In this document: one piece after another, positions 1 to 39,670 of the stretch
Position numbering within the stretch: position 1 is the stretch's first letter
Layout: each line of letters begins with the position of its first letter
NCBI GenBank assembly: GCA_030265965.1
Contig: JAJDHA010000010.1
Location: 1-39,670, forward strand
Reading direction: 5' to 3'
Length of the DNA: 39,670 nt
Source: Odoribacter sp. OttesenSCG-928-L07
GTDB taxonomy: Bacteria > Bacteroidota > Bacteroidia > Bacteroidales > BM520
The notes under the pieces: model-generated
Database searches by the model: none
What the model was told of the DNA's origin: nothing
Seen by the model: the letters and a program-made list of their open reading frames with translations, nothing else
Position numbers and translations under genes: made by a program

Positions 1-9
1 AAGTAATTA

Positions 10-384
10 TTATTTTCTTATATTTTTAACCAGTACAACCGTTGAAAACAACCAACAAACCCCAATATAAATATAGAATATCGGCAACAACACGTTAATA
101 TTAATTGGATATTTGTTTTCAGGCAATTCTAATGTTGAAAAGGAATGTATAATGGAATTTTTAACTAATTGGAACAGATCAGACAATTGGCTATTGAAAG
201 AATAAACTAAAAAGACAAGAATTAATATTCCGACTGCCACACAACACAAATTCCAAACTTTTGCAAACCTCCTACTCTTTTGTCTGTCAATACTCTTTAC
301 TACTTTTTTCGAAAATCCATTATCTTCGATTTCTATTTTGTTTTCTTGCAGGAAGTTATAAATTAATTGATCATCATTATTCAT
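10..384 (-). CDS. Small two-helix membrane protein, DUF5056-like; possible anti-sigma partner
   Basis: This 124-residue protein has a hydrophilic N-terminal third (about residues 1-42, with the stretch ENKIEIEDNGFSKKVV) and two hydrophobic helices at about 44-65 and 97-119. Its ATG overlaps the stop of the upstream sigma-factor gene by 8 bases (ATGAATAA), so the two are probably translationally coupled. The N-terminal ENK.EI.DNGFS pattern resembles the small DUF5056 proteins that I recall beside ECF sigma factors in Bacteroidales. A cytoplasmic head with membrane helices next to a sigma gene would fit an anti-sigma or sensor role, but I see no recognised anti-sigma domain such as a zinc-binding HxxxCxxC, so the role is inference from position. 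Confidence 0.7.
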   Translation of the reverse strand: MNNDDQLIYNFLQENKIEIEDNGFSKKVVKSIDRQKSRRFAKVWNLCCVAVGILILVFLVYSFNSQLSDLFQLVKNSIIHSFSTLELPENKYPININVLLPIFYIYIGVCWLFSTVVLVKNIRK

Positions 385-910
385 ATCCGTTATTTTTTAA
401 CCATTCAGCCATTTTTGATTTTCCTCTTGAAAGATGCGATTTAACCGTTCCTTCCGATAATTCCATAATAGATGAAATAGATTCAATACTCAAATCATCC
501 ATATAAAACAATGAAATACAGGAACGTTCAACTTCTTTTAAAATCTTCATGGCATTATAAATATCTATATTATTATGTATTTTTTCCGACTGGGGTGCGA
601 TATTTTCGTATTCAATTTCTTTATTATGATTTTTTTCTTTTCTAATATGATCGTAAAAAGTGTTGAAAGCTATTTTGTACAACCAAGTGGAAAAACCCGA
701 CAAGCTTTTGAAACTTGTCAGGTTTAGATACGCTTTGATGAAAGTCTCCTGAGCCAGATCATCGCTGAGAGCAGCATTGCCAAGAGTCTGATTTAGAAAG
801 TATCGTCGGATTTGCGATTGGTATTTTTTCACCAATTTCTCGAATGCGCGACTGTCATTTTCGACTACCACTTTAGCAATAAGAGATAATTCATCATTAT
901 GCTTCATCAA
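377..910 (-). CDS. ECF-type RNA polymerase sigma factor (sigma-70 family)
   Basis: The 177-residue product has the two-domain layout of extracytoplasmic-function sigma factors. Region 2 lies at about residues 15-95 (AFEKLVKKYQ, then DDLAQETFIKAY and STWLYKIAFNTFYDHIRK). Region 4 is at about 120-172, with the helix-turn-helix LSIESISSIMELSEGTVKSH followed by LSRGKSKM. Length is normal for the family. It is the middle gene of a three-gene minus-strand unit: 19 bases separate it from the membrane protein upstream, and its stop overlaps the next start. An ECF-like promoter precedes the first gene of the unit, so autoregulation is likely. The signal it answers to cannot be read from the sequence. 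Confidence 0.93.
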   Translation of the reverse strand: MMKHNDELSLIAKVVVENDSRAFEKLVKKYQSQIRRYFLNQTLGNAALSDDLAQETFIKAYLNLTSFKSLSGFSTWLYKIAFNTFYDHIRKEKNHNKEIEYENIAPQSEKIHNNIDIYNAMKILKEVERSCISLFYMDDLSIESISSIMELSEGTVKSHLSRGKSKMAEWLKNNGYE

Positions 911-929
911 AGTAAATTATGAAAAGTTT

Positions 930-1385
930 TTATTTAGAAATCTGTGTTTCAGATTTAGCTACATAATAAGTAATCAATCGTCCGATGCCAATTAGGATGA
1001 ATAGCAATCCTATTGATGCAAAGCGAATATCGCTCAATACCCAAAAGATAATTGCCAAACCTAATCCGACAGAGATAAATGACATAGCTTGACCAAACAA
1101 GTTACGTTCTGTATTTCTTCTCTTTTTAAAATAATCCTCAGGAACATCTTTTCCAGCTTCAATACTTTTTTCCATCAACTGAATTTCTGCTTTATTGCGT
1201 TTATATATATAGACGATCCAAACAATAAAAACAGGCAAACCAAATGCACCAATTATGGCGACAATTGGAGTTAGACTTGTGAAGAATGTGTCAAATGCAA
1301 GAGCAAAATCAAATGGGTTTTGAGATTGTCCAAAACTCAATAGGCAGGTGAAAATCATCATGCAAACTAAAAATACTTTTTTCAT
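930..1385 (-). CDS. DUF6249-like signal-peptide membrane protein, first gene of ECF module
   Basis: The 151-residue protein begins with a signal peptide (MKKVFLVCMMIFTCLLSFGQ), followed by a hydrophobic helix at about 37-60, a charged loop (RNKAEIQLMEKSIEAGK, EDYFKKRR) and two further helices at about 95-117 and 122-142. The arrangement and the RNTERN/LFG region resemble the DUF6249 family that often accompanies ECF sigma genes in Bacteroidetes; this assignment is from memory. It lies immediately downstream of the ECF-type promoter at 1418-1444 and is probably the first gene of the operon. Its function is unknown. Its 5' end and promoter are duplicated about 650 bases upstream as a decayed copy. 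Confidence 0.75.
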   Translation of the reverse strand: MKKVFLVCMMIFTCLLSFGQSQNPFDFALAFDTFFTSLTPIVAIIGAFGLPVFIVWIVYIYKRNKAEIQLMEKSIEAGKDVPEDYFKKRRNTERNLFGQAMSFISVGLGLAIIFWVLSDIRFASIGLLFILIGIGRLITYYVAKSETQISK

Positions 1386-1444
1386 TTCAATAAAATTTTA
1401 ATGGTTTTGATGTATTAGACGTAACGAGAAATGAAAAAGTTGCA
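1361..1444. repeat. 84-bp direct repeat, copy 1 (functional promoter and start of DUF6249-like gene)
   Basis: This stretch and 2014-2097 are direct repeats of 84 bases with 8 mismatches. Copy 1 carries the first codons of the DUF6249-like gene, its leader and the ECF-type promoter. Confidence 0.9.
1418..1444 (-). promoter_or_regulatory. Probable ECF sigma promoter of the sigma module
   Basis: On the minus strand TGCAAC (1444-1439) is followed, 17 bases after AAC, by CGTC (1421-1418) and then TAATA. AAC at -35 and CGTC at -10 with 16-17 bases between is the general form of ECF promoters. The -10 lies 33 bases upstream of the ATG at 1385. Recognition by the sigma factor encoded in the same operon is inference. 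Confidence 0.6.
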
Positions 1445-1530
1445 GAGGATGGAAAATTTTGTCAATTATATTTTCTTGTTCATCTGTCAGAAGCAATAAG
1501 TCAAGAAAATGGTTTTGTAATGAGAAAAAA

Positions 1531-1896
1531 TTAATCATGGTCGTGCTGAACCAGAGCTATTCTAACACCGTTTGGGTCTTCCATAAAACCGCAACTACCT
1601 ACTAAAGTGGGTATCGGCTCCATTGTGATTTTTGCACCTTTTGTTTTCAGTTCAGCAATAGTAGCATCCATATCTTTAACATCCATTCCAACCGAATAAA
1701 AACCGATTTCATACTTCTTATTTTCAATCAGCTCAATCATTGCATCGCCGTCTTTAGATTTCATAAGCGTGATAATGGTTTCTGGTGCAGGATTATACTG
1801 GCTATCAACTTCAAATCCCATAACATCCGTGTAAAAAGAAATGGATTCTTCCATATCTTTCACAATCATTGTAGCATACTTAACTTTTAGATTCAT
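1531..1896 (-). CDS. VOC-family (glyoxalase/bleomycin-resistance fold) protein
   Basis: This is a 121-residue single-domain VOC protein. It has the paired beta-alpha-beta-beta-beta modules: the first starts [23 protein letters not shown] and the second starts [20 protein letters not shown] and ends [17 protein letters not shown] proteins include glyoxalase I, dioxygenases, and fosfomycin- or bleomycin-resistance proteins; nothing visible selects among them. The gene sits alone between the ECF module and its decayed duplicate on the same strand, so it may have been inserted between the two copies or be flanked by a tandem duplication. No TAnnTTTG box is obvious upstream. The family call is firm and the substrate is unknown. 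Confidence 0.88.
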
Positions 1897-1939
1897 TTTG
1901 CTTAGTTTTTAATTAATAGTATTTATTTTGTGATTACAT

Positions 1940-2038
1940 TTACAAACATGAATTCGCGTTTTTCTCTATCGGGCTGCGCTTTTGCCCGCATAAGACACAA
2001 GAAGAAATCATGATACAAACTAAAAATACTTTTTTCAT
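1940..2038 (-). pseudogene. Remnant 5' end of a duplicated DUF6249-like gene
   Basis: A 32-codon minus-strand reading frame opens with MKKVFLVCIMISSCVLCGQ, nearly the same signal peptide as the DUF6249-like gene at 930-1385 (MKKVFLVCMMIFTCLLSFGQ), then runs for 13 unrelated codons to TAA. The homology continues upstream through the leader and promoter (2039-2097). It looks like a truncated duplicate keeping only the signal peptide. A functional micro-peptide cannot be excluded, but the promoter elements are degraded. Confidence 0.6.
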
Positions 2039-2097
2039 TTCAATATAATTTTAATGGTTTTGATGTATTATACTTAATTAGAAATGAAAAAATTACA
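2014..2097. repeat. 84-bp direct repeat, copy 2 (decayed promoter and leader)
   Basis: This is the second copy of 1361-1444. The promoter elements have changed: minus-strand TGCAAC has become TGTAAT and CGTC has become AGTA, while the spacer sequence between them is largely kept. Confidence 0.85.
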
Positions 2098-2145
2098 AAG
2101 GTTTGACGAAGGGTAAAACTTATTCTAAAAAGTTCACATTAAAAG

Positions 2146-2877
2146 TTATAATTTTGTACCTCGCACCCAAAAAAATGATTTTTCATTTTCTGCAGGAGGC
2201 AAAGCATTAGGGTCAAAAAAGTCCGCATAGTTAGCTGTTTGCGAGGCTATTTTAGTATGTTTTACATCTAATTTACTTAATATGTGTTCATTTACCATTG
2301 CTTTTGTTAAAGTTTGTGGTTCACAAGCAGTTGGTGGTTCATTCAAATTAAAACTCCCTATAAATTCTCCTCCTTTTTTTAAAACTCTCAATAACTCTGA
2401 AGACATAATACTGAAATTTTCTGTATGATCCATAGCATTCATTGTATATACAACATCCACAAATTCAGATGGCAAAGGGATAAAATGTTCTGTTGATTTT
2501 ACATATAGCATATTATGATTAATGAGCGTATTTCCAAATGTATCAAAATATTGATCCACTAAAACATCTATTCCTATTTTCAATGAAGGAGCTTGAGTCC
2601 AAACCAAACTTCCTCGTGGACCACAACCAAAATCTGCAACAATTTTATCCTTTAAGAAACTATCTGTTTTTTCTTGTGCCATTGCTAACATAAGTTTTTC
2701 ATAATGATCGTTTTTAAATTCATTATTTTCAGTTTTATAACGATATTTCCACCAATTTAACTCAGATTCTGATTTTAACTTTTTGTTAATTCTTTTCAAT
2801 CTAAGGTTATAATTTTCGTCACGAGTTACGGCGTAACCAAGTGATCTCAATAATTTTTTTATAAATTTTCTCATCAA
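2146..2877 (-). CDS. Class I SAM-dependent methyltransferase
   Basis: The 243-residue protein has a Rossmann-type methyltransferase core. Motif I is VADFGCGPRG at about residues 80-89, an acidic strand end follows at about 100 (LKIGIDVLVDQY), and the motif IV/post-IV region reads EFVDVVYTMNAMDHTENF, followed by LLRVLKKGGEFIGSFNLNEP. The first 50 residues are basic and hydrophilic (KKLLRSLGYAVTRDENYNLRLKRINKKL), typical of methyltransferases found in surface-polysaccharide or natural-product loci, but no such locus is present here. It is a single gene on its strand, 117 bases from upp. A one-mismatch -7 box (TATCTTCG, 2975-2968) lies upstream. The acceptor substrate cannot be inferred. Confidence 0.85.
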   Translation of the reverse strand: MMRKFIKKLLRSLGYAVTRDENYNLRLKRINKKLKSESELNWWKYRYKTENNEFKNDHYEKLMLAMAQEKTDSFLKDKIVADFGCGPRGSLVWTQAPSLKIGIDVLVDQYFDTFGNTLINHNMLYVKSTEHFIPLPSEFVDVVYTMNAMDHTENFSIMSSELLRVLKKGGEFIGSFNLNEPPTACEPQTLTKAMVNEHILSKLDVKHTKIASQTANYADFFDPNALPPAENEKSFFWVRGTKL

Positions 2878-2994
2878 TATTTAATAAAATCAATCCTGCT
2901 CTTACGGCTTTACAGGTCTTGCCTATTTTATAGTTTCGGAACATTCTTTATATAGAAAACGTTTCTGCGAAGATATAAATTTCTAATTAACAAA

Positions 2995-3621
2995 TCATCG
3001 CGTACCAAAAATTCTATCTCCGGCATCACCCAATCCCGGAACAATATATCCTTTTTCATTCAATTTCTCATCAACTGCTGTGCAGAATATTTGCACATCG
3101 GGATGATTTCTCTTGACATTTTCAATACCTTCCGGAGCAGCAATAATACATAGGAATTTAATTTTTGTCACGCCGCGTTTTTTTAATTGAGTGATAGCAT
3201 TAACTGCAGAGCCACCTGTTGCAAGCATTGGGTCTAATAGAAGAACTTCACGCAAGGCGATATCTTTCGGCATTCTAAAATAATATTCCACAGGATTAAG
3301 AGTTTCTTCATCTCGGTACAATCCTATATGTCCGATTTTTGCGTTAGGCATCACATTCAACACACCATCAACCATACTGATACCGGCGCGAAGAATAGGA
3401 ACGAAAGCATATTTATTTTCGTCAATCATTTTGACAGTAGTCTTACAAATTGGTGTATCAATTTCCATCTCAGATGTTTTCGCATCGCGCAAAGCTTCAT
3501 AACATAAAAAGGATGCTAACTCTTTAACAATTTCGCGAAATTCCTTTGTTCCGGTTTCTTTATTTCTTAATATTGCCAATTTATGGTCAACTAAAGGTAG
3601 GGTTAAAACTATTTCTTGCAT
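2995..3621 (-). CDS. upp: Uracil phosphoribosyltransferase
   Basis: This enzyme makes UMP from uracil and PRPP in pyrimidine salvage in the cytoplasm. The 208-residue length is normal. Visible hallmarks are the PILRAG motif at about residues 75-80, the PRPP-binding loop [10 protein letters not shown] at about 130-139, and the uracil-binding C-terminus [16 protein letters not shown]. It is transcribed on its own: the ATG at 3621 follows a good phylum-type promoter at 3640-3673 whose upstream element overlaps the last codon of the transporter gene. The call is secure. Confidence 0.97.
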
Positions 3622-3639
3622 AATTTATTTCATTGTTTG

Positions 3640-3673
3640 CAAAAGTACGGAAAAAAAAATTAAATTATCAAAA
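3640..3673 (-). promoter_or_regulatory. Primary-sigma promoter of upp
   Basis: On the minus strand TTTTG (3673-3669), 21 bases, then TACTTTTG (3647-3640) matches the Bacteroidetes TTTG / TAnnTTTG consensus. The -33 element overlaps the end of the upstream transporter gene. Confidence 0.7.
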
Positions 3674-5023
3674 CAGTCCAACTAACAGAAATACCAAACA
3701 AATAATAATTCCCGAAACTAAAAGATCTACTACACAGAATCCCATAATATCTCTTGCTCCGAGTTTTGCTATTCCAAGTGCAGGCAAAGCCCAAAATGGT
3801 TGTATCATATTTGTCCACGCATCACCCCAAGCAATACTCATTGCAGTTAATGCCGGTGAAATTCCAAGTTCTGCTCCTGCCGGCATCATTATTGGTCCTT
3901 GTACTGCCCATTGTCCGCCGCCGGATGGAATGAAAAAATTAACTATTCCTGCGCTAAAAAATGAAAACAGAGGGAAAGTATATTCGTTAGATATTGTAAC
4001 AAAGCCATGACTTATTACTCCTGCTAAATTAACGCCTGTTTCAGGATTTGAACCAACCATTATCCCCATTATTCCTGCATAAAATGGAAATTGTAATAAG
4101 ATTCCTGCAGAACCTTTCACAGCTTCACCAATTGCTTTTACATATTGTATCGGACTTTTATGAAGTGCAACGCCTAATGTTAGAAATATTAAATTAACAA
4201 CATTTAGGTCAAGCGCAAATCCTTTTCTTATAAAATAACCAACCAGCCATACAACTCCGAAACCTACAACAATCCATGAAAGCCATCTGTTATTTTCAAG
4301 TTTCTCTGCAGGAGTTGACGGAATAATTTCTTTATTATCATCATCGATTAGAAGTTTCGGATCAATCACTACAATATTTTTTTCATCAGGATGCATCCAA
4401 GCATTAACCAAAGGCATGAATATCAAAAGTAAAATACAAATAATCAAATTAAAAGGAGAGAAAATAGTTTGACTTGATGGAATGCTTTCTAAAAGTACAC
4501 CTCCCGTTTGTGCTGTAACTGTTTCGGTAACATTTGCTATTGCCAACGGAATTGAACCTGAAAATCCACCATGCCAAATTATAAATCCTGAATATGCTGA
4601 TGCAATCAACAATCTATAATCAACTTTCTTTCCTTGTTTTGCAATCTCCTTTGCTAAAATTGCACCGACTATCAATCCGAAGCCCCAATTAATCCAACAT
4701 GCAACCAATGCAACAAGTGTTACAAAAACAATACTTTGAAAAGCATTCTTTGGAATTGAAGCCATTTTTTTCAAAAGTTTCTGCATAGGCGGCGATGTTG
4801 CCATTGCATTACCAAGTACCAGCACAAGTGCCATCTGCATTGCAAATGAAAGTAACGACCAAACTCCATTACCCCAATGATTAATTATTCCGATTGGTCC
4901 CTGATGTGTTAACGGCATCGCTAAAACAAAAACAATCACAGTTAAAATAATACAAAAAATAAAAGGATCAGGTAAATATTTCTGAATTAAATTAACACAA
5001 GCATTTGTAAATCTTTTAAACAT
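3668..5023 (-). CDS. atoE: AtoE-type short-chain fatty acid transporter
   Basis: This 451-residue multi-spanning membrane protein has about 12 hydrophobic segments. It opens MFKRFTNACVNLIQKYLPDPF, and carries the family signatures WINWGFGLIVGA (about residues 111-122), YSGFIIWHGGFSGSIPL (about 144-160) and FFIPSGGGQWAVQGPIMMPA (about 363-382). These fit the AtoE/TIGR00366 family, which carries short-chain fatty acids such as acetoacetate or butyrate. No atoDAB or other fatty-acid gene is adjacent, so the substrate is inferred from family only. A TACTTTTG -7 box lies at 5057-5050, and the upp promoter overlaps its 3' end. Confidence 0.88.
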   Translation of the reverse strand: MFKRFTNACVNLIQKYLPDPFIFCIILTVIVFVLAMPLTHQGPIGIINHWGNGVWSLLSFAMQMALVLVLGNAMATSPPMQKLLKKMASIPKNAFQSIVFVTLVALVACWINWGFGLIVGAILAKEIAKQGKKVDYRLLIASAYSGFIIWHGGFSGSIPLAIANVTETVTAQTGGVLLESIPSSQTIFSPFNLIICILLLIFMPLVNAWMHPDEKNIVVIDPKLLIDDDNKEIIPSTPAEKLENNRWLSWIVVGFGVVWLVGYFIRKGFALDLNVVNLIFLTLGVALHKSPIQYVKAIGEAVKGSAGILLQFPFYAGIMGIMVGSNPETGVNLAGVISHGFVTISNEYTFPLFSFFSAGIVNFFIPSGGGQWAVQGPIMMPAGAELGISPALTAMSIAWGDAWTNMIQPFWALPALGIAKLGARDIMGFCVVDLLVSGIIICLVFLLVGLF

Positions 5024-5049
5024 AAAATTATCTTAATTATCTTCGGTTG

Positions 5050-5057
5050 CAAAAGTA
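5050..5057 (-). promoter_or_regulatory. -7 box upstream of atoE
   Basis: Minus-strand TACTTTTG is an exact TAnnTTTG match, 27 bases upstream of the ATG at 5023. No convincing -33 element is seen. Confidence 0.5.
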
Positions 5058-5150
5058 CAAACAAATAATAAATAAACATTGTGTTTTTTGAATATGAAAA
5101 CCATCTATTATAATGTGATATCTTAAAGATTATATAAACATACAGATTTT

Positions 5151-5229
5151 GGATAATTTTACCTGTGTATTGTGAAGAATATCGGATAATTTTACCGATG
5201 CATAGTGAAAAATATCGGATATTTTTACC
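5151..5229. repeat. Three tandem 33-bp repeats upstream of the AAA ATPase
   Basis: The core GGATAATTTTACC occurs at 5151-5163, 5184-5196 and (as GGATATTTTTACC) 5217-5229, exactly 33 bases apart. Copies 2 and 3 are flanked to give TCGGATAATTTTACCGA, an imperfect palindrome (TCGG...CCGA). The unit also contains GTGAA(G/A)AATA between cores. It ends at the start of the ATPase reading frame. Confidence 0.85.
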
Positions 5230-5248
5230 GATATGTTAGAAAATAATA

Positions 5249-5256
5249 TATCTTTG
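5249..5256 (+). promoter_or_regulatory. -7 box just upstream of the AAA ATPase ATG
   Basis: TATCTTTG is an exact TAnnTTTG match. Transcription would start near 5262, only a few bases before the ATG at 5269, giving a nearly leaderless message. The -33 position would fall within the third 33-bp repeat. Confidence 0.45.
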
Positions 5257-5268
5257 CAAAAAAATGAA

Positions 5269-6495
5269 ATGAAAAGAAATTTATTCAAACAGCTAATTTC
5301 TCATTTAGAAAACAAAGAATTTACCATTGTAACGGGTGCAAGACAAACGGGAAAATCCACGTTATTGAAGCAATTAGAAGTTCATGCCAAAGGTCTTAAA
5401 TATCCTGCTGTCTTTTTAAATTTGGAGAACAAAAGCGTTTTATCATACTTGAATGAATCTCCATTAAATATACTAAGCTATTTACCCACAAGTGAGAAAC
5501 GCATTATTGTATTGATTGATGAAATACAATATTTGCACGATCCATCTAATTTTCTCAAATTACTTTACGATGAATATGTCGATAAAATTAAAATTGTTGC
5601 AACAGGCAGTAGTGCATTTTATATAGATGATAAATTTAAGGATTCACTTGCCGGAAGAAAAAAAATATTTAATCTATTGACTTGCTCTTTTGATGAGTAT
5701 CTCAGACTAAACAATAGGGATGAATTGATTACGGAACTAATTCGTATACAATCTAATCCTAATGCCAAATCTATGCATTTAGATATATTGCGACAAGAAT
5801 GGGAAACATATATGATATACGGTGGTTATCCCGCAGTAATTACCGAATCTAATAAAAAGGAAAAGATAGCAAGATTAGCAGAGATACGAGATTCATTCAC
5901 TAGAAGAGATGTGATGGAGTCAGGTGTACAAAATCAAACAGCTTTTTATAATTTATTCCGCATTCTCGCAAGTCAATCTGGCAATTTACTAAACACCAAC
6001 GAATTATCCAAAAGCTTACGAATCAAACATGAAACCGTAAGCCACTATTTAGAGACCTTACAAAAATGTTTTCACATTGCTCTAATCAGACCTTATTACA
6101 GAAATATTAGCAAAGAATTGACAAAAATGCCAAAGTCATATTTGTTAGATACAGGCTTACTTTGCTGCTTAACAAACAACTTTCAACCACTTCACTTACG
6201 TTCAGACAAAGGTATGTTATGGGAGAACAGTTTTTTTAGAGTTTTGTGTGATAAATACGGGATAAATGAAATTAATTTTTGGAGAACGACTAATGAAAAC
6301 GAAGTCGATTTTGTAATTCCAAATCTTGATGTACCTCAGGCTATTGAAGCCAAATTTAATGAAAGACTTATCAACGAAAATAAATACAAAAAATTCAAAG
6401 AAAACTATCCAGATATTCCGCTTTCATTTGCCTATTATGAACCTTTTGATGAGGATTTTTTCAGAAGGATATATTATATAGCTAATGGTGAATAG
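5269..6495 (+). CDS. AAA-type ATPase with C-terminal DUF4143 domain
   Basis: Starting at ATG 5269 gives 408 residues. The N-terminal half is an AAA domain: Walker A GARQTGKST near residues 23-31, Walker B RIIVLIDEIQYL near 85-96, and the sensor-like IVATGSSAFYI. The C-terminal half (LDTGLLCCLTNN, GMLWENSFFRVL, EINFWRTTNENEVDFVI, AIEAKFN) is the DUF4143 region, whose EVDFV...EAK pattern resembles PD-(D/E)XK nucleases. These ATPases are very common in Bacteroidales and their role is unsettled. The frame stays open to ATG 5233, but that start lies in the third tandem repeat and upstream of the -7 box, so 5269 (MKRNLFKQ) is preferred. It stands alone on its strand. Confidence 0.85.
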   Translation: MKRNLFKQLISHLENKEFTIVTGARQTGKSTLLKQLEVHAKGLKYPAVFLNLENKSVLSYLNESPLNILSYLPTSEKRIIVLIDEIQYLHDPSNFLKLLYDEYVDKIKIVATGSSAFYIDDKFKDSLAGRKKIFNLLTCSFDEYLRLNNRDELITELIRIQSNPNAKSMHLDILRQEWETYMIYGGYPAVITESNKKEKIARLAEIRDSFTRRDVMESGVQNQTAFYNLFRILASQSGNLLNTNELSKSLRIKHETVSHYLETLQKCFHIALIRPYYRNISKELTKMPKSYLLDTGLLCCLTNNFQPLHLRSDKGMLWENSFFRVLCDKYGINEINFWRTTNENEVDFVIPNLDVPQAIEAKFNERLINENKYKKFKENYPDIPLSFAYYEPFDEDFFRRIYYIANGE

Positions 6496-6629
6496 ACAGG
6501 ATGATAGAATCTGCAGAATTAACAGAATGTTTTTTTACAAAAAAACCAACAAAATCTCTAACAACCAATAAATTCACACGGAATAAAAAAACAAATATGT
6601 AAATTTTGCAAATCCTGTCATCCTGTCTA
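6493..6629. repeat. Intergenic element bounded by 12-bp perfect inverted repeats
   Basis: TAGACAGGATGA (6493-6504) and TCATCCTGTCTA (6618-6629) are perfect inverted repeats 113 bases apart. The left arm includes the stop codon of the ATPase gene. The interior holds GCAGAATTAACAGAAT, similar to the inverted repeat at 39287-39333. No reading frame of note lies inside. It could be a small MITE-like element; no target duplication is obvious. Confidence 0.55.
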
Positions 6630-6675
6630 TCAAAACATCAAATTTCAAAATTTCTATTATTCAAATATTTTTCAT

Positions 6676-6683
6676 TATTTTTG
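6676..6683 (+). promoter_or_regulatory. -7 box of the SDR / acyl-CoA synthetase operon
   Basis: TATTTTTG is an exact TAnnTTTG match 32 bases before the SDR ATG at 6716. The -33 element is weak. Confidence 0.5.
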
Positions 6684-6715
6684 TCGATTATTTCATTAAT
6701 AGTTTTAACAGAAAT

Positions 6716-7483
6716 ATGAATAAAATTGTATTAGTTACCGGCGCGACTTCGGGTTTCGGAGAAGCTATAGCCGAAATTTATGCTAAAAACGGTTTGAATG
6801 TTATCATCACCGGAAGAAGAAAAGAAAGATTGGAATTATTAAAAAGTCATCTCGAAAATAATTATCAAACGAAAATACTCGCTCTAAACTTCGATGTGCG
6901 CGATAAAAATGCTGTTTTTAACGCAATAAATTCTTTGCCAGAAGAATGGAAAAATATCGATATTCTAATTAATAATGCAGGCTTAGCTCTCGGTTCTTCA
7001 CCAATTCAAGAAGGAAATATCGATGACTGGGAAACAATGATTGACACTAATGTTAAGGGACTGCTTTATGTTACTAAAGCTGTAGCCCCTGTTATGATAA
7101 AAAACAATAAAGGTCATATTGTAAACATTGGTTCTACAGCCGGCAAGGAAGCTTATCCTGGAGGAAATGTGTATTGCGGAAGCAAACACGCGGTACAAGG
7201 AATTACCGACGGAATGCGACAAGATCTTGTCCAGTACGGAATTAAAGTTACTCAGATTTGTCCGGGAATGGCAGAAACAGAATTTTCTCTCGTGCGTTTT
7301 AAAGGCGACAAGGAAAAAGCCGACAATGTTTATAAAGGTGTAACTCCTCTTACTGCTGAAGATGTGGCGCAAGTTACTTTCTTTGTAACATCGGGATTAG
7401 CACAGCATGTTGAAATTAGAGATTTAGTAATGTCTTGCCAACAACAAGCGAACTCTTTTGTAGTTCACAGAAAATCAGAATAA
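6716..7483 (+). CDS. Short-chain dehydrogenase/reductase (YdfG-like)
   Basis: This 255-residue classical SDR oxidoreductase has the nucleotide-binding glycine motif TGATSGFG (8-15), followed by GRRKERL, which suggests NADP(H) preference. It has NNAG at about 87-90 and the catalytic triad S140, Y153, K157 (YCGSK). The ICPGMAETEFSLVRF segment and overall pattern resemble E. coli YdfG, a 3-hydroxy acid / serine dehydrogenase; the exact substrate is not determined. It is the first gene of a four-gene run: 21 bases to the first acyl-CoA synthetase. A link with acyl-CoA synthetases might suggest lipid-related reduction, but that is inference. Confidence 0.9.
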   Translation: MNKIVLVTGATSGFGEAIAEIYAKNGLNVIITGRRKERLELLKSHLENNYQTKILALNFDVRDKNAVFNAINSLPEEWKNIDILINNAGLALGSSPIQEGNIDDWETMIDTNVKGLLYVTKAVAPVMIKNNKGHIVNIGSTAGKEAYPGGNVYCGSKHAVQGITDGMRQDLVQYGIKVTQICPGMAETEFSLVRFKGDKEKADNVYKGVTPLTAEDVAQVTFFVTSGLAQHVEIRDLVMSCQQQANSFVVHRKSE

Positions 7484-7504
7484 TAATCATTAAATAAAAT
7501 AATC

Positions 7505-9271
7505 ATGGAAATAACCAGACTCTTCGATCTTTTACCTCATTACGAGCAATCTTTTAAACCTAAAGACGATGTTCTTGCAGGTAAAGAAAATAATGAATGG
7601 AAAAAATATAGCATCCAGGAATTTCGCGAAATCGTAGATAATTTATCTTACGCTTTTTTACAACTTGGTGTTAAGAAAAATGATAATATTGCCACTGTTA
7701 CAAACAACAGACCTGAATGGAATTTTATAGATATGTCGGTAATGCAAATAGGCGCGGTACATGTACCTATCTACCCCACTATCAGCATGGAAGATTATCA
7801 ACATATATTAAATCATGCGGAGATAAAATATCTGTTCCTTTCGGGAATGACAATGTACAAAAAACTTGAGCCAATTATCGGCAAAATGGAACATTTAAAA
7901 GGTGTTTACATTTTTAATGATGAAGACGGAATGCCAAAATGGACTGAATTGCTTGAACTTGGCAAACAAAATCAAAATAAAGAGTTGCTCGAAGAAATAA
8001 AAGCTTCAATAGTTACTGATGATCCTGCAACTTTAATTTATACTTCCGGAACTACAGGAGTTCAAAAAGGTGTACTACTTTCTCACAGAGGAATTATCGT
8101 AAATGTCATGGGTGTTAGTCCAACACCTGATTTTGGCGATGGCACTCGCGCATTGAGTATCTTGCCATTATCGCATGTTTACGAAAGAGTTTTGAATTAT
8201 TTATATCTATATCTCGGAATTGCAATCTATTACGCTGAAAGTATAGCAAAATTTCAAGCCACATGCGTTGAAATACAACCATATATGATGTGTTGCGTTC
8301 CTCGTGTTTTAGAAAAACTATACGATGGAATTATGGCTAAAGGTCGTAAACTCAAAGGAATAAAGAAAGGGTTGTTTTTCTGGGCAGTAAGAATAGCTGA
8401 AAAATATGAATTGAACGGCGCAAACGGAGCATGGTATCAATTCAAATGGAGCATTGCCAACAAATTGGTTTTAAGCAAATGGAAAGAAGCAATCGGCGGT
8501 AATTTTAGAATTGTTGTTTCCGGTGGTTCTGCTTTAAACCCTCGACTTGGTAGAATATTCCACGCAGCACAAATTCCAATCTACGAAGGATATGGATTAA
8601 CCGAAACTTCTCCTGTTATTGCAGTTTCTCAACCTCCTCCAAAAGGTCTGAAAATAGGAACTGTTGGTCCTCCACTACCTGGAGTTGAGGTTCGTATTGC
8701 AGAAGACGGCGAAATATTATCAAGAGGTCCGAATATTATGATCGGTTATTACCGTCAACCTGAGCTTAATAAAACTGTTATCGATGAAGAAGGTTGGTTT
8801 CACACAGGCGATATCGGTAAAATAGATGAAGACGGTCACGTTGTAATTACCGGAAGAAAGAAAGAAAACTTTAAAACATCCGGCGGCAAATGGATTGCAC
8901 CTCAGCCTATCGAAAACAAACTCACAGAATCTTCATTCATTGAGACAGCTGTTGTTTTAGGCGAAAATCAAAAAATGGCAGGAGCATTAATAATTCCGAA
9001 TTTCGAACATCTAAAATCTTGGTGCAAAATAAAAGGCATCGATTATACTACGGATAAAGAAATGGTTAACAACAAAATAATCATTGAAAGAATTCGTAAG
9101 GAAGTTGAAAAGGTAAACTTTATTTTGGGCGGAACAGAAAAAATCGGTCCAATATTATTAATCGCCGACACATGGAGTGTTGATAGTGGAGAATTATCAG
9201 CAACCCTCAAAGTTAAACGTAATGTCGTTTTCAAAAAATATGCCGACGAAATAGAAAAGATGTTTAATTAA
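7505..9271 (+). CDS. AMP-dependent long-chain acyl-CoA synthetase (copy 1)
   Basis: The 588-residue ANL-superfamily ligase activates fatty acids to acyl-AMP and then acyl-CoA. The P-loop-like A3 motif YTSGTTGVQKG is at 179-189. GYGLTETSPVI, the hinge region WFHTGDIGKIDEDG and the ITGRKKENFKTSGGKWI region follow. The C-terminal LKVKR contains the lysine expected for adenylation. The pattern matches the FAA1/FadD15-like long-chain acyl-CoA synthetases of Bacteroidetes. It lies 21 bases after the SDR gene and 9 bases before a paralogue of almost the same length, so the pair arose by tandem duplication and then diverged. Confidence 0.93.
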   Translation: MEITRLFDLLPHYEQSFKPKDDVLAGKENNEWKKYSIQEFREIVDNLSYAFLQLGVKKNDNIATVTNNRPEWNFIDMSVMQIGAVHVPIYPTISMEDYQHILNHAEIKYLFLSGMTMYKKLEPIIGKMEHLKGVYIFNDEDGMPKWTELLELGKQNQNKELLEEIKASIVTDDPATLIYTSGTTGVQKGVLLSHRGIIVNVMGVSPTPDFGDGTRALSILPLSHVYERVLNYLYLYLGIAIYYAESIAKFQATCVEIQPYMMCCVPRVLEKLYDGIMAKGRKLKGIKKGLFFWAVRIAEKYELNGANGAWYQFKWSIANKLVLSKWKEAIGGNFRIVVSGGSALNPRLGRIFHAAQIPIYEGYGLTETSPVIAVSQPPPKGLKIGTVGPPLPGVEVRIAEDGEILSRGPNIMIGYYRQPELNKTVIDEEGWFHTGDIGKIDEDGHVVITGRKKENFKTSGGKWIAPQPIENKLTESSFIETAVVLGENQKMAGALIIPNFEHLKSWCKIKGIDYTTDKEMVNNKIIIERIRKEVEKVNFILGGTEKIGPILLIADTWSVDSGELSATLKVKRNVVFKKYADEIEKMFN

Positions 9272-9280
9272 AATTGATGT

Positions 9281-11053
9281 ATGGCAAAAGTTACTCGTAT
9301 ATTCGACATATTAGACCATTGTGCCGAAAGGTATTCCGACAATAAAGAAGCCCTCGGCGGAAAAGAAGGAAAAGCTTGGGTAACATATTCTACAACAGAA
9401 TATATTGATCATGCCAATAATGTAAGTTACGGATTATTGGCTTTGGGATTGAAAAAAGGAGAAAAGGTTGCAATAATAAGCAATAGCATGCCCGAATGGA
9501 ATTTCTTCGATATGGGTACAATGCAAATCGGCGTGGTAAATGTTCCTATTTATCCGACAATCAGTGAATCTGAACACCTTTATATATTAAATCATTCTGA
9601 TGCAGAATATGTCTTTATCAGCGGATATGATATGCTACGAAGGATTGAAGCAATTCTTCCGCAATGTCCTAACATTAAAAAAGTTATAACATTAAAACCA
9701 ATAGAAGGTTACGATAGTATTTACGATATAATTAATTTAGGAAAAGAAAATAAAGATAAATTCAACCTTGATGCAATAAAAGCTGATGTCAGCAGCAACG
9801 ATATTGCTACAATTATATACACTTCCGGAACTACCGGAACCCCAAAAGGTGTCATGCTCTCGCACAATAATCTTGTAAGTAATTTCCTTGGAGTAGTTCA
9901 CATTCCACCTTTAAAACCGTACAGAAGAGCAATAAGTTACCTTCCACTTTGCCACGTTTATGAGCGAATGATTATATATATGTATCAGTACATGGGATTG
10001 AGTCTTTTCTATGCCGAAAATATTCCGCGTATTGCTGATAACTTTAAGGAAATCAAACCTTATGTAATGTGTTCTGTTCCTCGTTTGATAGAAAAAACTT
10101 ACGACAAAATTTTAAATACAGGGAAACAACTTACAGGAGTTAAACATAAATTATTCTTTTGGGCTGTTGCATTAGCAGAAAGATATGAACTTAACGGAGC
10201 AAACGGATTTGTTTATGAATTTAAGCGCGCTATTGCCGACAAGCTCATTTACAGTAAGTGGAGACAAGCTATTGGCGGAAATATGAAAATCATTGTTTCG
10301 GGTGGTGCTGCAATTTCTGAAAAACTTGTGAGAATTTTTACTTGTGCTAAAGTAAATATTTTCCCGGGTTACGGTTTAACCGAGACGTCGCCGGTTATTT
10401 CCGTTACAACTTTCAGAGATGAAGAAAGAGGATTCCATGCTATTGGCGGAATTATGGCGCAAAATCAAGTTAAGATTGCCGAAGATAACGAAATACTTAC
10501 AAAGGGACCTTCATTAATGGTTGGCTATTACAAAGCTCCCGAGCTTACTGCCGAAGCTATCGATAAGGATGGTTGGTTCCATACAGGCGATCTCGGAAGA
10601 TTGGAGAACGATGGCAAACTATTAGTAATCACAGGTAGAAAAAAATCTCTCTTTAAAAATTCTTTCGGAAAATATATTAATCCTGATTATGTAGAAAACT
10701 TCATCAAAGAATCTCAGCTCATTGATAACGCAATGGTCGTTGGCGAAAATGAAAAATATTGTGCAGCTCTAATCGTTCCGGATTTTATGAACCTTCAAAC
10801 TTGGTGTAAATCTCAAGGATTGAAATTCAATTCTGTTAATGAAATGGTTACATCAAAAGAAGTCAATGAAAAATATAGAAAAGATTTTCTTGAATTAAAT
10901 AAAGGATTAAGTTCTACTGAAAAAATAAGCAACTTCGTTCTACTACCAACTGAATGGACGGTAGATTCAGGTGAACTTTCAGCTGCATTAAAGGTTAAAA
11001 GGCATTTCGTTGCAAATAAATATAAAGAAGAAATTGTAAGTTTATTCAATTAA
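9281..11053 (+). CDS. AMP-dependent long-chain acyl-CoA synthetase (copy 2)
   Basis: The 590-residue paralogue of the preceding gene has the same motifs in the same order: YTSGTTGTPKG, GYGLTETSPVIS, WFHTGDLGRLENDG, TGRKKSLFKNSFGKYI and terminal LKVKR. Shared stretches such as RYELNGANG/KYELNGANG and WTVDSGELSAALKVKR versus WSVDSGELSATLKVKR show the recent common origin. Divergence around the GRKK loop (ENFKTSGGKW versus SLFKNSFGKY) and the acyl-pocket region may reflect different chain-length preference; that is inference. It lies 9 bases after copy 1 and 14 before the glycosyltransferase, in a probable operon. Confidence 0.93.
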   Translation: MAKVTRIFDILDHCAERYSDNKEALGGKEGKAWVTYSTTEYIDHANNVSYGLLALGLKKGEKVAIISNSMPEWNFFDMGTMQIGVVNVPIYPTISESEHLYILNHSDAEYVFISGYDMLRRIEAILPQCPNIKKVITLKPIEGYDSIYDIINLGKENKDKFNLDAIKADVSSNDIATIIYTSGTTGTPKGVMLSHNNLVSNFLGVVHIPPLKPYRRAISYLPLCHVYERMIIYMYQYMGLSLFYAENIPRIADNFKEIKPYVMCSVPRLIEKTYDKILNTGKQLTGVKHKLFFWAVALAERYELNGANGFVYEFKRAIADKLIYSKWRQAIGGNMKIIVSGGAAISEKLVRIFTCAKVNIFPGYGLTETSPVISVTTFRDEERGFHAIGGIMAQNQVKIAEDNEILTKGPSLMVGYYKAPELTAEAIDKDGWFHTGDLGRLENDGKLLVITGRKKSLFKNSFGKYINPDYVENFIKESQLIDNAMVVGENEKYCAALIVPDFMNLQTWCKSQGLKFNSVNEMVTSKEVNEKYRKDFLELNKGLSSTEKISNFVLLPTEWTVDSGELSAALKVKRHFVANKYKEEIVSLFN

Positions 11054-11067
11054 TTCCTTTTAGTTTA

Positions 11068-12174
11068 ATGAGCGATCAAAAGAAGAAAAGAGTTGTAATC
11101 TCGGTTATTAATGATCTTGTTACAGATCAGCGGGTGCATAAGGTTGCTACAAGTTTGCATAATAACGGCTTTGATGTTTTGTTAATCGGCAGAATTATGC
11201 AATATACATACGCGCCGGTGAAACGCGAATATGCAACTAAGAGGTTTAATCTCCTTTTTAAACGTAAAGCAATTTTTTACATCACTTACAACATCCGCTT
11301 ATTCTTTTTCCTTTTGTTTGTAAAAGCAGATATTTTTCTTTCTAACGATACTGATACTTTGCTCGCAAATTATTACGCAGCAAAAATCAGAAGAAAAAAA
11401 CTTGTTTTCGATGCTCATGAAATGTTTCCGGAGATGCCCGAATTAGTTGGGAGGAAAAGAGTTAGGAAAGTTTGGGAATCTATCGAAAATCACTTGTTCC
11501 CAAAATTAAAATACTCTTATACTGTTTGTAAACCTATTGCCGATATTTACCACGAAATGTTCGGAATTAATATGCAAATCATTCGAAATGTACCTATTAC
11601 AAAACCTTATATAAAACGAGAAAAAGAGAATGGAGATAAATACGTACTTCTTTATCAGGGCGCAATAAACGTAGGTAGAGGTCTTGAAAGAATGATTGAC
11701 GCAATGCAATATCTTGATAATATGGTTTTCAATATAGCAGGCGACGGCGATATTGTAGCCGAAATGGTGAAATATGTTGAAGATAAAAATCTTGGCGACA
11801 AAGTAAAGTTTCTTGGTCGTATTCCTCTTGAGAAATTACCTGAAATTACCGCTTCCGCCGATTTAGGTATCAGCTTATTGGATAATCTCGGACTCAATTA
11901 TTATTATTCTCTTCCAAACAGAATTTTCGATTTTGCTCATGCCGGTGTTCCTGTTTTAGCGACAGATTTTCCTGAAATACATAATATATTAACGGAATAT
12001 TCTATCGGCGAATTAGTAACTGACGAAAGTCCGGAAGCATTAGCCAAATCAATTAAAGAAGCTATTGAAAAGTGGACAACAATGGAAGAAACTAAAAGGG
12101 AAAATATTTTTGTTCGCGCACGTAAAGAACTCTGCTGGGAAGAAGAAGAGAAAAGGCTTTTAAAAATGTTTTGA
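11068..12174 (+). CDS. GT-B glycosyltransferase (GT4-like)
   Basis: The 368-residue protein has the two-domain GT-B layout. The N-terminal acceptor domain begins VVISVINDLVTDQRVHKVA and includes a hydrophobic stretch at about 72-93 (YNIRLFFFLLFVKADIFLS) that probably contacts the membrane. The C-terminal nucleotide-sugar domain has LLYQGAINVGRGLERMIDAM, VKFLGRIPLEKLPEI and YSLPNRIFDFAHAGVPVLA. The TDQRVHK start is typical of a Bacteroidetes GT4 subgroup acting on surface glycans or lipids. It is the last gene of the run with the SDR and two acyl-CoA synthetases and converges on the HAD gene 16 bases away. Donor and acceptor sugars are unknown. Confidence 0.88.
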   Translation: MSDQKKKRVVISVINDLVTDQRVHKVATSLHNNGFDVLLIGRIMQYTYAPVKREYATKRFNLLFKRKAIFYITYNIRLFFFLLFVKADIFLSNDTDTLLANYYAAKIRRKKLVFDAHEMFPEMPELVGRKRVRKVWESIENHLFPKLKYSYTVCKPIADIYHEMFGINMQIIRNVPITKPYIKREKENGDKYVLLYQGAINVGRGLERMIDAMQYLDNMVFNIAGDGDIVAEMVKYVEDKNLGDKVKFLGRIPLEKLPEITASADLGISLLDNLGLNYYYSLPNRIFDFAHAGVPVLATDFPEIHNILTEYSIGELVTDESPEALAKSIKEAIEKWTTMEETKRENIFVRARKELCWEEEEKRLLKMF

Positions 12175-12190
12175 TCACGCAAAAATGTTG

Positions 12191-13066
12191 CTAAGGTTTT
12201 ATATGTCGCATTTGCGCTTTAAGGAAATTCTCAGCACTCAATTTATCAATCACCAACTTGATGATTTTATCTAACTCACTGCCCTCGGTATAATCAGCAG
12301 GAGCAATATAATGTACACGATTTTGGCGAATAAGATCCATACATTGCTCTTTTAATGTTTTACCTGATATTGGAGATATTTTATTTGAAGGATTATATAC
12401 AGCAATCGCAGTTCCTCTTTGATATTTAATCATTTTCATTGCAGGCACATCGGTTTCGCCATCGCCAATGTAAACCATGTTTGTAAAGGGAATCGTTCTA
12501 TCTTCGTAAGGAATGTATTTATTTATTATTGTATTATCATAAGAATTATTCACACCTTTGTTAATACGATACAGATACTGAGTTTTATTCGTATAATTAA
12601 TAGCAACTGCGGGCCATTCTGCAATATTCTTCTTATTATACTTGAATCCTGAAGCAAAAATATTTTTAAAATGCTTAGCTATAACAGTACCGGAAACAAA
12701 TTCTCTTAATCCAGACGAAATAATATGATGTTCTATTTCAATATTTCTTTCTGATGCATATTCATTAATTCTGTCAAAATATGTTTCAACTCCATTGAAT
12801 AACTTAATTGATTTGCCGTAATTTGTAAATGAATCTTTTTTAATGGATATGTTTTTTTCTTCAGCTTTCTCAAGCATAAGTTGCATATAAGCAAGAATTT
12901 CATCCATATCATTTTCCTCAGCTTTGATATTTGCTTCCTGCCAAAATTCATTGTTTCCAATACCGAGCTCCGGAATAAATTTATGTTCTTGCATATTACC
13001 CGGAGCTAAAGTACCGTCGAAATCGTAAGCGAATGCTATTTTAAATTTGCTTTCTATTTTATCCAT
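12191..13066 (-). CDS. HAD-superfamily phosphatase
   Basis: From ATG 13066 the protein has 291 residues. HAD motif I is AYDFDGTLAPGN (nucleophile D15, D17), motif II is the serine in HHIISSGLREFV, and motifs III/IV end with YIGDGETDVPAMK (201-213). A long cap (about 25-95) is inserted between motifs I and II. The reading frame is open to 13123, but the extra 19 residues (TNKIDKVDK and upstream) are encoded by a palindromic element and 9-bp tandem repeats, so they are probably not original; even the MDKI start codon chosen here lies in a repeat unit. The substrate is unknown. It lies on the same strand as the dcw operon, about 100 bases after ftsZ. Confidence 0.85.
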   Translation of the reverse strand: MDKIESKFKIAFAYDFDGTLAPGNMQEHKFIPELGIGNNEFWQEANIKAEENDMDEILAYMQLMLEKAEEKNISIKKDSFTNYGKSIKLFNGVETYFDRINEYASERNIEIEHHIISSGLREFVSGTVIAKHFKNIFASGFKYNKKNIAEWPAVAINYTNKTQYLYRINKGVNNSYDNTIINKYIPYEDRTIPFTNMVYIGDGETDVPAMKMIKYQRGTAIAVYNPSNKISPISGKTLKEQCMDLIRQNRVHYIAPADYTEGSELDKIIKLVIDKLSAENFLKAQMRHIKP

Positions 13067-13090
13067 TTTATCGACTTTATCTATTTTATT
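13055..13090. repeat. Four 9-bp tandem units (GATAAArnn) at the HAD gene start
   Basis: On the minus strand the units are AATAAAATA, GATAAAGTC, GATAAAATG and GATAAAATA. Translated in the HAD frame they give NKI-DKV-DKM-DKI. The same unit type is repeated eight times at 29114-29185. Confidence 0.8.
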
Positions 13091-13091
13091 T

Positions 13092-13120
13092 GTAGAGACG
13101 GGGTAAACCCCCGTCTTTAC
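13092..13120. repeat. GTAGAGAC palindromic element, GGGG/CCCC core
   Basis: GTAGAGACGGGG and CCCCGTCTTTAC pair around TAAAC, with one arm mismatch. It directly abuts the 9-bp repeats, about 50 bases downstream of ftsZ on the minus strand. It could form a hairpin but lacks a following T-tract, so I do not call it a terminator. Confidence 0.8.
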
Positions 13121-13127
13121 CATGTTT

Positions 13128-13153
13128 CGAGACGGGGTAAACCACGTCTTTAC
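13128..13153. repeat. Degenerate second GTAGAGAC-type palindrome
   Basis: GAGACGGGGT (13129-13138) and ACCACGTCTT (13141-13150) pair with two mismatches. This is a decayed neighbour of the element at 13092-13120; both are followed by a TTTAC-(C/G)ATGTTTC segment, as if the unit were tandemly duplicated. Confidence 0.6.
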
Positions 13154-13170
13154 GATGTTTCAAGTTTCAT

Positions 13171-14631
13171 CTAATCAACCATTGGGTTTAAAAATCTGTT
13201 GCCGCTACTTACCACATTATTATTTCTGTCTAAAGTAAGGCTGTCAAAAATCTCTGATGATGGCTGTACTTCTTCTAAAACCAAATTTTTCCTGATATAT
13301 GCCGGTTCATTATGCAGTTTATCGGTTTCTTCCGGAGTAAGTTGACTAAGATCTCTTAATGAGTTTAACATTTCATTTCTTTTAAGATCGATATCAGCAG
13401 CAACATTTTTATTAATTTTCTCATTAGTATCTGCGCAAAAATCTTTGTTTACGGAAGGCATTAATTCGAAAACAACTTTGTTTGACGGCTCTGCTTCAAC
13501 GACAACATCAGTTGTAACTAAATGATGTACTTTTACATCAACATCACTTGATTGTGTTGCAACATTATCATTTCGTGAACTAAAACTTGGATTAGAATTT
13601 CTTTCCCTATTTTTATAATTAAAACCTAAATCTTCATTACCGTTTAGTTCATGTTTTTTAATAGGCAATTCTTTTGCTGCAATACCGGTAGCGATAATGC
13701 TAACAGATACATTCTCTCCCAAAGAATCATCAGTAGTATATCCCATAAATATATCAACTTGATGTCCTGCTTCATCATAAACGAAAGAGCAAATTTCATC
13801 TATCTCATCATGAGTAAGTTCATGGGTGCCGGAGGTAATATGCAACAATATTTTTTGTGCTCCTTTAATTTCACTATCGTTTAGAAGAGGAGATTTAATT
13901 GCTTCTCTAATAACTTTTTCTGCGCGGTTATCTCCTGAAGCTTCACCATAACCCATAATTGCAGTTTTACTATCTTTAAGTACAGTTTTAACATCCTCAA
14001 AGTCAACATTAATATAACCCGGGAGTGTAACAATTTCTGCAATTCTTTTTGCAGCCGTTGACATCACTTGGTCGGCACAAGTCATAACTTGTCTGAAACC
14101 CATATTTCCATATAATTCTCTTAATTTATTATTATCAATAATTATAAGAGAATCTACATGTTTTCTAAGTTCATCAACTCCCATCACAGCAAGCTGTTGT
14201 CTTCTTCTACCTTCAAATTCGTATGGAATTGTTACGATACCCACAGTTAAAATATTATTTTGACGTGCGATATCAGCGATAACAGGAGCTGCGCCTGTAC
14301 CGGTTCCACCGCCCATTCCGGCAACGATAAACAACATTTTTGTATTCGGAACAATGCTATTGATAATATCTTCAGTTCTTTCAATAGCTGCTTCACGAGC
14401 GATTTCAGGATTGGCTCCGGCGCCGAGACCGGTTCTTCCAATTTGAATCTTATTAGTCACTGGACTCATTTCAAGGGCTTGGTTGTCGGTGTTGCAAACA
14501 ATAAAATCAACTCCAACAATTCCTTGATTGTACATATAGTTAACGGCATTACCTCCACCGCCGCCAACGCCGATAACTTTAATTATTGATGATAATTGTT
14601 TCGGCAAATCAAAACCTAAATCGATATTCAT
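13171..14631 (-). CDS. ftsZ: Cell division GTPase FtsZ
   Basis: This tubulin homologue builds the division ring on the inner membrane. The 486 residues contain the GTPase core: IKVIGVGGGGGNAVNYM near residues 17-33, the tubulin signature GGGTGTG at 107-113, and the T7 region further on. A long Asn/Val-rich variable linker (about 330-470) follows, then a conserved tail ending SGNRFLNPMVD, in the position where FtsZ binds FtsA. It is the last gene of the dcw run, 15 bases after ftsA. The length is larger than the 380-400 of E. coli because of the long linker, as is usual in Bacteroidetes. Confidence 0.98.
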   Translation of the reverse strand: MNIDLGFDLPKQLSSIIKVIGVGGGGGNAVNYMYNQGIVGVDFIVCNTDNQALEMSPVTNKIQIGRTGLGAGANPEIAREAAIERTEDIINSIVPNTKMLFIVAGMGGGTGTGAAPVIADIARQNNILTVGIVTIPYEFEGRRRQQLAVMGVDELRKHVDSLIIIDNNKLRELYGNMGFRQVMTCADQVMSTAAKRIAEIVTLPGYINVDFEDVKTVLKDSKTAIMGYGEASGDNRAEKVIREAIKSPLLNDSEIKGAQKILLHITSGTHELTHDEIDEICSFVYDEAGHQVDIFMGYTTDDSLGENVSVSIIATGIAAKELPIKKHELNGNEDLGFNYKNRERNSNPSFSSRNDNVATQSSDVDVKVHHLVTTDVVVEAEPSNKVVFELMPSVNKDFCADTNEKINKNVAADIDLKRNEMLNSLRDLSQLTPEETDKLHNEPAYIRKNLVLEEVQPSSEIFDSLTLDRNNNVVSSGNRFLNPMVD

Positions 14632-14646
14632 TTTCTTTATTTTTTA

Positions 14647-15900
14647 TTATATATTATCTTTTAAAAGCTTACCAAATATATTAAATATATTTTTTCCAAT
14701 ATTTCTTCCACTGTCTTTAATATCCTGAGAATCCGAAGAATCACTATCCGAAAGTTCATCAAGAGCCAATTTTACTAATCCTACGGATGTTGCGTAAATC
14801 GGACTGTGGATTTCTTTATCAGAATGAACTGATAAATGTTCGTTTGGATAACCTATTCTTGTATCCATTCCTGTAATAAATTCAGTAAGTTGCACAGCAT
14901 GATTAAGCAATGAACCTCCACCTGTTATTACTACTCCTGCAATTAATTTTTTTGCATAGCCGGAATTTTTTATCTGAACATAAACTTGAGCTAAAATTTC
15001 TTCCATTCTTGCTTGAATGATTGAAGCCAAATTCTTTAACTTAATTTCTTTCGGTTCTCTACCACGTAATCCGGGGATAGAAACTATATCGTTTTTATGT
15101 TCAGTAGCTAATGCTGAGCCGAATTTTATCTTTAAATCCTCAGCATATTTTTTGATTATTGTACAACCTTCTCTAATATCTTCTGTAATAATTTCGCCGC
15201 CGAAAGGAATAACTGCAGTATGTCTTAATACATTATCGTGAAAAACAGCAACATCTGTTGTGCCGCCGCCAATATCAACAAGTACAACACCGGCTTCTTT
15301 CTCTTCTGCACTAAGAACAGCCTCTGCCGATGCTATCGGTTCCAATGCCAAAGATTTTAATTCTAATCCTGCTCTTTGTACACATTTCATTATATTTTTT
15401 ACCGAAGTAGTCTGGGCTGTAATAATATGAAAGTTCGACTCAATACATTTTCCTGCCATTCCAACCGGATTTGATATTCCTGATTCACCATCAACAGTAT
15501 ATTCTTGAGGAAAAACAGCAATAATTTCATCACCAGCATCAACAGCAATATTTTTCATACTCTCTGTCATCTTACGAATATCTTCCGTACTAATTTCATC
15601 TTCAACATTTGTTCTAATAATTGAACCTCTATGTTGAATGCTTTTGATGAATTGCCCAGCTATACCGACATGAACCTCGCTTATATCCACATCAGAGTCA
15701 TCCTCTGCTTTCTTGACAGCTCTTTTTATTGACTCAACTGTTTGATCAATATTTGCCACCACTCCCCTTTTCACGCCAACGGATTCAACGGTGCCATGAC
15801 CTAATATCTCTATTTTTCCCTCTTCATCTTCTCTACCAACAACAACGGCTATCTTAGTTGTGCCGATATCAAGACCTACAATTATTTCCGACTTTGCCAT
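14647..15900 (-). CDS. ftsA: Cell division protein FtsA
   Basis: This actin-fold ATPase tethers FtsZ to the membrane. The 417-residue protein has phosphate-1 motif IVGLDIGTTKIAVVVG near the start, the phosphate-2 motif VVLVDIGGGTTDVAVF (about 200-215), and the adenosine motif GVVITGGGSLLNHA (about 320-333). The inserted 1C domain (about 85-165, with VHVGIAGQFIKSIQHRG at its start) is present. The C-terminus NIGKNIFNIFGKLLKD is amphipathic, as expected for the membrane-targeting helix. It lies 5 bases after ftsQ and 15 before ftsZ in the operon. Confidence 0.97.
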   Translation of the reverse strand: MAKSEIIVGLDIGTTKIAVVVGREDEEGKIEILGHGTVESVGVKRGVVANIDQTVESIKRAVKKAEDDSDVDISEVHVGIAGQFIKSIQHRGSIIRTNVEDEISTEDIRKMTESMKNIAVDAGDEIIAVFPQEYTVDGESGISNPVGMAGKCIESNFHIITAQTTSVKNIMKCVQRAGLELKSLALEPIASAEAVLSAEEKEAGVVLVDIGGGTTDVAVFHDNVLRHTAVIPFGGEIITEDIREGCTIIKKYAEDLKIKFGSALATEHKNDIVSIPGLRGREPKEIKLKNLASIIQARMEEILAQVYVQIKNSGYAKKLIAGVVITGGGSLLNHAVQLTEFITGMDTRIGYPNEHLSVHSDKEIHSPIYATSVGLVKLALDELSDSDSSDSQDIKDSGRNIGKNIFNIFGKLLKDNI

Positions 15901-15905
15901 AATAA

Positions 15906-16619
15906 TTATTTTTTTATTGCCACTATCTGATTTTTATAATTTAAATTCAACTCTTTATATTTCTCTAAATCGTCTATCGCTTCAAAGAAATATCGTAAAT
16001 TATCTGATTTCTCTTGCAAGTTATTAATCTCACCGACATATATCGGCTGGTCAACATATAATGTTGATAAAATATGATTCTTATTCTTATCAATAAGTAT
16101 TGAAGCGGTTATTGCTTTAAGAAATTTGTCATTTTCAATAAAGTTCACAAGTTCATTAGTTTCACCTGTTACCATTCCATTAATTACTAATAATTCTTCG
16201 CCGTAATATGATGATTTAATTAAACCACCTTTGTCTGTAAGATATTTAATATCTGATTTCGACAAATAAACTCTTGCAATCGGATTCTTTTGAAGCACTT
16301 CAATTAATAATAGTCCCGACACACCGCAGGAAATATTTACAGTATCAATTGCTTCAATTTTATGTAGTTTATTAATGATATGATTGTAATCTAACATCTT
16401 AACATTTGCTCCTTGCAATTCTTCAATCTCGTCGCTCAATAACTCCAATAAAAATGTATCAAGTAACATCAATCTGTTTTCAGGAGAAATGACTTTTACC
16501 TGTATATCTGTTATTTTACGATTATTATACTTATTAGAAAAAATAAATATCGCAGCAATAACAAAGACTACGAAAATCACCGTCAATATCTTTATTAGTA
16601 TGTTTTTAAACTTTGCCAT
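15906..16619 (-). CDS. ftsQ: Cell division protein FtsQ
   Basis: This bitopic inner-membrane protein belongs to the FtsQBL divisome complex. The 237 residues hold a short basic cytoplasmic tail (MAKFKNILIK), one membrane helix at about 11-29, then a POTRA-like and beta region in the periplasm (NKLHKIEAIDTVNISCGVSGLLLIEV..NPIARVY). Similarity to proteobacterial FtsQ is weak, as is usual in Bacteroidetes, so the name rests on topology, the POTRA-like region and position. The start overlaps the end of murC by 14 bases. Its stop is 5 bases before ftsA. Confidence 0.88.
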   Translation of the reverse strand: MAKFKNILIKILTVIFVVFVIAAIFIFSNKYNNRKITDIQVKVISPENRLMLLDTFLLELLSDEIEELQGANVKMLDYNHIINKLHKIEAIDTVNISCGVSGLLLIEVLQKNPIARVYLSKSDIKYLTDKGGLIKSSYYGEELLVINGMVTGETNELVNFIENDKFLKAITASILIDKNKNHILSTLYVDQPIYVGEINNLQEKSDNLRYFFEAIDDLEKYKELNLNYKNQIVAIKK

Positions 16620-17961
16620 ATTTATTTATTAATTCATTATTAATTACTTTGACTAACTTATCAATATCACCTGCCCCGATTGTAACAAATACCTCAGCAT
16701 TGCTGTTTCTAATTGTTGTATCAACTTCAGATTTATTGATAACTTTAACATTTTTAGATATTCTTCCTGCAAGTGCTTCAGAAGTAATTCCTTCTATCGG
16801 AAGTTCGCGAGCCGGATAAATATCTAAGAGATAAAGTTCTTCGAAACGGGACAACTCTTTTGCAAAATCATCCATATAATCGCGTGTACGAGAATAAAGA
16901 TGCGGTTGAAATATTGCACAAATCTTTTTGTTTGGAAAAACCTCATTCAAGGCATCTATCAAGCTTGCAATTTCTGCCGGATGATGCGCATAATCATCAA
17001 CATAGACGATTTCATTATTTTTGTAAACTACATCAAATCTTCTAACAACGCCTTTGTAATTTTGCATTGCTGATTCAATTTGTTTGTCGGAAACATTCAT
17101 CTTATGCGCAATTGTGTAAGCAGCGCAGAAATTTTCAATATTATGTTTACCGTAAACAGTCAAATTATCAAACTCAACAATTTGTCCGCCGGCATTCATC
17201 ACAACTTTTGCCAAATTATCTTCATATTCATAATAATCAACTTGGAATTTTGCGCCATTGTCGATTCCATAAGTTGTGTGAATATTGAAATATTTATTAC
17301 ATTTCTTATTAATGATTCTATTGTTTTCATCGGCTTTTTCAAGAAACTCACGATAAGCATCAATCATTAGTTCTCTACTTTTGTAAACATCAAGATGGTC
17401 GGCATCGACAGCATTTACAAGAGCAATATTCGGATTTAATTTCAAGAAAGAGCGGTCGTATTCATCAGCTTCAACAATCGAGATCTTTGCATCTTTTGAG
17501 TCAATAAAATTATTATCGACATTTTTACTGATTCCACCAATAAATGCGGTAATTGGGATATTGTTATAATTAAAAATATGAGAAACCATTGAAGTAATGG
17601 TCGTTTTACCATGAGTTCCTCCGATAGCAACACAGAATTTTTCATCCGTAATCAATTGTAGGACTTCAGAACGTTTTAAAACGTATTTGAAATTCTTTTT
17701 TGCAAATTCCAATTCAATATTAGTATTTGGAATTGCCGGAGTGTAAATTATCAAATCAACATCATTGTTAATATGATTAATATCTTCTTCGAAATAGATG
17801 TCAATTCCTAATTTAAAAAGCATACCTGTTATCATAGAAGGACTTCTATCGTATCCTGCAACATAGCAATTGCGATTATAGAAATACTGCGCAAGTGCGC
17901 TCATTCCTATGCCGCCGATGCCAATCAGATAAACCGATTTTATGTCTTTTAAATTAATCAT
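16606..17961 (-). CDS. murC: UDP-N-acetylmuramate--L-alanine ligase MurC
   Basis: This cytoplasmic enzyme adds L-alanine to UDP-MurNAc, the first amino acid of the peptidoglycan stem. The 451 residues include the N-terminal nucleotide motif YLIGIGGIGMSALA (11-24), the ATP-binding GGTHGKTT (114-121), EADEYDRSFL in the centre, and the C-terminal domain with RRFDVVY and VDDYAHHPAEI. All three Mur domains are present at normal length, unlike the shortened murD in the same operon. Its ATG overlaps the end of murG by 4 bases and its end overlaps ftsQ by 14. Confidence 0.97.
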   Translation of the reverse strand: MINLKDIKSVYLIGIGGIGMSALAQYFYNRNCYVAGYDRSPSMITGMLFKLGIDIYFEEDINHINNDVDLIIYTPAIPNTNIELEFAKKNFKYVLKRSEVLQLITDEKFCVAIGGTHGKTTITSMVSHIFNYNNIPITAFIGGISKNVDNNFIDSKDAKISIVEADEYDRSFLKLNPNIALVNAVDADHLDVYKSRELMIDAYREFLEKADENNRIINKKCNKYFNIHTTYGIDNGAKFQVDYYEYEDNLAKVVMNAGGQIVEFDNLTVYGKHNIENFCAAYTIAHKMNVSDKQIESAMQNYKGVVRRFDVVYKNNEIVYVDDYAHHPAEIASLIDALNEVFPNKKICAIFQPHLYSRTRDYMDDFAKELSRFEELYLLDIYPARELPIEGITSEALAGRISKNVKVINKSEVDTTIRNSNAEVFVTIGAGDIDKLVKVINNELINKYGKV

Positions 17962-19055
17962 TTTATTTTTTCAATAACATCAATAATTCTATCAACCGAA
18001 TCGGTAATAGCCAATGATTTTATGTTTGTTTTTAATTTTTCTAATTCATTTTTGTTGTTCAAAAGCTCTAAGATTGTAGGAACGAGTTCTTCATTCACTT
18101 TTGAGTTTTCCACCAATTTTGCTGCATCTTTTTTCACAAGAGACATTGCGTTTATCATTTGATGGTTTTCTGCAGCAGTAGGCAATGGCACTAAAATTGA
18201 AGGCAATCCTACAGCACAAAGTTCTGAAATTGCAATTGCTCCGGCTCTTGAAACAACAACATCTGCTACAGAATAAGCATAATTCATTTCTCTAATAAAA
18301 TCGTAACAAAATACATTCTCGGCCTTATTTTCTTCTATTACTGATTTTGCTCTTTCGTAGAATTGCACGCCGGTTTGCCAGATATAATTCGCATTAGACT
18401 TAGAAAGTGAATTAATATTTTGTGCAAGTGCTTCGTTTATTGCTTTAGCTCCTTGACTTCCACCAACAATTAACACAACAGGTTTATCATCTTTAATTTT
18501 GAAATACTCAAATGCAGCAGGATTTTTAGTTTCAATATTAATTATCTCCTTTCTGATAGGATTTCCTGTCATCACAATTTTTTCTTTTGGAAAATATTTT
18601 TCCAAACCATCATAAGCAACGCAGATAGCTTTTGCTCTGTTTGCCATCATCTTATTAGTTTTTCCGGGCAAAGAGTTTTGCTCTTGAATTACAATATCAA
18701 TATTAAGAGCTTTTGCAGCTTGAAGAACAGCGCCGCTGGCATAACCACCAACACCGATAACAACATTAGGTTTAAACTTCTTTAATATTTTTCTCGATTT
18801 AAGAGTACTGCTCACAAACTTAAACATCAAAGGAATATTATGAAAGACCGATTTTCTACTCATTCCTGTAATATTTAATCCGATTATTTCGTAGCCTGCT
18901 TGCGGCACTTTATCCATTTCCATTTTACCTTTTGCGCCCACAAATAAAATTTCAGCATTAGGATATTTCGCCTTGATACCGTTTGCAATAGCTATAGCCG
19001 GAAAAATATGTCCGCCGGTACCACCACCACTTATTATATATCTGTGTTCGCTCAT
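17958..19055 (-). CDS. murG: Undecaprenyl-PP-MurNAc-pentapeptide GlcNAc transferase MurG
   Basis: MurG converts lipid I to lipid II on the cytoplasmic face of the membrane. From ATG 19055 the protein has 365 residues and begins MSEHRYIISGGGTGGHIFPA, with the GGGTGGH loop near residues 10-16. It has GVGGYASGAV, the second glycine motif VLIVGGSQGAKAIN and the donor-binding VVSRAGAIAISELCAVGLPS. The frame is open a further 22 codons, but that would overlap ftsW deeply; the chosen ATG overlaps the ftsW stop by the classic ATGA, supporting coupling. It overlaps murC by 4 bases downstream. Confidence 0.96.
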   Translation of the reverse strand: MSEHRYIISGGGTGGHIFPAIAIANGIKAKYPNAEILFVGAKGKMEMDKVPQAGYEIIGLNITGMSRKSVFHNIPLMFKFVSSTLKSRKILKKFKPNVVIGVGGYASGAVLQAAKALNIDIVIQEQNSLPGKTNKMMANRAKAICVAYDGLEKYFPKEKIVMTGNPIRKEIINIETKNPAAFEYFKIKDDKPVVLIVGGSQGAKAINEALAQNINSLSKSNANYIWQTGVQFYERAKSVIEENKAENVFCYDFIREMNYAYSVADVVVSRAGAIAISELCAVGLPSILVPLPTAAENHQMINAMSLVKKDAAKLVENSKVNEELVPTILELLNNKNELEKLKTNIKSLAITDSVDRIIDVIEKIK

Positions 19056-20146
19056 GACAATTTGTTGTTTAAATTTACATTTCTTATAGCAACTCCTTGA
19101 ATAATACCCATTGCCAGGCACATACTCAACATTGAGCTTCCGCCTTTACTGACAAATGGCAATTGTTGTCCCGTTTCCGGTGCAATTCCGATACAAACTA
19201 ATATATGAACTGCTGCTTGAAGAATAATCAATACTCCTAAGCTGTAAACTAAATATTTCCCGAACAAATCATTTGTTGAAAGAACAATTTTTGCTATTCT
19301 CAACATTATTACAACATATATCAGAATAATAAATGTTCCTAATATTATTCCGCCTTCTTCTACAAAAGCGCTAAAAACAAAGTCTGAGTCAATATTAATT
19401 AAAAATTCTTTAACTTTACCTTCGCCGAAGAAAGTACCGAAGAATCCACCGCGTCCGATAGCATTAACAGGGTCGCCAACAATTTTTTCCTTATTAAACA
19501 CACCCAAAATTCTTTTAAGCCAAGTTATATTTCTTTCACCGTCAAATATTATGTATAATAATAAAACTAAAATTCCAACTCCAACTACAGTCCAAATATA
19601 TTGTTTTTTTATAGGAGTAATTAATAATAAAACAAATACCGCAACCACCATTATCGCAGTTGATGACAATCCTTGGCGTTCAAGACACATTGCCCCTAAA
19701 ACTCCAACAGGAATAAGTATATATAAAATAAAATACTTCCATGATGAGTTTATTTCATTTATTTTTTCATTACAAACAAAACATAAATATATCAGAACAA
19801 ATACTTTTGCAAATTCAACAGGCTGAATACTAAAGCCTCCAAGCCTTAAAGTTCTTACAGCTTTTGCTGCTCCAATTCCCATTGGTGTATATAATAATAT
19901 TATTGACAATAACGACAGAATACATGCTACAAACATTAAGTTTCTAAATAGTTTGCCTTTATAATTTATATATTCGAAGGTAAATACTACAATTAAGCCA
20001 AGAACAACGAAAGCTGCATGTTCAATCATGACTTTTCCTACGCCAACAGTAGTTGGATAAGTAGTGAGCACGCCGATAAATGATAATAAAAGTAATATTA
20101 TCAATGCTGCGTAAATTCCCTTGTCACCTTTTATCAACTTAACCAT
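19052..20146 (-). CDS. ftsW: SEDS peptidoglycan glycosyltransferase FtsW
   Basis: FtsW polymerises lipid II at the septum with its partner transpeptidase (ftsI, in this operon). The 364-residue membrane protein has about ten hydrophobic segments. Family marks are FSIQPVEFAKVFVLIYL (about 105-121), the RGGFFGTFFGEGKVKE loop (about 221-236), and GQQLPFVSKGGSSMLSM near the C-terminus (about 331-347). The usual GxGLGxS-type glycine loop is somewhat altered (GTFFGEG), worth noting but not disabling. It lies 2 bases after the short murD gene and overlaps murG by 4. Confidence 0.94.
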   Translation of the reverse strand: MVKLIKGDKGIYAALIILLLLSFIGVLTTYPTTVGVGKVMIEHAAFVVLGLIVVFTFEYINYKGKLFRNLMFVACILSLLSIILLYTPMGIGAAKAVRTLRLGGFSIQPVEFAKVFVLIYLCFVCNEKINEINSSWKYFILYILIPVGVLGAMCLERQGLSSTAIMVVAVFVLLLITPIKKQYIWTVVGVGILVLLLYIIFDGERNITWLKRILGVFNKEKIVGDPVNAIGRGGFFGTFFGEGKVKEFLINIDSDFVFSAFVEEGGIILGTFIILIYVVIMLRIAKIVLSTNDLFGKYLVYSLGVLIILQAAVHILVCIGIAPETGQQLPFVSKGGSSMLSMCLAMGIIQGVAIRNVNLNNKLS

Positions 20147-20148
20147 GG

Positions 20149-20694
20149 TTATATTTTGTTAATTGCTTTTTTAAATGCTAATCCTTTTTCGTGAAAAGAT
20201 TCGTAATTATTATCAGGACAAGCCGGCGACAAAAGCACAACATCACCTCTAATACTATTACGAAATGCTTTTAATGCGGCGTCATCCATTGAGTCGCTAA
20301 TGATAATTTTTTCAACCAAACCTTGAAAATTATCTAATATCTTATCTATATTTTTTCCTGTATAAATAATACATTTAACTTTATTCCTTACTAAATCAGT
20401 TAATTTAGAATAATCACAATTTTCATCGTTTCCGCCGGCAATCCAAATTATCGGTTTTGTCATATCTTCCAAAGCATACCATGTTGAATTGATATTTTCA
20501 GCTTTAGTATCATCAATAAAATCAACATTTTGAATAGAAGCTACAAATTGCAATCTATGGTCTCTATTGAAATAATTTTGAAAAGTACTTTTCATATTTT
20601 CATTTCTAATATCGACGATATTAGCTGTTACAGATGATGCTAATGAACTGTAAACTTTTGTTCTGCCTTGTTGTGCTAATTTTTCAAAATTCAT
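20149..20694 (-). CDS. murD: Truncated MurD: only the C-terminal ligase domain
   Basis: MurD normally adds D-glutamate to UDP-MurNAc-L-Ala and is about 440-450 residues. This gene, in the normal murD position between mraY and ftsW, is 181 residues. It begins within what would be the last helix of the central domain (QQGRTKVYSSLASSVTA, the degraded equivalent of GKHNxYNxxAA) and then carries the C-terminal domain: DHRLQF (45-50), DDTKAEN (61-67, equivalent to DSKATN) and LLSPAC (154-159). The N-terminal UDP-binding domain and the ATP P-loop domain are absent. The sequence after LLSPAC (PDNNYESFHEKG) is one residue short and lacks the serine that contacts D-Glu in E. coli. It is in frame, with an in-frame stop just upstream. 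It cannot act as MurD alone; it may be a remnant or a repurposed domain. Confidence 0.82.
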   Translation of the reverse strand: MNFEKLAQQGRTKVYSSLASSVTANIVDIRNENMKSTFQNYFNRDHRLQFVASIQNVDFIDDTKAENINSTWYALEDMTKPIIWIAGGNDENCDYSKLTDLVRNKVKCIIYTGKNIDKILDNFQGLVEKIIISDSMDDAALKAFRNSIRGDVVLLSPACPDNNYESFHEKGLAFKKAINKI

Positions 20695-20709
20695 GATTAT
20701 TCTATTAAA

Positions 20710-21963
20710 TTATCTAATTTTCAATGTTACTAATGTAAATACTGCCAAAATAATTCCCACAATAAAAAATCTCATCACGATTTTTTGTTCAGGCATTTTC
20801 TTTTGTTGGAAATGATGATGAAGTGGTGACATTCGGAAAACTCTTCTTCCGACGCCATAACGTTTTTTGGTAAATTTAAACCAAGATGTTTGAATGATAA
20901 CTGAAAGTCCTTCTATTACAAATATTCCGCAAAGAATTGGCAACAGAAGTTCTTTTCTGATAAGAATTGCAAATACCGCAATAATACCTCCAATGCATAA
21001 ACTTCCCGTATCGCCCATAAACACTTGAGCCGGATTAGTATTATACCATAGAAAGCCTATACACGCACCTACAAATGCGGCAACAAAAATTGTCAACTCC
21101 CCAACATTGGGAATCATCATTATATCTAAATAATCGGCAAAAACAGCATTACCGGAAACCCAGGCAAAAATACCAAGAGTGGCTCCGATTATTGCTGATG
21201 TTCCCGTTGCCAAACCATCAATGCCGTCGGTTAAATTTGCGCAATTTGATACTGCAACAACAATAAGTATTACAATAGGAATAAATATTAACCATGCCCA
21301 TTTATATCTACTGTCTTTATCGACAAACCATAAAATATCTTTATAATTTAACTCGTGATTTTTCACAAAGGGAATTGTTGTTTCAAGATCTTTCTTGGGT
21401 TCAGAAAATGAATATGTTTTTGAGCTGCTTTCTGCACCGTTAGAATCGACTTCAGTTTGCATATTAGTACTGCTTCTTATATGATCTCTAACTACAATAT
21501 CAGGATGACAATAAACAACAATTCCAACAAAAACTCCAAGTAAAACTTGACCGACAACTTTAAATTTTCCTGCAAGTCCGTTTTTGTTTTTCTTGAAAAC
21601 CTTGATATAGTCATCAAGAAAACCGATAAATCCCAGCCAAACTGTTGTAACTAACATTACAATTATATAGATATTATCGAGTTTTGCGAAGAGCAAAGTT
21701 GGAATAACAATAGCAAGGATAATAATTAATCCGCCCATTGTTGGTGTTCCTTCCTTCTCTTTTTGTCCCGGGAGGTTTAAATCTCTTACTGTTTCTCCAA
21801 CTTGTTTTCTTCTAAGAAAATTGATAATTTGTCTTCCGAAGATCATGGATATTATCAATGAAGTTATAACAGCTGCGCCGGCTCTAAATGAGATATATTC
21901 GAACATTCCTGCTCCGGGAAAATCAAAAACTCTGTCTAAATATTTTGCTAAATAATACAACAT
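20710..21963 (-). CDS. mraY: Phospho-MurNAc-pentapeptide transferase MraY
   Basis: MraY makes lipid I from UDP-MurNAc-pentapeptide and undecaprenyl phosphate. The 417 residues span about ten membrane helices. Active-site markers are the aspartate pair in GFLDDYIKV (D117, D118), [10 protein letters not shown] (about 243-252) and the histidine-rich loop [10 protein letters not shown] hydrophilic insertion at about residues 165-215 ([16 protein letters not shown]) makes it longer than the 360 of E. coli, as in other Bacteroidetes. It follows murE by 1 base and precedes the short murD by 15. Confidence 0.97.
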
Positions 21964-21964
21964 G

Positions 21965-23404
21965 TTATTTCAAAATTTCATTAATAATTTCCACATCATC
22001 AAAATGATGTTTTACTCCGTAAACTTCTTGATAATTCTCATGCCCTTTACCGGCAACAACAAGAATATCTCCTTTATTCATCATTCTTACAGCAGCTTGG
22101 ATTGCTTCCATTCTATCTGTAATTGTCATCACTTTCTTATTATTTTCATATTTCACTCCCGACAAAATATCGTTTATTATATCCTTCGGATTTTCAGTTC
22201 GCGGATTATCTGAAGTTACAATTGCTATATCTGCATATTTTGAAACAATATCGCCCATAATCGGACGTTTAGTTTTATCTCTATCACCACCGGCGCCAAA
22301 AACACAAATAATTCTTTCAATATTCGGCAGTTCCGAAATGGAAGATAAAATATTTTGCAATGCATCAGGTGTATGCGCGTAATCAACAATTATCGATTTA
22401 TTTTCTTTATTAGGCACCATCTGAAATCTTCCCTTTGCCCCGATAGTCTTACTTATTGTTGTTCTAATTTCATCTTCATTAATACCACAAAGAATAGCAA
22501 CAGAATATGCAGCTAAATAATTATAAACATTAAATTTTGCAGGTGCGGGCAATAATATTTCTTTTCCATTAATAATTACGTCACTTCCAACTATATGCAT
22601 TTCAATAACCTTCGCATGAAAATCAGCAATATTATTAATTCCGTAAGTAAAAACTTTCGCTTTAGTATTCTCAACCATCGTCATTCCGTTCTTATCATCA
22701 ACATTTGTAAGTGCAAAAGCATCTGAAGATAAAATATTGAAAAACATTTTCTTTGCCGCAATATAGTTAACAAATGTTTCATGATAATCGAGATGATCGT
22801 GAGTAATGTTTGTGAACACACCACCTTTGAAAGTTAATCCTGCAATTCTTTTTTGATGAGCAGCATGAGAGCTAACTTCCATAAAACAATATTCGCAACC
22901 TTGTTCCGTCATTTTATATAAACTTTCGTTTAAACTTATCGGATCAGGAGTGGTATGAGTAGCTTCAAATTCTTTATCCCCTATTTTAATACAAACAGTG
23001 GAAATTAGTCCGCAGTAGTATCCTAATGAAGTGAAAAGGTTATATAATAAGGTAGCGGTTGTAGTTTTACCGTTTGTACCTGTAATTCCAATTAAATTAA
23101 TTTTTGAAGAAGGATTGTCATAGAAATTTGAAGCGATAATTCCTGCAGTATTTGCGCTATCGTTAACAAGAACATAACATATATTTTCGAATATACTTTC
23201 AGGCAATTCTTCACAAACAATAATTTTTGCTCCTAATTCTACAGCTTTATTTATATAATGATGACCGTTTAGATTACTTCCATTAATAGCAATAAACACA
23301 GAATTTTCCACAACTTTTCTTGAGTCGATGCATACTGATGATATATTTGAAGGCATTGTGCCTATCATCTTACGTATTTTAATATTTTCAAGAATATTAC
23401 TCAT
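21965..23404 (-). CDS. murE: UDP-MurNAc-tripeptide synthetase MurE, meso-DAP type
   Basis: MurE adds the third stem-peptide residue. The 479-residue protein has the N-terminal domain ([10 protein letters not shown], 22-31), the ATP motif GTNGKTT (109-115), [12 protein letters not shown] in the centre, and the C-terminal domain with [14 protein letters not shown] at 399-402 is the motif associated with meso-diaminopimelate rather than lysine, so the peptidoglycan is probably DAP-type. All three domains are intact. It overlaps the end of ftsI by 8 bases and ends 1 base before mraY. Confidence 0.97.
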
Positions 23405-25310
23405 TGTTATTCATTTCTGCTATTCTATTCCAAACCTTAGAAGTAGAATTATTAATAATTATTTCATTAAAGAATCTTTTATCCGTAGCTGCAATTTTAT
23501 CAGCTATTTCGCGAGCAACAGGTGCAGCAACAGATGATGCATAATATCCACCTTCTTGCGGTTCGCTTATCAATACATATATTGTGTACATAGGTTTTTC
23601 CGAAGGAAAGAAGCCTGCAAAACTTGCATTATAAGTCGGTTTTTTTCCTTTTCCAACATTATATTGGGCTGTTCCCGTTTTTCCGGCAAAACTATATGAT
23701 GAATTTTTAAATATTGATTTACCTGTTCCTTCATGAGCAGCCATTGTCAATATTTCATTTGCCTTAGCAGCAACCTCAGGCGAACAGATTGTATCAACAT
23801 ACTTAATAGGATATTTTTCTTCTTTATAAGATTTATTCGCAGATATTCCCGTAACAAGTCTTGGCTTTACATACACTCCATTATTAGCGATAGCATTGTA
23901 GAATGCAGCCATTTGCAAAGGAGTTATTTCAACTTCGTAGCCGTATGCAATTTGCACCAAACTAACTCTCCACCACTCTTTATTACGAATCTGAGTTTTA
24001 GTATCTTTTAGGAAGGCTTTTCCTTCGCCTTCAACTTCAATCCCTGTCATCTCACCAATATGCAACTTTCTAAGTCCGTCAATAAATTTTTGTTGATTGT
24101 TTTCGTATAAATCCCAAATAATACTACAAGTTCCGATATTTGATGATTCCGAAAAAATCTCAGCAGGAGTTTCAAAAGCATTTTTGGGCTTATGAGAGTC
24201 AATAATCATTCTTGGACCAACCTTTTTCCTATCCGATTTTCCAAGTTCGTATTTTTTATTCCAATCCAACAAGCCATCATTCATTGCAACCATATATGAT
24301 GCTAATTTAAAAACAGAACCCGGCTCATAAACATGTTTTATTGCAACATTTTCTGAGTGAAAATAGTTATCTTTATTTTTAACCAAACTCACCATTGCCT
24401 TGATATCACCTGTAGCGACATCCATTACGATAACACAACCTCTGTTTGCTCTACTTTTTCTCATCTGACGCATCAATGCAGTATAAGCATACTCAGATAT
24501 TTCATAGTTTAAAGTAGAAAAAACGTCCCTTCCATCGTCAGGCATAAAATCTTCACCTATATTTACAGGTTTATATTGCCTAGCACTTTTTTCGACGTCT
24601 ATTATTTTAGTTTCTCCCATTAACGTATCACTATAAGCATGAATTAGACCTTGCTTACGCTCAGGATCATCATACTTCTCTTGTCCCAATGTTCTTCCTG
24701 TTATACTTTTGTTAAGGAAATCAACACGGAAATTCTCCTCAACTTTAAATCCTCCGCTATATTCATGTAATTTGAAAAACGGAAAAGTTTTCATCAAGTC
24801 TATGTCTTCAAAAGTGTTTCCATCACTTATCAGATTATATCCTGATTTTTTATTATAAGCAGTATTAATTTTCGATCTATATGATTGTCCTTTATTGTAC
24901 TTATTTTTAAAGTTAACATCCATATAATAAGTCAAGCTATCAACACTATTGAATGATAATGTTTTTTGATATCTCTGCTTAGTATTAATATTAATTTTTT
25001 CGCCATTTGCTTCTTTTGCAGATATTTTCTCCAGAGTAGAATTTAATGAGGATATATATCTGTTTGCAGTTTTTGTATCCCATATAGCCTTGAAAGTCGG
25101 GGAATAATACGCCAGACATTTATTGTTATCATCCATAATATTGCCACCCATACCAACTAATATTTCTTTTGAATACGATTCGCCAGCAACAAATTCTTTC
25201 ATCTCTTTACCTCTGGCAATAACAATGTAGATCATTGTAAATATTGAGACAATAGCAACTACAATAAATCCTATCGTAAATATTATGATACCTTTATTTA
25301 TTTTTTCCAT
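23397..25310 (-). CDS. ftsI: Septal penicillin-binding protein (FtsI/PBP2B-like transpeptidase)
   Basis: This class B PBP cross-links septal peptidoglycan. The 637-residue protein has an N-terminal membrane anchor (about 8-32), a dimerisation/pedestal region (about 40-270), and a transpeptidase domain with the SxxK motif SVFK (332-335, active serine S332), SxN as SSN (389-391), and KTGT (544-547). It ends about 90 residues after KTGT, without the C-terminal PASTA domain I would expect in many Bacteroidetes FtsI proteins. It overlaps the ftsL-like gene by 17 bases and murE by 8. Confidence 0.95.
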   Translation of the reverse strand: MEKINKGIIIFTIGFIVVAIVSIFTMIYIVIARGKEMKEFVAGESYSKEILVGMGGNIMDDNNKCLAYYSPTFKAIWDTKTANRYISSLNSTLEKISAKEANGEKININTKQRYQKTLSFNSVDSLTYYMDVNFKNKYNKGQSYRSKINTAYNKKSGYNLISDGNTFEDIDLMKTFPFFKLHEYSGGFKVEENFRVDFLNKSITGRTLGQEKYDDPERKQGLIHAYSDTLMGETKIIDVEKSARQYKPVNIGEDFMPDDGRDVFSTLNYEISEYAYTALMRQMRKSRANRGCVIVMDVATGDIKAMVSLVKNKDNYFHSENVAIKHVYEPGSVFKLASYMVAMNDGLLDWNKKYELGKSDRKKVGPRMIIDSHKPKNAFETPAEIFSESSNIGTCSIIWDLYENNQQKFIDGLRKLHIGEMTGIEVEGEGKAFLKDTKTQIRNKEWWRVSLVQIAYGYEVEITPLQMAAFYNAIANNGVYVKPRLVTGISANKSYKEEKYPIKYVDTICSPEVAAKANEILTMAAHEGTGKSIFKNSSYSFAGKTGTAQYNVGKGKKPTYNASFAGFFPSEKPMYTIYVLISEPQEGGYYASSVAAPVAREIADKIAATDKRFFNEIIINNSTSKVWNRIAEMNNNE

Positions 25311-25719
25311 TGCTATTAACTACTTTTATTACTGTTGGTTCAACAATGACATCAGCATAATTTACATCATTATTACTGAAATCCTTAATTAATGCTTCGG
25401 GCGTAGTCATTCTATCTATTATCGCCCTATTTTTATGATGATTAACTGTTACTCTTTTTAATTCTTCTTTTAAATTTTTGGTTTCTTCATACTTTCTAAC
25501 CGGCACAAATCTTATTCCTACAATTATTAAGATTAAAACAACAACATACAAAACAAACCAAAGCGGACTTCTCCAAATATTTTTCGAAAAGAGATAATCG
25601 CCGGAAATAAATTTGCGCATTGAATTAATCACAACGTTATTTCCTGATTTGTTGTTATTTTTTTTCTTTTTCGGTTCTTCATGTTTAACCGCAGCCTTCT
25701 TTCTAATTGTATTTGCCAT
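25294..25719 (-). CDS. ftsL: FtsL-like cell division protein
   Basis: This 141-residue bitopic protein has a long basic cytoplasmic tail (RKKAAVKHEEPKKKKNNNKS), one membrane helix at about 51-69 (SPLWFVLYVVVLILIIVGIR), then a short periplasmic segment (RKYEETKNLKEELKRVTVNH) likely to form a coiled coil. Primary-sequence similarity to E. coli FtsL is low; the name comes from size, topology and position between rsmH and ftsI. It lies 3 bases after rsmH and overlaps ftsI by 17 bases, consistent with tight coupling. Confidence 0.85.
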   Translation of the reverse strand: MANTIRKKAAVKHEEPKKKKNNNKSGNNVVINSMRKFISGDYLFSKNIWRSPLWFVLYVVVLILIIVGIRFVPVRKYEETKNLKEELKRVTVNHHKNRAIIDRMTTPEALIKDFSNNDVNYADVIVEPTVIKVVNSNGKNK

Positions 25720-25722
25720 AAT

Positions 25723-26619
25723 TTAGATTTTTTCTGCGATTCGTAATTTTGCACTTCTTGCTCTGCCGTTCAATTCTATTTCTTTATCGGAAGGAAGAAT
25801 GGGTTTTCTATTTACCAACATAAACGGATTAAGCTTATTTCCATAAAAATCTTTTTTTACTTCACCTTCTAAGTTGCCGGTTTTAAAAAGATTCTTCACC
25901 AACCTGTCTTCAAGAGAATGATAACTGATAATTGCTGCCACTCCACCAACTTTTAATACTTTCTCAATTTGAAGAAGCATTTCTTCTAATACAACAATTT
26001 CTTGATTGACTTCTATTCTAACTGCCTGAAATACTTGAGATAAATATTTATACTCTTTCTTTTTAGGAGCATATTTCTCTGCAAACTCTTTTAATTCCGA
26101 AGTTGTTTCAAAAGGTTTAATTTCTCTTTGTCTAACAACTGCATGAGCAAAAACATGCGGTTTATCCAATTCACCATAATCCCTAAAAACCTTGATAAGG
26201 TCTTCAGCTGAATAATTATTCAGTACATCCTTAGCGCTCAATGATAATCCGGAATTCATTCTCATGTCGAGATCACCATCTTTTCTGATTGAAAAGCCCC
26301 TATTATCATCATCTATTTGATGAGAGGAAACACCGAGATCAGCTAATATTCCATCAACAGGAATAGCATCATAATATCTGAGATAATTCCAAAGAAAACG
26401 AAAATTCTGATTAACGAGAACAAACCTTTTATCCTTGATAGAATTTTTTAACGCATCGTCATCAATATCAAAAGCTATGAGTTTTCCTTTTTTGTCGAGA
26501 CGCTCCAATATTGCTGCAGAATGTCCACCGCCGCCAAAAGTAAGATCAACGTAAACTCCATTTGGATTTCTTACGAGATTTTCTACACTTTCTTTTAGCA
26601 ATACGGGGTTGTGGTACAT
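25723..26619 (-). CDS. rsmH: 16S rRNA (cytosine-1402-N4) methyltransferase RsmH (MraW)
   Basis: RsmH methylates C1402 in the decoding centre of the small ribosomal subunit. The 298-residue protein starts MYHNPVLLKESVENLV, has SAM-binding motif YVDLTFGGGGHSAAIL (about 23-38), then LADLGVSSHQIDDDNRGFS, DLDMRMN, and the C-terminal SYHSLEDRLVKNLFK. This pattern is diagnostic. It follows mraZ by 3 bases and precedes the ftsL-like gene by 3, the usual dcw order. Confidence 0.97.
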   Translation of the reverse strand: MYHNPVLLKESVENLVRNPNGVYVDLTFGGGGHSAAILERLDKKGKLIAFDIDDDALKNSIKDKRFVLVNQNFRFLWNYLRYYDAIPVDGILADLGVSSHQIDDDNRGFSIRKDGDLDMRMNSGLSLSAKDVLNNYSAEDLIKVFRDYGELDKPHVFAHAVVRQREIKPFETTSELKEFAEKYAPKKKEYKYLSQVFQAVRIEVNQEIVVLEEMLLQIEKVLKVGGVAAIISYHSLEDRLVKNLFKTGNLEGEVKKDFYGNKLNPFMLVNRKPILPSDKEIELNGRARSAKLRIAEKI

Positions 26620-26622
26620 GGT

Positions 26623-27093
26623 TTAAGGTTTAAGGTTATTTCTAAACATTTCGTCGAGTTTTTCTGTGATTTCGGTGAAATCGTCTTCGGCAAGACTTGC
26701 CAAATGTTGTTGATACATTTCTGAATCCCAGATTTGATATCTATCTGTAAGTGGAACCATTTTGATTTCCTTACCGATTGAACACACATTCAACAAATCT
26801 TTCGATATTAAAATTCTATTTGTTTTATCTAAAGTTACTTGTTTAACATTGGCTAAAAATTTTGTTTTGTAAGCAATGACAGTTTTATTAAAAGCGCCCA
26901 TTCCGTTCAAAATTTTCATGTATTCAAACCAAGTTTCGCTCGGAAAAAGTTCCAAACAAGGAAAATCTGTACTTTGTTTTAGATAAAATCCTTTCTCGAT
27001 CAAATCTTCATTATCCTTGCGAAACTTAGCAGGAATAAGGACTCTACCCTTTTCATCAACAGCACAAATATATGATTCGGTATTACAAAACAT
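26623..27093 (-). CDS. mraZ: Transcriptional regulator MraZ
   Basis: MraZ is the first gene and autorepressor of dcw clusters. From ATG 27093 it has 156 residues with two AbrB-like repeats, the first marked by VDEKGRVLIPAKFRKD (about 12-27) and the second by LDKTNRILISKDLLNV (about 85-100). The frame stays open to a GTG at 27135, but that codon lies inside the MraZ operator (GTGGA box), and the chosen ATG gives the family-typical MF-start. Three operator boxes lie about 40-60 bases upstream, supporting autoregulation. The 156-residue length is normal. Confidence 0.94.
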   Translation of the reverse strand: MFCNTESYICAVDEKGRVLIPAKFRKDNEDLIEKGFYLKQSTDFPCLELFPSETWFEYMKILNGMGAFNKTVIAYKTKFLANVKQVTLDKTNRILISKDLLNVCSIGKEIKMVPLTDRYQIWDSEMYQQHLASLAEDDFTEITEKLDEMFRNNLKP

Positions 27094-27113
27094 TTTCTCT
27101 TCAAAATTTTGGT

Positions 27114-27121
27114 AAAAGTAT
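27114..27121 (-). promoter_or_regulatory. Possible -7 box of the dcw operon
   Basis: Minus-strand TACTTTTA matches TAnnTTTG except for the last base. It is 20 bases upstream of the mraZ ATG, immediately after the MraZ boxes, so MraZ binding could block it. Confidence 0.4.
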
Positions 27122-27130
27122 AACTTTTTT

Positions 27131-27155
27131 TCCACTTTTTCCCATTTTTTACCAC
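27131..27155 (-). promoter_or_regulatory. MraZ operator: three 10-bp-spaced boxes
   Basis: On the minus strand GTGGT (27155-27151), ATGGG (27145-27141) and GTGGA (27135-27131) each precede an A-run and recur every 10 bases. MraZ is known to bind direct TGGGN / GTGG-type repeats spaced about one helical turn, upstream of mraZ. The boxes overlap the region where the -33 element would lie. Confidence 0.75.
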
Positions 27156-27499
27156 TTTTTATTCAAAAAATTTATTAACAATGAATTAACAAGTTTTCAA
27201 CAGGTGAGCGCCTTGCTTTAAACATCTGTATTCCTGTCCGTTAACGTTATCGTTTCAAAAATATCTGAATTTTATTAACAATCTCATTCTGCACATCATA
27301 GCATTTTTAGAAATAACAACAATGAAATTTTAAAATTACACAGAGATGGATAAAAACATGCTGTCTTATTGAAAATTTTAGGAAAACGTTTAAAATCTCA
27401 CATGTCAAAAGGTTTATTAAAAAACTATCATATTAGGCAGCTTATTCCTTGCAATAAAATAAAACAACCCTATTCACGTTTAATGCTAAAATTAAAATT
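27156..27499. other. Divergent intergenic stretch, no gene seen
   Basis: This AT-rich gap separates the leftward dcw operon from the rightward DUF6090-like gene. Apart from the A-rich flank of the MraZ operator at its left end I see no convincing gene, hairpin with T-tract, riboswitch or phylum-type -7 box for the rightward gene. Short open frames here are in poor context. Confidence 0.5.
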
Positions 27500-28192
27500 A
27501 TGTCGAAACGTGAATCAGATAAAAAAAGAAGAAAAGTCAGAATTGGCAATTTTTTTAAGACAAAAAAAATTGTGAAATATCTACGCGAACTATCAGTAGT
27601 AGTAATTGGTGTGGCAATAACCTTTATAGGTAGCAATCTGATTAACGAACGACAAAAAGAAAAGGAGTTACACAAACATCTCGAAGCGATAACCACTGAA
27701 CTTAAAGAGAATCTTGATATTGTAAAAGAAAAAGGTAAATTTTACAATTATCAGGCAGAGCTATCAAGATATCTAATGTCTGACAAACCCGAAAACCTTA
27801 ACACACAACACATTGACAGTCTTAATTTTAAAGAAGATTACTCTGTGATTGGTTCATTTTTCACTTTAGTTTATAAAACCAGCGCTTTGGAAATGCTTAC
27901 AAACTCAGGAGCTCTTAACAGAATCAAAGACAAAAGATTAAGTCAATCAATACTTGACTCTTATGCTTCTTTAGAAGTCGTTAAACACGAAAGCGATGCA
28001 TACATGAATCGCAAAATAAATGAGATATACAACATTATTTTGGATAATGAACAGCTCTTTTTCGGAGATATACTTAATCCTAAATTTCGACGAGCATTCT
28101 ATTTCTTTATGGTCTATATTGACATTGACAAACTATTTGAAAATTGCGCAACACAAATTGAAAAAACATTGTCATTACTTGAGACTAAATAA
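27500..28192 (+). CDS. DUF6090-like single-pass membrane protein of unknown function
   Basis: The 230-residue protein has a basic N-terminus (SKRESDKKRRKVRIGNFF), one membrane helix at about 31-48 (LSVVVIGVAITFIGSNL), and then a long alpha-helical, charged region (RQKEKELHKHLEAITTEL onward) that ends in the cytoplasm or periplasm. The helix pattern YLRELSVVVIGVAITF followed by a coiled region resembles the DUF6090 family common in Bacteroidetes; I base this on pattern memory. No enzyme motif is visible. It is transcribed divergently from the dcw operon. A role beside glsA is not supported; its own function is unknown. Confidence 0.7.
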   Translation: MSKRESDKKRRKVRIGNFFKTKKIVKYLRELSVVVIGVAITFIGSNLINERQKEKELHKHLEAITTELKENLDIVKEKGKFYNYQAELSRYLMSDKPENLNTQHIDSLNFKEDYSVIGSFFTLVYKTSALEMLTNSGALNRIKDKRLSQSILDSYASLEVVKHESDAYMNRKINEIYNIILDNEQLFFGDILNPKFRRAFYFFMVYIDIDKLFENCATQIEKTLSLLETK

Positions 28193-28218
28193 GCAACCAA
28201 AACTTCAAGCAAAATAAT

Positions 28219-28245
28219 TCTCAATTCTCCACTCTCAATTCTCCA
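28219..28245. repeat. Two 13-bp copies of TCTCAATTCTCCA
   Basis: TCTCAATTCTCCA occurs at 28219-28231 and 28233-28245, with a period of 14 bases, just upstream of the glsA promoter box. Confidence 0.6.
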
Positions 28246-28254
28246 TTAATATAT

Positions 28255-28262
28255 TATCTTTG
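28255..28262 (+). promoter_or_regulatory. -7 box upstream of glsA
   Basis: TATCTTTG is an exact TAnnTTTG match 31 bases before the glsA ATG at 28294. The -33 region is occupied by the TCTCAATTCTCCA repeat and is not a clear TTTG. Confidence 0.5.
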
Positions 28263-28293
28263 TAACTTGGTTTAAATGACGAAGTCATAAAAG

Positions 28294-29118
28294 ATGGAAG
28301 AAATTAATATCAAGAATATAGTTCAGGAAAAGAGTCCTGAAACTGCTAAAAAAATACCGAATTTTGTTTTTTCTCTGCTCAACAAATTACTTTGTATGAA
28401 GCAGATAAATGCTTTTCTCAGAGAGCATGGCGACGAACAAGGAATTCAATTTGTTGATAGCGTTCTCTTTGACCTTTCTCAGACAAAAATCAATGTCATT
28501 GGACTGGAAAATATTCCTGAAAACGACAGAATAATCCTTGCATCAAATCATCCGCTCGGAGGTCTCGATGGATTAGCTTTTATTCACGTTGTACATAAAA
28601 AACGACAAAACATTACCTTTCCTGTTAACGACTTTCTTACATTTATTCCAAATTTTGACGAATTTTTTATACCGGTAAATAAAGTCGGCTCCAATTCTCG
28701 CGATGCTTCAAAAGTTATTCAACAAGCTTTCGAATCGGATAACACAATATTGATGTTTCCTGCCGGATTATGCTCTAGGAAGATAAAAGGGAAAATCGTA
28801 GATCTTGAATGGAAAAAAACTTTTGTCAGACAAGCTGTTACAACTCAGAGAGATATTGTTCCTGTTTTTATTAACGACAGAAATTCAAATTTTTTCTACA
28901 ATGTAGCTAATCTTAGAAAATTTTTAAAAATCAAATTTAACATTGAAATGTCTCTCCTGCCAAGAGAAATGTTTAAACAAAAAGGTAAAACAATAGAATT
29001 AATCATCGGAAAACCAATCCCATGGCAAACTTTCGACAAATCAAAATCGGAAAAAGAATGGGCACAGATGATTAAAGAAGATGTGTATAAGTTGAAGAAT
29101 GAAAGAATAAATGGATAA
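28294..29118 (+). CDS. glsA: PlsC-family O-acyltransferase, GlsA/OlsA type
   Basis: The 274-residue acyltransferase carries the active-site motif NHPLGGLDG (N85-G93; H86 and D92), with FPAGLCSRKIKGKI as the downstream substrate block. The HPLGGLD form, with five residues between His and Asp, is typical of the acyltransferases that O-acylate N-acyl amino acids (ornithine and glycine lipids) rather than of classical PlsC. The following gene is a GlsB-type N-acyltransferase. In Bacteroides thetaiotaomicron, glsB and glsA are needed for glycine lipids, and they are sometimes fused in relatives. Together the pair probably makes glycine-type lipids. The stop codon lies in a 9-bp tandem repeat. Confidence 0.85.
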   Translation: MEEINIKNIVQEKSPETAKKIPNFVFSLLNKLLCMKQINAFLREHGDEQGIQFVDSVLFDLSQTKINVIGLENIPENDRIILASNHPLGGLDGLAFIHVVHKKRQNITFPVNDFLTFIPNFDEFFIPVNKVGSNSRDASKVIQQAFESDNTILMFPAGLCSRKIKGKIVDLEWKKTFVRQAVTTQRDIVPVFINDRNSNFFYNVANLRKFLKIKFNIEMSLLPREMFKQKGKTIELIIGKPIPWQTFDKSKSEKEWAQMIKEDVYKLKNERING

Positions 29119-29185
29119 AGTCGATAAAATCGATAAAGTCGATAAAATCGATAAAGTTGATAAAATGGATAAAACCGATAAAATG
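29114..29185. repeat. Eight tandem 9-bp units (GATAAArnn)
   Basis: The units are GATAAAGTC, GATAAAATC, GATAAAGTC, GATAAAATC, GATAAAGTT, GATAAAATG, GATAAAACC and GATAAAATG, followed by GATGAAGAT. The first unit supplies the stop codon of glsA. The run ends beside a CCCGTAGGG hairpin. Confidence 0.9.
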
Positions 29186-29192
29186 GATGAAG

Positions 29193-29207
29193 ATTCCCGT
29201 AGGGAAT
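29193..29207. repeat. Hairpin ATTCCC-GTA-GGGAAT
   Basis: A perfect palindromic 15-mer with CCCGTAGGG at its centre. It shares this centre with the element 35 bases further on. Confidence 0.75.
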
Positions 29208-29241
29208 TTCGACCGGTAACACAAAAATACTACATAAACGC

Positions 29242-29262
29242 TCGCACGCCGTAGGTGTGCGA
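29242..29262. repeat. Hairpin TCGCAC..CCGTAGG..GTGCGA
   Basis: A 21-base palindrome, TCGCACG/TGTGCGA-type arms around CCGTAGG, with one non-pairing position (G opposite T). It overlaps the GTG at 29257 in the glsB frame, so that GTG is repeat-derived and not the start. Confidence 0.75.
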
Positions 29263-29277
29263 CGAAAGAAAAACTAT

Positions 29278-30210
29278 ATGAAACAAATAATTGATGCTAT
29301 TGATAAACAAGTCATAAAAGATGAATTAAAGAAAGCACGATTGCTTAAGACTTCACCTTACGGCAATCATGAAATATATGTATTCACCAACAATGATTCG
29401 CCGATTCTTATGCGGGAAGTTGGCAGATTGCGCGAAATAACTTTCAGACAAGCTGGCGGCGGAACAGGTGAAAGTCTCGATATTGACGAATATGATACCG
29501 GTGAAAATCTTTTTTCACAACTCATAGTATATAATCCTCAAACTGAAGAAATTATGGGAGGATACAGATATATTACAGGAGATAAAATTAAAGTCGAAAA
29601 TAATATTCTGATGACTCCAACCGGAAAACTTTTCGAATGTACTACGGAATTTCATGAGGAAATCACTCCTTATATGATAGAACTTGGCAGATCATTCGTT
29701 ATTCCGGAATATCAAGCAAGCAGCGAAATAAAAAAAGGTATCTTCGTTTTGGAAAATTTATGGATAGGACTCGGCGCTATTGTTCTCGAAAATCAATTTC
29801 TAAAATACACTTTCGGAAAAATTACAATGTATCCTGACTATAATGTTTTTGCTCGCGATATCCTTTTGAATTTCTTAGATAGATACTTCCCTGGAGATGA
29901 AAATCTTTGTAAAGCAATTGTTCCTATTAAATTCAAATATCCTGTTGAAGAATTAAACAAATATTTCGAATGGAATAATTACGAACAAGATTATCAAACT
30001 CTAATTCAGGTAATAAAAAATAACGGCGAAACAATTCCACCGCTTGTAAATTCTTACATGAATCTTTCAAAAACGATGAAGGTTTTTGGCACAGCCATCA
30101 ACGACCATTTCGGCAATGTAGAGGAAACAGGAATATTAATTACAATCGACGATATTGTTCCGGCAAAATTAGAACGTTACGGATTACGCGAGAGGGTGAC
30201 ACGCACGTAG
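29278..30210 (+). CDS. glsB: GNAT-type N-acyltransferase, GlsB/OlsB type
   Basis: From ATG 29278 the protein has 310 residues. GRLREITFRQAGGGTGE (about 49-65) and the following LIVYNPQTEEIMGGYRY and MIELGRSFVIPEY are the hallmarks of this acyl-ACP-dependent family. In B. thetaiotaomicron the homologue GlsB N-acylates glycine, the first step of glycine lipid synthesis; OlsB acts on ornithine. The Bacteroidetes context favours glycine, but substrate choice is inferred. It follows glsA by about 160 bases that contain repeats. An earlier GTG at 29257 is repeat-derived, so the ATG is chosen. Its stop codon lies in a palindromic element, so the last residues may be atypical. Confidence 0.87.
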   Translation: MKQIIDAIDKQVIKDELKKARLLKTSPYGNHEIYVFTNNDSPILMREVGRLREITFRQAGGGTGESLDIDEYDTGENLFSQLIVYNPQTEEIMGGYRYITGDKIKVENNILMTPTGKLFECTTEFHEEITPYMIELGRSFVIPEYQASSEIKKGIFVLENLWIGLGAIVLENQFLKYTFGKITMYPDYNVFARDILLNFLDRYFPGDENLCKAIVPIKFKYPVEELNKYFEWNNYEQDYQTLIQVIKNNGETIPPLVNSYMNLSKTMKVFGTAINDHFGNVEETGILITIDDIVPAKLERYGLRERVTRT

Positions 30211-30241
30211 AGACGTACGGCCGTACGTCTATACGTACGTG
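30200..30241. repeat. GTAGAGAC-type palindrome, GTACGG/CCGTAC core, at the glsB stop
   Basis: Arms of 21 bases (30200-30220 and 30221-30241) pair at 19 positions with no loop. It contains GTAGAGACGTACGG, the same fixed end as the elements at 13092 and 39389 but a different core. The TAG stop of glsB is the TAG of GTAGAGAC. Confidence 0.85.
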
Positions 30242-30306
30242 TGCCGCGCCGTCTACCATGCCAATATTTCGAAACCATGTAGTCTCACGCAACAAAGAAT
30301 AATAAT

Positions 30307-30894
30307 ATGACAATAACATCAGCAGAATTTTCAACCAGCTCAACGAAGCTTTCTCAATGCCCGAATAATTTGCCGGAGGTGGCTTTTATTGGAAGATCTA
30401 ATGTCGGGAAATCATCTCTTATTAACATGCTTGTTGGTAAAAAAAATCTGTGTAAAACTTCATCAACGCCGGGAAAAACAAAATTGATTAATCATTTTAT
30501 TGTTAATAATGAAATGTATTTTGTCGATTTGCCCGGATACGGATATGCAAAAATCAGCAAAGTAGAAAGAGATAAACTCGAAATGATGATTTCATCTTTT
30601 ATCATCAATGATAAAAATTTGAAAAAGCTGTATATACTTGTTGACTCACGACATGAACCAATGAATATCGATCTCACCTTCATTGAAAATGTTTTCGATA
30701 TAAATATCGATTTTGCTATTGTTCTCACCAAATGTGATAAGATTTCGCTAAGCAAACAAGCCAAACATGTTGAAATATTTAAAAGAAAAATTGCTGAATT
30801 TGCACCGGAACATAAATTCGATATCATTAAAACGTCTTCCAACGGATTCGGGAAAGATGAACTGTTGGAGAATATTTTTAACGCAATAAAATAA
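30307..30894 (+). CDS. engB: Ribosome biogenesis GTPase EngB (YsxC/YihA)
   Basis: EngB is a TrmE-Era-EngA family GTPase required for large ribosomal subunit assembly. The 195-residue protein has G1 GRSNVGKSS (about 29-37), G2-region threonine TPGKT, G3 DLPGYGYA (about 74-81), and G4 TKCDK (about 139-143). Length is normal. Its ATG at 30307 is 66 bases after the glsB palindrome. It ends 2 bases before the BatA-type gene, so the two are probably co-transcribed. Confidence 0.96.
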   Translation: MTITSAEFSTSSTKLSQCPNNLPEVAFIGRSNVGKSSLINMLVGKKNLCKTSSTPGKTKLINHFIVNNEMYFVDLPGYGYAKISKVERDKLEMMISSFIINDKNLKKLYILVDSRHEPMNIDLTFIENVFDINIDFAIVLTKCDKISLSKQAKHVEIFKRKIAEFAPEHKFDIIKTSSNGFGKDELLENIFNAIK

Positions 30895-30896
30895 AA

Positions 30897-32732
30897 ATGA
30901 AATTCTACAATCCTCAATATTTATGGCTGCTTTTAGCCTTGATTATTCCAATCATTATTCACTTTTTCCGTTTTAGAAAATTTAAAACGGAATATTTTAC
31001 TAATGTTGAGCTGCTTCGAAAATTAAATATTGAAAAAAGAAAAATATCAAATCTCAGACGATTGATAATTTTATGTCTAAGATTACTCGCAATAACATGC
31101 CTTGTATTTGTTTTTGCAAAACCCTATATTCCAAAAACATATCAAAGTGATATGAGCAAAACAAATATTATCAATATCTATATCGACAATTCTGCGAGCA
31201 TGGAAGAACAAGAATCTATTTCTTTGCTTGATAATGCGAAAAAGAAGGCTAAACAGATTGTCATGATGTACGGAACCAACAATCTGTACAAGATTTATTC
31301 TAATACTTCTCCGCTGAATCCACCATTACTAAATAAAGATGATGCTTTTGTAGCTATTGATAATATTAAGATTTCATTTACAACAAAAAACTTATCATCA
31401 GTCGTTGCAGCTTTCAACTTTGAAAGCAATCAAGATGAAAACATTTGTTATTATATATCTGATTTTCAAATTACAAGCACCGATTTCGAAAATTTAAAAG
31501 TTAATAATCAAAACATTTTCTTCATTCCTGTTGAAAGCAAATTTGCAAACAATCTATATATCAAAGATATTATCTTCACAAATCCTGCATCAATAATTTC
31601 AAATTTGCACCAAATAGATGTAATTATTGAAAATAAATCTGATCTCGGTTTCGAAAAAGTTCCGGTAAGTCTTTTTATTGAAAATAAACTTGTTTCATCT
31701 GCAATTATTGATGTTGCAGCAAACTCTTCAATTACACTTCCAATGGCATTCCCTGATGAAATTGCCGGAATAAAAAGCGGTTACGTACATATAGAAGATA
31801 ATTCTGTTGATTTTGACAATACTTTTTTCTTTACATATAAACTGAGAGATGAAATTGCGATATTGAATATTTATGATGGAGAACCAAATAAATATATTAT
31901 GGCTTTATTTTCGAGCGACAGCATTTTTAACTTCCACATTTCCGACAGAAAATATATTAAATACGACCAACTATCATCATACGACCTTGTGATAATTGAC
32001 GGATTATCTGAGATTCCGGATGGACTTACGGAGGAATTATATAAAAACATGGAACTGGAAAAAAATATTATGCTGATTCCTAAAAATGATTTTTTGGACT
32101 TAGAAAGTTATAATTCCTTTTTAAACAAATTTTCGTATGGAAAAATGAATCCGCTCATAAACACAAACGATAGAAACACAAGTATTGCCTTTGAGTCAGG
32201 ATTCTTCGACAATGTTTTTTATAACATCGAGTCATTATCCGATAAAAATTTGGAACTGCCGATAACAAATTTGTACTTTCCAATAGAAAGAAACGATGAA
32301 GTAATTCCAATAATCAAACTTTCGTCGAATAATTCAAATATCTTCTCTTATAAAAAAATCAGCAACGCAGCACTCTACGTTTTTGCAATGCCTTTTGATA
32401 AAGATTATACCGACCTCCAACTAAATGCACTTTTTGTACCTATAATGTACAAAACCTCATTCTCAATTTCAGGCGAAAATTCATTAAGTTATTATCCTAA
32501 CGAAAAGAATATCAGATTAAATTCGACAATTAAATCAAATGATAATCTAAAGTTGCTTTGTAAAACTGATTCAATCTTTAACGCCTATGTTTTTGAAAAT
32601 TTCAACAACAACATTTCATTAAGATTTAAAGATGATGATGAAGCGCCGGCAAGTAATTACATTGTTACACAAAACAATATTGCTGTAGATGGATTCTCAA
32701 TAAATAATAGTCGCGAAGAATCTGTTTTTTAA
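30897..32732 (+). CDS. BatA-type membrane protein with VWA-like domain, frameshifted near the 3' end
   Basis: The 611-codon frame begins with the BatA N-terminal domain: MKFYNPQYLWLLLALIIPII, RFRKFKTEYFTN and SNLRRLIILCLRLLAITCL, two helices at about 8-22 and 55-75. A von Willebrand A-like segment follows (NIYIDNSASM, about 96-105). In Bacteroidetes such proteins are linked to the Bat (aerotolerance) family, but the exact role is unclear. The frame stops at TAA 32730-32732 in a T6 run. Moving one base forward restores an open frame to 32931 ending in a hydrophobic C-terminal helix. So the intact gene is probably 30897-32931 (about 678 residues), with a one-base indel. Confidence 0.85.
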   Translation: MKFYNPQYLWLLLALIIPIIIHFFRFRKFKTEYFTNVELLRKLNIEKRKISNLRRLIILCLRLLAITCLVFVFAKPYIPKTYQSDMSKTNIINIYIDNSASMEEQESISLLDNAKKKAKQIVMMYGTNNLYKIYSNTSPLNPPLLNKDDAFVAIDNIKISFTTKNLSSVVAAFNFESNQDENICYYISDFQITSTDFENLKVNNQNIFFIPVESKFANNLYIKDIIFTNPASIISNLHQIDVIIENKSDLGFEKVPVSLFIENKLVSSAIIDVAANSSITLPMAFPDEIAGIKSGYVHIEDNSVDFDNTFFFTYKLRDEIAILNIYDGEPNKYIMALFSSDSIFNFHISDRKYIKYDQLSSYDLVIIDGLSEIPDGLTEELYKNMELEKNIMLIPKNDFLDLESYNSFLNKFSYGKMNPLINTNDRNTSIAFESGFFDNVFYNIESLSDKNLELPITNLYFPIERNDEVIPIIKLSSNNSNIFSYKKISNAALYVFAMPFDKDYTDLQLNALFVPIMYKTSFSISGENSLSYYPNEKNIRLNSTIKSNDNLKLLCKTDSIFNAYVFENFNNNISLRFKDDDEAPASNYIVTQNNIAVDGFSINNSREESVF

Positions 32733-32931
32733 ATTTTACGATCAAAATATTATTAAGCAACTTATTTCTCAATATGAACTCAAAACATGCACAGTATTAA
32801 GCGCTTCTGATAGTATGTTTGAAAAAGATTTAGCATCAATTATTAACGCAAGCAATTTGTGGAAAATATTTTTAATAGTTTGCATTTTGTTAATAATTAC
32901 TGAAATGATACTATTGCGTTTGTGGGAGTAA
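32731..32931 (+). pseudogene. Out-of-frame C-terminal part of the BatA-type gene
   Basis: Read one base ahead of the frame above, from AAA at 32731, this codes for KFYDQNIIKQLISQYELK, then SMFEKDLASIINASNLWK, then a membrane helix ending LLRLWE and TAA at 32929-32931. A final helix with a short basic end is what a BatA-type protein would carry at its C-terminus, so the segment belongs to the gene before it. The shift may be a real mutation or an assembly error in the T6 run (32725-32730). Confidence 0.75.
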
Positions 32932-32944
32932 AATATTAATTTTG
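32914..32944 (+). promoter_or_regulatory. Promoter of topoisomerase IV subunit A
   Basis: TTG (32914-32916), 20 bases, then TAATTTTG (32937-32944) matches the phylum consensus. It overlaps the 3' end of the shifted BatA reading frame and lies 25 bases before the ATG at 32970. Confidence 0.7.
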
Positions 32945-32969
32945 CAAAAAAATTTCCGGAAAGAATAAT

Positions 32970-35681
32970 ATGACAGAAGATTTGCATTTGAACGACGAGC
33001 ATAAGAACGAAAAAATTCACAAACATTCTACTTTACAGGTTTCTGAAATGTATGAGAATTGGTTTCTTGATTATGCTACCTATGTAATTTTGGAGCGTGC
33101 AATTCCGGAAGTTATTGATGGGCTAAAACCTGTTCAAAGAAGAATTCTCCATACTATGGATGAGATGGAGGACGGAAGATACAACAAGGTTGCAAATATC
33201 ATCGGGCAAACGATGAAATATCATCCGCATGGCGACGCATCCATCGGCGACGCACTTGTGCAATTAGGGCAAAGAGAATTGCTGATTGATACTCAAGGAA
33301 ACTGGGGAAATATCATTACCGGCGATAGTGCTGCTGCTCCGCGTTATATTGAGGCACGCCTGACTCCTTTCGCCAAAGAAGTTGTTTTCAACCATAAAAC
33401 TACGGAATGGATTCCTTCTTACGACGGCAGAAATAATGAACCTGTTAAACTTCCTGTTAAATTTCCTTTGCTGCTGGCACAAGGAATCGAAGGTATTGCT
33501 GTTGGTTTGGCTTGCAAAATAATGCCGCACAATTTCATCGAACTTATTGATGCTTCGCTGGCATATTTGAAAGATGAAGAATTTGAACTTTATCCTGATT
33601 TCCCTAACGGTGGAAAAGCAGATTTTTCAAAATATAACGACGGACTTCGTGGCGGAAGAATTATTTCCAGAGCGAAATTATCTAAAATTGATAACAAAAC
33701 TATCGCAATAACAGAAATTCCTTTCGGAAGAACAACGGAAACTATCATCAACTCAATTGTTGCAGCAAACGACAAAGGCAAAATTAAAATTAAAAAAATT
33801 GATGACAATACTGCGGAAAAAGCAGAAATTATTGTTCATCTTGCCGCCGGAGTCAGTCCCGACAAAACTATTGACGCACTTTATGCTTTTACCGATTGTC
33901 AGATTTCCATTTCTCCGAACTCATGCGTGATCTACAAAAACAAGCCTGTATTCATGGGTGTTTCGGAAGTTCTGAAAATCAGCACCGATAATACGGTTGA
34001 ACTTTTAAAGAAAGAGCTTGAAATTAAACAGGCCGAATTGATGGAGCAGCTGCTGTATCTATCATTAGAACGAATTTTTATCGAAAATAAAATATATCGC
34101 AAGATTGAAGAATGTAAAACTTGGGAAGCTGTAATTGAAACAATCGACAAGGGATTAGAACCTTACAAAGCTGACTTTTACAGAGAAATAACTCAAGATG
34201 ACATTGTTTGGCTCACCGAACTAAAGATTAAGAAAATATCAAAATATGACCTCAACAGAGTTGAAGAACGTATGAAAGTTATGCTTGACAACTTGGAAGA
34301 GGTTAGAAAAAATCTTGCGGCTCTCATTCCTTACGCCATTAAATATTTTGAAAAGATAAAAGAAAAATACGGAGCAGGAAAAGAACGAAAAACCGAGATT
34401 GAGAACATCGATTCTATTGATGTCGTGAAAGTTGCCGCCACTTCGAGCAAACTTTATTTCGATAGCGAAGAAGGTTTTGCCGGCATTGGATTAAAGAAAG
34501 CGGAATACGTTTGCGATTGTTCAAACATTGATGATATAATTTATATTCGTCGCGACGGAACTTATCAGATATCTAAAGTCAGCGATAAATTCTTCGTCGG
34601 AAAAGATGTGATTTATATCAATGTATTTAGAAAGAACGACAATCGGACCATTTACAACTGTGTATATCAAGACGGACCGAACGGCGCTTATTATGTGAAG
34701 AGATTTCCGATTGTTGGTATAACTCGCGACAAAGAATACGACATCACAAATGGCAAACCAAATTCGAAGATTATTTATCTGAATGTAAGACCAAACGGCG
34801 AAGCAGAAACAATAAAAGTTAGTCTTAGGCCAAAACCGAAACTCAGAAATCTTAATTTTGAATATGATTTTAAAGATTTGGCTATCAAAGGCAAAAACTC
34901 CAAAGGTAATATTCTGACGAAGCACGGAATAAAGAAAATCCAAATTAAAGACGAGGGAGTTTCAACTCTTGGGGCTTTAAAAGTTTGGTTCGACGAGTCG
35001 GTAAAAAGACTTAATACCGAAGGTCGTGGCGTTTACATCGGCGGCTTCGAAGGCGATGATAAGATAATGTGCGTCTTCCCTGACGGCACATTTAGAGTTA
35101 CCAATTTCGATGTCACAAACCATTTCGACGATATACCTATATATATTAAGAAGCATCATCCATTACGGATTTATTCGGTAATATATTATTCCGGCGAAAA
35201 GGAAAAAACTTATGTGAAACGATTCCAACAAGAAAATGTTGAGATATTCGGCTCGCTTCTCGATGGACATTCGGAATCAAGATTGTTGAATTTCTTTTAC
35301 GAAGATCATCCGAGGATAGCTCTCGTTTATCCTGAAAACAAAAAAGTTCCTCATTATTACGAAATGGTCGAACTCGACACATTCATTGAACCAAAAGGAT
35401 ATACCGCCAAAGGAAAGAGACTAACAGAAAAAGATTTCGACGAGATTCTTATCCTCAAACCATATTATCCCGACAGAGCAATTTTCGATGAAGAAACTGT
35501 TTCAGAGAAACAAGAAGAAATCGAAAATGAAGAAACATCAGAAAATGGAGAGGAAACTTTAGATAATGTCGACAACAAGGGAAACGACAAGATCGAAAAT
35601 AATGAAAATCTTACAAGTAACATTATCCCAAATTCTGATAATGATGATGAAGGGGATAATTTTCAGTTGTCGTTGTTTTAG
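32970..35681 (+). CDS. parC: DNA topoisomerase IV subunit A (type II topoisomerase)
   Basis: This breakage-reunion subunit decatenates chromosomes. The 903-residue protein contains the winged-helix/CAP region (AIPEVIDGLKPVQRRIL, MKYHPHGDASIGDALV), the active-site tyrosine Y126 in AAPRYIEAR, a coiled-coil tower (about 340-490), and C-terminal beta-pinwheel blades in divergent form (about 500-830). The GyrA box (QRRGGKG-type) is not evident, favouring ParC over GyrA. The tail (about 845-898) is acidic (EEIENEETSENGEE, DNDDEGDN) and ends exactly in QLSLF, which matches the sliding-clamp binding consensus. It has its own promoter at 32914. Confidence 0.92.
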   Translation: MTEDLHLNDEHKNEKIHKHSTLQVSEMYENWFLDYATYVILERAIPEVIDGLKPVQRRILHTMDEMEDGRYNKVANIIGQTMKYHPHGDASIGDALVQLGQRELLIDTQGNWGNIITGDSAAAPRYIEARLTPFAKEVVFNHKTTEWIPSYDGRNNEPVKLPVKFPLLLAQGIEGIAVGLACKIMPHNFIELIDASLAYLKDEEFELYPDFPNGGKADFSKYNDGLRGGRIISRAKLSKIDNKTIAITEIPFGRTTETIINSIVAANDKGKIKIKKIDDNTAEKAEIIVHLAAGVSPDKTIDALYAFTDCQISISPNSCVIYKNKPVFMGVSEVLKISTDNTVELLKKELEIKQAELMEQLLYLSLERIFIENKIYRKIEECKTWEAVIETIDKGLEPYKADFYREITQDDIVWLTELKIKKISKYDLNRVEERMKVMLDNLEEVRKNLAALIPYAIKYFEKIKEKYGAGKERKTEIENIDSIDVVKVAATSSKLYFDSEEGFAGIGLKKAEYVCDCSNIDDIIYIRRDGTYQISKVSDKFFVGKDVIYINVFRKNDNRTIYNCVYQDGPNGAYYVKRFPIVGITRDKEYDITNGKPNSKIIYLNVRPNGEAETIKVSLRPKPKLRNLNFEYDFKDLAIKGKNSKGNILTKHGIKKIQIKDEGVSTLGALKVWFDESVKRLNTEGRGVYIGGFEGDDKIMCVFPDGTFRVTNFDVTNHFDDIPIYIKKHHPLRIYSVIYYSGEKEKTYVKRFQQENVEIFGSLLDGHSESRLLNFFYEDHPRIALVYPENKKVPHYYEMVELDTFIEPKGYTAKGKRLTEKDFDEILILKPYYPDRAIFDEETVSEKQEEIENEETSENGEETLDNVDNKGNDKIENNENLTSNIIPNSDNDDEGDNFQLSLF

Positions 35682-35723
35682 GTATTGAAGAGGCCGTTTG
35701 TAGTTTCGGGCGTAGCGAGAGAT

Positions 35724-35731
35724 TACATTTG
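35724..35731 (+). promoter_or_regulatory. Possible -7 box of the T9SS repeat protein gene
   Basis: TACATTTG is an exact TAnnTTTG match. TTTG at 35697-35700 lies 23 bases upstream, slightly longer than usual spacing. Confidence 0.4.
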
Positions 35732-35844
35732 CAAAATAGTTTTACCCTGAAAGTGATCTAATAAATCAGATTAACTGTATAATAATAAATTCAAATATCA
35801 TGAAAATCACATTGCAAAATTTAATCAATCGTTATTATTTTGAC

Positions 35845-37047
35845 ATGAAGAGTGTATTAATTACAGCTCTTGCCTTATTTACAGTAATAACAACCAACGC
35901 TCAAAACGATGATATTTATGTTGCCGGTGATGTCGGCAAAATTGGAAAAATATGGAAAAACAATGTCGAATTATATTCTGCCGAAAACGAAGAATATAGC
36001 GTAGGCTTTGATTGTATTTATGTTGCCGGTGATGATATTTATACCGGCGGCACATATAGTAAAAATACCGTGTATTTTCCTGTCGTTTATAAAAACGGTC
36101 AACTTTTGCATAGATTATCTACTGAAGAACAAGGTTATGCCAACTCCGTAGCTATTTCCAAGAATAGTGTTTATACTTGTGGATCTATCGGATATGATGC
36201 AGTTGTTTGGAAAGACGATAAAGTGTTAGACACTCTTGGTCGCGGCGGTTATAATTCTGGTGGTTCAACAACTCGATATATCTATGCAAATTCGATTCAG
36301 ATTGTTGGAAACGACATATATGTGGCAGGATACACCAGCGCGGGAATTGGGAGAATATGGAAAAATGGAGCTGAACTATATTCAATTGAGGAATCAGGTA
36401 TTAAATACACACTTGAAGGAATTGCTGTTTCAGGCAACGATATATATGCTGTTGGTTATTCTGATAATAATATGGGTATTGTATGGAAAAATGGAACAGA
36501 ATTATATTCTGAACCGGGAAGATTTTTTGCAATGTGCGTTTCTGATAACAATATTTATGTTACAGGATACACTCTCGTGGGTAGTGGAAAATCAGCAAAA
36601 GTATGGAAGAACGGCGAATTATTATATCAATTAACTGATGGAACAAACGACACAAGAGGTAGAGATATTTGTGTTATTGACAATGATGTTTATGTATTAA
36701 CAAGAAAATTTGCTTCCACAAGTCAAGATATTGTATGGAAAAATGGAGTTCAGTTTTATGACATGGAAAGTCAACACGCAGAAGCTATCTGCTTCCCATC
36801 AAGCAACATAAATAGTATTACAAATGTTGAAAAGTCGAATTTTCAAATTTATCCTAACCCGGCAAAAAATGAGTTGTTTATTGATGGTGAAATCTACAAT
36901 AGCAATATTGAAATTTACAATATTAAGGGTGAAAAAATATTAACTGACAAATTAACTGAAAGTAAATCAATCAACATCTCGTCATTACCAATTGGCATAT
37001 ATGTTTTGAAAATCGGAAATCATTACGAGAAATTTATTAAAGAATAG
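35845..37047 (+). CDS. T9SS-exported protein with WKNG repeats
   Basis: From ATG 35845 the protein has 400 residues: signal peptide MKSVLITALALFTVITTNAQ, a body of repeats, and a C-terminal type A sorting domain (FQIYPNPAKNELFIDGEIY ... PIGIYVLKIGNHYEKFIKE) for type IX secretion. In the body a motif of the form D(I/V)Y(V/A)xG followed some 20-30 residues later by (I/V)WKNGxELY occurs about seven times (KIWKNNVELY, VWKDDKVL, RIWKNGAELY, VWKNGTELY, VWKNGELLY and VWKNGVQFY among them). Such regular short units suggest a beta-propeller; seven blades are possible. The frame extends to ATG 35800, but that gives an untypical signal peptide. Function is unknown. Confidence 0.85.
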   Translation: MKSVLITALALFTVITTNAQNDDIYVAGDVGKIGKIWKNNVELYSAENEEYSVGFDCIYVAGDDIYTGGTYSKNTVYFPVVYKNGQLLHRLSTEEQGYANSVAISKNSVYTCGSIGYDAVVWKDDKVLDTLGRGGYNSGGSTTRYIYANSIQIVGNDIYVAGYTSAGIGRIWKNGAELYSIEESGIKYTLEGIAVSGNDIYAVGYSDNNMGIVWKNGTELYSEPGRFFAMCVSDNNIYVTGYTLVGSGKSAKVWKNGELLYQLTDGTNDTRGRDICVIDNDVYVLTRKFASTSQDIVWKNGVQFYDMESQHAEAICFPSSNINSITNVEKSNFQIYPNPAKNELFIDGEIYNSNIEIYNIKGEKILTDKLTESKSINISSLPIGIYVLKIGNHYEKFIKE

Positions 37048-37075
37048 CTCTTATTATATTTTTAAAATGTTCTTA

Positions 37076-37603
37076 ATGAAAAAGAAAACATTAATAATCA
37101 TCGCTCTTGTAGCATCATTCGGTTTTGGTTTTGCTTTTAACTCAATCATAACCAAACAATCTAACGAACAAACAGAAATGAAAAGAGTAACAGGTATCGG
37201 CGGAATCTTTTTTAAATGTGAAGATCCCGCCAAAATGAGAGAATGGTATAAAACACATCTTGGCTTAAATACAAATGATTACGGAACTGTATTTGAATGG
37301 CATCAAGGTGCCGACAATACAAAAAAGGGATTTACACAATGGAGTCCTTTTAGCAATAAAACCAATTATTTTGAACCGTCAACAAAGGAGTTTATGATAA
37401 ATTATCGGGTTGAAAATTTAGAGGCTCTTGTTGAAGTGTTAAAGAAAGAAGGAGTAACTATTTTAGATGAAATTGATGTTTATGAATATGGGAAATTTAT
37501 TCACATTCTTGATATTGAAGGAAACAAAATCGAACTTTGGGAACCTAACGATATTGAATTTGAAAAGTTAGGCAAAGATATTGGCGCTGAAACAACAAAA
37601 TAA
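37076..37603 (+). CDS. Exported VOC-family protein
   Basis: From ATG 37076 the protein has 175 residues. Residues 1-22 (KKKTLIIIALVASFGFGFAF) form a hydrophobic signal or anchor, and the rest is a single VOC domain: IGGIFFKCEDPAKMREWYKT, then WSPFSNKTNYF, then INYRVENLEALVEVLKKEG and IHILDIEGNKIELWEPND. The final E-L-W-E is the position of the metal ligand in many VOC enzymes. Export is unusual for this fold. An earlier in-frame ATG at 37067 adds three residues. It starts 28 bases after the T9SS repeat gene; co-transcription is possible. Confidence 0.85.
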   Translation: MKKKTLIIIALVASFGFGFAFNSIITKQSNEQTEMKRVTGIGGIFFKCEDPAKMREWYKTHLGLNTNDYGTVFEWHQGADNTKKGFTQWSPFSNKTNYFEPSTKEFMINYRVENLEALVEVLKKEGVTILDEIDVYEYGKFIHILDIEGNKIELWEPNDIEFEKLGKDIGAETTK

Positions 37604-37644
37604 TTGACAAACACTTCATTAATTCTCATTAACAAAAAAGCATT

Positions 37645-38211
37645 ATGCAAAAATATTTCGGAATAATTACAATCGTTTCATTTATTTTGTTGGTACAAAC
37701 CCGTACTCTCAATCTAAAAAAACAAGGTATCAATGCTTTGGAATTTGGCAAGAAAGACAAAAAGGACTTTCTAATCCTACCCTTTGCTCTATTTTATTTT
37801 TACATTATCACAGCTAATGTGTTCAATTTGCCGACAATCAAAGGACAAATTTTATTTCAACAAAATATAATTTCGTGGATTGGTGTAGCTTTTTGTTTAA
37901 TTGCTCTCCTACTCTTTCTTTGGACAATGATTTCTTTCAAAAAAAGCTTTCGTGTAGGATTAGTTGAAAATAGTGAACAAGGATTAATCACGACAGGTTC
38001 TTTCGCCATTAGTCGTAATCCTATATATGTATCTTTTGCGATTATGCTCATTGGACAATTTTTAATTTTTCCAAGCTGGATACTTATGATTTACATATTT
38101 CTTGGTATTTTAACATTTAACCGACAAGTATTAAAAGAAGAGAAATTTTTAATAGAACAATACGGCGACGAGTTTAGTAAATATTGTAAAAAAGTTAGAC
38201 GATATCTCTAA
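37645..38211 (+). CDS. Isoprenylcysteine methyltransferase-like membrane protein
   Basis: The 188-residue integral membrane protein has about five hydrophobic segments (5-20, 46-64, 75-96, 115-150 region). The C-terminal block ISRNPIYVSFAIMLIGQFLI followed by EEKFLIEQYGDEFSKYCKKV is the signature of the isoprenylcysteine carboxyl methyltransferase / phospholipid methyltransferase family (SAM-binding, membrane-embedded). Bacterial members have mostly unknown substrates. It lies 41 bases after the exported VOC gene on the same strand. Confidence 0.85.
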   Translation: MQKYFGIITIVSFILLVQTRTLNLKKQGINALEFGKKDKKDFLILPFALFYFYIITANVFNLPTIKGQILFQQNIISWIGVAFCLIALLLFLWTMISFKKSFRVGLVENSEQGLITTGSFAISRNPIYVSFAIMLIGQFLIFPSWILMIYIFLGILTFNRQVLKEEKFLIEQYGDEFSKYCKKVRRYL

Positions 38212-38243
38212 AAATCAAGATATTAAACTTGACATTTCACAGC

Positions 38244-38274
38244 TTGAAGTTTCTAATTATTTTTACTACTTTTG
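38244..38274 (+). promoter_or_regulatory. Promoter of the threonine dehydrogenase gene
   Basis: TTG (38244-38246), 20 bases, then TACTTTTG (38267-38274) matches the phylum consensus, 37 bases before the ATG. Confidence 0.7.
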
Positions 38275-38311
38275 CACTGCAAATTTTTAATTCTTAACAA
38301 ACGATTTAATC

Positions 38312-39262
38312 ATGAAAAATATATTGGTAATAGGTTGCGCCGGACAAATTGGTTCGGAATTAACTCTCGAGCTTAGAAGAAGATACGGCGTTGATAATGT
38401 TATTGGCACTGATGTTTCTTTAGATAAAATTACAGGTAAATTAGCGGAAGGTCCGTCGGAAGTATTGGATATTTCTAACACACCACGACTTGTTGAGTTA
38501 GTAAAGAAATACAAAGTTGACACTATCTATAATCTTGCCGCCCTATTATCTGCTGTTGCTGAAGCAAAACCACAATTAGCATGGGAAGTCGGTTTAATTG
38601 GCCATTACAATACTCTTGAAGTTGCTCGCGAACATAATTGCGCTGTATTCTTCCCGAGTTCCATCGGCTCATTTGGTCCTTCTACTCCACATCAAAATAC
38701 TCCGCAAGATACAATTCAAAGACCTACTACAATGTACGGTGTTACAAAAGTTTCTGCCGAATTGCTTGGCGATTATTACCACAAAAAATACGGCGTTGAC
38801 TCGCGCGGTGTTAGATTTCCCGGAATTATCTCAAATGTCACAATGCCCGGCGGTGGCACAACTGATTACGCGGTAGAAATCTATTACGAAGCTGTAAAAC
38901 ACGGCAAATACACTTGTCCGCTCAAAGCCGGAACTTTCCTCGATATGATGTATATGCCTGATGCTATCAAAGCTTGTATTGATGTAATGGAAGCTGATCC
39001 CTCAAAACTTATTCACCATAACGGATTCAACGTTACTGCAATGAGCTTCGATCCGGAAATACTGAAAAACGCAATCCGTAAACATATCCCTAATTTCGAA
39101 CTGTTCTACGATGTAGAACCAATAAAACAATCAATTGCAGATTCATGGCCCGATAATATGGATGATTCTTGTGCTCGTCAAGAATGGGGATGGAGCCCAA
39201 CATGGAATCTCGAAACTATGACTGAGGATATGATTAAGGTTATTAGAGCGAAAAACTTGTAA
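38312..39262 (+). CDS. L-threonine 3-dehydrogenase, SDR (epimerase-like) type
   Basis: The enzyme would oxidise L-threonine to 2-amino-3-ketobutyrate with NAD. The 316 residues form an extended SDR: NAD-binding IGCAGQIGSEL (7-17), an acidic residue ending strand 2 (GTDVS), and the catalytic YGVTK (Y142, K146). The motifs IGSFGPSTPHQNTPQ, RFPGIISN, and MMYMPDAIKACIDVM are characteristic of the short-chain TDH group found in Bacteroidetes rather than UDP-sugar epimerases. It has its own promoter, and no kbl (2-amino-3-ketobutyrate ligase) gene is adjacent in the window. Confidence 0.88.
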   Translation: MKNILVIGCAGQIGSELTLELRRRYGVDNVIGTDVSLDKITGKLAEGPSEVLDISNTPRLVELVKKYKVDTIYNLAALLSAVAEAKPQLAWEVGLIGHYNTLEVAREHNCAVFFPSSIGSFGPSTPHQNTPQDTIQRPTTMYGVTKVSAELLGDYYHKKYGVDSRGVRFPGIISNVTMPGGGTTDYAVEIYYEAVKHGKYTCPLKAGTFLDMMYMPDAIKACIDVMEADPSKLIHHNGFNVTAMSFDPEILKNAIRKHIPNFELFYDVEPIKQSIADSWPDNMDDSCARQEWGWSPTWNLETMTEDMIKVIRAKNL

Positions 39263-39286
39263 AAGCATTTTAACAAAATCACAGAA

Positions 39287-39333
39287 TTACAGAATTAACA
39301 TATTATTAATTTTTATGTTAATTCTGTAATTTC
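39287..39333. terminator. 17-bp perfect inverted repeat between convergent genes
   Basis: AATTACAGAATTAACAT (39287-39303) and ATGTTAATTCTGTAATT (39317-39333) pair perfectly around a 13-base AT loop. It lies between the convergent ends of the threonine dehydrogenase and the partial T9SS gene. It may be a bidirectional terminator, but the stem is AT-rich and lacks a clean T-tract. GAATTAACA also occurs in the repeat at 6493-6629. Confidence 0.5.
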
Positions 39334-39366
39334 TAAATTTCTTCATACCTATATTTCTTCATTAAT

Positions 39367-39670
39367 CTACATCTTCACCCATTTTCCAGTAGAGACAGGG
39401 CAATGCCCTGTCTCTACTCGATAAATATAAACACCTCGTTTTAATGAAGATGTGTTAATGTTATTCGAGCCTTTTTCAAGCTGAACAGAAATATGTTTTG
39501 AACCGTTTGCACTATACATTTCAAACAAACAATTTTCAATCTGTGTAACAACGGTAATATTATCATTTCCCGGATTGGGGTAAATGTAAATATTATTGTT
39601 TGATACGTGGTTTGACAAACGCTCATTTGATGAATAATCGATAGACGCAGGTAGAGACACACGGCCGTGT
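39367..39670 (-). CDS. C-terminal part of a T9SS type A sorting-domain protein (cut by the window edge)
   Basis: The frame is open to the right edge; only the last 100 or so codons are visible. NIYIYPNPGNDNITVVTQIE followed by LFEMYSANGSKHISVQL and LKRGVYIYRVE is a type A sorting domain for type IX secretion. The tail is odd: RVE is followed by TGHCPVS, encoded by the perfect palindrome at 39389-39417, then TGKWVKM and the stop. A further GTAGAGAC element lies at the window edge within the same frame (GRVSLP). The GTG at 39660 lies in that element and is unlikely to be the real start. The body of the protein is outside the window. Confidence 0.8.
   Translation of the reverse strand, partial: HGRVSLPASIDYSSNERLSNHVSNNNIYIYPNPGNDNITVVTQIENCLFEMYSANGSKHISVQLEKGSNNINTSSLKRGVYIYRVETGHCPVSTGKWVKM
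39389..39417. repeat. Perfect GTAGAGAC palindrome inside the T9SS sorting-domain gene
   Basis: GTAGAGACAGGGCA, one A, then TGCCCTGTCTCTAC: 14-base perfect arms. It codes in frame for VETGHCPVS near the C-terminus of the partial T9SS gene. Confidence 0.9.
39651..39670. repeat. GTAGAGAC palindrome cut by the window edge
   Basis: GTAGAGACACACGG is followed by CCGTGT, the start of the complementary arm, before the window ends. It lies within the same T9SS frame as the element at 39389. Confidence 0.7.

Follow-up and report, generated by a model that had tools for sequence, protein, structure and literature searches.

The window, a stretch of 39,670 nucleotides from Odoribacter sp. OttesenSCG-928-L07 (contig JAJDHA010000010.1), carries a dcw gene cluster in which the murD slot is occupied by a short open reading frame. 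Genomes with and without a homologue of MurL, which is treated below, are called MurL-positive and MurL-negative. The features of the locus are as follows.

20149..20694, minus strand: short murD, encoding a stand-alone C-terminal domain of 181 aa without the P-loop and UDP-MurNAc-binding domains (TIGR01087 positions 269-440 only; under purifying selection)
20692..20694, minus strand: start codon of the short form, aligned to a Met conserved within full-length Bacteroidales MurD (44 of 46 MurL-positive and 25 of 36 MurL-negative genomes)
20710..21963, minus strand: mraY, intact, upstream neighbour at a gap of 15 bases
19052..20146, minus strand: ftsW, intact, downstream neighbour at a gap of 2 bases
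21965..23404, minus strand: murE, full length, 479 aa
17958..19055, minus strand: murG, probably starting at an ATG (MSEHRY...) that gives a 4-base overlap with the ftsW stop
16606..17961, minus strand: murC, full length, 451 aa

The sequence-only reading had described an ORF of 181 codons filling the mraY-ftsW slot with these gaps, an in-frame stop just upstream and full-length MurC and MurE in the same operon, and these points were borne out, coordinates included. The frame is open for at most 186 codons, with the stop located a few codons upstream of the start. The sole Pfam hit was Mur_ligase_C, and TIGR01087 (murD) matched with E=4e-35 over profile positions 269-440 of 441, approximately the last 40% of MurD. 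The description as a C-terminal domain alone agrees with the Pfam result and needs correction in one respect, as the middle domain is also represented, by its final ~35-45 residues. The TIGR01087 match and the mraY and ftsW neighbours indicate shared descent with canonical MurD, with which the short form also shares the homologous C-terminal domain and the fold core. Unlike canonical MurD, which has three domains, ~440 aa and a P-loop GxxGK(S/T), it lacks the UDP-binding and P-loop domains, reaches 122 bits, below the cut-off of 212, and has lost the ATP and D-Glu contacts. Asn271, Thr321, Lys348 and Ser415 (E. coli literature numbering) are replaced by Ser, Glu, Glu and Asp, respectively. The motifs DDTKAEN and LLSPAC are present as first read, and the loop after LLSPAC is indeed one residue shorter and without the D-Glu-contacting serine.

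An assembly deletion, considered possible at first, or a chance event was ruled out, because the same arrangement was found in independent assemblies of the same genus, with short proteins 81% (G001), 50% (G004) and 48% (G003) identical to that of the window. The mraY ORFs of G004 (L071) and G205 (L123) seem to lack part of their 3' end (365 and 312 aa compared with ~417), possibly by frameshifts or sequencing errors.

The genome to which the window belongs (G000) is a draft of 1.67 Mb and 74% complete. Four ORFs with Mur_ligase_M were detected, namely MurE, MurC, a FolC-type ORF and a MurD-like ligase of 426 aa on contig C41. The latter overlaps a MurL-epimerase-like ORF by 13 bases. This MurL homologue matched NF041275 with E=1.5e-76 over 330 residues, which is below the 700-bit cut-off of a model built for Xanthomonadales. 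All of the 21 MurL-linked ligases examined had Glu182 and Arg348 (Asp182 to Glu and Lys348 to Arg), the signature of the L-Glu-type MurD2; both belong to the set of replacements described for MurD2 of X. oryzae (PMC8788868). The earlier suggestion of a full murD elsewhere was thus half right, since a complete ligase exists on C41, but it is a MurD2 with MurL and not a second canonical MurD. Contamination as the source of C41 is unlikely, because the MurL-MurD2 pair recurs in genomes of the same genus. No gene for the glutamate racemase MurI was detected in G000 (74% complete) or in four same-genus relatives (95-98% complete). Among 60 relatives, MurL was present in 26, MurI (above cut-off) in 33 and both in none (Fisher p 4e-16). 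Based on the C41 pair, the missing MurI and this mutual exclusion, the D-Glu step in this genome is very probably done by MurD2/MurL, which very probably has taken over the catalytic job of the dcw MurD. The system resembles MurD2/MurL of Xanthomonas oryzae (XOO_1320/XOO_1319) in the linkage of MurL to a Glu182/Arg348 ligase and in the absence of MurI. The difference is taxonomic, as the available part of the pathway review names Proteobacteria and actinobacteria and does not have Bacteroidales in its list (PMC8788868), while MurL was present in 84 of the 247 sampled genomes of the order Bacteroidales. In G085 (C12), G188 (C6) and G113 (C329) a single open frame of 885-949 aa spans MurL and MurD2, an apparent epimerase-ligase fusion.

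The comparison of the mraY-ftsW interval in relatives, proposed together with the first description, showed that the short gene recurs in 34 genomes of 20 families. The proteins are of 176-190 aa (mode 182), and 33 of the 34 belong to MurL-positive genomes. The gene lies between mraY and ftsW wherever both can be read; the contig of G011 ends before mraY. Gaps to the neighbours are often 0-40 bases and reach 80-270 bases in several genomes, with the gene still kept. Among 89 MurL-positive genomes examined, the dcw slot held a short form in 33 and a full form in 50 (a few or more of them interrupted where the contig ends), had lost the gene in two and was unreadable in four. In G002, G026, G134 and G240 the dcw region is absent from the assemblies, so their apparent murD loss was not counted as loss. 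In the 83 MurL-positive genomes with a readable slot, the dcw murD was never seen to be frameshifted or of intermediate length. In the first 60 genomes, all MurL-negative strains with a readable slot had full-length murD except G021, which also has the only MurL-negative short form among the matches listed in the wider survey.

Two exceptions to this distribution were analyzed. In the MurL-positive family f77 (draft genomes G083 and G186; L151, L150, L163, L164) no MurD C-domain was found, and the domain can therefore be lost. The dcw cluster is dispersed in both genomes, with mraY adjoining a kdsB-like gene and ftsW standing alone; in G186, MurL is located ~630 bases from mraY. In the other exception, G021 (98% complete, 10 contigs; L106 2826-5828; L158-L160), the MurD of the dcw slot is short and decayed, and neither MurL, MurI nor a full MurD was found in its contigs. 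The MurC-like ligase of G021 sits outside the dcw cluster, and two tandem ftsZ-like genes follow ftsA (L106 8947-11000).

Phylogenetic analysis indicated that the same reduction to a C-terminal unit of ~180 residues occurred many times in Bacteroidales. Both short and full murD are found in eight families (f1, f5, f12, f26, f34, f49, f73 and f94). On the tree of mraY and ftsW, the distribution of the two forms needs 13 changes, at least eight of which are forced by branches with SH-aLRT >=95, and a single short clade was rejected (AU p 1e-66). The tree of the C-domain, based on a short and noisy alignment, needs nine changes and rejects a single origin weakly (AU p 0.017; 0.076 without the fastest rows). 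One ancestral truncation was ruled out by the former tree and weakly by the latter. The start of 24 of the 34 short forms falls into one alignment column and that of four more within two columns; the N-termini of the remaining six are too diverged to be aligned at this position.

The selection test proposed with the first description showed purifying selection on the short gene, with dN/dS near 0.1 in most measurable pairs. For the closest pair, G000 and G001, dN/dS (NG86) was 0.12 at dS 0.95, compared with 0.07 for ftsW and 0.06 for mraY; the other measurable pairs gave 0.077, 0.12 and 0.35. In many pairs synonymous divergence is saturated, with the frame nevertheless open. The fold core is conserved, with Asp317 and Phe429 in 34/34 short forms, Trp327, Trp341, Val363 and Pro411 in all or nearly all, and Arg or Lys at position 302 in every one. 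Best structural matches of the AlphaFold model, made from three sequences, were MurD C-domains, with residues 1-69 of low confidence. The adenine and D-Glu contacts are retained less often: Asn271 and Lys348 in 7/34, Thr321 in 19/34 and Ser415 in 23/34. These patterns suggest an order in which truncation was followed by gradual decay of the active-site half while the fold was retained, and the short protein is probably catalytically dead yet folded.

The full forms differ in this respect. The key catalytic residues were kept by the full MurD of the 46 MurL-positive genomes checked, completely in the first 30 and likewise in a further 16, apart from Asn271 to Asp in two. Full MurD therefore still does something in these genomes. 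MurI was not found in the 50 MurL-positive genomes with a full dcw murD (e.g., G005, L107), and a search for a clear D-Glu source in them gave none. PF01177 racemases, proposed as a reason for retention, were detected in 5/33 genomes with short and 15/46 with full forms (p 0.12). The N-terminal and middle domains of full MurD in MurL-positive genomes showed little sign of relaxed constraint (distance ratio 1.41 compared with 1.27, a small difference).

The start of the short form corresponds to a Met inside full-length MurD that is more common in MurL-positive (44/46) than in MurL-negative genomes (25/36; p 0.002). In the MurL-positive full genes, no part of the mRNA is more open than the stretch in which this internal Met lies. 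Its openness equals that of true starts, with folding of -1.7 compared with -3.0 at the start of the same genes and -1.5 at the starts of the short genes. The region was also less folded (p 5e-5) than synonymous shuffles in which amino acids and codon usage were preserved, an effect seen neither at random positions nor at other conserved Mets. The open, start-like region was found again in a validation set of 16 separately fetched MurL-positive genes (p 0.03 for folding, 6e-4 for the excess of A and 6e-5 for the deficit of G), in which a direct folding contrast with 20 new MurL-negative genes was not significant (p 0.6). In the pooled 44 MurL-positive full genes, the segment from -30 to +30 gave -3.5 against -6.8 kcal/mol in shuffles (p 1e-9), again with A excess and G deficit; the pooled 25 MurL-negative genes gave -6.7 against -7.9 kcal/mol (p 0.04), and the two groups differed with p 0.0016. 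Translation initiation in Bacteroidota makes little use of Shine-Dalgarno sequences and favours A-rich unstructured sites, which the internal region fits. Judged by these statistics, there appears to be an internal translation start in the full-length murD of MurL-positive genomes. The conserved in-frame Met and the open, A-rich and G-poor upstream region resemble those of other genes with internal starts yielding a C-terminal isoform; the difference is that here the predicted internal product would be the sole survivor after repeated deletion.

We therefore prefer, with a probability of about 0.6, the reading that the dcw murD has been reduced to a non-catalytic, selected C-terminal domain, likely an interaction module, that was once a second product of the gene. 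Once MurD2/MurL had taken over catalysis, the dcw murD would no longer have been needed as a ligase gene, and deletion would then have removed its 5' part, which encodes the UDP-binding and P-loop domains. What remained would be a separately translated, catalytically dead and folded domain under purifying selection. Since a candidate internal start lies ahead of the C-terminal unit in full murD, the domain probably was already a second product in relatives with the full-length gene. A catalytic job for the short protein is unlikely. By exclusion and by analogy with the literature, it would most likely act as an interaction module of the precursor-synthesis complex, with MraY, MurG, FtsW, MurC/MurE or MurD2/MurL as partners. 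In T. maritima, MurG and MreB are binding partners of MurD (PMC6420597), which makes a binding role near MraY, MurG and FtsW the most natural guess. Scaffolding complexes of MurD/E/F with MurG and MreB and the MurE-MurF fusion of Bordetella are also described (PMC6420597), and the role proposed for the short form would be similar in giving a Mur ligase a place in a protein complex beyond catalysis. They differ in that here a lone C-terminal domain survives. We know of no case in which such a domain is the surviving component of a Mur ligase. Of the possibilities named by the sequence-only reading, a new role for the domain is the one best supported, by purifying selection and by repeated reduction to the same unit.

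Alternatively, the 3' end of murD may have been kept for mraY-murD-ftsW coupling or for expression signals of ftsW, with a useless protein. This is improbable, although the neighbour gaps are often tight, the catalytic residues decay and the domain is gone in f77, the sole family with a dispersed dcw cluster. Coupling alone cannot account for the gene, because selection acts at the protein level, as seen in the low dN/dS and in the fold-core residues conserved across the 34 short forms. Coupling would require merely a short ORF, while the unit retained is domain-sized every time, and the larger gaps of several genomes are tolerated without loss of the gene. Far less probable is a recent pseudogene on its way to loss while the full function resides elsewhere. 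A complete MurD-like ligase and missing active-site residues would agree with it, but 34 genomes, with synonymous divergence from ~1 to saturation, retain the open frame, dN/dS (0.08-0.35) is well below 1, and intermediates are absent from the readable slots.

Two further explanations give the domain a partner. A split ligase completed in trans was among the first suggestions, and it gains some plausibility from the binding of the incoming amino acid by the C-domain of Mur ligases and from the retention of Arg/Lys302 and Asp317 in all short forms. MurD2 carries its own C-domain, and Lys348, Thr321, Ser415 and Asn271 are lost in many short forms. No orphan ORF for the N-terminal or middle domain was found in G000 (incomplete) or in the near-complete short-MurD genomes G008, G038 and G040. 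With no partner fragment found and the ATP and D-Glu contacts lost, this explanation is unsupported and very unlikely. The short form could instead be a dedicated accessory of MurD2/MurL, as an activator, a substrate-channelling or an inhibitory subunit, and not a partner of MraY, MurG or FtsW. The confinement of short forms to MurL-positive genomes, G021 excepted, and an internal-start signal that is clear only in MurL-positive full genes are in accordance with this. G021, with a short MurD and no detectable MurL, and f77, with MurL and no C-domain, conflict with it, as does the in vitro work on X. oryzae, in which the recombinant MurD2 and MurL functioned together with no partner of this kind (PMC8788868). 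We regard such an accessory as unlikely too.

A broader form of the preferred reading, which we hold at a little less than even odds, is that murD of MurL-bearing Bacteroidales is a two-product gene, giving the ligase and an internally initiated non-catalytic C-domain, and that many lineages independently collapsed onto the second product. MurD2/MurL is already known, and truncated MurD is not mentioned in the available part of the review of this pathway (PMC8788868); searches of the open-access literature gave no account of a MurD C-domain standing alone, and within this literature it seems to be new. These results place the MurD2/MurL route in about one third of the sampled Bacteroidales, a group missing from the pathway review as far as its available text goes. 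Most bacteria cannot live without MurD, which is a drug target and has been investigated chiefly for its enzymatic activity. Lineages that dispense with its chemistry and repeatedly keep one of its domains represent a natural separation of function: as the chemistry is unneeded and the C-terminal domain is nevertheless kept, the domain probably does something else. The short-MurD lineages thus offer a clean genetic system for finding this other role and, if the two-product reading is true, would show that a universally essential enzyme of cell-wall synthesis has a moonlighting role.
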